A program made the translations under genes and the position numbers. The notes beneath the pieces were generated by a model that had not been told where the DNA came from, did not search any database, and saw nothing but the letters and a program-made list of their open reading frames with translations. From contig NC_015573.1 in assembly GCF_000214705.1 (NCBI RefSeq), positions 2,797,001 to 2,861,000 of the forward strand: a stretch of 64,000 nt of DNA, given 5' to 3'. Shown in pieces: positions 1-64,000 of the stretch; the first letter of the stretch is position 1, and every line of letters begins with the position of its first letter. Source of the DNA: Desulfofundulus kuznetsovii DSM 6115. GTDB lineage: Bacteria > Bacillota > Desulfotomaculia > Desulfotomaculales > Desulfovirgulaceae.

Positions 1-1308
1 TCCACCGGCTTCCCCGCTCATGCTTCCCGATTTATCAATAACCAGCATCAGACCCAGGGACGGCATTTCACCCCGGCCGGAAATGCGCATTTCCACGGGC
101 AGCGCCCGTTCCACCGGGGTGCCGGCGTAACCGCCGGGACCATAGGAGTCGGGTCCGCCCACCATAACCAGGCCGCCACCCCCGTCCCGCACATAGGTTT
201 CAATCTCCTGCATGGTTTTTTCTCCCAGACTGAAAGCAGGCACGTTAACCAGAAACACCGCCTGGTAATGGGCCCAGGCGGCCAACCCCCTGGGAACACT
301 TTCCGGGGTTACCACCGTGACCTCTACTTTTCCGGCGCTGCGCAGCGAGCGGACCAGAGGAACAGCTTCTCTTATATCGGAGCTCACCACCAGGACGTGG
401 GGCGGCCCGCTTACCCGCTGCACGCCGCCGGCCCGGTTATTGGCCGTAAAAACATCCCGGGCGGGATCGGCGGCCACCAGGCGGGCCTGGTAGCTGTGCA
501 GGCCGGCACTGCCCGCATCAACGGAGATGCTGATGCGGTTTTCCCCCGCCCGCAGCTGTACCTCCCGGGAGACCACCACCATCCCGTCCCGGTCTATATA
601 AAGGGTGGCCCGGGTGTCCCTGGCGGCAGTAACCACCACTTCCAGGGCAGACCTTTCGCCCACCCGGGCCAGGGGAGGGACTTTTAAAGCTTCCACACGC
701 ACGTCCGGGCCGGCGGGACCTCCCAGGGGCACCACATCCACCCGCACCCCTTCATCCCGTAGTTGCCGGGCCGCCGCCACGGCGTCACCCCCGGTATCCC
801 GCCCGTCGGACAACAATACCACCCGCCGCCGGGCATCCTCGGGGAAAAGGGCCCCCGCCAGGCGCAGGGCTTCCCCCACCCGGCTGCCCGCCATACCGGG
901 GTCGGTTCCCAGCTGGTGAAACACCGGCCGGAGCCCCGGGGGTTCTTCCACCACTGCCCGCTGGCCGAAGGCAACCACGCCGGCCAGGGCGGCGGCCGGC
1001 TTGGCCTTCAGCGCTTCCCGGATCCACTGTTCCCCCTGATTTCTGGCCGGCCCCACGCTGGCCGAAGCGTCCAGGGCCAGAACAACCGCCTGCCGCTGCA
1101 CCGGCATAACCAGGTGCGGCCCCGCCAGCACGGTGACAAGGAGGATGAGAATGGTAAAACGAAAAGTGACCCGGGAAATTTCTCGCCGCCACGACCCCCG
1201 GCCGGCCAGCCGGGCCATCTGCAGCCAGGGCAGGCGCAGGTACCAGGCGGCGGCCAGGATCACCGGCAGGGCCAGCCACCATAAAGGCTCGGTAAAACTA
1301 ACGCCCAC
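1..1308 (-). CDS. VWA / glutamine-amidotransferase-like membrane protein, 3' end beyond window
   Basis: About 436 residues are visible and the frame is open to the window edge, so the C-terminus is missing. The GTG start at 1308 overlaps the upstream gene by 11 bases and lies after a G-rich ribosome site. Two hydrophobic segments (about residues 6-20 and 48-66) are followed by a VWA-type domain with LALDASASV (metal-site DxSxS), then a beta-rich stretch, then a region with YVRDGGGGLVMVGG and GPGGYAGT typical of the GATase1-like family, and at the very edge a second VWA start, VIDKSGSMSG. The architecture matches large Bat-operon membrane proteins that accompany MoxR ATPases. Role inferred: surface-exposed scaffold or chaperone in the MoxR/DUF58 system. 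The partner and substrate are unknown. Confidence 0.85.
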   Translation of the reverse strand, partial: MGVSFTEPLWWLALPVILAAAWYLRLPWLQMARLAGRGSWRREISRVTFRFTILILLVTVLAGPHLVMPVQRQAVVLALDASASVGPARNQGEQWIREALKAKPAAALAGVVAFGQRAVVEEPPGLRPVFHQLGTDPGMAGSRVGEALRLAGALFPEDARRRVVLLSDGRDTGGDAVAAARQLRDEGVRVDVVPLGGPAGPDVRVEALKVPPLARVGERSALEVVVTAARDTRATLYIDRDGMVVVSREVQLRAGENRISISVDAGSAGLHSYQARLVAADPARDVFTANNRAGGVQRVSGPPHVLVVSSDIREAVPLVRSLRSAGKVEVTVVTPESVPRGLAAWAHYQAVFLVNVPAFSLGEKTMQEIETYVRDGGGGLVMVGGPDSYGPGGYAGTPVERALPVEMRISGRGEMPSLGLMLVIDKSGSMSGEAGG

Positions 1309-3220
1309 GGCTGGCCACCCCCCACTCCACCAGCACCACAGCCAGGGCCAGGGCACTCAAAAGGCCGGCCAGGGATTGGGGGCGGGGCCGCGGGGCGGTG
1401 GAGGTTACCTCCTCCCCCTGCCGGGAACGGGGGTCCCGCACGCGCAGATCCGATTCCCGGGGATGGTATCCGTTTACGGCCACCAGGCGGCTGATCTGGT
1501 TACCGGGATAATCCCCATCCCCGCAGCTTTCCACGATGCGGTACAGGCCCGGCGCAGAGGGAATCCAGGGGGCAGGCGGGAAGGGCGGGGCAAGCACCAC
1601 CCGAGCACCAGGCTTGCCATCATCTAAATTGTTCCCATTGGGAACACTGGAAAGGGAAGCTCCCCGGAAAAAAACGGCTTCCGGTGAAACCGGCTCCACC
1701 TCTATACCCCGGGCCAGAGGTAAAGCGGCCACCTTTACCTCCTGACCCGGGTAAACCTGTGCCGGCAACTCCAGGTCAGGAGGTGCCAGCCAGGCCATCG
1801 TGTTATGCAGGAGAACGGGAAAGGCCGGACGCAGGGGGAGATCGGAATCATGCAAATCAAATCCCCAGACCACCAGGCGTTTTCCCTGCCCCTGACCGTG
1901 GGCCAGCACCGTTTTCCCGGCCGCCTTTACGTCGGCGGCCCAACCGCTGCCCGGTTCCAGGTCGCGGGCAGAGGCAATATGCACCTGGGAAAGATCCACA
2001 TAGCGGAGGATGGCACTTCCTTCCATTCCCGCCAGAGCCGGAGGATGAAATTTGCCACCCACTTTTAATCCGGCCACCTCCCCCGCCGGGGGATTTACGA
2101 AAAGCGCCGCCCCCGGCGGCAAGGGGGAATTAAGGCCGTCCAGCACGGTAATCTCGTAGTTGTAAGCTCCGCCCAAAAGGGATGGGTATTCTTGAGGGGT
2201 GCATTTATATACCTCAACGCCCGGCAATACACCCAGCGCCCGTTCCAGGAAGATATTACCCCGGCTGACCAGCAAAACCCGCACGCGGTGTTTGTTTTCG
2301 GGCACCGCCCAGGCCTGGTTGTCCAGGGCCAGGTGATCCATCCCGGCATTATCTACGGCCAGGCGCGCCGCCACCGGCACCCCGGCAGGTAAATCGGGCC
2401 ACAGCAGGTGGGTGCTTTCCCCCGGCCCCAAGTGCCATTTCCGGGCCTGCATTTGCTGGCGGCCTGCACTGAGGTAAACCTGGCCGGAAGCCGCCCGCCC
2501 GCCATGGTTAACAACCGTTACCTGGGCTGCCTGGCCTTCCCCGGCCGGGCGAAGCTGCAAACCGGCCAGGGCCACATTGGCCGCCCCATCCTTACCCACG
2601 GTGACCAGTTCCAGATCCCCGGCATTGTCCACCGGAGTCAGACCGCCGTCACTCACCAGGACTATCCGGGGCCGGTCCTGCTGGCGGCCCAGTGCCCGGG
2701 CCAGGGAAAGGGCCGGCCCCAGCTCCCCCGGATAACAGGACGGCTTGAGCCCCTGCAGCGCCCGGTGCACCTGCCGGGAATCGGCAGCCTCACGCACCAC
2801 CACCCGGGGCTGCCGGTCAAAGGCAATGACCGTCATGGCAGCCCCCTTCTCCAGGCTATCGGCCAGGGCCTCCACTTCCCGCAATGCCCGGGAAAAGCGG
2901 GTCTGCCCTAAATCGGTAGCGTTCATACTGGCCGAGGCATCAAGAAGTACTATGACGCTTTTGGAAGGTGAACCCCAGTACCATACCGGCGCTGCAGCCC
3001 CCAGGGTCAGGAATGCGGCCGCCAGCAGCTGCAGCCACAATAACAAGCGGGGTTTCAGCCGCTCCCAGGGGCGGCTGGCCTCTATACTGGACGGCGCTGC
3101 CTGCCAGAAAAGGGTGCTGGGAACAATCATTTCCCGGCGCCGGGGCCGCAATATGTACAGGGCCACTATGGCCGGCAAAGTCAGGCCGAGCCACAGGAAA
3201 AGGGGGTGAAAAAAGCTCAA
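1298..3220 (-). CDS. BatA-like protein with VWA domain
   Basis: A 640-residue protein. I chose a TTG start at 3220 because GGAGG sits 8 bases upstream and the product then begins with the classic BatA N-terminus, SFFHPLFLWLGLTLPAIVALY, a membrane segment followed by an Arg-rich stop. An in-frame start further upstream (3313) would add 31 residues of no family character. After a second membrane helix (about residues 60-80) comes a VWA domain with VIVLLDASASM and IVLVSDGG. The rest is a long beta-rich extracytoplasmic region ending in a hydrophobic helix near the C-terminus (LAGLLSALALAVVLVEWG). It is the third gene of the moxR operon. The exact function of such proteins is not settled; metal-dependent protein contacts through the VWA domain are expected. 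Confidence 0.85.
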   Translation of the reverse strand: MSFFHPLFLWLGLTLPAIVALYILRPRRREMIVPSTLFWQAAPSSIEASRPWERLKPRLLLWLQLLAAAFLTLGAAAPVWYWGSPSKSVIVLLDASASMNATDLGQTRFSRALREVEALADSLEKGAAMTVIAFDRQPRVVVREAADSRQVHRALQGLKPSCYPGELGPALSLARALGRQQDRPRIVLVSDGGLTPVDNAGDLELVTVGKDGAANVALAGLQLRPAGEGQAAQVTVVNHGGRAASGQVYLSAGRQQMQARKWHLGPGESTHLLWPDLPAGVPVAARLAVDNAGMDHLALDNQAWAVPENKHRVRVLLVSRGNIFLERALGVLPGVEVYKCTPQEYPSLLGGAYNYEITVLDGLNSPLPPGAALFVNPPAGEVAGLKVGGKFHPPALAGMEGSAILRYVDLSQVHIASARDLEPGSGWAADVKAAGKTVLAHGQGQGKRLVVWGFDLHDSDLPLRPAFPVLLHNTMAWLAPPDLELPAQVYPGQEVKVAALPLARGIEVEPVSPEAVFFRGASLSSVPNGNNLDDGKPGARVVLAPPFPPAPWIPSAPGLYRIVESCGDGDYPGNQISRLVAVNGYHPRESDLRVRDPRSRQGEEVTSTAPRPRPQSLAGLLSALALAVVLVEWGVASRGR

Positions 3221-3363
3221 ACAAATCGCCTCCGGTTTCAACCGTCTGCAGAAAATATCCCGGATAACCCAAAAGCTCCGGCAGGGAGTAGAAAAACATG
3301 TCCGATCCGCCAACCAAAGTTAGTACATTGCTTGCTACGGCAGGCATTCCCTACTGCTTGATT

Positions 3364-4290
3364 TCATCGCGGGTGCAATACCCCTGCCCGGGGCAAGGTA
3401 ATGAAGAAGGTGCCGGCCGGCCTCTCACCGCTGTCCACCATCACCCGCCGGGCTCCCCAGCGCCGGCACAGGTCGTCCAGCTGCCCCAGAAAGTTTTCCA
3501 GGCGCCGCCGGTAAGCCAGGAGCAACGCGGGGGTTACGGATACCTCCACCCGGGCCCCGCTCTCGGCATCTACCAGCGCCCATTCCCCTTCCAAAACTGG
3601 CTGCCGCTCCTGGGGAGCCATGATATGCAGGAGCGTCGTTTCCAAACCGTAACCCGCGGCCAGGCGCAGGGTTTTTTCCACCTTCTCCAGATCCAGCAGG
3701 TCGGAAAAGACGTACAGGCTGCCCGTACGGGGTGCCATGGCTAAAGCGGCACGCAGGTCCCCGGCCAGGTCGGAAACGCCTCCAAAAGTCAATCCCTCCA
3801 GAAACTGCAGCAGGCGAAAAATACTCCCCCGCCCTCCCAGGGGGGCTAAGAGGGCCGTTTGGCTCCCACCGGCCGCGGCGGCCAAACGGTCATGGCCCGC
3901 CAGGGCGCATACCCCCAGCCCGGCAGCCACCCGCAGGGCGCAGCGCCCTTTGTGGGCCTCCCCGCCGTAATCCATGGAGGCGCTGGTATCCACCAGCAGC
4001 AGGACGCAGTCCTGCCGCTCATCAAGAAACTCCTTAACATATAACCGCCCCAGCCGGGCATAGGCCTTCCAGTCCACCCGGCGGGGTTCGTCTCCAAGCG
4101 TATACTGGCGGTAGTCGGCAAATTCCACCGCGCCCCCCTTACGGTGGGAACGCCGGCCCCCGCCGGGTTCACCCCCGGCGGGGCGGTAACGCACCAGGCG
4201 GTAGCCTTCCAGGCGGGCCGCCAGGCCGGGCTCTAGCAAGTACCTGCCGGGAGCCGGGTCAGGGTTCTGAGAAGGATTTTGGAATTTCAT
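3364..4290 (-). CDS. DUF58 domain protein
   Basis: A 308-residue cytoplasmic protein with GGAGGATCT directly before the ATG. It carries the DUF58 core: an AVEFADYRQYTLGDEPRRVDW block (about residues 53-73) followed by a VWA-like fold with LLLVDTSASMDYGG at about residues 96-109. DUF58 proteins almost always sit next to MoxR ATPases, as here, where the gene starts 21 bases after moxR. The usual model is that DUF58 is the MoxR partner or client adaptor. The shortened N-terminus lacks the membrane helices that many longer DUF58 proteins have. Family assignment is firm, function is not. Confidence 0.88.
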   Translation of the reverse strand: MKFQNPSQNPDPAPGRYLLEPGLAARLEGYRLVRYRPAGGEPGGGRRSHRKGGAVEFADYRQYTLGDEPRRVDWKAYARLGRLYVKEFLDERQDCVLLLVDTSASMDYGGEAHKGRCALRVAAGLGVCALAGHDRLAAAAGGSQTALLAPLGGRGSIFRLLQFLEGLTFGGVSDLAGDLRAALAMAPRTGSLYVFSDLLDLEKVEKTLRLAAGYGLETTLLHIMAPQERQPVLEGEWALVDAESGARVEVSVTPALLLAYRRRLENFLGQLDDLCRRWGARRVMVDSGERPAGTFFITLPRAGVLHPR

Positions 4291-4311
4291 AGATCCTCCG
4301 CCATTATAACG

Positions 4312-5370
4312 TCACGATATCGCTGGTACCGTAGCCAGTATCTCGACAACCAGGTCATCGGCCGTAACTCCTTCCGCGGCCGCTTCGAAGCCCAGGATCA
4401 GGCGGTGGCGCAGGGCGGCCGGTGCCACCCGCTGTACATCCCGGTAAACCACCTGGGGGCGACCGTCCCGCAGGGCCTCGGCCCGGGCTCCCAGGATCAA
4501 GGCCTGCAACCCCCGGGGACTGGAACCGTACCGCACAAAACGGCGTACCCGCTCGGGGGCGTGGGGGTTTTCGGGTTGGGTTGCCAGCACCAGTCGCACC
4601 GCGTAGTTCATTATGTCTTCAACCACCACCACGTGCCGTACCAGCTCCAGCCACTCCAGGAGCTCGTGGGGCTCAAGCAGCGCCGGTACCGGGGGCTCCA
4701 CAGCACCGGTGGTCCGGGCGGCAATGACCGCCAGCTCTTCGGCCGTGGGGTAGGGTACGTTAACTTTAAATAAAAACCGGTCCAGCTGGGCTTCAGGGAG
4801 GGGATAGGTTCCCTCCATCTCCAGCGGGTTCTGGGTGGCCAGTACAAAGAAAGGATTGGGCAGGGGATAGCTCGTCCCCCCCACGGTTACCGTGCGTTCC
4901 TGCATGGCTTCCAGTAACGCGCTCTGGGTTTTGGGGGTGGCCCGGTTTATTTCATCGGCCAGTACGATATTGGCGAAGACGGGACCGGGCACAAAACGAA
5001 AGGCACCGCCGCTCCCCCGCTCATCGAAAACCTGAGTGCCGGTGATGTCTGCCGGCATCAGGTCGGGAGTGAACTGGATGCGCCGGAAGGTAAGGCCCGT
5101 TACCTGGCCGATGGTCCGCACCAGCACCGTCTTACCCAGGCCCGGTATGCCTTCCAGGAGCACGTGCCCCCCGGCCAGAAGGGCAATCAATACCTGGTGG
5201 ACCACCTCCTGCTGCCCCACAATCACCCGTCCGATGGCTTCCTGCACTTCACCCAGCCGGCGGGTAACCTCATGTAAACGGCGGGTAATCTCCGCGCCTT
5301 CCGGTGCCGGAAGGCCGGCGCCCCCTGTACCTGCCGGTCCATAGTCCCTTTCTTTATCGCTTACGGCCAT
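4312..5370 (-). CDS. MoxR-family AAA+ ATPase
   Basis: A 352-residue AAA+ protein. Walker A is GIPGLGKT at residues 74-81 and Walker B is IVLADEIN at about 135-142. Further markers are the sensor block FVLATQNPLEMEGTYPLPEAQLDRF and the C-terminal lid with RFVRYGSSPRGLQALI. Length and motifs are normal for MoxR. It is the first gene of the minus-strand operon moxR-DUF58-VWA-VWA. AAAGGATG precedes the ATG. MoxR proteins act as chaperone-like ATPases that mature or remodel protein complexes together with VWA-domain partners. The specific target here is unknown. Confidence 0.93.
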   Translation of the reverse strand: MAVSDKERDYGPAGTGGAGLPAPEGAEITRRLHEVTRRLGEVQEAIGRVIVGQQEVVHQVLIALLAGGHVLLEGIPGLGKTVLVRTIGQVTGLTFRRIQFTPDLMPADITGTQVFDERGSGGAFRFVPGPVFANIVLADEINRATPKTQSALLEAMQERTVTVGGTSYPLPNPFFVLATQNPLEMEGTYPLPEAQLDRFLFKVNVPYPTAEELAVIAARTTGAVEPPVPALLEPHELLEWLELVRHVVVVEDIMNYAVRLVLATQPENPHAPERVRRFVRYGSSPRGLQALILGARAEALRDGRPQVVYRDVQRVAPAALRHRLILGFEAAAEGVTADDLVVEILATVPAIS

Positions 5371-5545
5371 AAAATCATCCTTTACTTTGAGATGCTTTCT
5401 TCCTTACCTTAATATGACGACGGGCAGGCCCATTTGGTTCCCACCAGGGGTTATTTTTTTGTTTTTGGGGAACTTTTTGCAGGGTCAATCCGTCCCTGAT
5501 ATAGAGGGATGAAGTCCAAAAACCCGAACAAAGAAAAAATACGGG

Positions 5546-6241
<696 letters not shown>

Positions 6242-6282
6242 ACGGGGTACCACCTGAATGAGTGATGACCTCCAGGATACCG

Positions 6283-6795
6283 TTATGCTTCTTTGCACTT
6301 AAGTTCGCCGGCCAACCTGTTGCGGCCCCTGTTCAGACGTGATTTGACGGTACCTACGGGAATCTCCATAATTGCCCCGATTTGTTCCAGAGACAGATCG
6401 TAAAAATACCGGAGCAACAATACCCGCCTCATTCCTTGAGGCATTTTTTCCACCTGCTGCCATATGGCCCTGATCTTTTCCTTCCTCAGCAGCTCGTTTT
6501 CCGGTGAATCCTGGCCTGCGGCAACATAAAGAAGGTCCGGATCGCTAACGCAAAAACTTCTGGCGTTTCGTCGCATGTAATCACGGGCTGTGTTGGCGGC
6601 AATCCGCTGCAACCAGGCTTTCAACTGGCTCTTATCCCTGAGCTGGTTTAAATTTTTCAGCGCCTTCAAAAACGTTTCCTGGGTAATATCTTCGGCCATA
6701 TGCAAGTCCCGCGTGTACAGGTAAACGGTATGGAATATGGGATGATATAAATGCGCGAGGATCTCCCGCTGATGATTGATGTTTTCCGCCGGCAA
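6283..6795 (-). CDS. ECF-type RNA polymerase sigma factor
   Basis: A 170-residue sigma-70 family protein with region 2 (HMAEDITQETFLKALKNLNQLRDKSQLKAWLQRIAANTARDYMRR) and region 4 (MPQGMRRVLLLRYFYDLSLEQIGAIMEIPVGTVKSRLNRGRNRL). The TTG start at 6795 follows GGAG at a long spacing of about 11. It stands alone on the minus strand between a response regulator and its probable kinase. No anti-sigma gene is adjacent, unlike the sigma factor at 23888. What it transcribes cannot be told from the window. Confidence 0.9.
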   Translation of the reverse strand: MPAENINHQREILAHLYHPIFHTVYLYTRDLHMAEDITQETFLKALKNLNQLRDKSQLKAWLQRIAANTARDYMRRNARSFCVSDPDLLYVAAGQDSPENELLRKEKIRAIWQQVEKMPQGMRRVLLLRYFYDLSLEQIGAIMEIPVGTVKSRLNRGRNRLAGELKCKEA

Positions 6796-7056
6796 ATAGC
6801 TTCACTCTCCCTCCATAAACGTTCCCCAACAAATATAGTAAACGACCGGAATTGAAAAATAGTTACAAAACGGTTACAAATATCATCGCCGGAAGGTTTA
6901 TTTACTGGCGGGCCCGAATTATTCCCAAAGCACAGGATACTCCCCGGGCAGCAGTTGTCCCTCTTAAGGACCCCCTGCCGCCCGGTCCGCCTCCGGTTTG
7001 CCGGGACACCCATGAGCATGCTGCACGGACCAACCCGGAGAACGGTGGGGAAAAGC

Positions 7057-8451
7057 ATGTTTCAGAGCATCAGAAGCAGACTTGTGGGAACTTATTTTTT
7101 ACTGGCCTTGTTAACGGTGGGTCTGGTAGAAACCCTTTTCCTGGTTGGGGTAAGGCAGTACTACCTGGCCAACATCCGCGAAATTCTAGAGCAGCAGGCT
7201 AAACTGGCCGGCAGCTTTTACGAACAATACGTAGGCCAGGAACAAATTGAACGGAGCGCCTCCGCCCTCCTGGAGGGGTTTGCCGGGATCACTGCCGCCC
7301 GCATGCAGGTCATCACCCCCGAGGGTACCGTGCTGGCGGATTCGCTGGGTGATCTTTCCCCACTGTTTATGCCGGATGACCATTGGCGCAGGGCGGTGGC
7401 CGGGGAAGTAGCCGCCTGGCAGGGCAAACTTGAAAAAGAACCGGTGCTGGTAGTTTCCGCACCCCTAAAAACCAACGGCGCGGTGGTAGGGGTAGTCCGC
7501 TACATGACCTCCCTGGAGCCCCTGGAAGAGATGATCAGGGGCCTGTTATTCCGGCTCCTGCTGGCCGGAACGGCTATCGTGCTGCTGGCGGCCCTGGCCG
7601 GTTTACTGCTGGCCAACACCATCGCGCGCCCCGTGGAAGTAATTACCAGGGCCGCGGCCAGAATTGCCGGCGGGGACCTCAATGTACGCATCCCAAAACG
7701 CTACAACGACGAGGTGGGACGCCTGGCAGACACCCTGAACCACATGGCCTCGGAGCTGGGCCGGCTCGATCGTCTGAAAAACGAGTTCGTCAGCTCCATC
7801 TCCCATGAACTGCGCACCCCTTTAACCTCCATCAAAGGATGGGTCGTCACCCTGCTGCAGGGTCCCCCATCCCCCGGGGAGTGGCGCCAGGGTTTGAGGA
7901 TAATTGATCAGGAAACCGACCGTCTAACGGAAATGGTGGAAGAATTGCTGGACTTCAGCCGCCTGCAGGCCGGGTCCATAACTTTGCGCAGGAAGGAAAC
8001 TGAACTGGCCGGGCTTCTGGAAAACGTGGTCAGCCAGATGCTTCCCCGGGCCCGGCGGCTCGGCCTGAAGCTAACCCTCGAACCGGTGGCGGGGCTAACC
8101 GTTTTTGCCGACCCGGACAGGCTAAAGCAGGTACTGATCAACCTGCTTGACAACTCCTTCAAGTTTACCCCGGCCGGCGGAAAGGTGGAAGTAAGAACAA
8201 CGGCGGGGAAAGGGCAGGTCACCATTGCCGTCGCCGATGAAGGCTGCGGTATTCCACCGGATGAACTGCCCCTGGTGGGCACACGTTTTTTCCAGGGCCG
8301 GGCGGCCAAAAGCGGCAGCGGTATCGGCCTGGCCCTCTGCCGGGAAATTGTCCAGCTGCACGGGGGGCACTTGAAAATAGAGAGTTCTCCGGGTGTCGGA
8401 ACAACGGTTTACGTTTCCCTGCCTTTAGCAAAACCGCATATAACAGGTTAG
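7057..8451 (+). CDS. Sensor histidine kinase (HAMP-HisKA-HATPase)
   Basis: A 464-residue membrane kinase. I start at the ATG at 7057 (MFQSIRSRLVGTYFLLALL) because it follows GGTGGGG and begins directly with a basic end and first membrane helix; the open frame extends 34 residues further upstream without family character. Order: helix 1 (residues 11-32), extracellular sensor domain (about 33-160), helix 2 (162-187), HAMP (188-240), the phosphoacceptor His250 in SSISHELRTPL, and an ATPase domain with LINLLDNSFKFTP, VADEGCGIPPDEL and GSGIGLALC. It probably pairs with the regulator at 5546. Resembles the PhoR/ResE/WalK class, but the stimulus is unknown. Confidence 0.92.
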   Translation: MFQSIRSRLVGTYFLLALLTVGLVETLFLVGVRQYYLANIREILEQQAKLAGSFYEQYVGQEQIERSASALLEGFAGITAARMQVITPEGTVLADSLGDLSPLFMPDDHWRRAVAGEVAAWQGKLEKEPVLVVSAPLKTNGAVVGVVRYMTSLEPLEEMIRGLLFRLLLAGTAIVLLAALAGLLLANTIARPVEVITRAAARIAGGDLNVRIPKRYNDEVGRLADTLNHMASELGRLDRLKNEFVSSISHELRTPLTSIKGWVVTLLQGPPSPGEWRQGLRIIDQETDRLTEMVEELLDFSRLQAGSITLRRKETELAGLLENVVSQMLPRARRLGLKLTLEPVAGLTVFADPDRLKQVLINLLDNSFKFTPAGGKVEVRTTAGKGQVTIAVADEGCGIPPDELPLVGTRFFQGRAAKSGSGIGLALCREIVQLHGGHLKIESSPGVGTTVYVSLPLAKPHITG

Positions 8452-8467
8452 TTCTGTAACCTTTTTG
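8445..8467 (+). terminator. Possible short terminator after kinase gene
   Basis: AGGTTA-GTTCTG-TAACCT followed by TTTT overlaps the kinase stop codon. The stem has only 6 base pairs, so it is a weak candidate. Confidence 0.35.
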
Positions 8468-8546
8468 TAACCACTCCGGTTTAAAGATCTGATAAACTTG
8501 CGCTAAAAGGCCCTTTTTTTACAACAGCGGCAAAAGGATGGTGGCC

Positions 8547-9740
8547 ATGCGCAAAAAACTTGTGTCCGTGCTCATTGCGGGAAGCATAATCCTCAGCGCC
8601 TGCGCCCAGTTCCCCACGCCCGGAGCATTGATTAAGCCCCCGGGAACAGGCGCCAGCACTGCCGCCGGAAGAAAGGCGGGTAATCAGAACGAGCTGCTAA
8701 AGATTGTGCAGACCTTCTTACCTGCCGGTGTACACCTTTTAGCCCCGGAACCGGCAGGGGAGGTGGCCCAAAGCACCCGGGAATTAATTCAAACCGGCGA
8801 CTTAAACCATGACGGACAACCGGAAATTATTGCCGGTTACCGCACGAGCCAGGGCAGTGCAGGTGTCCTGGTTCTGGAGGAAATAAAGAACGGTAAGTGG
8901 GCAAAGTTGTGGCAGGAGGAAGGCGGATATAGTTTGGAACGGCTGCAACTGGCCGACATTACCGGCGACGGGCGGGATGAATTGCTTATCGGCTGGGCCA
9001 TCGGCGCCTCGGCGGGCAATGGCCTGGACATCCTGGCCTGGCAGGATGGAAACCTGAAAAAAATTGCCGGCACAGGCTACCACCGCCTGGAAGTGGAGGA
9101 CCTGGCCGGTGAAAAAGGTAAAGACGGCCGGCAGGAACTGGCCGTCTGGGTCAAGGACACCGGTGACGCCATGGCCGTAGATGTACTGCGCTGGGATGGG
9201 AAAAATTTGATCCCCGCTGAAGACGTTTACCCCGCCTATTTCCCAAGGGTGGTGGAGTACTACCGGAAAAGGGTGCGGGAACACCCGCAGGCCAGCTTTT
9301 ACTGGTACTACCTGGCGGACGCCCTGGTCAAGGTAAGGGAATACCGGCAGGCCCTGGAAGCGGCCGAAAAAGGGATGGTTGCAGACAAGGTAATCTACCC
9401 TTCTATATATGGTTTTCAACTGATTAAAGCGCGGGCGTTAACCGGCCTTGAACGCTATCATGAGGCCGCCGCCATCTACCAGGACATCATCGCCGCAGGG
9501 GAGAAAAAGCTTCCCCACCCGCAAAAACCCGCCAGTATGGGTTCTGCTATCCGAAGTCTTTTAACCGCCGATCTTTCCCCCCGCATGATGGGCGAAGCCT
9601 GTTACGAGGCAGGCGAGATCTACGCCAGGTTGGGACAGAACCAAAGGGCCGCTGAATATTTCCGGAAAGCCCTGCTCTACCTGCCCGGCTGGGACAAACC
9701 CCGGCAAGCCCTGGAAGACCTCAAATTAATCAAAAATTAA
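8547..9740 (+). CDS. Lipoprotein with FG-GAP-like repeats and C-terminal TPR region
   Basis: Starting at ATG 8547 (AAAGGA 9 bases upstream) the product has 397 residues. The N-terminus is a lipoprotein signal peptide with lipobox LSAC around residue 19 (VLIAGSIILSACAQF). Residues about 75-210 hold three calcium-type repeats resembling FG-GAP/VCBS blades: GDLNHDGQPEIIAGY, ADITGDGRDELLIGW and VEDLAGEKGKDGRQELAVW. The C-terminal half is helical with TPR-like units (YWYYLADALVKVREYRQALEAAEKG; EAGEIYARLGQNQRAAEYFRKALLYLPG). It lies about 100 bases after the kinase and may be its output or accessory surface protein. Specific function unknown. Confidence 0.8.
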   Translation: MRKKLVSVLIAGSIILSACAQFPTPGALIKPPGTGASTAAGRKAGNQNELLKIVQTFLPAGVHLLAPEPAGEVAQSTRELIQTGDLNHDGQPEIIAGYRTSQGSAGVLVLEEIKNGKWAKLWQEEGGYSLERLQLADITGDGRDELLIGWAIGASAGNGLDILAWQDGNLKKIAGTGYHRLEVEDLAGEKGKDGRQELAVWVKDTGDAMAVDVLRWDGKNLIPAEDVYPAYFPRVVEYYRKRVREHPQASFYWYYLADALVKVREYRQALEAAEKGMVADKVIYPSIYGFQLIKARALTGLERYHEAAAIYQDIIAAGEKKLPHPQKPASMGSAIRSLLTADLSPRMMGEACYEAGEIYARLGQNQRAAEYFRKALLYLPGWDKPRQALEDLKLIKN

Positions 9741-9841
9741 TTTCAACCTGAAGTCTTCTTTCCCTAAACAAAACCTTTCCTGGCGCCGTCAGATAAATAA
9801 ATAGATATAAGTTAAGAGGATAACCAAAGGAGATTACCGGG

Positions 9842-10099
9842 ATGGATATTAAGAAAACCTACAAACACTTGGCCACCTGCCTGCTCCTGGGAGCGGCGGG
9901 CTGCGGACCGAAGGCGGGGCCGGGGCAGGCGCCGCAGGCGCAACAGGAGCAGGAAGGGCAGCAGCCGTGGCCGGAAAAGGTGGCGTACGGCGGCCGAAAG
10001 TTCGCTGTCCGGCCCGCGTATTTCAAGATTAATTATCTGACTCAGAGGGGTTTTCATCTTTTCGATTCTCGATCGTTTCCGGCAGCAATTTATTTATAG
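9842..10099 (+). pseudogene. 3'-truncated lipoprotein gene (copy A of a duplicated lipoprotein)
   Basis: An 85-codon frame with an excellent ribosome site (AAAGGAG) and an intact lipoprotein start ending in the lipobox LLGAAGC. The first 50 or so codons match the gene at 17675-18401 closely in DNA and protein (GCGPKAGPGQAP is shared), apart from a missing LVIGA-type segment inside the signal peptide. After about codon 50 the similarity stops and the remaining 35 residues are antisense to the end of the neighbouring HEPN gene. It therefore looks like the 5' end of a paralogue fused to unrelated sequence. It could still make a short lipoprotein. Confidence 0.6.
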
Positions 10100-10815
10100 T
10101 GCTTTCGATTGTTGCCATGAATTGTTTTGCTGCCTCGAGCTGACTGTATGCTTCTTTTTTGCTGACCAGGTAAAAATCGGTATAGCCCGATGATTCGTTT
10201 TATCCGGGCTTTACTTAAGTTTCTCCCCGCAGAGCGTTCGACGAGTCCTGTTTTAACGAAATGCTGATTGAAAAGGGAGATTATGCCAGCATGCTTCTTG
10301 CTGTCCAGTTGCTTTAGGGCAAGAAGGGCTCTGGCGGCGGCAAACATGGCGTAATACGAACGCCCCAGGGAGTCGCTGTACATCCCTGAATTCAAAAGTA
10401 TCTCAGCCGATTTCAGATGCTCACGCGCCCTCTGTAGTCGGTAGTTGGCCAGGTCAACGCAGTTGCCGGTCACAGCGTTACCCCGTCCCTGGCTATTTCG
10501 TGGTAAAACAGAGTTTGATATTCTTGCGTTTTTTATAAATTCACTGGTGGAGAGAACCACGGGAGAAATTTTGGAATTGTATTTTAATTCCACGTCCAGG
10601 AGGATGTCGCTGATGGTATCAAAGACTTCTTCGTTTCTTTGGTTGACGATAATAAGCACGTCAAGGTCTGATTCGTCGTGGAATCTCCCTGTAGATTTCG
10701 AACCAAAAAATTTAACCTCCCGTAAATTACCGGCAAGGGCGGCCTTGATCCGCGAAGAAAATTCCCGAAGCGCCTTTTCCTCGACCGGAGTTAAAAATAA
10801 CACAGATACCTTCAC
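10029..10815 (-). pseudogene. Nucleotidyltransferase-HEPN fusion protein, frameshifted near the 3' end
   Basis: A GTG start at 10815 opens an MNT-type nucleotidyltransferase domain (about residues 5-90) with GSKSTGRFHDESDLDVLII, the GS...DxD pattern of the polymerase-beta fold. A HEPN domain follows (about 118-210), marked by RAREHLKSAEILLNSG and RSYYAMFAAARALLALK. As read, the frame stops at 10090 after a basic, unrelated tail. Removing one G in the GGG at about 10192 restores a family-like ending (YTDFYLVSKKEAYSQLEAAK, then QFMATIEST) to a TAA at 10029. So it is either a real frameshift or a sequencing error. MNT-HEPN pairs are toxin-antitoxin-like systems; I do not see a clear R-x4-6-H RNase motif. 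Confidence 0.75.
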
Positions 10816-11220
10816 CCGGGGGGAATTTCTTTAAAGAATTATACCATATCCTGTTAGCGTAAACAATGCGGCAGGTGAAAGACTAACCGGAATGGGAGGC
10901 TTTGCCGGCTGATGAGCCGGTGGAAAATCCAGCGCTGCCTCAGATGGATTTCCCCTACGGGGCCGCCCTGAAAAGTACCGATATACACGAACCTTCCGTT
11001 ATAGTCAAAATTTTCACCAGAAAAGAAGTTGCTTATAATATCGCTAGCAGGGCCATGAACACCGGTTTAACCTATGCCGTCAAGACTTGCTGCCTAAAGA
11101 GCGCAGGTACCATTTGTATCTTGATGCACAAATCAACTAATTACAACTTTTAGGACATAAAACGTGTACCCATGTAGTTTTGACTGGCTAGGCAGCTTTA
11201 TAATCCATAAACCCGCATGA
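10816..11220. other. Intergenic stretch without a supported gene
   Basis: Nothing convincing is present. A TTG-started frame of 83 codons at 10902-11153 has a badly spaced ribosome site and no recognisable domain; it may be the remnant of a lost gene. The stretch lies in the patchwork island between the frameshifted HEPN gene and an AT-rich orphan. Confidence 0.4.
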
Positions 11221-11706
11221 TTATTGGGTCTTAAACTTAAACCGGGTTAGATTAGCAGGCTTAATAAGCAACTCTTTTAGTTTCATTTCCTCTTCTACCG
11301 ATATATTCAAAAGAATGTCATGGCCAAAATCTCCAGAATATAAAACTATATTATATATATCGTTCAGTAGCTCTATATGAAACCATGAAATAATCTGGTT
11401 ATGAATATTACTTTGGCTATTGTTAATTTGTAAAATAATATGTTTTGTCTCAGCATTCACAGGACAAACCATTTCCTCCATATTGCACTCTATTTTTAAG
11501 GTTTTTATTGAATACTTTCTTAAAGAGTCAATCCCAAAAGTGGTTGCGAGATAGTCTTTATTTTGCAGAGAAAGTATAGTATCATCAGGCCAATATTTTA
11601 CCCGTATAAACCTGGCTTTATCTAGCATGAACTTAGTAATAGTTATCCAGTCTTTTTGAAGGATAAGGTCATCTGTGTTACATATTTTATATTGATGAGA
11701 ATACAT
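11221..11706 (-). CDS. AT-rich hypothetical protein
   Basis: A 161-residue protein I do not recognise. AAGGAGG stands 10 bases before the ATG, so it is probably expressed. It has no signal peptide or membrane helix, is rich in Ile, Leu, Asn and Lys, and its composition is strikingly more AT-rich than any neighbour, which points to horizontal transfer. It begins MYSHQYKICNTDDLILQK and contains alternating hydrophobic strands compatible with a beta-rich fold. Its setting, between a toxin-antitoxin-like gene and transposase remnants, suggests cargo of a mobile segment, possibly an immunity or small effector protein, but nothing in the sequence proves this. Confidence 0.65.
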   Translation of the reverse strand: MYSHQYKICNTDDLILQKDWITITKFMLDKARFIRVKYWPDDTILSLQNKDYLATTFGIDSLRKYSIKTLKIECNMEEMVCPVNAETKHIILQINNSQSNIHNQIISWFHIELLNDIYNIVLYSGDFGHDILLNISVEEEMKLKELLIKPANLTRFKFKTQ

Positions 11707-11772
11707 TAATCTTTAACCTCCTTATCCATATGCATTCGTGATCGGTTTACCAGTAATGTTAATTGGTAGTAT

Positions 11773-12330
11773 TTAATACCTGGGAATTTGCCGCTTTAAC
11801 CCAGGGTGACAACGGCGTTCTCTGTTGACGCTGGGATCGACGCCCTCACCTATGAAATAAACAATGAGCAGGAAGGGATCCTCGTCAATCAATACCGGCA
11901 GCCTTGAGTACACGGCCCATCATAGCCGGCGCAATGGCGTAAAACGACTCTGCCCAGCGTAGCGAGGTAAAGCGGATGCTTTTCTCTGGAGCCAGAAGTC
12001 GCATATGATTAAGCAGCCGGTGGCTTACGACCAGGTTCAGCATGGCCACTACCAGGGATTCTACCGCGGCAGGCGCCCCGCTGGAGATCACATCCAGCTG
12101 ATAAAGGCGCTTCAATTCCTTGAAAACCAGTTCTATGCTCCAGCGTGCCCTGTAAAGGAGCGCCACATCTTCTGCTGAGAGCTGTTCTGGGGCGATGTTG
12201 GTGAGGTAGAGGTGATATGTCTTGCTTTCCTTATCGAGTACCCCTACCAGCCGGAAGGTCTCTTTAACTTTAGGTGTGTCGCCCCTGGGATGATAGACTT
12301 CGAAGTTGAGTGCTGGGCTCCCACCTGGAG
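11773..12330 (-). pseudogene. IS4-family transposase remnant (C-terminal part)
   Basis: Only the C-terminal third survives. The frame from about 12330 reads FRLVGVLDKESKTYHLYLTN and LLYRARWSIELVFKELKR, the latter being the YREK-type motif with the last catalytic Glu of DDE transposases. No N-terminal DD region is present. The frame stops at 11885, but a neighbouring frame entered around 11886 stays open for 37 more codons (DEDPFLLIVYFIGEGVDPSV then NRER) to a TAA at 11773, suggesting a frameshift as well. The upstream boundary coincides with the end of the IS607 element, which may have landed in or next to this older element. Confidence 0.7.
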
Positions 12331-12536
12331 GACAGGGACGGTTTGGCCGACCGGAATGCCGTTTCCCGTACACCCCAGTGCACGGCTACCCGGCAGTGCT
12401 CAATCCCCCAAAGGAAACCTCATCGTTAAAGCCCGCTTCGCGTGCGCCACCACCAGCCAGCGCACGTTCCGTCGGAGCTTTCTCCCACCGGGCCAGCCCC
12501 TGCCCTTTCCCGGGAACATCCCGGGAGAATAAAGGA
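12330..12536 (-). ncRNA. Putative omega RNA (reRNA) of the TnpB system
   Basis: The 200 bases following tnpB contain no gene but at least three strong stem-loops in the tnpB direction: two adjacent copies of TCCCGGGA at 12508-12526, a 7-bp stem GCGCACG/CGTGCGC at 12441-12466, and an 8-bp stem at 12366-12385 (CCGTGCAC/GTGTACGG with one G-U). TnpB nucleases are guided by an RNA that starts in or after the 3' end of tnpB and runs across the element's end into flanking DNA, which supplies the guide. By position and structure this is the best candidate. The 3' boundary and guide (around 12300-12335) are estimates. Confidence 0.5.
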
Positions 12537-13970
12537 TTAATTGGCCTGCTGTTTCTGATAATAACGCTGGAGTAAAAGCTCTTTTACTTTTTTATATGGC
12601 ATATACCGGGTTATTTCTTCATCGTGCAATCTCATCTTCAGGTTTATGCCCGAAACCTGGTCAGCGTCGCATGTAAAACCGCATTTTTGGCATTTGAAAA
12701 CGTCCCCGTGGCGGTTCTTCGCGTCCACCCACCCGCACACGGGACACGTCTGGCTGGAGTACGCCGCGTTCACTGGACCGGGGTCGGTGGCGGAGTAAAT
12801 GTAATTTTTGTATCCCAGCCGCTCTTTGATGATGCTGCGCTGCCAGCCGCTCACCTTGCGGGAGAGACCCCTGCTCCCGGCCTTCCCGCGCAGATGGGCA
12901 AGGTCTTCGTAGGCAATTATCTTCGGCCGGCGTTCTTTGTAGAATTCGTTAAACGCCCGGTTGATTTCGTTCTCGCACCTGGTTCGGTATTTTTTGTTTC
13001 TTTTGGTTTGCTTGGTAAGGCCCAGGTTGTGTTTTAAGATCCGCCGGGCCTTGTTCGGGTCCTGTTCGAGAAACTTCCGGCGCAGCGCCCACAGCTTGCC
13101 GCGCTTCCGGCTCTTGTCCAGGATGTGGTCGGACATTTCTTGCAGGGCCTCACCGTATTCGGGCCGGTATTTTTTGCCCGTGTCGTCGGTGAACACCTCA
13201 GTCACGCCCAGGTCGATGCCCGCTTCTTCTTCGTCGGGCGGATAAGTCCGCGGTTCCCTGGTCAGATGGATTTCCACGCAGTTTTCTTCGGGAATCAGAA
13301 CCACCCGCACGTTGCCTTCTATGGCGTGCACGCCAGCCAGCGGGATGATCACCCTCTCGCCGGGAGTTAGAGTTGCTACAGCAATGTACTGCCGCTTTCC
13401 ACTGTTGAAAACCCGGTACATCTGCTGGTCGACGGTGAAGCTGCGGGCTTTTTTAACGCGGGGCTTTTTGCCCAGAACGCGCCGGAAGGTACGCTTTAAG
13501 TACTTTCTCACTTTGGCGCGGCCTTCCGCGTCCAGCTTTATCTCTTCGCTGACGATATCTTCACCGGTGAAGACCGCCCGGATGCGTTTCCAGTCGCGAC
13601 CGTGCTTCACGTGCCTGTACAGCAACCAGAAGGCGTAGTGCTTTTCTTCATCGGTCAGCCCTTCGTGGCGGTAAAGGTACTCTTTGACTTCGGCAACGGC
13701 GGCCTCCCACTGCCTCTCCAGGGTGTAAAGAGCATCTTCCAGGGCCAGCTTCCACTGCCGGGCCTGCAGGCCAAAGGGACTGACGAAACCGGCGGAAACC
13801 AGTTCGCCCCGCAGCTTCCGCTTTTCGCCCAGATAGTGCAGGTATTTTACATGCCCGTACTCCACCAGGAAGGCGTCCTTCTGCCGGGCATATGCTTCGG
13901 CAGTTTCAGTTATCCTGGCCCACTTCTCATTGTTCAGCGGCAGGCTCTTCTGTCTTACTGTCTGCTGCAT
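12537..13970 (-). CDS. tnpB: TnpB RNA-guided nuclease of an IS607-type element
   Basis: A 477-residue TnpB. The RuvC residues are in place: Asp253 in AGIDLGVTEV, Glu355 in IIAYEDLAHL, and Asp435/Asp437 in FTCDADQVSG. The zinc ribbon between the last two motifs is intact (TCPVCGW and KCQKCGF, Cys409/412/427/430). The first 240 residues form the usual helical and wedge-like part. The start overlaps tnpA by 44 bases, so the two are translationally coupled. TnpB is an RNA-guided DNA endonuclease, ancestor of Cas12, that helps IS200/605/607 elements persist. It looks fully functional. The third RuvC motif differs from the common DRDxNAA. Confidence 0.9.
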   Translation of the reverse strand: MQQTVRQKSLPLNNEKWARITETAEAYARQKDAFLVEYGHVKYLHYLGEKRKLRGELVSAGFVSPFGLQARQWKLALEDALYTLERQWEAAVAEVKEYLYRHEGLTDEEKHYAFWLLYRHVKHGRDWKRIRAVFTGEDIVSEEIKLDAEGRAKVRKYLKRTFRRVLGKKPRVKKARSFTVDQQMYRVFNSGKRQYIAVATLTPGERVIIPLAGVHAIEGNVRVVLIPEENCVEIHLTREPRTYPPDEEEAGIDLGVTEVFTDDTGKKYRPEYGEALQEMSDHILDKSRKRGKLWALRRKFLEQDPNKARRILKHNLGLTKQTKRNKKYRTRCENEINRAFNEFYKERRPKIIAYEDLAHLRGKAGSRGLSRKVSGWQRSIIKERLGYKNYIYSATDPGPVNAAYSSQTCPVCGWVDAKNRHGDVFKCQKCGFTCDADQVSGINLKMRLHDEEITRYMPYKKVKELLLQRYYQKQQAN

Positions 13971-14583
13971 CTTTCAGCGCCTCCCGGACGGTTCTGGTGA
14001 GCTTTCGCGCCTTATATGTCCTCTGGCCGTACAACCTGGCCGCGAAGTGCTGGACGATGCTGATCAGGTCTTCCGTCAGCTCCTGGGCCGGGGACATGTC
14101 TTCGGCTTTGTTGACCACCAGTATTTCGCAGCCGAACTTGGCAAACAGGTCTTCAAAAAATTCAAAGCCGAACCGCACCAGACGGTCATTGTGGGCAACG
14201 ATAACAGTTTTGACTTCTCCCCGGGTGACCATGCCGCACAGCTTCAGGAAATTCTTGCGCTTATAATTGAGGGCGGAGCCGACGTCGGCAAGTATTTCGT
14301 CCACTGTCAGCCCCTTGCCGGCGGCAAAATCCTTCAGGTACTTAAGCTGGTCTTCCAGGTCCGGTTTCCGGCCGGCTGATGACACCCGGGCGTATAAAAC
14401 GATTTTCTTTGGCTCCTGGCGGTTCTTTATGCCCAGTGCCCGGTAGAGCATCTCTTCAGTATACCTTCGCTTGTTGGTTGGTGTACGTAAAGCAACCAGT
14501 TTACCTTCTTTATCCCAAGCGCGGAGCGTTGATACGCTGACACCAAGTTTTTCGGCAAACTCGCTTATTGTGTAAAGTTTCAT
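13927..14583 (-). CDS. tnpA: IS607-family serine recombinase TnpA
   Basis: A 218-residue transposase. Residues 1-50 are a MerR-like helix-turn-helix (YTISEFAEKLGVSVSTLRAW...RRYTEE), followed by a serine resolvase domain with the catalytic motif YARVSS (Ser68/69) and IVAHNDRLVRFGFEFFE. This N-terminal DNA-binding placement is the hallmark of IS607. AGGTGG precedes the ATG. It cuts and joins the element's ends through a circular intermediate and makes no target duplication, so element borders cannot be read from repeats. tnpB follows in the same transcript. Confidence 0.92.
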   Translation of the reverse strand: MKLYTISEFAEKLGVSVSTLRAWDKEGKLVALRTPTNKRRYTEEMLYRALGIKNRQEPKKIVLYARVSSAGRKPDLEDQLKYLKDFAAGKGLTVDEILADVGSALNYKRKNFLKLCGMVTRGEVKTVIVAHNDRLVRFGFEFFEDLFAKFGCEILVVNKAEDMSPAQELTEDLISIVQHFAARLYGQRTYKARKLTRTVREALKDAADSKTEEPAAEQ

Positions 14584-14594
14584 AAAACACCACC

Positions 14595-14612
14595 TGATAT
14601 TAACTTATATCA
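14595..14612 (-). promoter_or_regulatory. Palindrome in the tnpA leader
   Basis: TGATAT-N6-ATATCA lies 12 bases before the tnpA ATG, next to the ribosome site. It could be an operator for the MerR-like head of TnpA or part of the element's left-end recombination site. No experimental parallel is claimed. Confidence 0.35.
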
Positions 14613-14765
14613 GACAGTGTTGTTTGGCAATACCTATTTGGGATAATTATTACAAGGGAAGAAGCTGTTTTTTACCTCCTCCCAGAGCTGAAAAAAATTC
14701 ATTACCGGGTACAAATCTCCGCGCGCGGGGCGGGGGAAGCGTAAGTTTGGTCTACCGTCGCCTTC

Positions 14766-14796
14766 ATCGGTGGGAGATTGTAATCGGTGGGAGATT
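14766..14796. repeat. Short tandem direct repeat
   Basis: ATCGGTGGGAGATT occurs twice (14766-14779 and 14783-14796) just after the 3' end of the ABC permease gene. No function is evident; it may mark a junction of the inserted segment. Confidence 0.5.
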
Positions 14797-14798
14797 AT

Positions 14799-16460
14799 TT
14801 ACATCTCGATCTTTTGATAAAGCTCCGGCGCTCTTTTAAGCAGGGTTCGGTACAAAAACGTCCCTGCCGTCAGGATAATCACCAGAACCGCCAGGGAGCC
14901 CGCCCACCAGGGAAGGAAAAAGGATAAAGCAACTGTGCAAGCGGCGCCGGTGACTAGCAGAATTCCGGTGCCCAGCAGGGAAAAGAAGGTGTTTAAGTTT
15001 CCCTGCATTGCCTTCTGGGGAGTATCCCAGTCCAGATTGGGGCGGTTTAAATCAATCAACAAATCCACGACGTTGATCACGAACATGGCGGAAAGGCTGA
15101 GTGCGCCGGTCAACAACACGTCGCCGGCCCCGTCGAAAAACACGATGGCGACCGGGACGAAAAACGGCAGAAAGCAAAGGAGGTTGACCAGCAGGCCGAA
15201 GGCCAGCTTGGCCCGCACCTGGACGTCCGCCCTGACGGGGATAGCTTTGGAAATACCGAAAAGCTTCCCCTCCCGGGAGACGGCGGTGGCCGCCAGGGGG
15301 ATGGCCCCGGCGTTAAAGGCGGCCACCCCTGCAAAGGCAAGCTTAACGTAAGGGTGAGCGCCGAGAAAATTCCTGATTTCTTCCGGGGACGGTCCGCCGG
15401 GCTGAACGAAGAAGACGAAAAAGACAAAAAACACCGGAAAGATAGCAGCAGGAATTACGTTCATTACGTAGACGGGCGTTCTGATGAACAGCTTCCATTC
15501 CCGCCGGAACAGCGCCCGAAAAGGGCTTGCAGCTTTGGCCTGGAGTGCGTAAGGCCGAACCGTCCGTTTGGTGCTTATTTCCAGCCCCTTGCGGATTCCC
15601 CCGAGGAAAACTCTCTGCCCCAATAAAATCAAGAGCAGAAAAATGACCAGGGAAGAGGAGAGAAAAAGGAGTAAATTTGTTAGTCCTTCGCCGGTACCCG
15701 GCCCGGCCAGAGCCTTCGTTGCCCACCAGGCGGGGGGAAAGAGGGCGCCCAGCCGTTCGGCCAGTTTCGCCACCTGATCCGCCAGCCCGGCGATATTTTT
15801 GGACTGGTGGAAAAAAGGATTCTTCTGGAAAAGAAGCTGTATTCCGATGGCCACGCCCAGCGACAGCACGTAGGTCAGCACGGTGAAAAAGTCGCGCGCC
15901 CGTTTTTTGCTGGCCCAGTTCATCAAAGGGAGAACCAGCAGAGTGCCGAGCCCTTGCGGGATGACGGGCGCGAAAAGGAAAACCGCCAGGGCTGTGAGGT
16001 AATAAAGAAAGCCCGCCTCTTCTCCTATTCCGTAGATAAGAAAAGGGGGAAGGAAAACAAAAAGCAGAAAAACGTACTGGTTGGTCAAAACCAGCAGGAA
16101 CTTGCTCAGCAAGATCTCTTGCGGCTTCAAGGGGAGGGGGAGGAGAATGGGGAGATCGTTGGAAAAATAAAGAACCGAAATTGCCCAGCCCAACCCGAAA
16201 AAGAACACCAGCAGTTCTCCCAGCAGGATGGCCAATTCCAGCACCAGCCAGGGCTGCCCCAGCATTTTCCCGCCCGCGTAGAAAGCGCCCGCCAGCGAGA
16301 AATACGTCCCCATCAAGACGAGAAGCGCGGCGCCTCCGCCCAGGATTCCGACCACCGGCCGCCAGAGTTCTTTCTTTTGCTTAAAATATTTATACTTGAG
16401 GGCGGAAATGCCGTAATACACGTTAAAGCTCGTTTTCAGCAGAGAGATGAAGGGACGCAT
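14799..16460 (-). CDS. ABC-2-type exporter permease
   Basis: A 553-residue integral membrane protein with GGAGG 7 bases before the ATG. I count about 12 hydrophobic segments in two clusters, for example PVVGILGGGAALLVLMGTY, LAILLGELLVFFFGLGWAI, VIPAAIFPVFFVFFVFFV and LLVNLLCFLPFFVPVAIVFF. The ATPase gene 48 bases upstream is its partner. Large two-half permeases of this type occur in Firmicutes beside a single ATPase; their substrates are mostly unknown. It ends at the tandem repeat noted at 14766-14796. Confidence 0.82.
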   Translation of the reverse strand: MRPFISLLKTSFNVYYGISALKYKYFKQKKELWRPVVGILGGGAALLVLMGTYFSLAGAFYAGGKMLGQPWLVLELAILLGELLVFFFGLGWAISVLYFSNDLPILLPLPLKPQEILLSKFLLVLTNQYVFLLFVFLPPFLIYGIGEEAGFLYYLTALAVFLFAPVIPQGLGTLLVLPLMNWASKKRARDFFTVLTYVLSLGVAIGIQLLFQKNPFFHQSKNIAGLADQVAKLAERLGALFPPAWWATKALAGPGTGEGLTNLLLFLSSSLVIFLLLILLGQRVFLGGIRKGLEISTKRTVRPYALQAKAASPFRALFRREWKLFIRTPVYVMNVIPAAIFPVFFVFFVFFVQPGGPSPEEIRNFLGAHPYVKLAFAGVAAFNAGAIPLAATAVSREGKLFGISKAIPVRADVQVRAKLAFGLLVNLLCFLPFFVPVAIVFFDGAGDVLLTGALSLSAMFVINVVDLLIDLNRPNLDWDTPQKAMQGNLNTFFSLLGTGILLVTGAACTVALSFFLPWWAGSLAVLVIILTAGTFLYRTLLKRAPELYQKIEM

Positions 16461-16508
16461 GAAAAAGCCTCCGTGCTCCGGTTAAATGAAGAACGAAAAT
16501 TGGTTTTT

Positions 16509-17243
16509 TCACGGAAGGGGAGCGCCTCCCGTTAATTCCAAAAATATGCGTTCCAGGGTTTCTTTCTCGTGCTGTTCTTTGATCTCCGCCAGCGTCCCGC
16601 AGGCGATGATCCGTCCCCGGTTGATGATGGCGAGGCGGTGGCACAGCTTTTCCGCCACTTCCAGGATGTGCGTGGAAAAGAAGACGGTGTGCCCTTTGGC
16701 GCAGTGACCGGCCATCAAATCCTTGAGCAAGAAGGCGGAACGGGGGTCCAGCCCCACCATGGGTTCGTCCATGATCCACACCGGCGGGTCGTGCAAAAGG
16801 GCGCCGGTTAAGACCAGCTTTTGTTTCATCCCGTGGGAGTAGCTGCCGATCAAATCTTTCACGGCATCCTTTAGCTCAAAAATTTCCAGGTAATGTTCCA
16901 GCCTTTCCCGGCGGATTTCGGCGGGCACCTGGTAGACGTCGCCGAGGAAATTCAGATATTCGATCCCGGTCAGTTTTTCGTAAACGTCGGGGTGATCGGG
17001 CACGTACCCGATTTTGCGTTTGGCGGCGAGAGGGTCTTTTTCCAGATTAATCCCGTCGATCAGGATCGTTCCTTCATCGGGCTGTAAAAGGCCGACGATC
17101 ATTTTAATGGTGGTCGTTTTGCCCGCCCCGTTGGGACCCAAAAAACCGAAGATTTCTCCCTGGCGCACTTTTAAGCTGACGTTATCGACCGCCTTGACCC
17201 GTCCTCCGGCGTATGACTTCGATAAATTAACCAACTCGAGCAC
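16509..17243 (-). CDS. ABC transporter ATP-binding protein
   Basis: A 244-residue ATPase. Walker A is GPNGAGKTT near residue 38, the signature is SYSHGMKQK (variant of LSGGQ), Walker B is VWIMDEPMVGLDP and the switch His is in FFSTHILEVAEKL. This is the class that drives ABC-2 permeases. The GTG start has only a distant AAAGGA. It is cotranscribed with the permease at 14799. Substrate unknown; no regulator or peptide gene is beside it. Confidence 0.9.
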   Translation of the reverse strand: MLELVNLSKSYAGGRVKAVDNVSLKVRQGEIFGFLGPNGAGKTTTIKMIVGLLQPDEGTILIDGINLEKDPLAAKRKIGYVPDHPDVYEKLTGIEYLNFLGDVYQVPAEIRRERLEHYLEIFELKDAVKDLIGSYSHGMKQKLVLTGALLHDPPVWIMDEPMVGLDPRSAFLLKDLMAGHCAKGHTVFFSTHILEVAEKLCHRLAIINRGRIIACGTLAEIKEQHEKETLERIFLELTGGAPLP

Positions 17244-17674
17244 TGGCTGTTATCCTGTCCTTTCCCTCGTAATGTATCCCTTCGTGAATCACTGGAAAAG
17301 TAACTATTGCCAAAATCAACCCCAATAACCCTTGCAAATTTCCCCGTTGTTAATTTCGTATTTTTAGCACAGCTGCTAATGAATAATTCAACTATTATTT
17401 TAGACGCAGGAAAATTAGTTTTAGTTCCTGCTTGAACAAATTTTTTGTCATGCTATTCTCTATTTTATTTTAGCCGGTAAAATGCTAAAGGATCAGGCGG
17501 ATCACATTTGGGAGCTGGTAAACGAATACCAACGGGTTTTGGCCAGGATCACCAAAGAAATTGATTCTTTGCAAAGGGGGAAGAATATCTTGCAGTATTT
17601 GCTCTCCACCCCGGGAACAAAACCTCTCTTGTCGCCGTCAAATAATATAAAAACCAGACAAGGGAGATGACCGG
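17244..17674. other. AT-rich intergenic stretch
   Basis: Between the ABC ATPase (leftward) and the damaged lipoprotein gene (rightward). It is distinctly AT-rich around 17340-17480, fitting divergent promoters, but I cannot fix a -10/-35 pair. A 62-codon frame at 17482-17670 (coiled-coil-like, HIWELVNEYQRVLARITKEI) starts without a ribosome site and is probably a remnant or chance frame. Confidence 0.4.
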
Positions 17675-18401
17675 GTGGCTGTAAAAGGCTTACAAACACT
17701 TAGCCGCCTGCCTGCTCCTGGGGGCGGCGCTGGTGATCGGGGCGGCGGGCTGCGGACCGAAGGCGGGGCCGGGGCAGGCGCCGCCGGCGCAACAGGAGCA
17801 GCGAGGGCAGCCGCCGGTGCAGCCGCCCCAGCCGCTGCCGGAAAAGACGGCGGAAATTCTCGGGATAAAAGTAACCACCGGCGGCGGTACGGTCAGGGGC
17901 GGTGCGATCCACTTGGCCTCCTTTGTCATGGAGCGAGGCGCGCTTGATTATACGCCGGCCGCGGCCATGTTTTCGCCGGACGGCCGGTGGATTACCTTTC
18001 AGGGCAGGCAGGAACAGCCGGACGGCCGGACGGCCGGACTGTGGGTGATGGCCCTGGACGGCCCCGGGGGAAGGCTCCTGGCCCAAATTGGGGAAAAGGA
18101 GTTCACCAGCGGTACGCTGGCTCTGCAACTGCTGGGCTGGACCCGGGACAACCAGGTGGTCTTCGCCCGCCAGGGAACCCAGCCCGACGGAGCCCACCAG
18201 GGGCAGCGGGGGATTTCCCTGTGGGCAGCCGCGCCGGAACAGGGGGAAGCCCGGGAGTTCGCCTGGCTGCCCGTGCCGGAGGGTATGGTGCGCCAGATCC
18301 TATTCAATCTCCGGGAAAAGGAGGCTTTTTCACGGCCCCGTGACGATCTGCCGGGCCTGTTCCGGAGTCCGGGCGTCCAGCAGGTTGCTGAAATAGATTA
18401 A
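17675..18401 (+). pseudogene. Frameshifted and truncated lipoprotein gene (copy B)
   Basis: A GTG at 17675 with a good GGGAG site starts a frame that is shifted relative to the lipoprotein body. The true frame (lipobox region LVIGAAGCGPK, then a Pro/Gln-rich linker) has an in-frame TAA at 17682. Comparison with copy A at 9842 shows two A residues missing in the A-run at 17683-17686. The body then reads like the first blades of a PD40/WD40-type propeller (AAAMFSPDGRWITFQG; LQLLGWTRDNQVVFARQG) and stops being coherent near 18310, where antisense sequence of a second decayed gene supplies the stop codon. So both ends are damaged. Confidence 0.65.
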
Positions 18402-18500
18402 CCAGGCTTTTAAAGGGTCCCTTGGCCAACGGCCGAGGTTCCTGATTTTCTCGATCGCTTTTACCGCGTTGCTCTTTCCAGGTAAATGGGCATATGTATT
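18330..18500 (-). pseudogene. Decayed fragment, possibly of an Rpn/PD-(D/E)XK-type transposase
   Basis: Reading leftward, about 45 codons give a coherent C-terminus-like stretch: AVKAIEKIRNLGRW, then PRDPLKAWLIYFSNLLDAR, then TPEQARQIV. A related stretch is found at 20500-20600. The 26 bases at 18384-18409 and 20508-20533 differ at very few positions. The pattern of a short conserved WL-x-F/Y block after a helix recalls Rpn-family nucleases, but this is a guess from memory and no catalytic residues survive. Confidence 0.4.
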
Positions 18501-18513
18501 TATTTGTATTTTA

Positions 18514-19068
18514 TTACACCGCCTTTCTGGCCTTGTAGTTTTTTGTGCCGGTGTCAATTGCCTGGACCAGTGTTTCTGGTTGCTGTGAACCAATCAGTAG
18601 AATTTCGCCGCTGGCAAGTTCCAGCTCAACACCCCGGTTGCCCCTTACGGTATACGCCCAGCCGTTTTTGTGCCAGTGAATCCCCCAACCCGCGTGCTCG
18701 AAAATTGCGTTGTAGGTGTAAACCCTGTAATTTTTTAGATTTTCAAATGGTACTGTTCGCCGAAGGAATGAAAAGTAACGGATATGAATTCCTTCGGGGT
18801 CGACCACGGTTATTAATTTAGCTGTATAAAAAAGGACAGGAAGGCCGATTACGATCAGAAGGATAAGGGGACCAAAAATTGCCAGTCCAATGTCCGACAT
18901 TGGTCTATCGCCCCAGGGAACACCCAGAACGAGCTGCTGGAACATTCCGTAACTAAAAAGGATGGCCACCAACAGGGAAACCGGCAGGAGGATGATCCAG
19001 AGCCAGATTTGCCGGAACTGCTGTACCTCCCGGTAAATTACGTCTGAGTGAAGGGTTTTCTCAATCAT
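18514..19068 (-). CDS. DUF6141-like membrane protein
   Basis: A 184-residue protein. I start at the ATG at 19068 because GGAG stands 8 bases before it; the open frame runs on upstream without family character. Two hydrophobic helices (about residues 17-37 and 56-80: IWLWIILLPVSLLVAILF and FGPLILLIVIGLPVLFYTA) precede a soluble domain with YTYNAIFEHAGWGIHWHKNG, YTVRGNRGVELELASGEILLIGSQ. This order fits the DUF6141 family, PH-like domains anchored to the membrane. Role unknown. It follows the AlbA_2 gene on the same strand but 108 bases separate them. Confidence 0.72.
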   Translation of the reverse strand: MIEKTLHSDVIYREVQQFRQIWLWIILLPVSLLVAILFSYGMFQQLVLGVPWGDRPMSDIGLAIFGPLILLIVIGLPVLFYTAKLITVVDPEGIHIRYFSFLRRTVPFENLKNYRVYTYNAIFEHAGWGIHWHKNGWAYTVRGNRGVELELASGEILLIGSQQPETLVQAIDTGTKNYKARKAV

Positions 19069-19175
19069 GCGCTCATCTCCCAATGAACCAGATCCTGCCA
19101 ACGACCCTTGGATCTCTCCCATGCGCAACTTTTCGCTTCCCCGAAGGTACAGCGCCCCGGTTGGCCCGGCAGACG

Positions 19176-20336
19176 TCATTTGAGGTAAAGGGTCAGCCAG
19201 AACTCCTCGCCTTTTTCCTCCAGCCCCGGTTCTTTGCCGACCAGGTTTTTCATCTGCCTGATGATCATGGGAATTCCCCGGCCGAGGCGGTCCACGTAGC
19301 GGAGGTTTTCCATATACTTGAGCAAAAAGGGGTTACGGGCATAGGAGGTGCCGATTTTCATTTTTTCCACCGTTACCGTATTAGGCAGGCGGCCGGGGCT
19401 GCGCACCTCAACCCGGTCGGCAAAACGGAAAACCCTTATTTTCGCGCCCGTAATGCTGTAATTGCGGTGAACGACGGCGTTCACCAGGGCTTCCCGGATC
19501 ACTACTACCGGCAGGACGTCTTTTTCCTGGCGTTTCATCTCCTGGATTTGTGCCGGCACCGCCACCGTATCCCGGACAATGGTGGCGCACCGTTCCACCA
19601 CCTCGGGAAGGGTGCCGTTAATTTCTTTTTTGTCCAGGATTTCCGTGGTTAAATCCGTCCCGCGAAAACGGGCGTAGGTGATCCCGGACTGGGGGAGGTG
19701 GCGGGCAGGTTCCTTTCCAAAGATCAGCAACCCCCCGACGGTGACGCAGAGCTGTTCCTCTGTCCCGGCCAGGATATCGGCGTTGACCAGGATGCGCCGG
19801 CGCTGTTCGGGCGGCTCTTCGAGTAGATCAAAGTAATTAAATTCCAAAAAGTAATTTCTCAGTTTAACCATGTCCAGGTCTTTTTCGGCGGTACCCGGAA
19901 CGGGAGTTATATCGTAGTGAACCATTCCGGACAACTGGAATAACCTGGCCAGGTCTTCCCTGGTGGCCAGGCGTTTCGTCGAACCAACGCGGATAAAGTA
20001 TTTTCCCGCCGCCGTCTGGTAAGGTTTATGGGCGCCTTTAGGAATTTTTAAAACGGCTACGGTTTTCCCTTCGACCTGAACTTTTTCATAAAAAGGGATG
20101 ATGGCGGGGATGACGTTATGGGAGCATATATTCATCAACCACTCTTCCACGTCTTCCCTCTGCACACCTTCAATGAAACCGTCGTCCGCCACGCCGATGA
20201 AAATGGTTCCTCCCTCCAGATTGGCAAAGGCCACGATTTCCTCGGCCAGGTGTTCGGGCCTGACGGTTTCCCGTTTGAACTCCACAGCGGAGTTTTCCCC
20301 GTTGGCGATGATTTCTAACAGTTCCCGCGCGGTCAT
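19176..20336 (-). CDS. AlbA_2 (Schlafen-like) and GHKL-ATPase domain transcriptional regulator-type protein
   Basis: A 386-residue protein. The N-terminal AlbA_2 domain (about residues 8-125) has SAVEFKRE, EIVAFANLEGGTIFIGVADDG and YFIRVGSTKRLATREDLARLFQ. The C-terminal half is a RecG-C/HATPase_c_4 type domain with VIREALVNAVVHRNYSITGAKIRVF and the GxG-like RLGRGIPMIIRQMK. The family is annotated as putative transcriptional regulators, and members also occur in defence islands. A clean helix-turn-helix is not obvious. Lies in the island between the two decayed repeats, so it may have arrived as cargo. Confidence 0.82.
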   Translation of the reverse strand: MTARELLEIIANGENSAVEFKRETVRPEHLAEEIVAFANLEGGTIFIGVADDGFIEGVQREDVEEWLMNICSHNVIPAIIPFYEKVQVEGKTVAVLKIPKGAHKPYQTAAGKYFIRVGSTKRLATREDLARLFQLSGMVHYDITPVPGTAEKDLDMVKLRNYFLEFNYFDLLEEPPEQRRRILVNADILAGTEEQLCVTVGGLLIFGKEPARHLPQSGITYARFRGTDLTTEILDKKEINGTLPEVVERCATIVRDTVAVPAQIQEMKRQEKDVLPVVVIREALVNAVVHRNYSITGAKIRVFRFADRVEVRSPGRLPNTVTVEKMKIGTSYARNPFLLKYMENLRYVDRLGRGIPMIIRQMKNLVGKEPGLEEKGEEFWLTLYLK

Positions 20337-20826
20337 GGTGAGAATTCTCCTTTTTCGCGGCAGCGATTGGCAGCGGCTGTTTATTTTCTATCCCTGGTTC
20401 TGGTATAGACAATCCTTTTGCCTTCATTAACGAGTATTATACCATGGTTGCCGATAACATTGCTACAGCTACAACGATCCGCCACCCGTTAAAAGCCGTG
20501 GAAAGTCGTTGCTGAAATAGATCAACCAGGCTTCTGGGGGGTCTTTGAACTGTGCCTGCGACCCTTGATTTTCAATCTCCAGAATTGGACCAGGGGAATT
20601 GCCCCGGCATTGCTCCCGGAACAGGGTTTCCCCGGTCGACAATTTTCCTTGTTGCCTGCGGGCAAAGCGGTTATGCCTCGAAATTTTTTTTACCCCGGGA
20701 ACCTCTCCGGAACCTTTCTCGTCTATACTTAATAAGAAGAAATGCCCCTTTGGAGGCAGGGTCTTATTCTTGTGTTTGGCCTTGCCGGGTTTGTGCTTTA
20801 CCAGCGGAATAAAATGAGGAAGGACG
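20337..20826. other. Intergenic stretch with a second decayed repeat copy
   Basis: Holds a leftward-reading fragment (about 20500-20640) with PPEAWLIYFSN that matches the fragment at 18330-18500. The 24-26 bases at 20508-20533 are nearly identical to 18384-18409. No intact gene is present; the long minus frame covering it runs antisense into the next gene and is not credible. Confidence 0.5.
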
Positions 20827-23502
20827 ATGAAGGTGATGACTAAACCCAAAATCGCGGCCTTGATTTTTGGTGTTGTGCTGGTGCTCCTCCTGGGCGCCGT
20901 TGGGGAGAGCAAAAGTCTCCGCCTGCTGTGGGCCGCTGCCGGCCAGATCCACCCTGACGCAAGCAATGCGGGAGCAAAAGCAGGAAAAGAAACCCTGCCC
21001 GCCTTAAAGGAAAAGTTGTGGCAGGCCACCGAAGCTAAAGAAAGAAACCAGGTCATTGCTTCTTTCCAGAGCCTGCCGGGCCCGGATGCCGAAGCCGCGC
21101 AGGTTCTGCTGGATTATTTAAGGGAAAAGGAGCGCACCGACGCCTGGAACATCCGCGACGCGCTGGTGAAACTGATGACCGCGGAACAGGTGGCGCAACT
21201 GGCCGAAGATCTCACCGCTTACGGAGAAGCCAATGCCAACAGGTATCTCATTCCGGTGCTCGCGGAGCGCTTAACCGACGCCCGGACGTTAACCGCGGCC
21301 GTCCTTTCTATACAGGAACTGCGGGGGTCCTCTTATCAACTGGTGAAGGCAGCCGGGCAGAGAATCTTTCCCGCTCCCGGCGATCTGACCCGGTGGCTCA
21401 CTGACGTTTACGCCCGGTTAACTGCACCTGCGGCGAAAGAAGACCTGGTTCTTGCCGCCCTCAATATGGCCCGCGAGGAGCCTCCCGGCGCCAGACGTTC
21501 GGCGCTCCTCACCTGGCTGTGGGAGGCACAGGAAAAAGAGCAGGATGCCGCCGCCCGTTCCCGGCAGCTTTTCAACCTGTATAAACTGGGCGAAGAAAGG
21601 GCGCTGGCGGCCGTCGACGAACTTTACCACCGCCTTGCTTCGGAAAAAGAAAAAGCGCACCTGATTCAGGAGGCCGGCAACGCCGCCCGCTGGGAGTTAA
21701 AAGGCGCCGCCAGGGATGCTGTCGTCCAGTGGCTGTGGAAAACGGCCGAAACGGACACTGCGCCTTTTAGCCGCCAGGAGTGCCTTTACACCCTCTATGA
21801 GCTGGGGGAAAAGGAGGCGCTGGACAAACTTGTGAAGGACATCGATAAAAACGGGATGGCTGCTTTGCCGGGCGAAGACGGCGACGCGGGTTTTAGCCGC
21901 CCGAACTGGCAGTTCTTGAAAGAGGCGGCCGGGAAATACCCGCAAAGCTACCTGGCGCGGGGCATCAAGGCTTACGAAGAGGTGCGGGGCGAACCTTACT
22001 TTGAGCTGGCGCGCCGGGAAAAATACCAGCAGGACTGGGGCGTGTATTTTTACGGTGATGAACAATACGATCCGGAGCGGGAGATCCCCGGCTGGGAAAA
22101 GTTTTTGCAGGAATTCTCCCGCCACCCGGCCGCCGACGACGCCGCCTACCGCCTGGCCCGCTGCTACGAAATCGAGGGGCGCTGGGCCGAGGCCCTGAAC
22201 ATGCTGCAAAAAGCCCGCACCTTGCCCGACGGGGACATGCGCTACCACGCCTCCGGCCGCCTGGTCTACGTCCTGGATGTGCGGATGACTGACGAGCAGT
22301 TAAAGGAACTGCCGGTGTCGGCGCTGGACCCGGCCTTGCCCCCGATGGTCTCCTATTCCCTGGCCGTCAAGCAAATCCGCCGGGATGACTACCGCCAGGC
22401 TGCCGGCGCGCTGGAAGAGATCGTGGGAAAATATAAAGAGGCCGGCAAACTTTCCAACCGGGATCTCTTGCCCCTCGGTTATTTGCCCGCCGCCTCCCGA
22501 TACGATTTCTGGGGCTCTGTAGAAAAGCAACTGACCCAGGTGAAAAAGCTGGCTGATCTCAAAGAACAGTGGGAAAAAACTCAAGATCCCGCCCGCCTGT
22601 ACGACCTGGCGGCGGCCATCTACCACGACCAGTTCCTTTACTACAACCACCTCTGGGCGGGACAGCGGCAGTGGTACAACTGGCTCGGCTATATCAACGC
22701 CACCGCCTCCGGCCGGGCGCCGGCGGAAATGGCGGCCTTTGCCCGGGAAATGATCAACTACAGCCACAGCCTCCCGTATTTCCAACAGGTTTACAGCCAT
22801 CCCGCCGCTTCCCCCGAACTAAAGGCCAGGGCGCTTTACTCCCTGGGTCTGTGCTGCATCGGCCTGGACCAGTGGGGTCAGGACGCCTGGTTTGCCTTTA
22901 CCCCCTCGGAAGTGAGACAAAAGATAATCTCCACCTACCGGCAATTCGTGAATGAATATCCGGAGAACTCCATGGCCGACGACGCGCTCCTGGTCCTGGG
23001 CGCCTACACCGGCGACGCCGGTTACCTGGAAAAAATCATTCGAGAATATCCTCAGGGCGATGCGGCTGAAAAGGCGCAAAAGCTCCTGGAGGAGATGAAA
23101 TCACCTTTTTACGTAAAAACCCGCCTTTACGGTTCGGCGGTACCCTATAAAGTGCTGGCTTCCGGGGATGCCGGGGATTTATGGCGCGAACTGGAAACCA
23201 CCGCCCCTATCCCCGAAGAAGTAACAAAGTGGGCGGCGGCCAACAGCCGGCAGCCCTTTGCGGGCTCCTTTACTTCCGGGCAGTGGCGCTATATTTTCAT
23301 CGCGGCCGGCGAAAAACCCACCGCCGGCTACAGGGTGGAGATTACCGGCATCCACGATGACGGCCGGGGCAAACTAACGGTGCATTACCGGGTTGCCGGC
23401 CCGCCGCCCGGCCGGATGGCGGCCCAGGTAATCACCCACCCTTGCGTGCTGGCCCGCATCCCGGCAGGCGGCGCGGCACCGGAGTTTCGGGAAGAGGGGT
23501 GA
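20827..23502 (+). CDS. Large exported protein with helical TPR-type repeats
   Basis: An 891-residue protein; GAGGAAGG precedes the ATG. The N-terminus has a single hydrophobic segment (IAALIFGVVLVLLLGAVGE), a signal peptide or anchor. The body is Ala/Leu/Glu-rich helical repeat: HEAT/TPR-like units in the first third, then clear TPR-type units (HPAADDAAYRLARCYEIEGRWAEALNMLQKA; ELKARALYSLGLCCIG; NSMADDALLVLGAYTGDAGYLEKII). The last 130 residues turn beta-rich. Not a known enzyme. It lies before an ECF sigma/anti-sigma pair and may be the envelope protein of that stress system, though a terminator separates them. Confidence 0.75.
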   Translation: MKVMTKPKIAALIFGVVLVLLLGAVGESKSLRLLWAAAGQIHPDASNAGAKAGKETLPALKEKLWQATEAKERNQVIASFQSLPGPDAEAAQVLLDYLREKERTDAWNIRDALVKLMTAEQVAQLAEDLTAYGEANANRYLIPVLAERLTDARTLTAAVLSIQELRGSSYQLVKAAGQRIFPAPGDLTRWLTDVYARLTAPAAKEDLVLAALNMAREEPPGARRSALLTWLWEAQEKEQDAAARSRQLFNLYKLGEERALAAVDELYHRLASEKEKAHLIQEAGNAARWELKGAARDAVVQWLWKTAETDTAPFSRQECLYTLYELGEKEALDKLVKDIDKNGMAALPGEDGDAGFSRPNWQFLKEAAGKYPQSYLARGIKAYEEVRGEPYFELARREKYQQDWGVYFYGDEQYDPEREIPGWEKFLQEFSRHPAADDAAYRLARCYEIEGRWAEALNMLQKARTLPDGDMRYHASGRLVYVLDVRMTDEQLKELPVSALDPALPPMVSYSLAVKQIRRDDYRQAAGALEEIVGKYKEAGKLSNRDLLPLGYLPAASRYDFWGSVEKQLTQVKKLADLKEQWEKTQDPARLYDLAAAIYHDQFLYYNHLWAGQRQWYNWLGYINATASGRAPAEMAAFAREMINYSHSLPYFQQVYSHPAASPELKARALYSLGLCCIGLDQWGQDAWFAFTPSEVRQKIISTYRQFVNEYPENSMADDALLVLGAYTGDAGYLEKIIREYPQGDAAEKAQKLLEEMKSPFYVKTRLYGSAVPYKVLASGDAGDLWRELETTAPIPEEVTKWAAANSRQPFAGSFTSGQWRYIFIAAGEKPTAGYRVEITGIHDDGRGKLTVHYRVAGPPPGRMAAQVITHPCVLARIPAGGAAPEFREEG

Positions 23503-23517
23503 TAAGCGCCCGAACGC

Positions 23518-23555
23518 CGGGCGAACTGACTTAAGTCAGGGCACCCGCCCTTTTT
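23518..23555 (+). terminator. Terminator after the repeat-protein gene
   Basis: GGGCG ... CGCCC stem enclosing the perfect palindrome CTGACTTAAGTCAG, followed by TTTTT. Confidence 0.65.
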
Positions 23556-23655
23556 GAAGATTTTTTAATTGAAGCGGAAAGACTCTATGGTTGAGTTCAA
23601 ATAATTTTCATGAGGTGTCAGGTATTAAAGATTAGCTTATTGCGGCCAGAAAGAA

Positions 23656-23691
23656 GCCCCCTGTTAAAGTTGGAACAGGGGCGATTTTTTT
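23656..23691 (+). terminator. Second rho-independent terminator
   Basis: CCCCTGTT / AACAGGGG stem with a 9-base loop and a TTTTTTT tract two to four bases later. It sits in the 385-base gap before the sigma factor gene; the remainder of that gap shows no gene. Confidence 0.7.
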
Positions 23692-23887
23692 AGGGGAAAA
23701 ATTGTGGATAGGGGATGGTGATGTTATTCCTTTTTTATTCGCCCCCCCTTTTTTTGTTGTAAAATCACCTGTAACCTTTTCTGGTTTTCCACCGTCTTTA
23801 TAGAATGAAAAAGAATTCTTTTTCATCCAACCCGCGCCGGATGCCATCAGGCCGGCCGGCAAAAAGTTCCTGAAGGAGAGGGGGCCC

Positions 23888-24367
23888 TTGTGGCAGGAAT
23901 TGTACCGGTTGATTTACCGCTACTTCAGCGGCCTGGGGCTGACCCGGGAAGATGCCGAGGACCTGGCCCAGGAGACGCTGGTGGCGGCCTACCTCCACCT
24001 GGACGGGGTGCGGCCGGGAAAGTTAAGGGCCTGGCTTTTCACTGTCGCCCGCCACAAGTACATTGACTGGCTACGCCGCTCCCCCAAGGGGGTGGTGCTG
24101 GTGAATTTTCCTGCGGAAGAGCTGACGGACGGGGTACGGGGTCCGGAGGAAGCCGCGCTCGCCGGGGCGGTCCGGGAGACGGTAGCGGCTGCGCTGAACC
24201 GCTTAAGCCCCCCGGAGCGGACCCTGCTGGCGCTGAAGTATAACCTGGGCCTGAACACGGAAGAGATTGCCGCCGCCCTGAAGATGAAGCCCGGCACCGT
24301 CAAGGTGAGGCTCTTCCGGGCCAGGCAGAAGTTTAAAGAGGAATACACAAAGCTCTGGGAGGGCTGA
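23888..24367 (+). CDS. ECF-type RNA polymerase sigma factor
   Basis: A 159-residue sigma factor starting at TTG 23888 after GGAGAGGGGG. Region 2 shows LTREDAEDLAQETLVAAYLHLDGVRPGKLRAWLFTVARHKYIDWLRR; region 4 shows LSPPERTLLALKYNLGLNTEEIAAALKMKPGTVKVRLFRARQKF. The next gene starts 2 bases after its stop and encodes the matching anti-sigma factor, so activity is controlled by sequestration at the membrane. Resembles SigW/SigV/YlaC-type factors of envelope stress in Bacillus; targets here unknown. Confidence 0.92.
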   Translation: MWQELYRLIYRYFSGLGLTREDAEDLAQETLVAAYLHLDGVRPGKLRAWLFTVARHKYIDWLRRSPKGVVLVNFPAEELTDGVRGPEEAALAGAVRETVAAALNRLSPPERTLLALKYNLGLNTEEIAAALKMKPGTVKVRLFRARQKFKEEYTKLWEG

Positions 24368-24369
24368 TC

Positions 24370-25374
24370 ATGACCGGAAAAGAGTTGAACATGGGCGAAA
24401 AAGAACAGGAAACTTCGGGAGGACTGGCCGGGGGCGAAAAAGAACAGTTTTTTTGGGATGAGCGGCGCTTTTTACGCCGGGTGCAGTGGCGTAGCGCTTT
24501 GCGCACGATCCTGATTGCCCTGGGGGTGACGGTGGTCAGTTTCGTGCTCCTTTTTGTGTGGACCAGGCACCTCCTGAACGAGCAGGGGAACCGGATCGAT
24601 AGTTTTTACCCCGACCTGATCCGTTACAGCACTCCGAACACCATCGCTGTCCGCGGCTCCTGGCAGGATGTGGGCTGGCTGGGGCAGCAAAGGGAATACC
24701 TCTTGGTCCGGATGGTCGGCGACCGCCCCGTTTACGTCGGCACCACCAGGGTGGAATACCAGGTCTGGGGCGGGGAAATGTTCCGGGATCCGGACCAGAC
24801 CGTGCTCCAGGTGGGGGGCCGGGAATACCTGCTGCCCGGCGCGGTCCCGCGGTTAAGGTTTTTTCACCCGGCGGTAACCCACGAACAGCTTCCCCGCCAG
24901 TTCGACCGCTTGAACGGAATACCCGCCGATAAAACGGTAGAAATGGCCCTGTCCTTCAGCCGCCTGCTCACCAGGGAAGAGATGACCGCCTTGCTTCCCG
25001 CGGGGGTGGAGCCGCTCTGGGGGGCCATTTCCGCCTACAGCAACGAGGAAATTGCGGAAGCGGGCAAGAAAAGCCCCTTTGCGGCATACAGCCTGGCACA
25101 CCGGCTGGTGGGCCTTCCCCTGGGCGGCTTCCCGGACGGGGAGGACGCGGAGCCAAGGTTTACCGAAGAAAAATTTCCCGAAGAATTGCGGCGTTTAAGC
25201 GGGATTCCCAGTTACTCTTCTGAATTGCTCAAGCGCACGGCCGATTATTTACAGCAGAACGGCATCCGCTACTACGGCCTGGTGGTTTGCGGCAAACCGG
25301 CCGACCTTTTAAAATTGCGGGATAACCCGGTGGTTTCCGCAGCCGTTGTAGGAGCGGTCGCCGGGAGGGAGTAG
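24370..25374 (+). CDS. Membrane anti-sigma factor (Sigma_reg_N / Sigma_reg_C type)
   Basis: A 334-residue protein. A cytoplasmic head of about 45 residues ends in DERRFLRRVQWRSALRTI and is followed by one membrane helix (LIALGVTVVSFVLLFVWT). The remaining 260 residues are extracytoplasmic. The order and the segment VEMALSFSRLLTREEMTALLP match the Sigma_reg_C family next to ECF sigma factors in Firmicutes. It is expected to hold the sigma factor of 23888 and release it on envelope signals. Coding ends 26 bases before the convergent gene at 25400, with no clear terminator between. Confidence 0.82.
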   Translation: MTGKELNMGEKEQETSGGLAGGEKEQFFWDERRFLRRVQWRSALRTILIALGVTVVSFVLLFVWTRHLLNEQGNRIDSFYPDLIRYSTPNTIAVRGSWQDVGWLGQQREYLLVRMVGDRPVYVGTTRVEYQVWGGEMFRDPDQTVLQVGGREYLLPGAVPRLRFFHPAVTHEQLPRQFDRLNGIPADKTVEMALSFSRLLTREEMTALLPAGVEPLWGAISAYSNEEIAEAGKKSPFAAYSLAHRLVGLPLGGFPDGEDAEPRFTEEKFPEELRRLSGIPSYSSELLKRTADYLQQNGIRYYGLVVCGKPADLLKLRDNPVVSAAVVGAVAGRE

Positions 25375-25399
25375 CGGGGGCACAGGGGATGAGCCGGCT

Positions 25400-27247
25400 T
25401 TATTCTTCCGGTTTTACCCCCTCGAAATACTGCCAGACCAGGGACTGCAGGGCCGGCGGCAGGGGTGCCCGGGACAATGACTCCCGGGCTTCGGCCTTAT
25501 ACGCGGCGTAAACCTCCCGGTAGGGACGTATGGCCCCCAGGGTGGTGGGGGACTGGTGCAGGCCCACCTGTTCACCGGCTTCACCGGGACGCACCTGCCC
25601 GGCCACCCGGGATTCCTCCCCTTTGCCTCCCAGTAAGAAGGGAGCATAGATTGTCTCCATTCCTCCGCCGGAATGACCGGCTCCCTGGCCGCCCGTCCCG
25701 TTGCCGCCGCCACCCCTGCCGCTGCCGCTACCGTCCCGCCCACCGGAACCGGTATTCTCTCCACCGCCGTTACCGCTACCGGTCCGATCTCCGGTACCCT
25801 GGCCCTGACCGGTGCCCCCGGCCCCGCTCCCACCGGCGCCGTCACCGGAACCACCACTTCCGGCAGCGCCGGTACCGGCTGCACCCCCGCCTGCCGCCCC
25901 CGGCGCACCAGTGCCTGCACCTGCCGGATTTGCGGCTCCACCGGGGTAACCGCCGGCCCCGGCCATTTCGGCCTCCGGACCGGTGGGATAGCCGGCGTTT
26001 CCGGCCATAGCCAGGGCAGATGCCGGAGCTCCGGCAGCCAGTTGCCGGGCCAGGCCGTTAAAGACGGAGGATGCCGCGGCCAGCCGGGAAGCAGCCAGGG
26101 CTGTTTCAGCCAGATCACCCAGCGCAGAGGCCAGGGCTTCACCGGCACTGTCAGAATGATTACTCTTACCGCCTCCTACTCCCCGGGAACTGCCCGCCGG
26201 GTCACCCTCTAGCACGGCCCGGGCCGCATCCCGCAGGCTCTGGCGAAGGGCAGGGGTTCTCACCGTTTCCGCTCCCTGAAACAGGGTCAGGGCCCGCTCT
26301 TCCCTTTCTTTCCCGTCAGTTGCCCCGAAGAGCTGGCGGGCCAGCTCCCGGGCTTTTGTAGCGTCTCCGTTTTTTAAAGCGGCTGCCAGGCCCATTAAAA
26401 CCCGGTCATTTTTCCGCTCCCAGAGGGCTGCCAGTTCCCGGACATCCCGGCGGGCGCCGGGGTTAAGGCCGGCCAGCAGGTCATCCAGCTTCCGGCCCGA
26501 CCGCTCCAGGCGGGTGGCCGCTTCCACCCGATCGGGGGCCCGGCTCACCGCCCGGGGAAGAGCTGCCAGCTCACGGCGCAGCTCCTCAGGAAGCAGCCCC
26601 TGCGCCCCTATCTTTAACTGCTGCACCTTTTCCACCGCCAGCCTGGATTGTCTGGCCGCCTCCGCCAGGGCCGCCCGTTCTTCACGCCGGGCGTCCCAGT
26701 GGGAAGCAAGGGGATTGGGCAGCAGGGAAAGGACGAGCAGCACCGCCGCCATCAGGCCGGCGTGCCTCCAGGGCCCGGCGGCGGGTATGACCGGGTAAAT
26801 ACGTTCCACCCTGGTACCCAGCTCACGGCAGGCGGCCAGGGATTCCCCTACCGCCGCCTGTGCCCAGGGATCCGGTAGCGACTGCCCGGCCAGGAGGCGA
26901 TAGGCGGTAACGGCACGCCCGTCCAGGCCAAGGGAATCGGCCACCCGCACCACATCCAGGGCATCGGGACGCCGCCAGGTACGCCAGGCTGTCACCAGCG
27001 CAGCCGTAATCCCCCCGGTAAGGGCAGACCATAAGCCGGGCAACCCCACCGGCAAAAGCCGCAGCAACACCAGTGAGGCAGCAGCCAGGGCCATCCCCCA
27101 CAAAAGGGCCAGCCGCAGGCTTTCCAGGAGGTAGCGGGTGTGCACCCGCCTCCCCAGCGGCGACAGGGCGTCCGCCAGGCCGGCATGAGGCCAGCCATGG
27201 CGTTTCTTTTGAAAAGACAATAATATTACGCGAATGTTATTGCTCAT
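25400..27247 (-). CDS. Membrane protein with long helical region and Gly-rich linker
   Basis: Starting at the ATG at 27247, which overlaps the stop of the permease gene as ATGA, the protein has 615 residues. Two membrane helices near the N-terminus (LALLWGMALAAASLVLLRLL; LWSALTGGITAALVTAW) and one near residue 165 (AGLMAAVLLVLSLLP) are followed by about 230 residues of charged helix. Residues about 430-545 are a low-complexity Gly/Ala/Ser segment (GSGGSGDGAGGSGAGGTG). The C-terminal 70 residues are conserved-looking (TTLGAIRPYREVYAAYKAEA). This resembles the DUF4175-like proteins found beside MoxR/ABC operons. Function unknown. Confidence 0.75.
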   Translation of the reverse strand: MSNNIRVILLSFQKKRHGWPHAGLADALSPLGRRVHTRYLLESLRLALLWGMALAAASLVLLRLLPVGLPGLWSALTGGITAALVTAWRTWRRPDALDVVRVADSLGLDGRAVTAYRLLAGQSLPDPWAQAAVGESLAACRELGTRVERIYPVIPAAGPWRHAGLMAAVLLVLSLLPNPLASHWDARREERAALAEAARQSRLAVEKVQQLKIGAQGLLPEELRRELAALPRAVSRAPDRVEAATRLERSGRKLDDLLAGLNPGARRDVRELAALWERKNDRVLMGLAAALKNGDATKARELARQLFGATDGKEREERALTLFQGAETVRTPALRQSLRDAARAVLEGDPAGSSRGVGGGKSNHSDSAGEALASALGDLAETALAASRLAAASSVFNGLARQLAAGAPASALAMAGNAGYPTGPEAEMAGAGGYPGGAANPAGAGTGAPGAAGGGAAGTGAAGSGGSGDGAGGSGAGGTGQGQGTGDRTGSGNGGGENTGSGGRDGSGSGRGGGGNGTGGQGAGHSGGGMETIYAPFLLGGKGEESRVAGQVRPGEAGEQVGLHQSPTTLGAIRPYREVYAAYKAEARESLSRAPLPPALQSLVWQYFEGVKPEE

Positions 27248-28314
27248 AACGGAATCCCTTCCTGCCCCCTGGCCCTGGCCCGCCGGGAGGCCAGCCACAC
27301 CGACCAGGGCTTGCGGGGGGCAATGACCAGAACCGATATCACCAGGGAGATTATCGCCAGTATTCCCTGGCAGAGGGCAAAACGGGCCCACGACGGTAAC
27401 CCGGCCCTTCCCGGGGCCCCGGGATATACGCCCGGGTAGCCCGGCCCGTAAGCATACCCGTAAACATAGGTTCCAGCTTCCGGACCCATCCGGAACTGGC
27501 GCAGGATTTCGTTGAGCAGCGTTCCCACCAGGGGGATGCGCCCGCTCATGGCCAGCCCTTCATTTTCCATACCGGGCAAAACCGGGGACAGAGCCGCCAG
27601 GGGGCTCAGATAAATATACCAGGGTGGGCCGGAAACGGACTCCCACGACTCACCAGCCCGCAAGATCACATCCCCAGCCGGCTGCCTGCCGGCACTGGCC
27701 ACTCCCGCTACCACCAGGGAACCAAAAACCAGCATAAAGACCAGGACCAGGGAAACAATGGTGGCCGCCTGGCTGCGGCGCAAAATTGCCGACAGGGCTA
27801 AGCCCAGGGCGCCGTAGCCCAAACCGGTGGTTAAGGCCACCACCAGGGCCATGCCCATGTTGGCCAGGGGTACCCCGCCGAAAAGAAAGACCACCGCCAG
27901 CACCGGCAGGGCGGCCAGCACCAGGAAGAGGAGGTAGGCCACCGAGGCCAGCCACTTGCCCAGGACAATTCCCGTTAAAGAAGCCTTTGTCACCAGCAGG
28001 AGATCATAGGTGCGTCTCTCCCGCTCGCCACTGATAGCTCCTGCAGCTACGGCCGGGGCAATAAAGGCCAGGAGCAAGATCATGCCCAGGGCCAGAAGGC
28101 TGTACAGGTTCAAGCCCACCTGAGGCATTATGTGACTGGTGCGCTCCAGAATAAGCCACAGAAAAGCCACCGTACCGGCACTCATCAGCCCCAGGAAAAA
28201 GCTGAGCAGCAAAGGGGAACGCAGTCCCCGGGTACGGCCGCGCATTTCCTTGCCCAGCATGGGAACCAGGCCGTTGCGCAGTCCTTCCCACTGGTTCCGG
28301 AGGAATGTTTTCAT
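27244..28314 (-). CDS. ABC-2-type transporter permease
   Basis: A 356-residue membrane protein with six or more helices, including LLLSFFLGLMSAGTVAFLWL, LLALGMILLLAFIAPAVAAG, AYLLFLVLAALPVLAVVFLF and ILAIISLVISVLVIAP. The motif GAISGERERRTYDLLLVTKAS is typical of NatB/CcmB-like ABC-2 permeases. The ATG overlaps the ATPase gene stop as ATGA, so expression is coupled. It works with the ATPase at 28311, probably moving an envelope component or assisting assembly of the partner membrane proteins. Confidence 0.88.
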   Translation of the reverse strand: MKTFLRNQWEGLRNGLVPMLGKEMRGRTRGLRSPLLLSFFLGLMSAGTVAFLWLILERTSHIMPQVGLNLYSLLALGMILLLAFIAPAVAAGAISGERERRTYDLLLVTKASLTGIVLGKWLASVAYLLFLVLAALPVLAVVFLFGGVPLANMGMALVVALTTGLGYGALGLALSAILRRSQAATIVSLVLVFMLVFGSLVVAGVASAGRQPAGDVILRAGESWESVSGPPWYIYLSPLAALSPVLPGMENEGLAMSGRIPLVGTLLNEILRQFRMGPEAGTYVYGYAYGPGYPGVYPGAPGRAGLPSWARFALCQGILAIISLVISVLVIAPRKPWSVWLASRRARARGQEGIPL

Positions 28315-29237
28315 GCTTTATCCCCCTCCCTGGCCAGCTGCAAAAAGGTATCCTCAAGGCTCTGCTGTGTTTCGGCAAAATGAGTTACCGCCGCCCCGGC
28401 GGAGATCATCTCCTTCAACAGGGCCGCCGCCTGGGCCGGACCGTCGGACAGGCGGAATTCAACCTGTTCCTCCGTGGTGTTGATTATTTCCACTCCCGGC
28501 CACTCCTCCAGTACGGCCAGCGCCGGGGCCAGGCCGCCGTAACAGCGCACGATGAAATTCCGCCGGTGAGCGGCGGCCAGCACTTCGTGCAATAGCCCCT
28601 GGCGTACGATGCGGCCGGACGTAACCATGCCGATATGGGTACAGAGATCCGCCAGCTCCGACAGGATATGACTGCTGATGATGATGGTTTTGCCCAGGCG
28701 ACACAATTCCTTTAAAATTTCCCTCATTTCCACCCGGGCCAGGGGATCCAGGCCGCTGGCCGGCTCATCCAGGAGCAGCACCTGGGGATCGTGGATCAGG
28801 GAGCGGGCCAGGCAAAGGCGCTGCTGCATCCCGCGGGACAGGGTATCAACAAAGGCGTCCCGCTTATCCCCCAGTTCCACCAGCTCCAGGAGGTCATCCC
28901 GCAACCTGGCCGCTCTCTGGCCCCGGATGCCGTAGGCAGCCGCGTAAAACAAAAGGTACTCCCCCACCCTCAAATCGTCATACACCCCAAAGAAATCGGG
29001 CATGTAACCCACAATGCCCCGCACCGCCCGGGGGTGACGCACCACATCATAGCCTCCTATTTCAGCCGCACCACCGTCGGGCAGCAAAAGTCCGGCCAGG
29101 ATGCGCAGGGTGGTGGTCTTACCGGCCCCGTTTTGCCCGATGAACCCGTAGATGGCCCCTTGAGGCACCGCCATATCCAGCCCCTGCAATGCCATGATCC
29201 GCCCGTAATACTTAACCAGACCGCTGGTACGGATCAT
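28311..29237 (-). CDS. ABC transporter ATP-binding protein
   Basis: A 308-residue ATPase with Walker A GQNGAGKTTTL near residue 35, signature TLSRGMQQRLCLARSLIHDP, Walker B VLLLDEPASGLDP and switch ISSHILSEL. The last 80 residues form the extension common in NatA/CcmA-like ATPases. ATGA overlaps at both ends couple it to the membrane protein upstream and the permease downstream. Confidence 0.92.
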   Translation of the reverse strand: MIRTSGLVKYYGRIMALQGLDMAVPQGAIYGFIGQNGAGKTTTLRILAGLLLPDGGAAEIGGYDVVRHPRAVRGIVGYMPDFFGVYDDLRVGEYLLFYAAAYGIRGQRAARLRDDLLELVELGDKRDAFVDTLSRGMQQRLCLARSLIHDPQVLLLDEPASGLDPLARVEMREILKELCRLGKTIIISSHILSELADLCTHIGMVTSGRIVRQGLLHEVLAAAHRRNFIVRCYGGLAPALAVLEEWPGVEIINTTEEQVEFRLSDGPAQAAALLKEMISAGAAVTHFAETQQSLEDTFLQLAREGDKA

Positions 29238-31849
29238 TTCATCACCCCCCTGTAGGCCACCGTGGGCGGCAGGAAGTAGAATCCTCTCCCGGAGGAAAAG
29301 CTCTCGCCATTTACCCGCAGCAGTACTTCCCCGTCCGGCTTGACATATTCCCCAGGCAGGGTAAAACTTTTGGCCCCTGCCAGCGGCTCCCAGCGCCCCC
29401 GTCCGGGGTGGTAAATCTCCAGGGCGCCGGGCGCCACATCCCCGGCCTGGGAAGAAGGCGGTCCAACGGCCCCCCTGGGCATACCGGGAGTGGACCGGGC
29501 GGGAAAGAAAGGCAGTTCCACCGTAATTTCCTCCACCTTTGCCCCGGCGGGCAAACCCGGCCGGAAGGCATAGGTTACGGAACCGCCATCCAGGCCAATC
29601 AGGTTATTATGGCCGGAGATGCCCCGCACCTGCATATCCACCGGTTGAGGCACAACCAGGCCCGGGGGTAAGTCAAAAGCACCTCTGGGGATCGCCAGTT
29701 CCGGGCGCAGGAAAATCATGCTGAGGTAGTGGGTTTTGGCCCGCAGGTTTTTCACTTCCACATCCTGCAGCGGGTTGTGGGTCCAGGCCACCAGGGTCAG
29801 GGGCTGACTCACATTCTCCACCGGCCCGTAGCGGTACATGCCCAGCCACTGTTCCAGCATCATTGCCCGGCGCTGCTCCTCCACAGTCAGCGGCCGGGGC
29901 GGAGGCTGGTAGTCCGGCGGGTAAGGCCCCCTCGGCAGGGCCCCAGCCTTACTCTTATCACTGCGACCACCCGGTTGCAGGAAAATCTGCCAGATGGGCA
30001 GATGGGGGCGCGGTGTGCCCTGGGGGTTGTAGGTAACCGGCCCGGGGATGGGCATATTCACGGCCACCTCCTTACCCGGCGCCAGGTCCCCCAGTCCCCG
30101 GTAATCATCGCCCAGCAGCAGGGTAACGTGATCCAGGTGCAGGGCGGTACCGTTTTTCACCGTGCCGATCAGCCGGGACCCCTCCACCCGCAGTTTTGCC
30201 GTCAGCCCGGCAACAGCCTCCGCCATGTCCTGGCGAAAAGCAAGGGTGCGCATGGTCCACTGGGATGCATCGCTGAAACGCACCTCCAGGTCGTTGCCCC
30301 GGATTACGGTATAGGGCGGTTCTGCCGGCGGGCCATAGATCTCCCAGGACCGGCCCCCAAAGGTTTGCACCTGTACCGAACGGTCACCCCCGGCCAGGGT
30401 GGCGGTAAAGGTGGGCCGGGTGGGAGCAAAAAAGCCTACCGCCGTATATCCTTTAACCCGGTCCCCGGTGGCGGCATCGGCCACCTGTACCGTGTTGACC
30501 AGTACGCTGGTGCTCGCCCGGAGCATGTAAAGGTAAAGGCTGCCGGTAAAAATCACGGCCAGCAGGGGTACGGCCAGCCAGGTCAACTCGGGCCGCTGCA
30601 ACTTCCGCAAGACCAGATAAACCAGTGGCCCCGCCACCACTATATAGGCCAGCAGGCAGATCCCCACTACCCACCAGCGGGGAAAGGCCGTCCGGGGCAG
30701 GTTGTTGGGCAGGTGGGACATACTCTCCAACCGGACCATGGGGAATGCGGGGTTAAACTTGTATTCCTCTTGATTTCTTGTCATGAGAAGCTCTTTCCAC
30801 AAGGCCTGCCCAAGGGAACCCCGACTGAAGGGGGCTTGATTGGGATCGAAGGTAAGCACGGTAATTTTACCGTAGCTGTAATCTTCCTGCAATCCCAGCG
30901 GGCTCTCCGCCGGCCCCCACCAGGTTCCCTTCCCGGCCAGACGGGCTGCGGGGGCGCCGGTTACCTCTGAGGAGGGCTGTTTCAACCAGGCGGCCGCCGG
31001 TTGCCAGTTGCCCCGGTCAGTTATGCCCTCGCTTTTAATGGTGGTAGTTCCGGCGGGCAGGACGGCCAGGGTATCGCTAATCTCAAGCCCTCCAGCCAGG
31101 ACCAGGTGACCTCCGAACTCCACCCAACCGGCCAGGGCCCGCCGCTGTTCTTCCGTCAGGGTACCCGCCCCGGACCCGGTAACCAGGATGGTGTCAAAGG
31201 CATTTAAGTCTTCACTACGCCGGGGAAAAAGATCGGCGCTCAGGGAAATTATCCGGGGAGCCCGGGGAACACCGTCGGGCATGGTCAAACGCACCTTCTC
31301 CAGCGCCGGGGGCACCTGCCCAAGCACCCCCACCGCCCCGGCCATGGGACCGTGTATTACGCCGGCGGTGCCCGGTACATTCACTTCTACGCTTCCCAGG
31401 ACTTTTTGCCCCTCCAGAAAACGGAAGATCATCTTGTCCCCGGGACCATGCCAGGGAAACCACAGCACCACACGCTTTTCCGCACCGGCAGGCAGGGAAA
31501 CTTTCTCGCCAAAGGCCGAAGCGGGAATAAAAACGGGCGGCCCCGGTTTGGTACCGGGTGGAGAACCGGGAGGCGGAGGTGGTTGGTGCTTATAGTGGTT
31601 GATTACTTCCACCACACCGCTGATGTCCCGCCCGCTGTTGTTTCTCAGAGTTACCACCGCCGGGCCGGGTTTTCCCGGCACCACCTCCCCCTGCCAGCCG
31701 GGCTCGACATTAATTTTTACGGGACCGGACTGACTTTCTGGATCAGGGGCGGCAAAAACAGCCGGCAAAAAACAAAAGATCAATACAACTGCCAGTGCGG
31801 CGGTGGACCATTGCCGCAACGGCAGCCACCACAAGAGTTGAGCGATCAC
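29234..31849 (-). CDS. Large exported membrane protein of the ABC/MoxR-associated operon
   Basis: First gene of the operon. The frame is open to 31981, but a GTG at 31849 gives a normal signal peptide (LLWWLPLRQWSTAALAVVL to AVFA-AP), so I start there (871 residues); no start has a good ribosome site. The N-terminal half is beta-rich with a Pro-rich linker (HKHQ then PPPPPGSPPGTKPGPP), a Rossmann-like part (AFDTILVTGSGAGTLTEEQ; GWVEFGGHLVLAGG) recalling GATase/DUF4350-type domains, and two membrane helices near the middle (WWVVGICLLAYIVVAGPLVYL; WLAVPLLAVIFTGSLYLYML). The C-terminal half is beta-rich again. Function unknown. Confidence 0.72.
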   Translation of the reverse strand: MIAQLLWWLPLRQWSTAALAVVLIFCFLPAVFAAPDPESQSGPVKINVEPGWQGEVVPGKPGPAVVTLRNNSGRDISGVVEVINHYKHQPPPPPGSPPGTKPGPPVFIPASAFGEKVSLPAGAEKRVVLWFPWHGPGDKMIFRFLEGQKVLGSVEVNVPGTAGVIHGPMAGAVGVLGQVPPALEKVRLTMPDGVPRAPRIISLSADLFPRRSEDLNAFDTILVTGSGAGTLTEEQRRALAGWVEFGGHLVLAGGLEISDTLAVLPAGTTTIKSEGITDRGNWQPAAAWLKQPSSEVTGAPAARLAGKGTWWGPAESPLGLQEDYSYGKITVLTFDPNQAPFSRGSLGQALWKELLMTRNQEEYKFNPAFPMVRLESMSHLPNNLPRTAFPRWWVVGICLLAYIVVAGPLVYLVLRKLQRPELTWLAVPLLAVIFTGSLYLYMLRASTSVLVNTVQVADAATGDRVKGYTAVGFFAPTRPTFTATLAGGDRSVQVQTFGGRSWEIYGPPAEPPYTVIRGNDLEVRFSDASQWTMRTLAFRQDMAEAVAGLTAKLRVEGSRLIGTVKNGTALHLDHVTLLLGDDYRGLGDLAPGKEVAVNMPIPGPVTYNPQGTPRPHLPIWQIFLQPGGRSDKSKAGALPRGPYPPDYQPPPRPLTVEEQRRAMMLEQWLGMYRYGPVENVSQPLTLVAWTHNPLQDVEVKNLRAKTHYLSMIFLRPELAIPRGAFDLPPGLVVPQPVDMQVRGISGHNNLIGLDGGSVTYAFRPGLPAGAKVEEITVELPFFPARSTPGMPRGAVGPPSSQAGDVAPGALEIYHPGRGRWEPLAGAKSFTLPGEYVKPDGEVLLRVNGESFSSGRGFYFLPPTVAYRGVMK

Positions 31850-32257
31850 ACCGGGCGGGTAGTAACACTTCCCTGACTGAAAAGGCAGAAACCGGCCCGG
31901 GTAAGCATAACAACCTGCACTTCCGGCCAAGGTTTTAGTTAACCGTCTCATTAATTTTGGACACATCGAACTTCCAGGCACGCCCCTTTCACTTCAAATC
32001 AACATACACTCCTTCCATATCCCTACATTAATAAGACGAACCGGAAGGCCCTCCGGTTCCATGGCCGGGAAAATTTTTTTAAATTTTTCTTTATAGTCAC
32101 AATGTCCCGGAATCCTGTCTACCGGGTTCATTGCAACTTTATGTCGAAGGGAAAAGAGGGGGCAGGTTTCTTCTTTTTGCGGCAGGTAGCAGGATTTTCT
32201 TGTTTTATGAAGAAAAAAACAAGAGGCTGGTTATTCCTACCTGGAGAGACTTATAAC
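31850..32257. other. Divergent intergenic region
   Basis: Separates the leftward ABC operon from the rightward agr-like operon. It contains one strong hairpin (32038-32059) and an A/T-rich stretch at 32070-32100. A GGAAGGAGTG on the minus strand near 32005-32015 would suit a start near 31981-31998 but no in-frame start at proper spacing is found. In-frame codons of the agr-like gene extend to 32102 without family features. Confidence 0.4.
32038..32059 (+). promoter_or_regulatory. Hairpin upstream of the agr-like operon
   Basis: GAACCGGA-AGGCCC-TCCGGTTC, a perfect 8-bp stem. T-rich sequence (TTTTTTT) appears about 14 bases later, too far for a standard terminator. It may be a leader structure, or a terminator of earlier transcripts. 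Confidence 0.35.
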
Positions 32258-32734
32258 ATGTTTGGAGAGACACTAGCTCAGGCTTTACTGGCCCTGCCCG
32301 TACAGGACCTGCCTGAAAGCATAACCATGACGATGGCCGTTTTTGCCCTCCTGGGCCTGCCGCTGGAATGGAAAAAAATCGCAGCGGTAGCCCTTTTGCA
32401 GACAGCTACCAACCTGGTCCGTTTACTGCCCATTGCCTTTGGGATGCACACGGTGATCTTGACCATTTCCCTGGTAATCTACACCAGGCTGGTCACTGGT
32501 GCTAAGCCCAGCAGGGTTTTTTTTGCAGTTCTCGTCTGCTTTATTGTAATATCTCTAGTTGAATTGATAAGCGTTAAGCCATTAATGGCGATAAGCAACC
32601 TTTCATATGAACAGGCAGTTAAAAACCCTCTGTTAAGGGGTCTTTTCAGCCTTCCCTATGAGATTGCTTTATTAATGCTGGCCCTGGGGAAAAACTACTA
32701 CAACCAGCGGAATCGCAAACAAGCATCCAGGTGA
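32258..32734 (+). CDS. AgrC-like membrane domain protein without kinase part
   Basis: A 158-residue integral membrane protein starting at ATG 32258 (GGAGAG upstream). It has four to five hydrophobic segments: ITMTMAVFALLGLPLEW, IAAVALLQTATNLVRLLPIAF, TVILTISLVIYTRLVTG, FFAVLVCFIVISLVELIS and GLFSLPYEIALLMLALG. This resembles the peptide-sensing membrane half of AgrC-type kinases, but the histidine and ATPase domains are absent and the protein ends in a short basic tail (NRKQASR). agrB starts 7 bases later. Likely a receptor-like or auxiliary component of the Agr cassette; that role is inferred from position. Confidence 0.65.
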   Translation: MFGETLAQALLALPVQDLPESITMTMAVFALLGLPLEWKKIAAVALLQTATNLVRLLPIAFGMHTVILTISLVIYTRLVTGAKPSRVFFAVLVCFIVISLVELISVKPLMAISNLSYEQAVKNPLLRGLFSLPYEIALLMLALGKNYYNQRNRKQASR

Positions 32735-32741
32735 TGCCTCG

Positions 32742-33371
32742 ATGGTTCGCTTCAATCCCTCCCGGGAATTAGCCGGTTACCTGCGCAAAACCCTGGCACT
32801 GACAGAAGAGCAGGAAGAGATTGCGGCCTATAGCCTGCTGATCCTCTTTCAGACTGTAATCTCCCTGCTGGGCGTGTCACTGGTGGCATGGCTGGCGGGA
32901 TGCCTGACGGCCGCCCTGGCAGCACTTTTTACAAGCGCCTTTCTGCGCTCTTTTTCCGGCGGCGCCCATTGTACATCGCCCGCACGGTGTACTGTTTTAA
33001 GTATCCTGACTGTCCCCTTGTTGGGAACGCTGGCAACCAATCTTGCACCATTTTTCTCACGCCCTTTACTGGCCCTGGTGGTTCTGGCCGGCGGGGTACT
33101 GGCTTTTGCGGTTGTCTTGCGGCTGGCGCCGGTGGATTCCCCGGCCAAGCCCATTACCTCATCACGGGAACGGCAACGTTTCCGCTGGCTCTCATCGGCA
33201 GCAGTGCTAGGTGTTGTTACGCTTCAACTCGCTCTTCTAGTACTCTCCAGCCCCAACATGGCAATCCTAATCCTGGCTGCCGAAATGGGTATGCTGTGGC
33301 AGGTTTTTTCCCTGACCCGTACCGGTCACCGCTTTGTAGCCAGGATAGACAAACTGTTAGAATTCATCTGA
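32742..33371 (+). CDS. agrB: AgrB-like autoinducer-processing membrane protease
   Basis: A 209-residue membrane cysteine protease of the accessory gene regulator B family. AGGTGA precedes the ATG. The active site is in FLRSFSGGAHCTSPARCTVL: His76 and Cys83, seven residues apart, as in the staphylococcal enzyme (His77/Cys84). Several membrane helices flank it. AgrB cuts the C-terminal tail of the AgrD precursor and forms the thiolactone ring before export. The precursor gene follows 21 bases downstream. Confidence 0.92.
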   Translation: MVRFNPSRELAGYLRKTLALTEEQEEIAAYSLLILFQTVISLLGVSLVAWLAGCLTAALAALFTSAFLRSFSGGAHCTSPARCTVLSILTVPLLGTLATNLAPFFSRPLLALVVLAGGVLAFAVVLRLAPVDSPAKPITSSRERQRFRWLSSAAVLGVVTLQLALLVLSSPNMAILILAAEMGMLWQVFSLTRTGHRFVARIDKLLEFI

Positions 33372-33392
33372 GTGGGGAGGTGATCATGGCAA

Positions 33393-33524
33393 ATGAAGAG
33401 GCTATATTTCAGTGCTCTGTCTGCCCTTTTCAGTGTCCTGGCCTTTGTTGCCACGGTCAGTATAAAACCGGCATGCTTCTCTTTATTTTATCAGCCTGAA
33501 ATACCCCGCGGTTTAAAAAAGTAA
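33393..33524 (+). CDS. agrD: AgrD-like cyclic autoinducer peptide precursor
   Basis: A 43-residue precursor read directly from the sequence. It starts MKRLYFSALSALFSVLAF (amphipathic, membrane-binding leader), continues to PACFSLFYQPEIPRGLKK, and ends at a TAA. The Cys at position 28 followed by a hydrophobic core and the tail YQPEIPRGL fit the AgrD/cyclic lactone autoinducer family, in which a Pro-rich acidic tail is cut off by AgrB. The GGGGAGG is 12 bases from the ATG, longer than ideal. An overlapping 38-codon frame at 33386-33502 has better spacing but no family character. The mature peptide probably begins near Ala27/Cys28; its C-terminal end cannot be fixed. Confidence 0.82.
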   Translation: MKRLYFSALSALFSVLAFVATVSIKPACFSLFYQPEIPRGLKK

Positions 33525-33537
33525 GTACTTATAGCTG

Positions 33538-33565
33538 TTTAGGAGAGGTGACCACCTCTCCTAAA
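33538..33565 (+). terminator. Strong hairpin after agrD
   Basis: TTTAGGAGAGGT-GACC-ACCTCTCCTAAA, a perfect 12-bp stem, followed by TGCCTTATATTTATT. It ends the agr-like operon or reduces read-through into the c-di-GMP gene that starts 27 bases later. The AGGAGAGGT arm could also mask a ribosome site. Confidence 0.65.
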
Positions 33566-33591
33566 TGCCTTATATTTATTGGTGAAAACCT

Positions 33592-35277
33592 ATGAGTACA
33601 CGGAAAGAAAAAAGGGAACGAGATATTGCCGAGCATATCCTATCTACACATATCGCATGCATTCTTTTATGTCTTCTGGTTTTGCCGGCCCTATATGACT
33701 TAAAACCGTGGCAAACCTACCAGAGCACTATTTATTACTGGCTTTTTCCATCTATAGCCATGTCGCTTTTTCTGGTAACCTATCTGTTACAAAAATTTTA
33801 CTCAAAAAAATTAGGTAATGCCGGCGAACTATTTATAATTTCCATCCTACTACCCCTCACCCTTTCCCTGGCCGTAGCCTTTCCGGCAACTAAATTCCTT
33901 CTCCTTATACCGGTAATTATCGCCGCTACCACCTGGGGTAAAAAGGTTGGGGTGGCAGTAGCTGCCTTTTCCAGCTGCGTGGTGCTTATCAGCGATTTAT
34001 TCCCCATCCTGCATCCTTTTTCACCCCGGGCTTTCCAGATAGATCTGGTCAATGCCGGTGTAATCGTCCTGGCGGGGTGGTTTATCGGCGGGCTTACGGA
34101 TATCGAAACCGAAACCAGGAACAGCCTGATCCACCTGGCCAATACCGACGGCCTGACCGGGCTTTACAATCACCGGTACTTCCAGGAAGAACTGCGCCGC
34201 CGCCTGACAGAAGCCGAAAAAACCGGCAGGCCTTTAAGCCTGATCATGATGGACATAGACTACTTCAAGTTTTATAACGATGCCTTCGGTCACCAGAAGG
34301 GTGATCAAGTCCTGGCCACCATCGGCCGTATACTGGCCCGGCTGGTAAAGGAGCCTTCTTTTGCGGCCCGTTATGGAGGGGAAGAATTTGTAGTAGTCAT
34401 GCCCGGGGCAACCCGGGAGGCAGCCCGGGAACTGGACGAGCAGATCAAGCGGGAGGTGGCCGGCTTTCCCTTTGAAGGCGCCGAAAACCTGCCGACAGGC
34501 AGGATGACCATCTCCTCGGGCATAGCCTGCTACCCCGGGGACGGTACCACCGCGCGGGAACTGATCCGGGTGGCGGATGACGCCCTTTACCGGGCCAAAT
34601 ACGGCCGGAAAACCCACCTGTACTTCTCCGTGGTGGACGAACTGCGCGCCTTTAGCCACTCGGAAAAAGAGCTCTTTAATTCATTAAAAACCCTTCTTAC
34701 CATTGTCAACGCCAGGGACCGTTATACCTTTGGGCATTCCGAACGGGTGGCCGGTTACGCCGTTGCCCTGGCGGAGAGGATGGGGCTTCCCCCGGATCAT
34801 GTCAGCCTGCTCCAGTGCGGCGCGTACCTGCATGACATAGGAAAGGTTGAAATACCACCGGAAATACTCAATAAGCCCGATAAACTGGATCCAAAAGAAT
34901 GGGAGATAGTTAAAAACCATCCCGAGTGGGGTGGGAACATTGTACGCCCCCTAACCCTGCTCTCGGCCATTGTCCCGCTGATCCGCCACCATCATGAAAA
35001 CTACGACGGCAGCGGTTATCCCGATGGTCTGGCCGGAGAAGAGATCCCCCTTTTTGCCCGTATTTTGCGGATTGTCGATAGCTTTGACGCCATGACCACA
35101 GACCGCCCCTATAAAGAGGCTAAAACCCCTGTGGAAGCATGCATGGTCTTAAAAGAAGAGGCAGGGAAAATGTTTGACCCCCACCTGGTCGAATTATTCA
35201 CGAAGTTTATCCTGGAGCAGGAGGAAAGAAAGAATTTTATTTCACCTCAATCCCGCCGAAAACCGGCGGCGGGTTAA
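33592..35277 (+). CDS. Membrane GGDEF and HD-GYP cyclic-di-GMP enzyme
   Basis: A 561-residue protein. Five or six membrane helices occupy residues 15-180. A GGDEF domain follows (about 185-350): NTDGLTGLYNHRYFQEEL, MMDIDYFKFYNDAFGHQKGDQVL and the active-site loop RYGGEEFVV, intact. An HD-GYP domain fills the rest: GHSERVAGYAVALAERMG, YLHDIGKVEIP, HHHENYDGSGYPDGL and IVDSFDAMTTDRPYK. It can in principle both make and break c-di-GMP (GGEEF is a working variant of GGDEF). It lies directly behind the agr-like cassette. Its stop codon overlaps the convergent nnr gene by 4 bases. Confidence 0.93.
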   Translation: MSTRKEKRERDIAEHILSTHIACILLCLLVLPALYDLKPWQTYQSTIYYWLFPSIAMSLFLVTYLLQKFYSKKLGNAGELFIISILLPLTLSLAVAFPATKFLLLIPVIIAATTWGKKVGVAVAAFSSCVVLISDLFPILHPFSPRAFQIDLVNAGVIVLAGWFIGGLTDIETETRNSLIHLANTDGLTGLYNHRYFQEELRRRLTEAEKTGRPLSLIMMDIDYFKFYNDAFGHQKGDQVLATIGRILARLVKEPSFAARYGGEEFVVVMPGATREAARELDEQIKREVAGFPFEGAENLPTGRMTISSGIACYPGDGTTARELIRVADDALYRAKYGRKTHLYFSVVDELRAFSHSEKELFNSLKTLLTIVNARDRYTFGHSERVAGYAVALAERMGLPPDHVSLLQCGAYLHDIGKVEIPPEILNKPDKLDPKEWEIVKNHPEWGGNIVRPLTLLSAIVPLIRHHHENYDGSGYPDGLAGEEIPLFARILRIVDSFDAMTTDRPYKEAKTPVEACMVLKEEAGKMFDPHLVELFTKFILEQEERKNFISPQSRRKPAAG

Positions 35278-36833
35278 GTGTATATACATTCCACCCGTGA
35301 TATAGCCGCCGGCAGTAATTCCAGAATATCGCCCGCCAGCAAGCCCCGCATGCCTTTTTCCCGGGCGGCCATGTCCCCGGCCAGGCCGTGCAGGTATGCC
35401 CCCGCCGCCGCGGCCCGGGGAGCACTCATCCCCTGGGCCAAAAGCCCGGCAATTATCCCCGTAAGGACATCACCGCTGCCTCCAGTGGCCATGCCGGGAT
35501 TGCCGGTGGGATTGATGTAAGTAGTACCGTCGGGGCAGGCGACCAGAGTAGCGGCCCCTTTCAGCAGGGTCACCACGCCCCAGGCCGCCGCCGCTTCCTC
35601 CGCCACTGCCAGGCGCCGGGAGCGGACTTCCTCCAGGGGACGCCCCAGCAAGCGGGCCATCTCCCCTTCGTGGGGCGTAACCACCGCGGGCACAGAAATA
35701 CGGTTCAACAACTGTACATCGCCGGCCAGGGCGTTCAGACCATCGGCATCGATCACACAGGGCACCCGTAACGCCGGCAACAACTCCCGCACCAGGGCCA
35801 CTGTTTCCAGGTGCCGGGAAAGACCCGGGCCGATGGCCAGCACATCGGCCCTTTCCAGCAGGGCCAGAATTTCGCTCCGGGCGCTGCGGGCCAGGGTTCC
35901 TTCCTGGGTTCCGGGCAGTCCGACCGTCATGACTTCCGTCAGTTTTACCGCCATCACATCCTGCAGCTCTGCGGGTACGGCCAGGGTCACCAGCCCCGCC
36001 CCGGCCCGGGCGGCACCCAGGGCTGCCAGGCAGGCTGCCCCGGTCATACCCCGGGAACCGGCCACCACCAGCACACGGCCGCAGGACCCCTTGTGAGCCC
36101 AAGCGGGCCGGGGAGGCAGCCATTCCCGGACCATTTTTTCAGTGATCAGATAGCGACCGGGTGCACCCTCTTCCAGCAAAAAAGAAGGAATGGAAATATC
36201 GGCCACATGCAGTTCCCCAACGTGGCTGCGCCCGGGTTCCTGCACCAGGCCCAGCTTGGGCAGGGCAAAAGTTACGGTGTGGGTGGCCCGCACACAGGGT
36301 CCATGCACCTGCCCGGTATCGGCCTCCACCCCGGAGGGTATGTCCACGGCCACCACCGGCTTGCCGCTGGCATTGATGGCCTCAATCACTCCCGCCGCCG
36401 GCTCCCGGGCCGCACCTTTAAATCCGGTGCCAAAGATGGCATCTACCACGGCGTGGGCACCTACGAGGAACAGGCGTACCGCATTCAAGTCCTCGCCCCT
36501 GGCCACGGGATACACCGGTTGGCCCATCTTCTGCCAGATAGCTAAATTCACTGCCGCATCTCCGGTAATTTCCTCCGGTTTGGCCAGGAGCAAAACTTTG
36601 ACCTCCGCCCCGGCGTTAAACAGGTGACGGGCCACCACCAGTCCGTCTCCCCCGTTATTACCTTTACCGGCAAAAACGGCCACCCGTTTGCCCGCCACTT
36701 CACCCAGCACCTGCTGGACGACCCGTACTACCGCCAAACCGGCATTTTCCATCAACACCAACCCCGGTATGCCGTAATCTTCCATGGCAGTGCGGTCCAG
36801 CTCGCGCATCTGCCCTCCGGTAACCACCCGCAT
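35274..36833 (-). CDS. nnr: Bifunctional NAD(P)H-hydrate epimerase / ADP-dependent NAD(P)H-hydrate dehydratase
   Basis: A 519-residue repair enzyme. I start at ATG 36833 (MRVVTGGQMRELDRTAME) with GAGGTG upstream; a TTG at 36851 is possible. The N-terminal YjeF_N epimerase domain has GKGNNGGDGLVVARHL and AVDIPSGVEADTG. The C-terminal ribokinase-like dehydratase domain has HKGSCGRVLVVAGSRGMTGA, AIGPGLS, VVTPHEGEMARLLG and NPGMATGGSGDVLTGIIAGLLAQG. The pair converts damaged NADHX/NADPHX back to NAD(P)H. It follows acpS, a common Firmicute gene order. Confidence 0.95.
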   Translation of the reverse strand: MRVVTGGQMRELDRTAMEDYGIPGLVLMENAGLAVVRVVQQVLGEVAGKRVAVFAGKGNNGGDGLVVARHLFNAGAEVKVLLLAKPEEITGDAAVNLAIWQKMGQPVYPVARGEDLNAVRLFLVGAHAVVDAIFGTGFKGAAREPAAGVIEAINASGKPVVAVDIPSGVEADTGQVHGPCVRATHTVTFALPKLGLVQEPGRSHVGELHVADISIPSFLLEEGAPGRYLITEKMVREWLPPRPAWAHKGSCGRVLVVAGSRGMTGAACLAALGAARAGAGLVTLAVPAELQDVMAVKLTEVMTVGLPGTQEGTLARSARSEILALLERADVLAIGPGLSRHLETVALVRELLPALRVPCVIDADGLNALAGDVQLLNRISVPAVVTPHEGEMARLLGRPLEEVRSRRLAVAEEAAAAWGVVTLLKGAATLVACPDGTTYINPTGNPGMATGGSGDVLTGIIAGLLAQGMSAPRAAAAGAYLHGLAGDMAAREKGMRGLLAGDILELLPAAISRVECIYT

Positions 36834-36855
36834 GGGAAACACCTCGCTCAATCAG

Positions 36856-37257
36856 TTAATCACCAAGGGCCACAGCAAAAGCTACGGCATACAAATCGTC
36901 GTGGGAAAGAGTGATCAGAAACTTTTTAATCCCCCGCTCCCGGGCGAGCAGGGCGGCCCGACCGTACAACTGCACCTGCGGGACACCTTGCCTGCCGGGA
37001 ACTATTTCCACGTTCCGCCAGCTGCAACCCGCAGTTAATCCGGTGCCCAGGGCCTTTAAAACCGCTTCCTTGGCGGCAAATCGGGCTGCATAACAGGGGT
37101 AGGGGTCCCGGCGGGCAGCGCAGTACCGGCGCTCCTGCCCGGTAAAAACTCTGGTTATAAAGCGTTCCCCAAATTTCACTGTCACTTCCCTGATCCTGCC
37201 CACGGAAACCAGGTCCGAACCAATGCTGCAGATGTTGCCTCGCGTATCGCGTTCCAT
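36856..37257 (-). CDS. acpS: Holo-[acyl-carrier-protein] synthase
   Basis: A 133-residue 4'-phosphopantetheinyl transferase, using ATG 37257 with AAGGGG upstream. Key motifs are IGSDLVSVGRI (Mg-binding Asp), FTGQERRYC, RFAAKEAVLKALGTGL (catalytic Glu and Lys) and HDDLYAVAFAVA. It moves phosphopantetheine from CoA to acyl carrier protein. The downstream nnr gene starts 22 bases after its stop. Note WRNVEIVPGRQG in place of the common W.DIEV pattern, within normal variation. Confidence 0.95.
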   Translation of the reverse strand: MERDTRGNICSIGSDLVSVGRIREVTVKFGERFITRVFTGQERRYCAARRDPYPCYAARFAAKEAVLKALGTGLTAGCSWRNVEIVPGRQGVPQVQLYGRAALLARERGIKKFLITLSHDDLYAVAFAVALGD

Positions 37258-37335
37258 TTTCCCCTTCAAGTCTCCTTCAGTAAATTCCACTCCTTGCTTC
37301 TAAATAGTTCTCCTTTAAATGGCAAAACCCTGCCT

Positions 37336-37686
37336 TTAAAGCCCTTCGCCGTTGTTGCCGAAGGTCCCCCGGAGCTTAAAGTTCACCCATTCGGGGAAAG
37401 GAATCCCCGACCGGGCAAAGAACTCGCTCTCTGCAGCCCGTTCATCATCCTTTTCTTTGAGAAATTCCCGCACCGCCCGCCGGGTGAGGGCGTAAAGCTC
37501 CTCATCCACCAGGCCCTGCTCCACCAGCAAAACGCGCAGGGCGAGATTCTCCTCTTCTAAAACCTTAACCCGGCTGAAAAGCTCAATGAACATTAAACGA
37601 ATTATGTCCTCATCCAGGGGGCGTTGCACGTCGCCCAACAGGTTCCAGATCTTCTGGTCGCTTAACATCTCCCAGACGGCCTGCAT
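37336..37686 (-). CDS. Hypothetical helical protein
   Basis: About 116 residues from ATG 37686 (GGTGATG just upstream; the frame opens further up to 37725). No domain recognised. It is a charged, mostly helical cytoplasmic protein with a likely coiled coil in the middle (FSRVKVLEEENLALRVLLVEQG) and a basic/acidic tail (REFLKEKDDERAAESEF). It lies 79 bases before acpS and could be cotranscribed with it. Confidence 0.6.
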   Translation of the reverse strand: MQAVWEMLSDQKIWNLLGDVQRPLDEDIIRLMFIELFSRVKVLEEENLALRVLLVEQGLVDEELYALTRRAVREFLKEKDDERAAESEFFARSGIPFPEWVNFKLRGTFGNNGEGL

Positions 37687-37829
37687 CCACATCACCATCC
37701 ATGCCAGGTTTCCACTCGAGAACAACTTCCTGCCAGCAGTCCTTCAGCATAGTTTTCACAATAGGACACTTGTTTATACGCCCCACGACCTGCAGGCAGT
37801 TGGCTGAGTTATCCCCACTTTCCAACTAT

Positions 37830-37885
37830 CCTGTTTTGGCTCCCGGCCGCTCAGCTCAAGTCGCTCGCCACAGAGCCAAAACAGG
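37830..37885. repeat. Long inverted repeat in intergenic region
   Basis: CCTGTTTTGGCTC at 37830-37842 and GAGCCAAAACAGG at 37873-37885 are perfect 13-base arms around a 30-base GC-rich loop. It resembles a small non-coding palindromic element and has no U-tract on either side. Confidence 0.6.
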
Positions 37886-37925
37886 GGCTCTAAAAAACCA
37901 GGGATATTTCAGGGCAGCTGAACAC

Positions 37926-37961
37926 AAAAAACGGCATGACCGTCTACAGCCATGCCGTTTT
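37926..37961 (-). terminator. Terminator of lytS-lytR
   Basis: AAAACGGCATG / CATGCCGTTTT, 11-bp stem, followed by TTTTTT in the minus direction, 26 bases after the lytR stop. Confidence 0.8.
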
Positions 37962-37987
37962 CTCCGATTGCCTGGTATACAGCCTGT

Positions 37988-38773
37988 TCAAAAACCCAAG
38001 ATCTTGCGCAACTTCTTTGCCTGGGCCCGGCTCACCGGCACCTCGCTGTTTTCCTTGTCATCCACCACCAGGTTGTAAGTGCCGTTAAAGAAGGGCACGA
38101 TTTCCTTTACCTTGTGGAGGTTTACTATATAGCAGCGGTGGGTGCGGAAAAACATGTTGGGGTTTAAGCGGGCCTCCAGTTCCTTTAAGGTGAAACGGGT
38201 AAAAAACTTATCGGCGTAAGTTTTAATGTAAATATAATCCTGCTCCGTGAAGGCGTACACAATATCCGACTCGGCGACCAGCACCGTTTTGCCCTGCTTT
38301 TCCGCGGGGATACGGTCGATTTTAAATTGACCCGCCCCGTTGCCGCCCCGGACGGCCGGCGTAACCAGGTCCTCCTCCGAAGCCGCAGCTTCGGCCGGAG
38401 TGATCTCCTGGTATTTTTTCAGCACTTTGTCCACGGCCTTTTTTAACCGGGCCTGATCTACCGGCTTCAAAAGGTAATCCACCGCATTGACCTCAAAGGC
38501 CCGCACCGCATATTCATCGTAAGCGGTCACGAAAATCACCTGGGGTTGCCTGGGCAGTTCCTGGATAACCGCCCCCAGCTCAAGACCGCTCATCCCGGGC
38601 ATGGAAATGTCTAAAAAAAGAACCTGGTAGTCCAGAGCCTTAATTAGAGTCATGGCCTCCTGGGCATTGGTGGCCTCTCCCACAATCTCGATATTTTCAA
38701 AACTGCTCAAGGCGTAACGCAATTCCTGCCGGGCCGGATATTCATCATCTACTATGAGCGCCTTTAACTTCAC
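37988..38773 (-). CDS. lytR: LytTR-family response regulator
   Basis: A 261-residue regulator. The receiver domain has VDDE near the N-terminus, Asp55 in VLFLDISMPGMSG and the Lys in YLLKPVDQ. The C-terminal LytTR DNA-binding domain shows KTVLVAESDIVYAFTEQDYIYIKT and FFRTHRCYIVNLHKVKEIV. Its start overlaps lytS by 29 bases. LytS/LytR pairs often control cell-wall, autolysis or carbon-overflow genes, and LytTR regulators are also the partners of AgrC; the agr-like cassette 4.5 kb away lacks its own kinase and regulator. Confidence 0.93.
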   Translation of the reverse strand: MKLKALIVDDEYPARQELRYALSSFENIEIVGEATNAQEAMTLIKALDYQVLFLDISMPGMSGLELGAVIQELPRQPQVIFVTAYDEYAVRAFEVNAVDYLLKPVDQARLKKAVDKVLKKYQEITPAEAAASEEDLVTPAVRGGNGAGQFKIDRIPAEKQGKTVLVAESDIVYAFTEQDYIYIKTYADKFFTRFTLKELEARLNPNMFFRTHRCYIVNLHKVKEIVPFFNGTYNLVVDDKENSEVPVSRAQAKKLRKILGF

Positions 38774-40076
38774 CTAAATTCCCCTCCCCTTGCCCCAGTT
38801 TGCACAATAATGGTACCCGCACATAAACCGACGTTCCGGCATTGGGTGCACTGATAATGCGCAGGCCGTAATCTTTGCCAAAAAGGCTCTTTAACCGCTC
38901 ATGCACATTACTGAGGCCAACACCGTTGCCCGAGCCAACGCCGGGCCGAAGCACCTCGGACAATCTTTCCGGGGGTATACCCACCCCGTCATCTCTAATC
39001 ACAATCAGCATATCCTCATCCAACCGCTGGGCCGTAATCTGCACCGTACCCTGTCCCGGCTTGGGGAGAATCCCGTGTTTAATGGCATTTTCCACCAAAG
39101 GCTGGATGGTCAGTACCGGCACCTGGTAGTCCAGCAGTTCCCGGTCAATATTCCTGATTACCCGCAACTTCTCACGAAACCGCGCTTTTTCCAGAATAAG
39201 GTAAGTGTTCAGGTACTCTATTTCTTCCCTTAAAGTGTTGAAATGACCGTGGCGCTTTAAAGCGTGGCGGAAAAAGGAGGCCAGGCGGATAAGCAGGCGC
39301 CGCGCCGTTTCCGGGTTTGTACGGCTGAACATAATGATCGTGTTGAGGGTATTGAATAGAAAATGCGGGTTTATCTGGGCATGAAGGGCGTCCAGCTCCG
39401 CTTTGGTCACCAGCTGGGCCTGCCGGTCCAGCTCCGCCAGCTCCATCTGCATGCCCAGCAACTGGGCCAGACCTTCGGCCAGCTTAACCAGGTTCTGGGG
39501 GATTTCCCCCGGCTGGGTCCGGTAAAGCTTAATGGTTCCCACAATTTCCTCTTTACACTTAAGAGGGGAAATCACCGCCGACTCCAAAGGACAGTGAGGC
39601 ACGGGACACTGCAGATCCCGGCCGCTGCGGACCACTTTTAGCTCGCCCGTGGCCAGCACCTCCCGGGTGGCGTCGGTCATGATGGCACCCCCGGGCTGGT
39701 GGTGGTCGGACCCGGCACCGATGTAAGCCAGGACTTTCTCCCGGTCAGTGATGGCCACGGCCGCCACGTCGCTGATTTTTTGAATGATCTCCGCGGTTTT
39801 TGCCGCCGTCTCCTCGTTTAATCCCCGGCGCAAATAGGGCAGTGTTTCGCTGGCAATCTGGAGGGTGGAATCCAGAGGATGCTGTTCGGTCTTTAAGTTA
39901 ATTATCTTTTGTTTTTGGATGTAGTCACTGACCACAAAAGCAGCCACGGCATTGACACAGACCATGGCCAGCACCAGCTTCCACGCCAGGGGGTCCCATA
40001 AAAGCACAAAACCGGTAGCTAAAAAATTGATCGGCAACCAGCGGGCAATTACCCCCAGGGCCAGTCTCCTCTGCAT
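38745..40076 (-). CDS. lytS: LytS-type sensor histidine kinase
   Basis: A 443-residue kinase with a strong GGGGAGG site. Two N-terminal membrane helices only (LPINFLATGFVLLWDPL; LVLAMVCVNAVAAFVVSDY), so the usual 5TM-LYT sensor is missing. A GAF-like domain follows (about 80-195), then the His_kinase block ALHAQINPHFLFNTLNTIIMFSR and an ATPase domain with QPLVENAIKHGI and IRDDGVGIPPE...GSGNGVGLSNVHERL. Partner of lytR. Ligand unknown; the GAF part contains Cys residues (CPVPHCPLES, CKEEIV) that could sense redox or metal. Confidence 0.9.
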   Translation of the reverse strand: MQRRLALGVIARWLPINFLATGFVLLWDPLAWKLVLAMVCVNAVAAFVVSDYIQKQKIINLKTEQHPLDSTLQIASETLPYLRRGLNEETAAKTAEIIQKISDVAAVAITDREKVLAYIGAGSDHHQPGGAIMTDATREVLATGELKVVRSGRDLQCPVPHCPLESAVISPLKCKEEIVGTIKLYRTQPGEIPQNLVKLAEGLAQLLGMQMELAELDRQAQLVTKAELDALHAQINPHFLFNTLNTIIMFSRTNPETARRLLIRLASFFRHALKRHGHFNTLREEIEYLNTYLILEKARFREKLRVIRNIDRELLDYQVPVLTIQPLVENAIKHGILPKPGQGTVQITAQRLDEDMLIVIRDDGVGIPPERLSEVLRPGVGSGNGVGLSNVHERLKSLFGKDYGLRIISAPNAGTSVYVRVPLLCKLGQGEGNLGEVKGAHSR

Positions 40077-40370
40077 ACCCTCCCCTCCCCATAATGTTTT
40101 TTTAACAATTCACAACATTTTTAAGATAAAAAATTTATTAACCGGTTAACTTTATTATATTAATTCCACACTAAAATGTCTATTCCTTCATAAAGAAAAA
40201 AACCGGCCGGCGGGCCGGAAAAAAGCGGGCGCTGCCAGTGCCCGCCGCTTACTGCTATCGTAAAAATAATGGACCCGCCGGACGGCGGGCGGAGGTAATG
40301 CCTGGTGATTCAAACCGCCCCGCAGGCGGAAGCGCTGGCATAACCGCCGCCCGGCAGGCCCAAATTGAAA
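40077..40370. other. Intergenic region between lytS and acs
   Basis: Contains the lytS promoter area (AT-rich, 40085-40190) and the acs terminators described separately. A further GC-rich hairpin CCCGCCG/CGGCGGG lies near 40274-40290. No gene is seen. Confidence 0.45.
40196..40245 (-). terminator. Tandem terminators downstream of acs
   Basis: Reading leftward: stem GCGGGC...GCCCGC (40225-40245) with TTTTTT, then CCGGCCCGCCGGCCGG (40203-40218) with TTTTTTT. Two consecutive rho-independent signals about 125 bases after the acs stop. Confidence 0.75.
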
Positions 40371-42326
40371 CTAGCTTTCCTGTGATTCGTATTGTTCCTT
40401 GATTTTAGCCACTACCGAAGGATCAGCCAGGGTGGTGGTATCCCCCAGCACCCGGCCCTCGGCGATATCCCGCAGCAGGCGCCGCATGATCTTACCACTG
40501 CGGGTCTTGGGCAGTTCAGCGGTGAAGAATATATCCTCCGGCCGGGCCAGGGCGCCGATCTTCTTAACCACGTGGGCTTTTAGCTCCTCAATTAGCTGAG
40601 GTGTACCCTGGATCCCTTCCTTTAAGGTAACGAAGGCACTTACGGCCTGGCCTTTTACCTCGTGGGCTTTACCGATCACGGCTGCCTCGGCCACTGCCGG
40701 GTGATCCACCAGGGCACTCTCAATTTCCATGGTCCCCAGGCGGTGCCCGCTGACGTTAATCACGTCGTCCACCCGGCCCATAACCCAGAAGTAACCGTCC
40801 TCATCCCACCTGGCCCCGTCACCGGTGAAGTACATGTTCTCAAACCGGCTCCAGTACTGGGCCACGTAACGGTCGGGATCGCCGTAAATGGTGCGCAGCA
40901 TGGCCGGCCAGGGGGACTTGAGGACCAGATAGCCGCCGCTGCCCAGGGGTACATCCTTGCCGGTATTATCCACCACGGCAGCCTCCACACCCGGGAAGGG
41001 TATGGTAGCAGAACCGGGTTTTAAGGTGGTAACACCCGGCAGCGGTGAAATCAGAATCATACCGGTTTCCGTCTGCCACCAGGTATCCACAATGGGGCAG
41101 CGCTCGTTGCCGATATACTTGTAGTACCACATCCAGGCCTCGGGGTTAATGGGCTCGCCCACCGTGCCCAAAAGGCGCAGGCTGGAGAGGTCGCGCCTGG
41201 CGGGCCACTCGGTACCCCACTTCATAAAGGCCCGGATGGCCGTAGGAGCAGTGTACAGGATGTTGACGCGATATTTTTCCACAATGGCCCAGAAGCGGTC
41301 CCTTTCCGGCCAGTCCGGGCTGCCTTCGTACATTACCGTGGTACAGCCGTTGGCCAGGGGCCCGTATACGATGTAGGAGTGGCCGGTCACCCAGCCGATG
41401 TCGGCGGTGCACCAGTAAATGTCATCGTCCTTAATATCAAAGATCATCCGGTGGGTGGCGGAAACCCCAACCAGGTAGCCGCCGGTGGTGTGCACCACGC
41501 CCTTGGGCTTGCCGGTGGTACCGCTGGTATAAAGAATGTACAGCATATCCTCGGCATCCATGTGTTCCGGTTCGCAGCCGATGGGTGCCCTGGCCATCAT
41601 TTCATGCCACCAGTAATCGCGCCCCTGGACAAAGTTAATGTCCTGGCCGGTGCGTTTAACCACGAGCACCTTTTCCACAGTGGGGCATCCGGCCAGCGCA
41701 TCGTCACAGTTCTTCTTCAAGGGTACAATGCCGCCCCGGCGCCAGCCGCCGTCGGCAGTGATGACCAGCTTGGCCTGGCAGTCGTTAATACGGTCCCGCA
41801 AGGATTCAGCGCTGAAACCGCCAAACACAACGCTGTGGGGGGCACCGATGCGGGCGCAGGCCAGCATGGCAATGGGCAATTCGGGAATCATGGGCAGGTA
41901 AATGGTCACCCGGTCGCCCCGCCGGACGCCCAGCTCTTTAAGCACATTGGCACATCTGGTTACTTCCCGGTACAGATCCTGGTAGGTTAGCACCCGGTCG
42001 TCTCCGGGCTCACCTTCCCAGATGATGGCCGCCTTGGTCCTCCGCCAGGTGTTCAGGTGGCGGTCGATGCAGTTATAGGAAACGTTCAATTTGCCGTTTA
42101 CAAACCACTTGAAGAAGGGAGCGTTGCTGGTATCCAGTACTTTGTCCCACTTCTGGAACCAGTCCAGGTTTTCGGCCTGTTTGGCCCAGAAAGCCTCGCG
42201 ATCTTTCTTTGCCTCTTCATAGAAGGAGGTATCTTTTACCAACGCCTTCTCGACAAAATATGCCGGAGGCGGGAATGTCCGGTCTTCCTTTAATAACGCC
42301 TCAAGGACCTTATTTTCATTGGCCAT
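40371..42326 (-). CDS. acs: Acetyl-CoA synthetase (AMP-forming)
   Basis: A 651-residue enzyme making acetyl-CoA from acetate, ATP and CoA. AAAGGAGG precedes the ATG. Motifs: [24 protein letters not shown] (AMP-binding P-loop), [59 protein letters not shown] and the C-terminal acetylation Lys in [14 protein letters not shown]. Length is normal and all parts are present. It is a single-gene unit with its own terminators. In an anaerobe of this type it would activate acetate or related short acids. Confidence 0.96.
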
Positions 42327-42792
42327 AAAAACAAGACCTCCTTTTTCTTTTTCTGATAATGTTAATTCTTCCCAACTGGAACCAAGATCCCAGCATCACC
42401 CCCGTCTTAAGCCAGCGCCAGTGTTTTCTTCTCTGCAAAAGATTTTACACTACAACTGAACAAATTTTAAGAATTTTAAGTCCAATTGCCCAAATTATAG
42501 CTCCAGCATGTTTTTGAATAATGTAAATGGTAAAAAGTGAACCCCCGGGTGCAGCGTTCGCCGTTGGCAGGCAAAAATAAACACTCTGCCCCGGACCCCA
42601 GGACAGAGTGGAAAAATGTTTTTAGCATGCCGGTTTCCCAACCAATGAACAAACATTCACCGTGCTCTTCCATCCGTTCGGCGGCCCATACTGCAGGCTA
42701 AAAGCGCGTCTTCCGCCAATGCCTGCCTGGATGACGGCGTTAGCGCCTGAAAAGGCCGCCTAATTCAGACGGTGATTTAGCGAGCACACTTC
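42327..42792. other. Intergenic region upstream of acs
   Basis: No credible gene. The part next to acs is AT-rich and holds a possible promoter in the acs direction (TTAAAA, 17 bases, TAAAAT, around 42440-42475). A small hairpin CACTCTG/CAGAGTG lies at 42582-42610 between A- and T-runs and may end the operon coming from 42793. A 65-codon minus frame at 42476-42673 has no ribosome site and no family character. Confidence 0.4.
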
Positions 42793-43290
42793 TCAGGCCA
42801 TATCCTCCAGGATCTCGCCAATGAGCCAGAACAGGTCAATAGTCCGCACAACACCACACAAGTTATCCCCGGCCATTACCGGTATAGAATTGACTTTTTT
42901 TTTCAACATTACCAGCGCGGCTTCCCATAGAGCCGCATTCTCATTGACGCAGGCCACTTCCACAGGCCTCATTACTTCTTTAACCGTGACAAATTGCTGT
43001 TTCCAGCAAGCGGGCAGGAAAAAAAGACCTGCCGGATCGCCTTTTAACAGGTCATCCAGGAGAGCCTGGAAGTGCAGGGCCCTCAAGAGCCCCCGCACGG
43101 TAAGGATGCCTACCGCCTTCTTCTGGCGATTGTAAACCAGGGCAGATTCAAAGCCAATCCAGGTGCCGTCTTTACCGCGAAAATAATCGCGCAGCAATTT
43201 AAAGGCGGACAAAGCGTCGGCATCTTCGTGCAAGACCGGAAATTCTTCTGCGGGAACCATAATTTCACGCACCCTCAAACGAAGGGGCAT
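42793..43290 (-). CDS. CBS-domain pair protein
   Basis: A 165-residue protein from ATG 43290 (GAGGTG upstream). Two CBS motifs: VREIMVPAEEFPVLHEDADALSAFKLLRDYF...LVYNRQKKAVGILTVRGLLRAL and VKEVMRPVEVACVNENAALWEAALVMLKKKVNSIPVMAGDNLCGVVRTIDLFWLI. It is a clear paralogue of the CBS protein at 45966, with the same length, same central insert and same order. CBS pairs bind adenine nucleotides and act as energy or signal sensors. It is the last gene of the operon started by the sigma-54 promoter at 45688. Confidence 0.85.
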   Translation of the reverse strand: MPLRLRVREIMVPAEEFPVLHEDADALSAFKLLRDYFRGKDGTWIGFESALVYNRQKKAVGILTVRGLLRALHFQALLDDLLKGDPAGLFFLPACWKQQFVTVKEVMRPVEVACVNENAALWEAALVMLKKKVNSIPVMAGDNLCGVVRTIDLFWLIGEILEDMA

Positions 43291-43328
43291 GGCGTCCGCA
43301 CCTCTCCCCCGGGGAGCTCTGCTCCAGG

Positions 43329-43796
43329 TTACCCTGTTTTTGCCGCCTGGATTTTTCGAATATAATCGCTGGTCACCAGGATAAATTCTGTCAGCACCCC
43401 GGCAATTTCCTCGATGGTTGATAAATCCACCTTCTCCTTGTCCACGGGAAAACACATTTTAAACCGGTACCTGCCCGTTTGTTCCATACTTGGAGACTCC
43501 CGTTCCAACCGGAAGCCCAGGCGGCGCTCCATTTCGGACTGGTAGTTAAGAAGCGGCAGGTAAAGGCTGTGTTTATGGCCATCCAGTACAACTTCACCCA
43601 TAAGGATTTTACGCCCGGAATAAATTCCTGTCCGCGGCTGAGTACGGCACAGGCGGTAGAAAACATCCTGCAGGCCGGGCATCACCAGGCACAGGGCCGA
43701 ACTTCTCGCTTTCCCCCAGCGGGCCGCAGAAACGCATTTAACCGCTATTCCCCGTTGCAAAAGATTTTGTTCTATCCGCCGGCAAATTTCATTCAA
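43329..43796 (-). CDS. Hypothetical protein of the TauE/CBS operon
   Basis: A 155-residue cytoplasmic protein starting at TTG 43796 with GGGGAG 5 bases upstream; the reading frame is open further upstream but has no ATG, GTG or TTG there. It contains three Cys in the first half, and LLNYQSEMERRLGFRLERESPSM followed by YRFKMCFPVDKEK, which faintly recalls DUF4268-type domains. I do not recognise it with confidence. It lies between a small membrane protein and the CBS gene and is likely cotranscribed with both. Confidence 0.6.
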   Translation of the reverse strand: MNEICRRIEQNLLQRGIAVKCVSAARWGKARSSALCLVMPGLQDVFYRLCRTQPRTGIYSGRKILMGEVVLDGHKHSLYLPLLNYQSEMERRLGFRLERESPSMEQTGRYRFKMCFPVDKEKVDLSTIEEIAGVLTEFILVTSDYIRKIQAAKTG

Positions 43797-43907
43797 AAGA
43801 GCTCCCCAGTCCTGATTGGCGTGCAGAGAAGTTCCCTCCCTCTCCTCCAGGTAATGCAGGAGGGGAGTGTTACCTCCCCCCAGTCCTGGCCTTCATCAAT
43901 AAAGATC

Positions 43908-44156
43908 TTAAACAATGCTCAGCACAAACAGCAGGCAGGTTGATAGAGCGGCTCCAAGTACAATAACCGGCCACAAACTGCCTTTTTCTTCATCATGGTC
44001 CCCGGCACGGTATAACTCGATCCGGGCAAAAGATTCCTCCAGATACTCTAAAAGAGAAGGGTCGTAATCCGGGGTCGGTTTGCTCTGGCGCGACGGCAAA
44101 GCTTCCTCACCAAGGTATTCCTCCCGCGAAAGACAACCGGCCCTGCCGTCCTGCAT
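43908..44156 (-). CDS. Small single-helix membrane protein
   Basis: An 82-residue protein from ATG 44156, GGGAGG upstream, overlapping nothing and starting 2 bases after the TauE stop. A soluble acidic N-terminal part (YDPSLLEYLEESFARIELYRAGDHDEE) is followed by one C-terminal membrane helix (LWPVIVLGAALSTCLLFVLSIV). No family recognised. Probably an accessory of the exporter. Confidence 0.65.
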   Translation of the reverse strand: MQDGRAGCLSREEYLGEEALPSRQSKPTPDYDPSLLEYLEESFARIELYRAGDHDEEKGSLWPVIVLGAALSTCLLFVLSIV

Positions 44157-44157
44157 A

Positions 44158-45333
44158 CTAAATCCTCCCTTCACCAACCGCTACAACGGTTTCCTCTTCA
44201 ACTTTGAGTTTTCTCCTGCTCTGCCACATGTTGCCTAAAATAATCACTCCGCCTGTGGCCAGGGCTATACACATAATGACGAAACTTGTACTTGTCAGCA
44301 TTTTCACAGTATCTTCGCCCAGCTTTAAAACACCCAGCTGGTGCAGGTAGGTAGGAACGGCTATGGCCCTGCTGATGGAAACAATCAGCATTATGGTGGC
44401 CATGACCAATTTGATCATATATTCCTTGACGTAAGTCGTACCCACAGCTCCCAACTGCACTCCAATTAAGGAACCGGCTAGAATGAGAAGGGTCATCCTG
44501 ATATCTACAAAGCCGCCCAATGCCCAGGTTAAGGTACCTGTTAACCCCATGACAAAGGCAACCACCAGCTCAGTAGCGCTGGCCACAATGGGCGGTACGC
44601 CCAGCAAGTAAATCATGCCCGGAACACCGATAAAACCACCTACGGCTATTGTTGCCGCCAGCATGCCGGTACCCAGGCCCAGAGGGACGATGACCCAGAA
44701 AGAAACTCTGGTGTTGGCCACATTGAAGTTTATTACCGGCGGGAGCGAGAACTTCTTAATTTTTTCCGCAAGCCCGGAAGTCGTATCCTCCCTCTTTATA
44801 TGCATTGCTTTTCTGGCATCATAAAGCATATACAAACCTAAAAGAGTAAGAACGGACACAAATGCCAGGCTTACGTAAAGGTTTGAACCGGCCGCACCCC
44901 ATTTGGCAAAAATTAATTTTTGAATGCGTATCCCTATTTGCACGCCAATTACCGCCGAAATGGCCATAATCAGACCCAGCTTGATATCCACCTGACCATA
45001 CTTGTAACGCTTGTAGGCTCCCACCATAGCCTTGGGAAACTTGTGACACATATTGCTGGCCACGGCGATGGCCGCCGGCGCACCCAAACTCATCATGCCG
45101 GGAGTCAGCACAAAGGCTCCTCCGGACCCAATAAAGCCGCTGATCAGCCCCCCCAGAAAGCCCAGGACTATCAGGTAAAGCATCCCAAAGGCGTCCAGCC
45201 GGACAAACTGCTTAACCACATCGCCCGAGCCAAGCACTTCCCCGGCTGCTTCACCCACAGAGGGAATGGAAAGCAAAAACAATGCCCCGAGGGCTGCCAG
45301 GCTCCAGCGCATTATTCTTTTACGGCGCTCCAT
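44158..45333 (-). CDS. TauE/SafE-family sulfite or organosulfonate exporter-type permease
   Basis: A 391-residue membrane protein with a signal-like first helix (LAALGALFLLSIPSVGEAAG) and about nine further helices. The TauE halves are recognisable: GFLGGLISGFIGSGGAFVLTPGMMSLGAPAAIAVASNM and GLGTGMLAATIAVGGFIGVPGMIYLLGVPPIVASATELVVAF. Both carry the G-rich motif of the family. Members export sulfite, sulfoacetate or similar anions, or import related compounds. Preceded by a small membrane gene and a sigma-54 promoter. In a probable sulfate reducer a role in sulfur anion traffic is attractive but not shown. Confidence 0.88.
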   Translation of the reverse strand: MERRKRIMRWSLAALGALFLLSIPSVGEAAGEVLGSGDVVKQFVRLDAFGMLYLIVLGFLGGLISGFIGSGGAFVLTPGMMSLGAPAAIAVASNMCHKFPKAMVGAYKRYKYGQVDIKLGLIMAISAVIGVQIGIRIQKLIFAKWGAAGSNLYVSLAFVSVLTLLGLYMLYDARKAMHIKREDTTSGLAEKIKKFSLPPVINFNVANTRVSFWVIVPLGLGTGMLAATIAVGGFIGVPGMIYLLGVPPIVASATELVVAFVMGLTGTLTWALGGFVDIRMTLLILAGSLIGVQLGAVGTTYVKEYMIKLVMATIMLIVSISRAIAVPTYLHQLGVLKLGEDTVKMLTSTSFVIMCIALATGGVIILGNMWQSRRKLKVEEETVVAVGEGRI

Positions 45334-45334
45334 C

Positions 45335-45580
45335 TTAATGCACCCCTTTCTTTAAAGGCTTGATATCAAACATTTCCAGGAGATAATTCGCAAAAGAACC
45401 GTGAATGATGGAAAAAGTTATGGCTGTTATGATAACGCCTGCGGCAGCCAGGCCCCCTCCCCGGGAAAAGTAACCGGTCACGGTATGTTCGTTTAGAAAA
45501 ACTAAAAGATACGCCGCCAAAGTAATAATCCCCCAGGTAATTACATGCCTGACAGCTTTCCCCTGATTATTTTTTTTCAT
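45335..45580 (-). CDS. Small two/three-helix membrane protein
   Basis: An 81-residue protein with GGGGAGG 10 bases before the ATG. Hydrophobic segments: VITWGIITLAAYLLVFLN and AAAGVIITAITFSIIHGSFANYLL. First gene behind the sigma-54 promoter and 1 base from the TauE gene, so likely a small subunit or assembly factor of that exporter. No named family recognised. Confidence 0.72.
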   Translation of the reverse strand: MKKNNQGKAVRHVITWGIITLAAYLLVFLNEHTVTGYFSRGGGLAAAGVIITAITFSIIHGSFANYLLEMFDIKPLKKGVH

Positions 45581-45687
45581 AAGTTATCTACCTCCCCCTC
45601 CGGGAAATGCTTTCACTTGGAACCGCAAATGAGCTACCCGATTTTGCCCCTCACCTCCTTAAAAACCGAAACTTTTGTGATCAATGG

Positions 45688-45702
45688 TGCAAAGCCTGTG
45701 CC
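45688..45702 (-). promoter_or_regulatory. Sigma-54 (-24/-12) promoter of the TauE operon
   Basis: On the minus strand the sequence is GGCAC-AGGCT-TTGCA. The invariant GG and GC are exactly 12 bases apart, as the sigma-54 consensus (TGGCAC-N5-TTGCA) requires. Transcription would start near 45676, about 95 bases before the first ATG. A sigma-54 activator is encoded just upstream at 46500-47861. Confidence 0.8.
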
Positions 45703-45783
45703 TTTAGGCACAAAAAAAAGGCCCGTAATTTCAAGGCCCCACAGAGTTGTCTTAATTTTCCGACTGCTTAAATCATGGTCAGC

Positions 45784-45800
45784 TGTTGAACTTCTCAACA
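45784..45800. promoter_or_regulatory. Proximal activator site (TGTTGA-N5-TCAACA)
   Basis: Perfect 6-base inverted repeat with 5-base spacer, about 110-125 bases upstream of the predicted start site. Likely enhancer for the sigma-54 activator of 46500. Confidence 0.7.
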
Positions 45801-45879
45801 CAAAGCTTTTTCAACCGGGATTTCATGCCCCAACGCCGGACTTCTCCCACCCGCCGGCCGGACCGCCGTCCTTTCGTAA

Positions 45880-45896
45880 TGTTGATTTTTTCAACA
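45880..45896. promoter_or_regulatory. Distal activator site (TGTTGA-N5-TCAACA)
   Basis: Same arms and same spacer length as the site at 45784, 96 bases (about nine helical turns) further upstream; spacer is TTTTT. Confidence 0.7.
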
Positions 45897-45965
45897 AGCT
45901 GCTTGAGAATGTGTGTGCAATATCATGTTCAGGAAAGTGGCGGCATAAAAATTTTTCATGCTTTT

Positions 45966-46457
45966 TTACTGCTGATAGTAATCACTCAACACTTTAAACA
46001 CATCTACGATACGTACAACACCCAGCAGGCGCCCCCGGTCCAAAACGGGCAGGGAATTAACGCTGTACTTTAAAAAAGCGCGAACCACGTCCAAAAGATC
46101 ATCATCAGCCTGTACCGTAGCCACCTTATAAGGTCGCATTATATCCCGGACCCGCATGCGAGAACCCTCTTTCAATTTTTGTAAAAAATACCAGCTCCAT
46201 GACTCCGATTTAAACAGGGGATCTTTAAGTAGTTCATATAATCCGACTGCCGTCAGAATACCGCGCAGAGTTAAAATACCGCTTAGATTCCCGTTTTGGT
46301 CCAGTACAACCAGAATACGGCTGCCGTGCCACGGCCTTCCTTCAAGGTGGAGGGATTGCCTCAAAGCCTGAATGCCCTCGTGAAGGGTGGCATCCTCGGT
46401 AATAGTGGTAAACTGCTCAATGGGAATCATAATTTCCCGGGCTTTTCGCGGAAGCAT
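45966..46457 (-). CDS. CBS-domain pair protein
   Basis: A 163-residue protein with two CBS motifs: AREIMIPIEQFTTITEDATLHEGIQALRQ...LSGILTLRGILTAVGLYELL and VRDIMRPYKVATVQADDDLLDVVRAFLKYSVNSLPVLDRGRLLGVVRIVDVFKVL. Paralogue of 42793. It follows the sigma-54 activator by 42 bases and is probably in the kinase-activator operon. Adenine nucleotide sensing is the family role. Confidence 0.88.
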   Translation of the reverse strand: MLPRKAREIMIPIEQFTTITEDATLHEGIQALRQSLHLEGRPWHGSRILVVLDQNGNLSGILTLRGILTAVGLYELLKDPLFKSESWSWYFLQKLKEGSRMRVRDIMRPYKVATVQADDDLLDVVRAFLKYSVNSLPVLDRGRLLGVVRIVDVFKVLSDYYQQ

Positions 46458-46499
46458 GGGTAGTCCCCCCCCTGGTAAATCAAGGAAGCAAACAGGATC

Positions 46500-47861
46500 T
46501 TAATCGATAATACCCAGTTCTTTCATTTTTAAATAAAGCGAACTCCGGTTCATCTTCAGCGCCTGGGCGGCTGCGGAACGGTTCCAGTTATGCTCCTCCA
46601 GGGCCTGCAGAATGATCTCCCGCTCCACTTCGGCGATCATTTCTTTAAAGGAATCCCCGCTCAAACCCTTTAACCAGTGCAGGCGCCGGGAACTTTTGCG
46701 GATGTTGCGGGGCAGGTCCTCCACCGTTAGCAGGGGACCGGTGGACATCAATACGGCCCGCTCGCAAACATTTTTCAATTCCCGCACGTTGCCCGGCCAG
46801 TCATATTCCAGCAGCAGTTTCATGGCCTGGTCCGTAAACCCGGTCACCTGTTTTTTGTACTCGGCGTTGCAGAGTTTAATCATATGTTCAACCAGCACGG
46901 GAATGTCATCCTTGCGCTCCCTCAAAGGCGGCAGGTAGATATCCACCACGTTCAGGCGGTAAAACAGGTCCTCCCGGAAAGTACCTTCGGCAATGCAATT
47001 TTCCAGGTCCTTATTGGTGGCGGCAATAATGCGTACGTCCACCTTGATGGTTTCGGTGCCTCCCAGGCGCTCAAATTCCCGCTCCTGGATGACGCGGAGC
47101 AGCTTGGCCTGGAGGCTCAAGGACATCTCCCCGATTTCATCGAAAAAAATAGTTCCCCGCTGAGCCAGCTCAAATTTGCCCGGCTTTGATGTTATCGCGC
47201 CGGTAAAGGCGCCCTTTTCATAACCGAACATTTCACTCTCCAGGAGATTCTCGGGTATGGAGGCACAGTTGATTTTAATAAAAGGCTTATCGCGCCGGTC
47301 GCTGTTGTAATGTATCGCCCTGGCCACAAGTTCTTTACCGGTACCGCTTTCGCCGCGGATAAGCACGGTGGCATTGGAATTGGCCACCCTTCCGATAGCC
47401 TTGTACACTTTTTGCATCTCCGGGGATAACCCAATCATGACATCGGCCCGCTCAATAACATCCCGGGCGGTCAAGGAGGGGGTTTTTCGCATCAGCCTCT
47501 TAACCTCTGTGGCTTTTTTAACCGTTTCAATAAGTTCATTAACCTGAAGAGGTTTTAAAAGGTAGTCGAAAGCACCCATCTTCATGGCTTCGATGGTACT
47601 TTGAGTGGAACCGTAAGCCGTAATGAGAATAATGGGAGTATCCTGCCCCTTTAAGCGCACCAGTTCCAGGACCTTGATCCCGTCTACTTCCGGCATGCGG
47701 ATATCCATTATTACCGTTGCCGGATCAAGCGTGGTTATTTTTTCTAACCCCTCCCGGCCGTCCCGTGCCGTCTCCACACGATAACCGTAGTCGGTAAGAA
47801 TGTCTTTAAGGCTTTGCCGTACGCTCTCTTCATCGTCGACAACTAAAATCAAATCTTCCAT
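46500..47861 (-). CDS. NtrC-family sigma-54-dependent response regulator
   Basis: A 453-residue activator from ATG 47861 (AGAGGTGA upstream). Receiver domain with Asp53 in VIMDIRMPEVDG. Central AAA+ domain with Walker A GESGTGKE, the sigma-54 contact loop EKGAFTGAI, Walker B IFFDEIGEMSL and RLGGTETIKVDVRIIAATNKDL. C-terminal Fis-type helix-turn-helix (ILQALEEHNWNRSAAAQALKMNRSSLYLKMKELG). All parts are intact. The kinase gene is 30 bases upstream. The likely target is the -24/-12 promoter at 45688 with its two upstream repeats. Confidence 0.95.
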   Translation of the reverse strand: MEDLILVVDDEESVRQSLKDILTDYGYRVETARDGREGLEKITTLDPATVIMDIRMPEVDGIKVLELVRLKGQDTPIILITAYGSTQSTIEAMKMGAFDYLLKPLQVNELIETVKKATEVKRLMRKTPSLTARDVIERADVMIGLSPEMQKVYKAIGRVANSNATVLIRGESGTGKELVARAIHYNSDRRDKPFIKINCASIPENLLESEMFGYEKGAFTGAITSKPGKFELAQRGTIFFDEIGEMSLSLQAKLLRVIQEREFERLGGTETIKVDVRIIAATNKDLENCIAEGTFREDLFYRLNVVDIYLPPLRERKDDIPVLVEHMIKLCNAEYKKQVTGFTDQAMKLLLEYDWPGNVRELKNVCERAVLMSTGPLLTVEDLPRNIRKSSRRLHWLKGLSGDSFKEMIAEVEREIILQALEEHNWNRSAAAQALKMNRSSLYLKMKELGIID

Positions 47862-47891
47862 CACTTTCACCTCTAAGCAAACACAATCCTG

Positions 47892-49691
47892 CTATGCCCT
47901 GAGATAGACGGTAAACCTGGTTCCCTTGCCCACCTCGCTCTCCACTTCTATCTGCCCGCCATGGGCCTGTACGATCTCGTAGGCAATGGCCAGCCCCAGG
48001 CCGGTCCCCTTCGGCCTGGTGGAATAAAATGGGTCAAAAAGGTGGGCCAGGTTCTCTTTGGGTATGCCGCACCCGGTATCGGCAATGGTCATCGCCACCT
48101 GGTGCCGGTCGGGCAGGTAAGCGGTGGTTATGGATATGGTGCCACCTTCGGGCATAGCCTGGATGGCGTTAAAGATTATATTGACCACTACCCTTTCCAT
48201 TTGTTCTGCGTCCATCCAGACCGGCGGCAGGTCGGTACTCAGATCGAGCAGAAGGTTATATTTGCCGTGATGCATCTCCCGGAAGAATTCAGTCAATTCG
48301 CGAATCAGGACATTTAGATCGCGCTGTACCAGCCGGGCCTCTGCAGGTTTGGTAAAGTACAACAGCTGCTCCACAATGTAGTCCAGGCGAGCAATTTCAC
48401 GCTGAATGGTAGCCAGCGCCTGAGCATTTGGCTGATTATTTTGCAGCCAGTGCTGGATATAGCAACTAATGGAAGTCAACGGGTTGCGGATCTCATGGGC
48501 AACACCGGTAACCAGCTTCCCTAAGGCGGCAAGACGTTCCTGGCGCCGCACTTTCTCCTCCAGGCGCATACGTTCGGTCAGGTCCCGGCAATTAATCACG
48601 GCCCCCAGGAGCTGACCGGAAGCAGTTTTTAAAGGCAAAATGCTCAACAGCAATTGACGGGAATTTTTTTGACCGTTGTTCCAGTTCAGCATCAAATCGC
48701 GAAACGCTTTTTCTTCTTTTAATGTCCGTTGCAGGTAATCTATCAGGGGTGAGTTCTTGGGAAAAAGCTCGTTAATCATAGGGCCTTTAATCCCTTCCGG
48801 CAGGGCGAAAAGTTCCCGGGCCAGGTTATTGGCCAGTACCACCTTACCCCCGGCATTGACTACCACGATGGCTTCATCAATTACGGCCAGCATGGTCTCG
48901 GTGTACAGGTTCAACTCGGCAATGCGACGGGCAAAACCGTTAATCCCCTCTACAATCTCGCCAAGCTCACCGTGGGCTTCAGGCATTGTTTTGGTAAGAT
49001 CTTCTTCCAGGGTTTTCAATCCCTGCCTGATGAACCGCACCTGCATTACAAGGTCACGGAATATATATATGGCCCCTCCAAAACCCGTAAGCACCACAAC
49101 GGCAATTGCCGAATAGGCAATCATTTCGATATGGCGCCGTTTGCCGTAGTAACCCACTTCCGAAAGGTATTCGGCCGAACGGATCACACCTTCCACTTTC
49201 CCGTTGCGGGTGAATGGACGGTAAATTTCAATAATCCCACCTTCTTCAGGACCTAAATTTTGCACCATGCTTTTCCTGTGGGCCATGGTATCCTCAAAGG
49301 CCTTTTTACGCCGGAGGGAAAAATTTTCATCGAAACGACTGGTACCATCAAAAAAAACATGAAGTGGTGCATAATACAATCCGATATGTACTTCAGGATA
49401 CTCACGCTTAACACTGTTAATCTTTTCATTAACAAAATTACCCAGGGCTATTATTTTTTCCTGTCGAGACTTACCCTCCAGACCGTTGTTGACCAGATAA
49501 TCATCCAGGCTGACAGTCAAGTTCTGGTCAAGCAAATAAGCCGCCTGGTTCAGCTTTGCCTTCTGGTGTTCCAGAAGGGAGAGCTCGCTGTTTTTGATAA
49601 TATGCATCATGTAGACGGTAAGAAAAACGGGCAGTACCAGCAGCAGGGTTACCAGAAACAATATACGGTTGCCGTAAAAAAATCTGTGCAA
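47892..49691 (-). CDS. Sensor histidine kinase partner of the NtrC-type regulator
   Basis: About 599 residues from TTG 49691 (GAGGTGG at good spacing; a GTG at 49700 is possible). Helix 1 (ILFLVTLLLVLPVFLTVYM), a periplasmic-type sensor region of about 160 residues, helix 2 (IEMIAYSAIAVVVLTGFGGAIYIF), HAMP-like linker, PAS domain (about 265-370: AVIDEAIVVVNAGGKVVLANN), His block VTGVAHEIRNPLTSISCYIQHW, and ATPase motifs NIIFNAIQAMPEGG, IADTGCGIPKENL and GTGLGLAIAYEIVQAHGG. AtoS/ZraS-like. Ligand unknown; genes controlled suggest a sulfur anion or energy signal. Confidence 0.93.
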   Translation of the reverse strand: MHRFFYGNRILFLVTLLLVLPVFLTVYMMHIIKNSELSLLEHQKAKLNQAAYLLDQNLTVSLDDYLVNNGLEGKSRQEKIIALGNFVNEKINSVKREYPEVHIGLYYAPLHVFFDGTSRFDENFSLRRKKAFEDTMAHRKSMVQNLGPEEGGIIEIYRPFTRNGKVEGVIRSAEYLSEVGYYGKRRHIEMIAYSAIAVVVLTGFGGAIYIFRDLVMQVRFIRQGLKTLEEDLTKTMPEAHGELGEIVEGINGFARRIAELNLYTETMLAVIDEAIVVVNAGGKVVLANNLARELFALPEGIKGPMINELFPKNSPLIDYLQRTLKEEKAFRDLMLNWNNGQKNSRQLLLSILPLKTASGQLLGAVINCRDLTERMRLEEKVRRQERLAALGKLVTGVAHEIRNPLTSISCYIQHWLQNNQPNAQALATIQREIARLDYIVEQLLYFTKPAEARLVQRDLNVLIRELTEFFREMHHGKYNLLLDLSTDLPPVWMDAEQMERVVVNIIFNAIQAMPEGGTISITTAYLPDRHQVAMTIADTGCGIPKENLAHLFDPFYSTRPKGTGLGLAIAYEIVQAHGGQIEVESEVGKGTRFTVYLRA

Positions 49692-49803
49692 TGATCCCAC
49701 CTCTAATAACGGGAATGGGTTTTAACTTAATTGTAATACCGGATAATCCACTTTTGGAAGTGAAAAACTTCCCATTAAAAGACGTAAATAAAGGAGAAAA
49801 TCC

Positions 49804-49926
49804 ATGTATCAACTAAAAGTGCCATTCTCCGAGAGTAAGCTTCTGCAGGCGGGGGATAATATTGGCGTACTGAGGGCCCTCGAGGCCGCCTTGTGTACCT
49901 GGCTTATAGGTACCCCGTGCGGCTGA
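49804..49926 (+). CDS. Small ORF in the treZ leader
   Basis: A 40-codon frame starting MYQLKVPFSESKLLQAGD and ending ALCTWLIGTPCG. AAGGAG lies 7 bases before the ATG, the best ribosome site in this leader. Ends 38 bases before the treZ start. It may be a leader peptide coupling translation to treZ, a remnant of a longer protein, or a small protein in its own right. No family recognised. Confidence 0.45.
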   Translation: MYQLKVPFSESKLLQAGDNIGVLRALEAALCTWLIGTPCG

Positions 49927-49964
49927 ACCGCGGGATCGTTGAACGTAAAGGAACGGTGAACCGG

Positions 49965-51824
49965 ATGGAACCAAACGCGAGCTCTCCTCAACCCCCGGGG
50001 GCCACTTACCTGGGGGGTGGCCGTTGCCATTTCAGGGTGTGGGCCCCCCGGGTAAAGAGCCTGGCCGTGCACATATTGGGACCCCGGGAAAGGCTCGTCC
50101 CTTTACCTAAAGGGAGACGTGACTATTTTTGCGGCACGGTGGAAGGAGTGGAACCCGGAAGCCTCTACTGCTACCTCCTGGATGGGGAAACAGAACGGCC
50201 CGACCCGGCCTCGCGCCACCAACCGGAAGGAGTGTACGGGCCCTCCCAGGTGGTGGACCTGAAATCCTTTGCCTGGAGCGACCAGTGCTGGTTTGGCCCG
50301 GCCAGGGAAAACCTGGTTTTTTACGAGCTTCACGTAGGAACCTTCACCCGGGAGGGAACCTTTGAGGCCATCATACCTCACCTGGAGGAGTTAAAGGAAC
50401 TGGGTATCACCGCTATCCAGCTCATGCCCGTGGCCCAGTTCCCGGGAAGCCGCAACTGGGGCTACGATGGGGTCTACCCCTTTGCCGTGCAAAATTCCTA
50501 CGGAGGGCCCAGCGGGCTGCAGCGCCTGGTGGACGCCTGCCACCAAAAGGGGCTGGCCGTATTTCTTGACGTGGTCTACAACCACCTGGGGCCGGAGGGC
50601 AATTACCTGGGCGACTACGCCCCCTATTTTACAGAACGTCATCGCACCCCGTGGGGACCGGCAGTTAACTTTGACGGGCCGGGTAGCGATGAAGTGCGCC
50701 GCTACTTTATTGAAAACGCCCTGTACTGGGTGCGGAACTTCCACCTGGACGGCTTGCGCCTGGACGCAGTGCACGCCATTATGGACATGTCGGCCATCCA
50801 CTTTCTGGAGGAACTGGCAGAAGAGGTGCACCGGGAGGCGGAACGCCTGGGCCGACGGGTGTACGTGGTGGCGGAAAGCGATCTCAATGACGCCCGCCTC
50901 ATCCGGCCCCGGGCGGTGGGCGGTTACGGCCTGGACGCCCAGTGGTGCGACGACTTCCATCACGCCCTGCACGCCCTCCTGACGGGCGAAAGACTGGGGT
51001 ACTACCGGGATTTCGGAGAGCTTTTTCACTTGACCAAAGCCTTTCGGAAGGGCTACGTGTATACGGGCCAGTACTCGGAATACCGGCAGCGCAGGCATGG
51101 CGGCCCCACGGATTTATGCCAACCATACCGTTTTGTGGTTTTTACCCAAAACCACGACCAGGTAGGCAACCGGGCCGGGGGCGAAAGGCTCAGCAGCCTG
51201 GCCTCCTTTGAGGACCTCAAGCTGGCGGCGGCAGCAGCTATCCTCTCCCCATACATACCCCTGCTCTTCATGGGGGAGGAGTACGGGGAAACAGCCCCTT
51301 TTCTCTACTTCACCAGCCACACTGACCCCAGCCTGGCCGAGGCGGTGCGAAAGGGGCGCCGGGAGGAATTTTCCGCCTTTGCCTGGCAGGAGGTACCGGA
51401 CCCGCAGGACGAGCAAACCTTCCTGCGTTCCCGCCTTAACCGGGACCTCCGCCGGCAGGGCCACCACCGGGTGCTCTACGGGTTTTACCGGGAGTTGCTG
51501 TGGTTGCGCCGGCAGGTACCGGCTCTTCAAGACCCCAAGTGGGAAAACATGGAGGTTAATTCTTATCCCGAAGAGCTGGTCCTTGTGGTACAGCGATGGA
51601 ATAACGGGGCCAGGGCTTGCCTTATTCTCTCTTTCAAAGATATCCCGGTTTTCTTGAACCTGCCCCTGGAACCGGGACGCTGGCAAAAGCTTTTGGATAC
51701 CGCGGAAGAGCGCTGGCTGGGCAATGGCAGCACTGTACCGCCGGTACTGTCGTCTTTGGGAAGAATAGAGCTTGCCCTGCCGCCTAAGACGTGTATCTTA
51801 CTGGAACATTTGAAGGAGGGCTGA
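49965..51824 (+). CDS. treZ: Malto-oligosyltrehalose trehalohydrolase
   Basis: About 619 residues from ATG 49965; a GTG at 49956 with AAAGGA close by is the alternative. An N-terminal CBM48-like domain (RCHFRVWAPRVKSLAVHI) precedes the GH13 barrel: VYNHLGPEGNYLGDY, DGLRLDAVHAIMD (nucleophile Asp), VYVVAESDLND (acid Glu) and FTQNHDQVGNR. These fit TreZ rather than branching enzyme. It releases trehalose from maltooligosyltrehalose made by TreY, encoded two genes downstream. The next gene starts 5 bases after its stop. Confidence 0.94.
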   Translation: MEPNASSPQPPGATYLGGGRCHFRVWAPRVKSLAVHILGPRERLVPLPKGRRDYFCGTVEGVEPGSLYCYLLDGETERPDPASRHQPEGVYGPSQVVDLKSFAWSDQCWFGPARENLVFYELHVGTFTREGTFEAIIPHLEELKELGITAIQLMPVAQFPGSRNWGYDGVYPFAVQNSYGGPSGLQRLVDACHQKGLAVFLDVVYNHLGPEGNYLGDYAPYFTERHRTPWGPAVNFDGPGSDEVRRYFIENALYWVRNFHLDGLRLDAVHAIMDMSAIHFLEELAEEVHREAERLGRRVYVVAESDLNDARLIRPRAVGGYGLDAQWCDDFHHALHALLTGERLGYYRDFGELFHLTKAFRKGYVYTGQYSEYRQRRHGGPTDLCQPYRFVVFTQNHDQVGNRAGGERLSSLASFEDLKLAAAAAILSPYIPLLFMGEEYGETAPFLYFTSHTDPSLAEAVRKGRREEFSAFAWQEVPDPQDEQTFLRSRLNRDLRRQGHHRVLYGFYRELLWLRRQVPALQDPKWENMEVNSYPEELVLVVQRWNNGARACLILSFKDIPVFLNLPLEPGRWQKLLDTAEERWLGNGSTVPPVLSSLGRIELALPPKTCILLEHLKEG

Positions 51825-51829
51825 TACCG

Positions 51830-54262
51830 GTGGAACGCTACATCTGTATTCACGGCCACTTCTACCAGCCGCCCCGGGAAAACCCCTGGCTGGAAGATGT
51901 GGAACTCCAGGACTCGGCCTACCCCTACCACGACTGGAACGAGAGGATTACCGCCGAGTGCTACGAACCGAACACCGCCTCGCGTATTTTAGACGCCGAC
52001 GGCTGGATCAGAAAAATCGTTAACAACTACAGCAAGATCAGCTTTAATTTTGGCCCCACCCTGCTTTCCTGGATGGAAAATCACGAACCGGAAGTCCACC
52101 GGGCCATCATTGAGGCCGACCGTATAAGCCGGGAAAGATTTTCCGGGCACGGCTCCGCCCTGGCCCAGGCCTACAACCACATGATCATGCCTCTGGCCAA
52201 CCGGCGGGATAAATACACCCAGGTGTTCTGGGGTATTAAGGACTTCGAGCACCGCTTCGGGCGCCGCCCGGAGGGCATGTGGCTGCCGGAAACGGCGGTA
52301 GACCTGGAAACGCTGGAAATAATGGCTGAGCAGGGCATCCGTTTTACCATCCTGGCACCCTACCAGGCCCGGCGGTTCCGCAGGACCGGCACCGGCACCT
52401 GGCAGGATGTGGGACCGGGGGGTATCGACCCCTCCGTGCCCTACCTGATAAACCTGCCCGAGTCCGGCCGCACCATCAACGTTTTCTTTTACAACGCCGA
52501 CATTTCCCGGGCGGTGGCCTTTGAGGGTTTGCTTTTAAACGGGGAGCACTTTGCCAGGAGATTGATCAGCGCCTTTGACGCGGGCCGTCCCACGGCCCAA
52601 CTGGTCCACATTGCCACTGACGGGGAAACTTACGGCCACCACCACCCGCACGGGGACATGGCCCTGGCTTATGCCATTCACTACATCGAATCCAACAAGG
52701 CGGCCCGCATCACCAATTACGGCGAGTTTTTGGAAAAACATCCGCCCACCTTTGAGGTGGAAATCAAAGAAAACACCGCCTGGAGCTGTGCCCACGGAGT
52801 GGAGCGCTGGCGCAACAACTGCGGGTGCAATTCCGGCCTGCACCCGGGCTGGAGCCAGGCCTGGCGGGCACCCCTGCGCAACGCCCTCAACTGGCTGCGC
52901 AACACCGTGGCCCCCATGTATGAGGAGGAAGCCCGCCGGTTCTTAAAAGATCCCTGGGCGGCCCGCAATGATTACATTGAAGTGATCCTGGACCGCTCAA
53001 CCGAAAATCTAAACCGCTTCCTGGACAAGCACGCCGTCCGTCCCTTGGAAGGGGATGAGCAGGTGCGGGTTCTCAAGCTTCTGGAAATGCAGCGCCACGC
53101 CATGCTCATGTTTACCAGCTGCGGCTGGTTCTTTGATGAGATCTCCGGTATTGAGACGGTGCAGGTACTGCAGTACGCCGGGCGGGTTATCCAGCTGGCC
53201 CAGGAATTATTCGGCAATTCCCTGGAGCACTCCTTTTTAGAGATACTCTCCCAGGCAAAGAGCAATATTCCCGAACATAAGGACGGCGCCCACATTTACG
53301 AGAAGTTTGCTAAGCCGGCCATGGTGGATTTGGTGAAGGTGGGCGCCCACTACGCCATTTCCTCGCTGTTCGAATCTTACGACGAGCAGTCCCGCATCTT
53401 CTCCTACACCGTTTTGCGGGAGGACAGCGTCAACCGGCTGGCCGGTGCGGCCAAGTTGACCCTGGGCAAAGCCCGGGTCACTTCGGAAATTACCCGGGAA
53501 GGGGTAACCATTGTCTACGGCGTGGTTAACTTTGGCTACCCCAGCATCAACGGCGGGGTGCAGGTGTACCGGGACGAGGAAAGCTACCGCAAGATGGCGG
53601 AGGAAGTGACCGGAGCTTTTGACCGGGTGGATTTCCCGGAGGTCATTCGCCTTCTGGATCAGTACTTTGATGGAACCACTTTCTCTTTAAAACATCTCTT
53701 CCGGGACAAACAGCGGGAGATTTTGGACATCATCCTGGATTCCACCCTGGAAGAGGTGGCCGGCGACTACCGGCGCATATACGAGCGTCACGCTCCTTTG
53801 ATGCGGCTTTTACAGGAGCTAAACATTCCCCAGCCCAAGGTTTTACGCGCCGCCGCCGAATTTGTGCTAAACACCAGTTTGCGCCAGGCTTTCTCGGAAA
53901 AAGTTCTGGATTTAGAGCATATTAAAGCCCTCCTGGATGAGGCCCGGATGGCCAGCGTTTCTTTAGATGGAGCCTCCCTGGGCTACGCCCTTAAGAAAAC
54001 ATTGGAAAGGATGGGTGAGGAACTCCGCAAGCACCCCACGGACCTCTCCCTGCTCGAGCACCTGGAGGCAATCTGCAACCTGGTCCGCTCCCTGCCCTTT
54101 GAGGTGGATATGTGGAAGGTACAAAACATTTATTACGGCCTTCTGCAATCCATTTACCAGGACCTGCACAAGCGGGCCGACCAGGGAGATGAAAAGGCCC
54201 CGGCCTGGGTGGAACGCTTTGGCTCCCTGGGAGATTGCTTGAGGATAAGGAGGAACAAGTGA
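51830..54262 (+). CDS. GH57 family glycoside hydrolase with DUF3536 domain
   Basis: An 810-residue protein starting at GTG 51830, GGAGGG 9 bases upstream. The N-terminal half is a GH57 barrel: YICIHGHFYQPPRENPW (motif 1), EGMWLPETAVDLETLEIMAEQGIRFTILAP, and VHIATDGETYGHHHPHGDMALAYA carrying the likely catalytic region. The C-terminal 350 residues are the helical DUF3536 part. GH57 enzymes act on alpha-glucans (amylase, branching, 4-alpha-glucanotransferase). Between treZ and treY the expected job is to shape or shorten glycogen-like chains for TreY. The exact activity is not known. Confidence 0.88.
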   Translation: MERYICIHGHFYQPPRENPWLEDVELQDSAYPYHDWNERITAECYEPNTASRILDADGWIRKIVNNYSKISFNFGPTLLSWMENHEPEVHRAIIEADRISRERFSGHGSALAQAYNHMIMPLANRRDKYTQVFWGIKDFEHRFGRRPEGMWLPETAVDLETLEIMAEQGIRFTILAPYQARRFRRTGTGTWQDVGPGGIDPSVPYLINLPESGRTINVFFYNADISRAVAFEGLLLNGEHFARRLISAFDAGRPTAQLVHIATDGETYGHHHPHGDMALAYAIHYIESNKAARITNYGEFLEKHPPTFEVEIKENTAWSCAHGVERWRNNCGCNSGLHPGWSQAWRAPLRNALNWLRNTVAPMYEEEARRFLKDPWAARNDYIEVILDRSTENLNRFLDKHAVRPLEGDEQVRVLKLLEMQRHAMLMFTSCGWFFDEISGIETVQVLQYAGRVIQLAQELFGNSLEHSFLEILSQAKSNIPEHKDGAHIYEKFAKPAMVDLVKVGAHYAISSLFESYDEQSRIFSYTVLREDSVNRLAGAAKLTLGKARVTSEITREGVTIVYGVVNFGYPSINGGVQVYRDEESYRKMAEEVTGAFDRVDFPEVIRLLDQYFDGTTFSLKHLFRDKQREILDIILDSTLEEVAGDYRRIYERHAPLMRLLQELNIPQPKVLRAAAEFVLNTSLRQAFSEKVLDLEHIKALLDEARMASVSLDGASLGYALKKTLERMGEELRKHPTDLSLLEHLEAICNLVRSLPFEVDMWKVQNIYYGLLQSIYQDLHKRADQGDEKAPAWVERFGSLGDCLRIRRNK

Positions 54263-54277
54263 GGGGGAAAGAGTGAA

Positions 54278-57079
54278 ATGCCGCTTGCCCGCATCCCCGT
54301 CTCTACCTATCGCCTGCAATTCAACAGAGAGTTTGGCTTTGAAAGGGCCCGGGAGCTGGTACCCTACCTGCACGCCCTGGGTATCACGGATATTTACGCT
54401 TCTCCCCTGCTGGCTGCCCGGCGGGGCAGCCCCCACGGCTACGATGTGGTTGACCCCACCCGCATCAACCCGGAACTGGGAGGGGAGGAAGGAATGTACT
54501 CCCTGGCCACCTCCCTGCAGGAACACGGGATGGGCCTTTTGCTGGACGTGGTGCCAAACCACATGGCTGCCAGCCCCGAAAACCCCTGGTGGTTCGACCT
54601 CCTGCGCTGGGGGCTGGACTCACCCTTCGCCGGATACTTTGACCTGGAATGGCAACCGGCAAGGCCCTCTCTGGCCGGAAAAGTGCTCCTCCCCATCTTA
54701 GGTTCCCCTTATAGCGACGCTCTGGAAAACGGGGAACTCACCCTCACCTTGACCGAGAAGGGCTTTGGGGTGTCCTACCACCAATGGTGGCTCCCCCTGA
54801 AACCAGCATCCCACGGCCAGATCCTGGAGTACGTGGGGGCGGCGGGCGAGCTAAAAAGGCTCGCGGGCATTTTTGCGCGCCCCCCTGGCCGGGAAGAGTT
54901 TTTAAAGGCGGTGAAGGAACTATGGCGGCTGTACGCCCAAAGCCCCGAAGCAAGGACCTTTTTAGACGAAAGCCTGCGGGTCATCAACGGTCAAAAAGGA
55001 AAGCCCCAAAGCTTTGCCTTTTTAGATGGGCTCCTCAGTCGCCAGCATTACCGGCTGGCCTTCTGGCGCCTGGCTAAAGAAGAGATTAACTACCGGCGCT
55101 TTTTTGACGTAGCCGAGCTGGTTTCCCTGCGCATGGAGGACGAAAAGGTGTTTGAAGCCACCCATTCCCTGGTTCTGAGGCTGGCCCACCAGGGGCTGAT
55201 AACAGGCTTCCGCATCGACCACGTGGACGGCCTGCGCGACCCCCAGGCCTATCTTGAACGGCTGCAACGGCGCCTCCTGCCCCTTAACAGTGATGGCAGC
55301 GGGATCGCTAACGCCAGCCCGCCCGCCGCAAGTATTTTTTATGTGGTGGTGGAAAAGATCCTCACCGGGGACGAGGAACTGCCCCCGGATTGGCCGGTGT
55401 ACGGGACCACGGGATACGATTTCTTGAACATTCTAAACGCCCTTTTCGTAAATGGGGAAGGTCTGGCAGTCCTGGACGAGATTTACCGCCGGGCGAGCGG
55501 AAAGGTGCCTGACTTTAAGGCAGAGGTCTACGCATGTAAAAAGAAGGTGTTGCGGGAGCTGTTCGCCGGGGAAATCCGGGCGCTGGTCCACCAGCTGGAC
55601 CCTCTGGCAGCCTCTGATCGCCATGGTAAGGATCTCTCCCTAAGGGAACTGGAGGCGGCCCTGCTGATTCTTTCGGCCTGCCTGCCGGTTTACCGGACCT
55701 ACATCCGGGAACAGGTTGTTTCAACCAGGGACAGGAATCTCATTGTGCAGGCAGTGGAGCAGGCCCGCAAGCTACACCCGGAGCTGGAGAGGGCTTTAGA
55801 GTTTTTACGGCGAGTGCTTTTGCTCGAAGTGCGGGACCGTTCAGCTGCCTTAAGCTTTGCCATGCGCTGGCAGCAATTTACCGGGCCTGCCATGGCCAAA
55901 GGCTTTGAGGATACGGCCCTTTACACCTATAACCGCCTGATTTCGTTGAACGAGGTGGGCGGAAACCCCGAAAGTTCGGGAATATCCGTGGAGGAGTTTC
56001 ACCGCCGCAATCAAGAGAGGCAGGAGCGCCAGCCCCATACCCTTAACGCCACCTCCACTCACGACACCAAGCGCAGCGAGGATGTGCGGGCACGGGTGAA
56101 CGTCCTTTCGGAAATTCCCCACCTTTTTGCAGAACACCTGGAGCGCTGGCAGAAGATAAACCAGAATAAAAAGCCAGCAGTGAAGGGCCAACCAGTACCC
56201 GGGGGAAACATGGAACTGCTCATCTACCAGACCCTGCTGGGTGCCTGGCCCTTGGAGGAAGGGGAAGTAACCACCTTTAAGCAACGGCTGCGGGGCTACC
56301 TGATTAAAGCGGCCCGGGAGGCCAAGACCAGGAGCAGCTGGCTTAACCCAAACCCTGCCTATGAAGAGGCCTTGCTAAAATTTGTAGAGACCATCCTGGA
56401 GCCGAAAAAAGAAAACCGCTTCCTGCAGGACTTTCTGCAGTTTCAGAAAATCATTGCCTTTTACGGGGCCCTTTCCTCCCTGGCCCAGGTGCTGCTGAAG
56501 ATAACCTCACCGGGTGTTCCGGACTTTTACCAGGGCACGGAACTCTGGAATTTCAATCTGGTGGACCCCGATAACCGCCGCCCGGTGGATTTTACCCGCA
56601 GGATGCGTCTCCTGGCTGAACTGCAGGAAAAGGAAAAACAACACGGCCCGCTGGCCCTGGCCGGAGAACTTTTATCTACCTGGCCGGATGGCCGCATAAA
56701 GCTCTACCTCACTTACAAGGCCCTGCACTTTCGCCGGGCTCACCGGGAGCTTTTTCAAGCTGGTGAGTACATTCCTTTAGAGGCCACGGGCCCGTTGTGC
56801 CGGCACGTATGTGCATTTGCCCGCCGCGCGGGGGATGCCTGGGTCCTGGTGGCCGTGCCCCGCCTGATGGCCAGCCTGAACCGCCGGCGGGCCCAACTTG
56901 AACCGCCGCTGGGAGAAAAGGTGTGGAGGGAAACCGCCCTGGTCCTGCCCGGTCAGGCTCCAGCCCGGTGGATTAATGTTTTCACCGGGGAGAGGATGCG
57001 GGTGCCTGAAGAAAGCACCCTGCCCCTGGCGGAAGTGTTTGGTCACTTCCCGGTAGCCCTGCTAAACAGAGCTACCTGA
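54278..57079 (+). CDS. treY: Malto-oligosyltrehalose synthase
   Basis: A 933-residue GH13 enzyme that turns the reducing-end bond of maltodextrin into a trehalose unit. Motifs: PVSTYRLQFNREFGFERARELVPYL, YDVVDPTRINPELGG, LLLDVVPNHMA, GFRIDHVDGLRDPQAYL and TLNATSTHDTKRSEDVRARV. The length is longer than some TreY (700-850) but within range. The start lies 15 bases after the GH57 gene. Together with treZ it provides trehalose synthesis from stored glucan, often for heat or osmotic protection. Confidence 0.94.
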   Translation: MPLARIPVSTYRLQFNREFGFERARELVPYLHALGITDIYASPLLAARRGSPHGYDVVDPTRINPELGGEEGMYSLATSLQEHGMGLLLDVVPNHMAASPENPWWFDLLRWGLDSPFAGYFDLEWQPARPSLAGKVLLPILGSPYSDALENGELTLTLTEKGFGVSYHQWWLPLKPASHGQILEYVGAAGELKRLAGIFARPPGREEFLKAVKELWRLYAQSPEARTFLDESLRVINGQKGKPQSFAFLDGLLSRQHYRLAFWRLAKEEINYRRFFDVAELVSLRMEDEKVFEATHSLVLRLAHQGLITGFRIDHVDGLRDPQAYLERLQRRLLPLNSDGSGIANASPPAASIFYVVVEKILTGDEELPPDWPVYGTTGYDFLNILNALFVNGEGLAVLDEIYRRASGKVPDFKAEVYACKKKVLRELFAGEIRALVHQLDPLAASDRHGKDLSLRELEAALLILSACLPVYRTYIREQVVSTRDRNLIVQAVEQARKLHPELERALEFLRRVLLLEVRDRSAALSFAMRWQQFTGPAMAKGFEDTALYTYNRLISLNEVGGNPESSGISVEEFHRRNQERQERQPHTLNATSTHDTKRSEDVRARVNVLSEIPHLFAEHLERWQKINQNKKPAVKGQPVPGGNMELLIYQTLLGAWPLEEGEVTTFKQRLRGYLIKAAREAKTRSSWLNPNPAYEEALLKFVETILEPKKENRFLQDFLQFQKIIAFYGALSSLAQVLLKITSPGVPDFYQGTELWNFNLVDPDNRRPVDFTRRMRLLAELQEKEKQHGPLALAGELLSTWPDGRIKLYLTYKALHFRRAHRELFQAGEYIPLEATGPLCRHVCAFARRAGDAWVLVAVPRLMASLNRRRAQLEPPLGEKVWRETALVLPGQAPARWINVFTGERMRVPEESTLPLAEVFGHFPVALLNRAT

Positions 57080-57224
57080 AGATTTACCGGCGGTGGGTGT
57101 AAATGTTGGGTGATCCGGCTATGGTTCCGCGTTGTCACGCGCTGACAGCACCGCGGCCGGCAACCCGGTACCTGCCCGTGGCAGCGGTTTTACTGAAACA
57201 GTTACCGGCCGGTTTGAAAAATTT

Positions 57225-57247
57225 GGGCTGGTACTACGGACCAGCCC
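57225..57247. terminator. Bidirectional terminator between treY and paaK
   Basis: GGGCTGGT-ACTACGG-ACCAGCCC, 8-bp perfect stem, followed by GTTTTC rightward and AAATTTTTC leftward, placed between convergent operons. The 145 bases before it hold no gene. Confidence 0.7.
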
Positions 57248-57264
57248 GTTTTCTGAGTTAATCT

Positions 57265-58551
57265 TTACATGTCCCGGTAGTCAAAAACCCTTTTGCTTTT
57301 CTTCTCGCTTCTGGGTAAGGTGCCCGGCGCGACCACTTCCACGTCGGCAGTGATGCCAATCCAGGATTTCATGTTACGCTTGAACTCCCCGGCGACTCTC
57401 TGGGGGTCTTTTCCTTCTTCTCCTTCTATTTTGATCAGCATGTGATCCTTGCCTTCGATCCTGGTCAGGATTATTTGATACTCACTGCCGGCCCCTTCCG
57501 TCACCTTGAGGACATGATCAACCTGGCCCGGGTAGATATTAACCCCCTTAATCTTGATCATGTCGTCAGTCCGGCCGAGAATCCGGTCGATCATGGGATA
57601 CTCGCTTCCACAAGGACACCTGTGGGGCAGCAGCCGGGTGATGTCATGGGTGCGGTACCTGAGCAGGGGCATACCTTCCTTGGTCAAGGTGGTGATGACC
57701 AGTTCTCCCTCTTCCCCGGGGGGAAGCTGCCTGCCCGACACGGGGTCAATGATTTCAAAAAGGAGGTGGTCGGACCAGTAATGGAGACCGCTGTGGCAGG
57801 GACAATCAATAGCAATCCCCGGGCCGTAGATCTCGGTCAGTCCATAGATGTCAAAGGTCTCAATATTGAAGATTTCTTCGATGCGGCGGCGCATTTTATC
57901 GCCCCAGCGTTCCGAACCGAAGATGCCCAGGCGGAGCTTGATTTGATCCAGGATTCCCCTTTTATAGGCCTCTTCCGCCAGCAGGAGGCCATAAGAGGAG
58001 GTGCCGATCAAAACAGTGGTCTTCAGGTCGATCATCATTTCCATTTGCTTTTCCGTATTCCCGGGACCGGTGGGTATGGCCATGGCACCCAGCCGTTCAA
58101 CGCCGGCCTGAAAACCGATGCCTGCCGTCCACAGGCCGTAGCCCGGAGTGATCTGCACCCTGTCCCGGTTGTTGACCCCTGTCATGGCCAGGGAGCGGGC
58201 CATCATTTCGGCCCAGATATCCACGTCCTTTTTGGTGTAAGGCACAATAACCGGCTTGCCTGTGGTGCCGGAGGAGGAATGTATGCGGACCACCTGTTTC
58301 TCAGGGACGGCCATCAGTCCCAGGGGATAGGCGTCGCGCAGTTCGTGCTTGTCGGTGAAAGGTACCCGCGCAAGATCGGCAACAGTTTTGACGGACCCGG
58401 GGTCCACCCCTGCTTCGTCCAGCTTTTTGCGATAGAAAGGGGAGTTCTGGTAGACCCGCTGGATCGTTTCCCGGAGCATTGATCCCTGCATCTCATACAA
58501 GCTTTCGAAATCGAATTGACCCCTGGCAAGATCTGCAGCTTCTAAAGCCAT
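57265..58551 (-). CDS. paaK: Phenylacetate-CoA ligase-type enzyme
   Basis: A 428-residue AMP-forming ligase. Motifs: IHSSSGTTGKPVIVPYT (P-loop), FDIYGLTEIYGPGIAIDC, YRTHDITRLLPHRCPCGSEYPMIDRILGRTDDMIKIKGVNIYPGQVD. This is the standard PaaK pattern. The ATG follows the iorB stop immediately. Beside indolepyruvate oxidoreductase it activates phenylacetate, indoleacetate or a related aryl acid to its CoA form, or runs in reverse to conserve energy as ATP; direction is not visible from sequence. Confidence 0.93.
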   Translation of the reverse strand: MALEAADLARGQFDFESLYEMQGSMLRETIQRVYQNSPFYRKKLDEAGVDPGSVKTVADLARVPFTDKHELRDAYPLGLMAVPEKQVVRIHSSSGTTGKPVIVPYTKKDVDIWAEMMARSLAMTGVNNRDRVQITPGYGLWTAGIGFQAGVERLGAMAIPTGPGNTEKQMEMMIDLKTTVLIGTSSYGLLLAEEAYKRGILDQIKLRLGIFGSERWGDKMRRRIEEIFNIETFDIYGLTEIYGPGIAIDCPCHSGLHYWSDHLLFEIIDPVSGRQLPPGEEGELVITTLTKEGMPLLRYRTHDITRLLPHRCPCGSEYPMIDRILGRTDDMIKIKGVNIYPGQVDHVLKVTEGAGSEYQIILTRIEGKDHMLIKIEGEEGKDPQRVAGEFKRNMKSWIGITADVEVVAPGTLPRSEKKSKRVFDYRDM

Positions 58552-59142
58552 TCAACACACCCCCATGGCCCGGCGGCCCATTTCAAAAGCCTTCCGGTTA
58601 ATCTCTCTGAACTGTGACGGCACAGTCTTCAGTACCGCTTCCAGCAACCCCTCCGGGCTGAAGGGGAGGCCGGGGAGAGTCGAGAGCGCCCCCAGCATCA
58701 CCACATTGGCGGTTTTACTATTTCCCGCCTCCCTGGCCACCTCCGAAGCCCTGAGAAAGCACACTCCCGGGAGTTCCCTCTCCAGGTACTCCCGGATATC
58801 CTGAACCCGGTACCGGGACAAACCCGCTGATACCGACGTTGGCACAATGACGTCTTCATTAACAATGGCCTTACCACCGGCCTTGAGCTTGGCCAGAGCC
58901 CTGGCCGCCTCCGCCAGTTCAAAACCCAGCAGGACATCGGCCCTGCCGTCCGGGATCAGGGCGCCCGCGAGATTTTCCCCTACCCGGACATGGCTCACCA
59001 CGCAGCCTTCCCGCTGGGCCATCCCAATGGTTTCGGAAGTCCTGACCTGCCACCCGGCTTCCATGGCAGCCCTGGCAACGATGCGGGAGGCCAGGACTGT
59101 TCCCTGCCCACCCACTCCGGTAATAACCAGGTCAAACTTCAT
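58552..59142 (-). CDS. iorB: Indolepyruvate:ferredoxin oxidoreductase, beta subunit
   Basis: A 196-residue gamma-type domain protein (VITGVGGQGTVLASRIVARAAMEAG; VRTSETIGMAQREGCVVSHVRVG) typical of IorB. It overlaps iorA by 11 bases. With IorA it oxidatively decarboxylates aryl pyruvates from aromatic amino acids to aryl-acetyl-CoA, CO2 and reduced ferredoxin. Normal length. Confidence 0.95.
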   Translation of the reverse strand: MKFDLVITGVGGQGTVLASRIVARAAMEAGWQVRTSETIGMAQREGCVVSHVRVGENLAGALIPDGRADVLLGFELAEAARALAKLKAGGKAIVNEDVIVPTSVSAGLSRYRVQDIREYLERELPGVCFLRASEVAREAGNSKTANVVMLGALSTLPGLPFSPEGLLEAVLKTVPSQFREINRKAFEMGRRAMGVC

Positions 59143-60952
59143 GCCGGCTCACCTCCTCGATGGCACCGGCCGGGCAAACCTGGGCGCAAACGCCGCATCC
59201 GGTGCACTTTTCGGAGATGACCACCTTTTCCTCCCTGCATAAAGCCGGGCAGCCAAGGTCTTCCACGCACAACATGCACTCGATACAGGCGCCGGTATTT
59301 ACCCGGTAGCGCACCCCGGGCCTGACCAGGGCTGCACATTCCCGCCTGGCGATAACCACGGAAGGGCCTTCGTACTCCACGGCTTCCCTGGCGGCCTGCA
59401 TAACCTCCCGGAGGTTGTAAGCGTCAACCTCGCGGATGTAATCCACGCCGCACCCCTTGACCAGCCCGGCAATGTCTATTCTCCGGGCCGGGTCGCCGGT
59501 GGCATTCCTTCCAATTCCCGGATGGGGCTGGTGACCTGTCATGGCGGTGGTGCCGTTGTCCAGGATCACCAGGGTGATGTCGGCGCGGTTGTAAACCGCG
59601 TTAATCAGGCCCGCCACCCCTGTGTGGAAAAAGGTGGAGTCTCCCAAAAAGGCCACGTGCTTGCGCCCCTGTTCCACGCGGGAAAGGCCGGAAGCGATGG
59701 TGACGCTCGCCCCCATGCAAAGGCAGGTATCGAGGGCGTTGAGGGGCGGAATAACCCCCAGGGTATAACACCCAATATCTCCGGTAAAAACCGGGTCGTA
59801 ATCCTTTAAGGCCTCTTTAAAACCATAGAAAACCGCCCGGTGGGGACACCCCGCGCAAAGGACGGGGGTCCTCAAAGGCAAATCAGGAGCGCGGCGCACC
59901 GTATTACCTGCAGCAGGCTGCTCCATCCCCACAAAACCGAAATACTTATAGAGGATGGCAGTTACCCTGTCAACATCCAGTTCCCCTTCCCGGGGCACCA
60001 GCCCGTTGTGTTTGCCCGCCACACCGACCGGCAGGCTGTGCCGCCAGGCCAGGTGGATCACCTGGTCCTCCACCACGGGTTCCTGTTCTTCGACCACCAG
60101 CACCCGTTCCACCCGGGACAGGAATTCTAAAACCAGGTCTTCAGGGAGGGGATAGGGAGTCCCTATTTTAAGGAGGGATGCCTCCCAGCCCTGCATTTCC
60201 AGGGCTTCCACCACGTAGTTGTAGCTCACGCCGGAAGTAATAATCCCGGTTTTGCCTTTAATTTCGGCCCTGTTAAAAGGAATGCTCCTGAACAGCCGGC
60301 TTATCTCCTTTTGCTTCTGGTTGAGCCAGATATGCTTTTTGTAGGCCAGGCCGGGAAGGATTACCCATCCCGGGTTCTTGTCAAACCTGCATTCATTCCT
60401 GGTTGCCGGCAGAGGGCCGAGGGTGACATCCTGGCAGACGTGGCAGGTCCTGGTGGTGGGCCGGAGGATCACAGGCAGGCCCACTTGTTCGGAGAGTTCA
60501 AAGGCCGCCACCGTCATATCCTTGGCTTCCTGGGGAGTGGACGGATCAAGGACGGGCAGTTTGGCGAACTGGGCAAATTTTCTGGTATCCTGTTCGTTCT
60601 GGGAGCTGTGGGGCCCCGGGTCATCCGCCACTACCAGGACCAGGCCGCCTTTGACACCGATATAGGCCAGCGTCATCAGGGGGTCCGCCGCCACATTGAG
60701 ACCAACCTGTTTCATGGTTACCAGAGCCCGGGCCCCCGCATAGGCCGCCCCGGCCGCCACTTCCAGGGCCACCTTTTCGTTGACGGACCACTCGGCGTAA
60801 TAACCGTATTCTTTGGCGAAATGAGCCAGTGTCCCAAAAACCTCCGAGGAAGGGGTGCCGGGGTAACCGGTAACCACCTGTACCCCCGCTTCCACCGCTC
60901 CCCTGGCGATAGCCTCATTACCCATCAAAAGCATTTTTTCAGCGACTGCCAT
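59132..60952 (-). CDS. iorA: Indolepyruvate:ferredoxin oxidoreductase, alpha subunit
   Basis: A 606-residue thiamine-diphosphate enzyme; GGAGGAGG precedes the ATG. The N-terminal domain has LLMGNEAIARGAVEAGVQVVTGYPGTPSSEV. The TPP domain has VLCAGCPHRAVFYGF, GDIGCYTLG and VILDNGTTAMTGHQPHPG. The C-terminus has two [4Fe-4S] motifs, the first spaced irregularly (CIECMLCVEDLGCPALC) and the second canonical (CTGCGVCAQVCPAG). All expected parts are present. Confidence 0.96.
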   Translation of the reverse strand: MAVAEKMLLMGNEAIARGAVEAGVQVVTGYPGTPSSEVFGTLAHFAKEYGYYAEWSVNEKVALEVAAGAAYAGARALVTMKQVGLNVAADPLMTLAYIGVKGGLVLVVADDPGPHSSQNEQDTRKFAQFAKLPVLDPSTPQEAKDMTVAAFELSEQVGLPVILRPTTRTCHVCQDVTLGPLPATRNECRFDKNPGWVILPGLAYKKHIWLNQKQKEISRLFRSIPFNRAEIKGKTGIITSGVSYNYVVEALEMQGWEASLLKIGTPYPLPEDLVLEFLSRVERVLVVEEQEPVVEDQVIHLAWRHSLPVGVAGKHNGLVPREGELDVDRVTAILYKYFGFVGMEQPAAGNTVRRAPDLPLRTPVLCAGCPHRAVFYGFKEALKDYDPVFTGDIGCYTLGVIPPLNALDTCLCMGASVTIASGLSRVEQGRKHVAFLGDSTFFHTGVAGLINAVYNRADITLVILDNGTTAMTGHQPHPGIGRNATGDPARRIDIAGLVKGCGVDYIREVDAYNLREVMQAAREAVEYEGPSVVIARRECAALVRPGVRYRVNTGACIECMLCVEDLGCPALCREEKVVISEKCTGCGVCAQVCPAGAIEEVSRHEV

Positions 60953-60993
60953 GAACAGGCCTCCTCCAGTAGCGTGAACAGATTGAGCAATCT

Positions 60994-62286
60994 TTATCTA
61001 ACCACGGAGGTGATGATCTGTGGGAAAGCCACCAGCAAAGAGAGCAGGACGGCGTAACTGATGAGGAAAACAGATGCCCGTTGAAAAATTGACATCAGTG
61101 GTACTTCCGGCGACAATCCCTTCACCACAAATACCGTCACGCCTACCGGCGGCGTGATGGCCCCGGCGCTGGTCACAATGCAGAGCACCACCGCAAACCA
61201 GATGGGATCGTACCCCAAAGAAATTACCGTCGGGTAAAAAATGGGGATGGATATGATCAAAAACCCCAGCGCATCCATTAAGGCCCCACCGGCGAGATAC
61301 ACCAGCAGGATCGCCACGAGAATCAATACCGGCGGCACCTGCAGGGAACTGGCCCAATCGGCTACCTCGTAGGGGAGCCGGGTGATGGCCAGAAAACGGC
61401 CGAAAACCATCGCCCCGATTACCAGCGTGATCACCATGGTTGACGATTTTAAGGTGCCGAAAAGCGCCGCTTTCAGGTTATCCGCATTCAGCTTACGCAT
61501 GGCGAGGGAAATCAGCATGGCGCCAAAAGCCCCGAAGGCCCCGGATTCCGTAGGGGTGAACCAGCCGAGAAAAAGCCCGCCAATCACAAAGGCAAACAGG
61601 AGAAGCGAAGGAACAAACCCGGGTAAAGAGGACAATTTTTCTTTCAGGCTCACCCGGGGCCCGTCCGGGCCAAGTTCGGGATTTCTCTGGCAAAGGAAGA
61701 ATACCGTTCCCAGAAACAGGAGCGTCAAAAGCAGGCCGGGAATCACGCTGGCCACGAACAACTGCCGTACGGACTGTTCGGTTTGCAAAGCAATGACAAT
61801 CAGCACCGTACTGGGAGGAATAATTACGCCCAGGGTTCCTCCGGCCGCCACCGTGGCTGCACTGAAGGTCTGATCGTACCTGTATTTTTTCAGTTCAGGC
61901 AAAGCCATGGTCCCCATGGCGGCGGCGGTGGCCGAATTGGAACCGCAGATGGCCGCAAATCCGGTGCTGGCCAGGACAACGGTGGCGGCCATGCCGCCTT
62001 TGAGCCGTCCCAGCCATTTGTAAGCGGCGTTAAAAAGGCTCTCGTTCACCCCGGTACGGAAAACAATTTCCCCCATCAGGATGTACAAAGGGATCACGCT
62101 CATGGTATAGCTGGAGAATTGATTCCAAAGATCCGCCGTTAAAACGTTGAAGGCTGCCTTGGGTGACGCCACCACCAGCAACCCCAGGAATCCCACTATT
62201 AACATGGAGAAACTGATCGGCATCCGGAGAAACATCAATAAAAACAATACAGCCAGACCGATGAGGGCCAGAGTGACAGGACTCAC
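60994..62286 (-). CDS. dctM: TRAP transporter large permease (DctM)
   Basis: A 430-residue membrane protein with about 12 helices, for example ALIGLAVLFLLMFLRMPISF, FVPSLLLFAFVIGGLFLGWF and LILVAILLVYLAGGALMDALGFLIISIPIF. DctM motifs include GSNSATAAAMGTMALPELKKY and GTLGVIIPPSTVLIVIALQTE. The GTG start overlaps the dctQ stop. It is the main translocating subunit of a sodium- or proton-driven TRAP system. The following iorA gene begins 41 bases after its stop, suggesting an aryl acid substrate. Confidence 0.93.
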   Translation of the reverse strand: MSPVTLALIGLAVLFLLMFLRMPISFSMLIVGFLGLLVVASPKAAFNVLTADLWNQFSSYTMSVIPLYILMGEIVFRTGVNESLFNAAYKWLGRLKGGMAATVVLASTGFAAICGSNSATAAAMGTMALPELKKYRYDQTFSAATVAAGGTLGVIIPPSTVLIVIALQTEQSVRQLFVASVIPGLLLTLLFLGTVFFLCQRNPELGPDGPRVSLKEKLSSLPGFVPSLLLFAFVIGGLFLGWFTPTESGAFGAFGAMLISLAMRKLNADNLKAALFGTLKSSTMVITLVIGAMVFGRFLAITRLPYEVADWASSLQVPPVLILVAILLVYLAGGALMDALGFLIISIPIFYPTVISLGYDPIWFAVVLCIVTSAGAITPPVGVTVFVVKGLSPEVPLMSIFQRASVFLISYAVLLSLLVAFPQIITSVVR

Positions 62287-62846
62287 CTGCTGGCACCCCC
62301 GTTGAACTCCTTGAGAAAATCAACTAATATGGCCAGGGTCAATCCCACAAAACCCAGCGAAACCAGGAATATCAGGGGGTAATAGGGTATCCCCATGGTT
62401 TCCGACAGGTTGCCGTTTTTAGCCACATTCAAGCCGTAAACGGTGATCTGCCATGCAACCAGGGCAAAAAAGATCATGCTGATGAAAAGCATGAGACGCT
62501 TGAGGGCCTTCTGCAAACCAGGAGAAAACCGCTCAACCAGGGCATCCAGCTCGACGTAGCCCCGGCTAACCTGGGTATAACCCAGCCCGAAAGCCCCGGT
62601 AACGGCCGCCAGCCAGCCGACAATTTCCGTGGTGCCGGGAAACGGCGCATAAACCACGCGCAGGATGGCATTACCGACGACCACCAGCACCATCAACAGT
62701 AAACTGCCGCCGGCCACCCAGGCCAGCCCTTGATTGAGCACGAAGCTCAGACTGTTTAAACGGTCAAGGGCCTCCACCTTACGGGGCAGGCCGGCTACCG
62801 CCCTTTTCTGCATCACCTGTTTTTCCAGCAACCCCAAAGCGTTCAC
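62283..62846 (-). CDS. dctQ: TRAP transporter small permease (DctQ)
   Basis: A 187-residue protein; four helices (LAWVAGGSLLLMVLVVVGNAILRVV; IVGWLAAVTGAFGLGYTQV; LMLFISMIFFALVAWQITVYGL; PLIFLVSLGFVGLTLAILVDFL) and the DctQ motif YTQVSRGYVELDALVERFSP. The GTG at 62846 has a weak ribosome site; an ATG 11 codons in is possible. The N-terminal 35 residues are longer than usual for the family. Confidence 0.9.
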   Translation of the reverse strand: MNALGLLEKQVMQKRAVAGLPRKVEALDRLNSLSFVLNQGLAWVAGGSLLLMVLVVVGNAILRVVYAPFPGTTEIVGWLAAVTGAFGLGYTQVSRGYVELDALVERFSPGLQKALKRLMLFISMIFFALVAWQITVYGLNVAKNGNLSETMGIPYYPLIFLVSLGFVGLTLAILVDFLKEFNGGASR

Positions 62847-62893
62847 CTCACCAAGCCCGCATGTAAATGTTCAGCGAACCCGATTGGATGCGG

Positions 62894-62972
62894 CCCAGCA
62901 CTCACCCAAATATTACCTTGCTCCCGGACAAATCCGGTTTTGGGAAGAGCCGGTATCCCGGTGAGTGCTGGG
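62894..62972. repeat. Long inverted repeat between dctP and dctQ
   Basis: CCCAGCACTCACC (62894-62906) and GGTGAGTGCTGGG (62960-62972), perfect 13-base arms around 53 bases that hold a weaker inner stem. Possibly an mRNA structure that lowers expression of the permeases relative to the binding protein. Confidence 0.65.
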
Positions 62973-63042
62973 GCTTCGCTCGCTCCAGTGCTTCGCGCCG
63001 ACAACACCACATCCGCGTTATTACGGTTTTGCTGAACACGAA

Positions 63043-64000
63043 TTACTGCTTGCTGTACTTCTCCTTCAATTCATAAAGCCTCTTTCTGTATTCCTCGGCA
63101 GGCAGGCCCTTTGCCTTCAATTCCTCAACGTATTTATCCTGGATGGGTTTGAGGATTTTGTCCCAGGCCGCCTTCTCCTCCGGAGAAAGGGTGATTATTT
63201 GCAGGCCGTGTTCCTTTTTACTCCACTCCAGGGCTTCCTTGACGTGGTTATCCATGTACTCGCCGGTCCAGATGGCCATTTCGAGGCTCAAGTCATCAAT
63301 CACTTTTTGCACGTCAGGGGGAAGGGAGTTCCAGACATCTTTATTCATCACCGCCACAAAGCTGGTGATGGTCAGGGGGTAATCGGTCGTGTACTTGAGT
63401 TTCTCCGCCAGTTTCAAATCCATCAGGATTTCCCGCGAAGTTACCAGCCCCTTAATAATACCTGTTTGGAGGGCTTCCGGAACCTCCGACATGGGCATCC
63501 CCACGGGGGAAGCGCCCAATTCCTTTAAGACCGGGGTAAGAGCCCCGGATATTCTAATTTGTTTCCCTTTCAGGTCTTGCAGGCTGGTGACCGGCTCCGT
63601 GACCATCAGGTGGGCAGGTTCAGTGGCAAAAGCAGTGATAATCTTAAAATCCTTAAAGGCGTCGGGCGGAAACTCCTTAATCAAATCGAAGACCACCCGG
63701 CTGGCTACCCTGGAGTTGGGGAAACCGGAAGGCAAATCTGAAATGGCCAATAACGGGAAACGGCCAGGTTCGTAGGTCGGACAGGACAAGCCGATGTCCG
63801 CCACCCCGTTTTTTACTCCATCATACATGTTCTGAGCAGTCAGCAGGGTTCCCCCGGGGAACAACTCGACCTTGACCTTGTTATTGGTCCGCTTCTCCAG
63901 TTCTTCCTTCCACTTCTCCATTTGCTTGGCGGGAAAAGTATTGGCAGGAGCAAAGAAAGCATATTTCAAGACGATAGGTTTTGCAGCCCCGGATTCTTCT
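63043..64000 (-). CDS. dctP: TRAP transporter substrate-binding protein (DctP), 5' end beyond window
   Basis: About 318 residues visible; the frame continues past 64000, so signal peptide and start are missing. DctP features: YAFFAPANTFPAKQMEKWKEELEKRTNNKVKVELFPGGTLL, GVADIGLSCPTYEPGRFPLLAISDLP, and the helix-rich C-terminus ending LKEKYSKQ. The ligand-binding Arg of the family lies in the GKQIRISG / PVG segment. As first gene of the dctPQM-iorAB-paaK set it should deliver an organic acid, most plausibly an aromatic one. Confidence 0.92.
   Translation of the reverse strand, partial: EESGAAKPIVLKYAFFAPANTFPAKQMEKWKEELEKRTNNKVKVELFPGGTLLTAQNMYDGVKNGVADIGLSCPTYEPGRFPLLAISDLPSGFPNSRVASRVVFDLIKEFPPDAFKDFKIITAFATEPAHLMVTEPVTSLQDLKGKQIRISGALTPVLKELGASPVGMPMSEVPEALQTGIIKGLVTSREILMDLKLAEKLKYTTDYPLTITSFVAVMNKDVWNSLPPDVQKVIDDLSLEMAIWTGEYMDNHVKEALEWSKKEHGLQIITLSPEEKAAWDKILKPIQDKYVEELKAKGLPAEEYRKRLYELKEKYSKQ

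Follow-up and report, generated by a model that had tools for sequence, protein, structure and literature searches.

A predicted two-component sigma-54 switch for a TauE-family transporter operon in Desulfofundulus kuznetsovii and its relatives

Activators of sigma-54 promoters such as NtrC, NifA and FhlA carry a Fis-type HTH and have enhancers made of inverted repeats, located about 80-200 bp upstream of the -24/-12 promoter, the site of NtrC being TGCACC-N5-GGTGCA. The locus described here follows this general plan, with inverted-repeat sites ahead of its -24/-12 promoter and a Fis-type HTH in its regulator, even though its half-site, TGWYSA, is not that of NtrC. In the portions of PMC6615313 used here, FhlA and NifA are counted among the TGT/ACA types, and a further sigma-54 activator, XhpR, is assigned to Desulfosporosinus, Carboxydocella and Desulfotomaculum (given as Clostridiales), with hyp-memP as its target. 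The XhpR site is a TGT/ACA with a 10-12-bp spacer, a type common to 15 groups in that study and hence not specific. Both systems combine a sigma-54 activator, a target made of a hypothetical and a membrane protein, and a TGT/ACA site, which here reads TGT-N11-ACA and falls within the same spacer class. However, nothing in those portions describes a three-site layout, D155, CBS proteins or a kinase such as those of this locus.

A second point of comparison is the AtoS-AtoC system. The kinase of this locus passes the cut-off of the NCBIfam AtoS model (650.8 bits, cut-off 646), and AtoC is the best NCBIfam model for the regulator. Contrary to AtoS-AtoC, however, the regulator fails the AtoC cut-off (540 vs 714) and the target is a TauE operon; no ato genes were found among the nine cluster proteins scanned with Pfam and NCBIfam. 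Regarding the transporter, putative CysZ/TSUP proteins were found in all 44 sulfate-reducer genomes surveyed in PMC5840216, where, in the portions used, their functions could not be predicted. The TauE protein of this locus belongs to the same family, whereas its S81 partner and its sigma-54 regulation are not described in those portions. Among the papers listed by the literature searches, nothing is named as this operon beyond PMC6615313. The main text of PMC5770442, on D. kuznetsovii, gave no match to terms for the operon, and the portions used of PMC3333781 and PMC3949148 hold no matching regulator.

The stretch of DNA analysed, referred to as the window, comprises 64,000 nucleotides (GC 0.566) of the genome of Desulfofundulus kuznetsovii DSM 6115, a single contig of 3,601,386 bases. 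On the minus strand, from 49700 to 42793, it encodes in this order the kinase, the NtrC-type regulator, a CBS protein and, after a 385-base intergenic region holding the promoter and the activator sites, S81, TauE, S89, D155 and a second CBS protein. The features are the following, with window positions and with the starts of the activator sites counted from the first base of the -24 element:

47892..49700, minus strand: sensor histidine kinase, 602 aa (Pfam HisKA, HATPase_c, PAS)
46500..47870, minus strand: NtrC-type response regulator, 456 aa, with receiver, sigma-54 AAA+ domain with GAFTGA, and Fis-type HTH (Pfam)
45966..46457, minus strand: two-CBS-domain protein, 3' of the regulator gene (Pfam CBS, two stretches)
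45880..45896, minus strand: predicted distal activator site TGTTGAAAAAATCAACA, a 17-mer starting at -193
45784..45800, minus strand: predicted proximal activator site 1, TGTTGAGAAGTTCAACA, at -97
45765..45781, minus strand: predicted proximal activator site 2, TGACCATGATTTAAGCA, at -78, its centre 19 bp from that of site 1
45712..45740, minus strand: possible, weak intrinsic terminator of the kinase-regulator-CBS operon, GGCC...GGCC and then a T run, with a similar arrangement in an alignment with 4 relatives
45688..45703, minus strand: predicted sigma-54 promoter AGGCACAGGCTTTGCA, which falls in the same columns when the five loci are aligned
45335..45580, minus strand: S81, small membrane protein of 81 aa, a conserved TauE partner with homologs directly before TauE in relatives
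44158..45333, minus strand: TauE/TSUP-family membrane transporter, 391 aa (Pfam TauE, 5.3e-41)
43908..44177, minus strand: S89, 89 aa, with a C-terminal membrane segment (by eye), a likely ATG start at 44156, and homologs in three same-genus loci (L035, L115, L116)
43329..43796, minus strand: D155, 155 aa, an uncharacterised member of a conserved family
42793..43290, minus strand: second two-CBS-domain protein (CBS2), last gene of the operon (Pfam CBS, two stretches)
42582..42610, minus strand: terminator-like hairpin at the end of the operon, ahead of the acetyl-CoA synthetase gene, with 13 pairs in its stem and then a T-rich tail

The target operon is thus made of five genes, S81-TauE-S89-D155-CBS2. 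An earlier note on this DNA had proposed a self-contained circuit controlling a TauE/SafE exporter, two small membrane proteins and a CBS protein; a conserved, dedicated switch is what the comparison below supports, whereas the operon has five genes, D155 having been overlooked. The transporter assignment agrees with the match to PF01925 (141.3 bits, cut-off 32.6), the word exporter being taken from the name of that Pfam family only. The stem of the closing hairpin is the longest among those listed in a scan that gave 10 such sites overall against 10.9 in shuffles. Past this hairpin lies the acetyl-CoA synthetase gene (40371-42326 of the window), which also adjoins the cluster in the same-genus loci L035, L115 and L116.

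The NtrC-type activator and kinase that the note had placed just upstream are both there, as judged from their Pfam domains. In the kinase, two N-terminal membrane segments, identified by eye, flank an extracytoplasmic Cache-like domain, which is followed by PAS, HisKA and HATPase domains. The sensor domain has no sequence relative in the PDB at E up to 1; its model (pLDDT 89) finds its best PDB matches in Cache-type chemoreceptor domains, with WalK among the matches. The regulator combines the receiver with its phospho-acceptor Asp, the AAA+ domain with GAFTGA and the Fis-type HTH that define an NtrC-type protein. In an alignment of 26 homologs, its own sequence included, all have the Asp and 25 have GAFTGA, the exception being G071 with GSFTGA.

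The predicted promoter, on the minus strand at 45703-45688, departs from TGGCAC-N5-TTGCW by its first base alone, and its GG and GC start 12 bases apart, as had been claimed. By number, matches to this pattern are not above chance, with 16 in the window against 20.6 expected, and 105 genome-wide against 87 for a reversed-pattern control. Conservation is the proper test of the element and carries the case: in the alignments of relatives, it is conserved across genera, and its layout recurs. The genome encodes one sigma-54 factor (PF04552 match, 4.4e-63), and transcription is predicted to start near 45676. The operon could also be transcribed mainly from a sigma-A promoter or by read-through, leaving the sigma-54 element as a minor or relic input, and this would agree with the seven sigma-70-like matches in 42300-50000 and with the weakness of the terminator between the two units, the predicted fold of 45712-45740 being no better than that of shuffles (z 0.10). 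However, those seven matches equal the shuffle mean of 7.2, none falls in the stretch from the activator sites to S81, and conservation across genera is seen for the sigma-54 element, so that we consider this explanation very unlikely.

Upstream of the predicted sigma-54 promoter, two perfect TGTTGA-N5-TCAACA palindromes are found on the minus strand at 45800-45784 and 45896-45880. The previous description of two identical activator sites was exact as to their distance of 96 bases and their identical half-sites; on the other hand, the 5-base centres differ, and a third, degenerate site at 45781-45765 had gone unnoticed. In the whole 3.60 Mb genome, the perfect palindrome occurs twice, both copies lying at this locus within 113 bases, against about 0.14 copies expected by composition at a genomic GC that we take to be 0.549; nine copies with one mismatch lie elsewhere. 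Within the window, matches with up to two mismatches number 5 against 1.42 expected, a count reached in 1 of 100 shuffles. The degenerate site is the third match of the motif model, with 10.2 bits when this model is trained without the genus of the window and without Desulfovirgula. Three unrelated positions of the window (12647, 13115 and 34302) score better than its 11.4 with the full model, and hence the site is supported by its place and its conservation, not by its score.

The TauE homologs compared came from 113 genomes of the order, among which 59 gave a match at 1e-30, and from GTDB contigs, of which 80 of 444 were kept. A palindromic 17-base motif was then searched for within 300 bases upstream of the -24 element in 19 loci, including that of the window. 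The motif obtained, TGWYSA-N5-TSRWCA, scores 718.9 against a mean of 313 and a maximum of 389 in 200 shuffles, and 466.4 when one locus is kept per genus (13 loci; mean 222 and maximum 268 in 100 shuffles). The perfect palindrome is one version of this looser predicted motif. With leave-out models, in which the four loci of the genus of the window were removed as a group and the others one at a time (with three same-genus pairs among the latter), both proximal slots, with starts at -76 to -80 and -96 to -103, are filled in 15 of the 19 loci. A distal match at -163 to -197 is present in 16 of 19, and all three sites in 14 rather than 16, since the distal matches of G066 and G067 belong to a shifted pair. 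These two loci and G071 are exceptions in which a pair of sites 23 bases apart is displaced further upstream; the one site of G009 lies outside the slots, and G017 has no distal match. The orthologous intergenic regions, in which an absence of the repeats would have counted against the note, thus hold both sites and promoter at similar positions in relatives. This is a clear case of an enhancer geometry preserved across genera as the letters of the half-sites drift.

These alignments bear as well on the idea that the palindromes are RNA hairpins acting as terminator or stability elements of the kinase-regulator-CBS transcript, with the -24/-12 match arising by chance. TGTTGA and TCAACA would be able to pair as a stem, the palindromes lie 3' of the CBS gene in the direction of its transcript, and the -24/-12 matches, as stated, are not above chance by number. 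Nevertheless, no T run follows the palindromes, and the gene upstream differs in several relatives, yet the sites and their spacing from the promoter are preserved. The half-sites also vary (TGACCA, TGTCCA, TGATGA) while TG...CA stays constant, a behaviour that fits protein binding, and the hairpin explanation is, in our judgement, hardly credible.

Orthologs of the neighbouring regulator, at 65% identity or more, were found in 27 of 113 genomes, by a search that for most genomes scored 14 first-look candidates. Every one of these 27 also has a TauE of this group (41-100% identity), as do 16 of the 86 other genomes; the same-genus G063 and G064 have neither the regulator ortholog nor a TauE of this group. 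Nine of the 27 regulator-positive genomes were outside the training set. Since the slots had been chosen after viewing the training loci, the blind test of the slots comes from the five of these (G014, G016, G023, G034 and G035) that were first examined after slots and threshold had been fixed. In all five, the motif precedes the sigma-54 promoter of TauE, with the -78 to -80 slot filled in 5/5, the -99 to -101 slot in 4/5, and both in 4/5. As to the four that had been seen earlier, both slots are occupied upstream of at least one TauE in G015 and G069, and a single proximal slot in each of G026 and G027.

By contrast, none of the 12 TauE regions whose genomes lack a close regulator ortholog has the motif, even though a sigma-54-like site is present in 9 of these 12, four of the nine about 1 kb before TauE; in this set, the upstream sequence of G012 was only some 550 bases long, and regulators of about 48-60% identity occur in several of the 12. 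This blind contrast of 5/5 versus 0/12 ties the motif to the neighbouring regulator. The regulator HTH is nearly invariant (NWNRSAAAQALKMNRSSLY-KMKELGI) in motif-bearing genomes, and it differs in G051, G057, G058, G004, G006 and G007, whose six loci gave no motif clusters; within the regulator-negative set, the HTH of the regulators of 48-60% identity was examined in G004, G006, G007 and G057 only. The HTH of G009 is intermediate.

The genome encodes 17 strong sigma-54 activator domains (PF00158), that of this regulator and 16 others, and one of the latter might bind the sites of a genuine promoter while the neighbouring regulator acts elsewhere. Against this, the motif tracks the regulator ortholog in the blind comparison, conservation of the HTH goes with that of the motif, and the only two perfect palindromes of the genome adjoin this very regulator, of which no second copy was found at E up to 1e-140 among the 14 of 58 first-look candidates scored in this genome. 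Another activator is therefore an improbable explanation, although the least improbable of the three alternatives considered. A second regulator of about 60% identity occurs in several relatives (G062:C23, G065:C28 and G061:C12), and none at that threshold in this genome.

What these computations show directly is the predicted promoter with its three sites, how these are conserved, and the association of the motif with the regulator. The explanation that we favour, and hold to be highly probable, is a two-component sigma-54 switch dedicated to one operon, in which the kinase would act through the regulator at three sites to control S81-TauE-S89-D155-CBS2. The kinase would sense an extracellular signal via its Cache-like domain and, in turn, would phosphorylate the NtrC-type regulator. 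The regulator would then bind the tandem proximal pair and the single distal site and assemble its AAA+ ring, and DNA looping would open the sigma-54 polymerase held at 45703-45688, starting the transcription of the five genes. This regulatory logic is deduced from the conserved architecture; as judged by comparison of sequences, the proposed circuit is conserved, ordinary in kind and well supported.

Variants of this arrangement are seen in other loci. In the related family f9 (L030, L032, L033, L192 and L196), a sigma-54 promoter also precedes TauE, with TGT-N10-ACA copies replacing this motif: they lie at -66 to -68 in 4/5 loci and at -168 or -169 in 4/5, counts made without a shuffle control. 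The f9 genomes G051, G057 and G058 are among those with a diverged regulator HTH, and the f9 loci that were examined gave no S81 in the vicinity of TauE. Given these copies and the description of XhpR in the portions of PMC6615313 used, a sister system has probably already been predicted there as XhpR with hyp-memP, our regulator itself being at most a candidate for XhpR. Among L048-L114, which comprise Deltaproteobacteria and other distant loci, none has a palindrome and a sigma-54-like site, each with at most one mismatch, before TauE.

The layout of the window is also found before other genes of the relatives: before a second TauE gene (L118 8214-, L132 7707+), before TauE outside the training set (L127 6557-, L129 9738+ and 12899+, L131 10584- and 7647-), before D155 (L041 13659-, L044 13469+, L045 13348+) and before the kinase gene (L118 6476-). 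Three other D155 promoters have one slot only (L131 1889+, L118 1032+, L040 9522+), and L042 8085+ is a candidate located 545 bases before a kinase gene. The place of D155 inside the single operon of the window fits its membership of the same regulon. In 31 loci, training loci included, the motif occupies the slots of 28 of 63 sigma-54-like sites with up to one mismatch (17 in both slots), against 0/3 for the reversed-pattern control, and of 31 of 149 sites with two mismatches, against 0/59. The cluster at L118 1-11623 has four sigma-54 promoters with motif matches in the standard slots, one of them before the kinase gene, which suggests autoregulation in that locus. In the genome of D. kuznetsovii, where the best motif score upstream of the kinase gene is -1.5, autoregulation is unsupported, since no site of this kind precedes that gene. 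A wider regulon was likewise considered here and set aside: the relaxed motif gives 19 sites genome-wide against 11 in the reversed control, so that the motif alone defines no regulon and no extra target is claimed. Around the nine one-mismatch palindromes (about 600 bases to each side), no sigma-54-like site with the motif within 260 bases upstream appeared among the matches listed.

Among the operon products, TauE has no sequence relative in the PDB at E up to 1, and neither S81 nor D155 matches any model in Pfam or NCBIfam. D155 has residues invariant in 17/17 sequences, such as ERE and a G-YR pair, and a confident model (pLDDT 88) with no PDB match at E up to 0.001. Its best fold match, ExsC (E 0.013), and the other type III secretion chaperone folds that follow it are not significant, the resemblance being weak. 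The dsrA gene exceeds its cut-off in 41 of the 43 genomes with TauE of this group and in 34 of the 70 others, a comparison confounded by lineage, as is any reading of the TauE substrate; the two genomes that have such a TauE but no dsrA above the cut-off, G004 and G033, have a completeness of 72% and 88%. In the deltaproteobacterial sulfate reducers L055 (3797-8981) and L084 (3240-8888), S81 forms a portion of a longer protein encoded ahead of TauE, without a Pfam match where scanned; a tandem universal stress protein (USP) follows TauE, and upstream there is a divergent protein that combines receiver, AAA and Lon protease domains.

The operon could thus provide a TauE/TSUP-type anion transporter together with CBS-domain proteins and small partners in the membrane. 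Its substrate may be a sulfur oxyanion used in sulfate respiration, an assignment that is weakly supported. CBS and USP domains commonly bind adenylates, and their presence here and in the Deltaproteobacteria, respectively, is what brings energy state into consideration. We therefore raise, as a tentative and rather doubtful proposal, a transporter switch of sulfate respiration in which a Cache-type extracellular signal would lead to three-site sigma-54 activation, while adenylate-binding partners would match the activity of TauE/S81 to the energy of the cell. If true, sulfate reducers would have a two-layer control of sulfur-oxyanion flux. The ligand of the kinase and the targets of the regulator would show when these bacteria need the TauE transporter, and the locus offers an activator site, a promoter and a regulon open to experimental test, for a family of transporters widespread among sulfate reducers.
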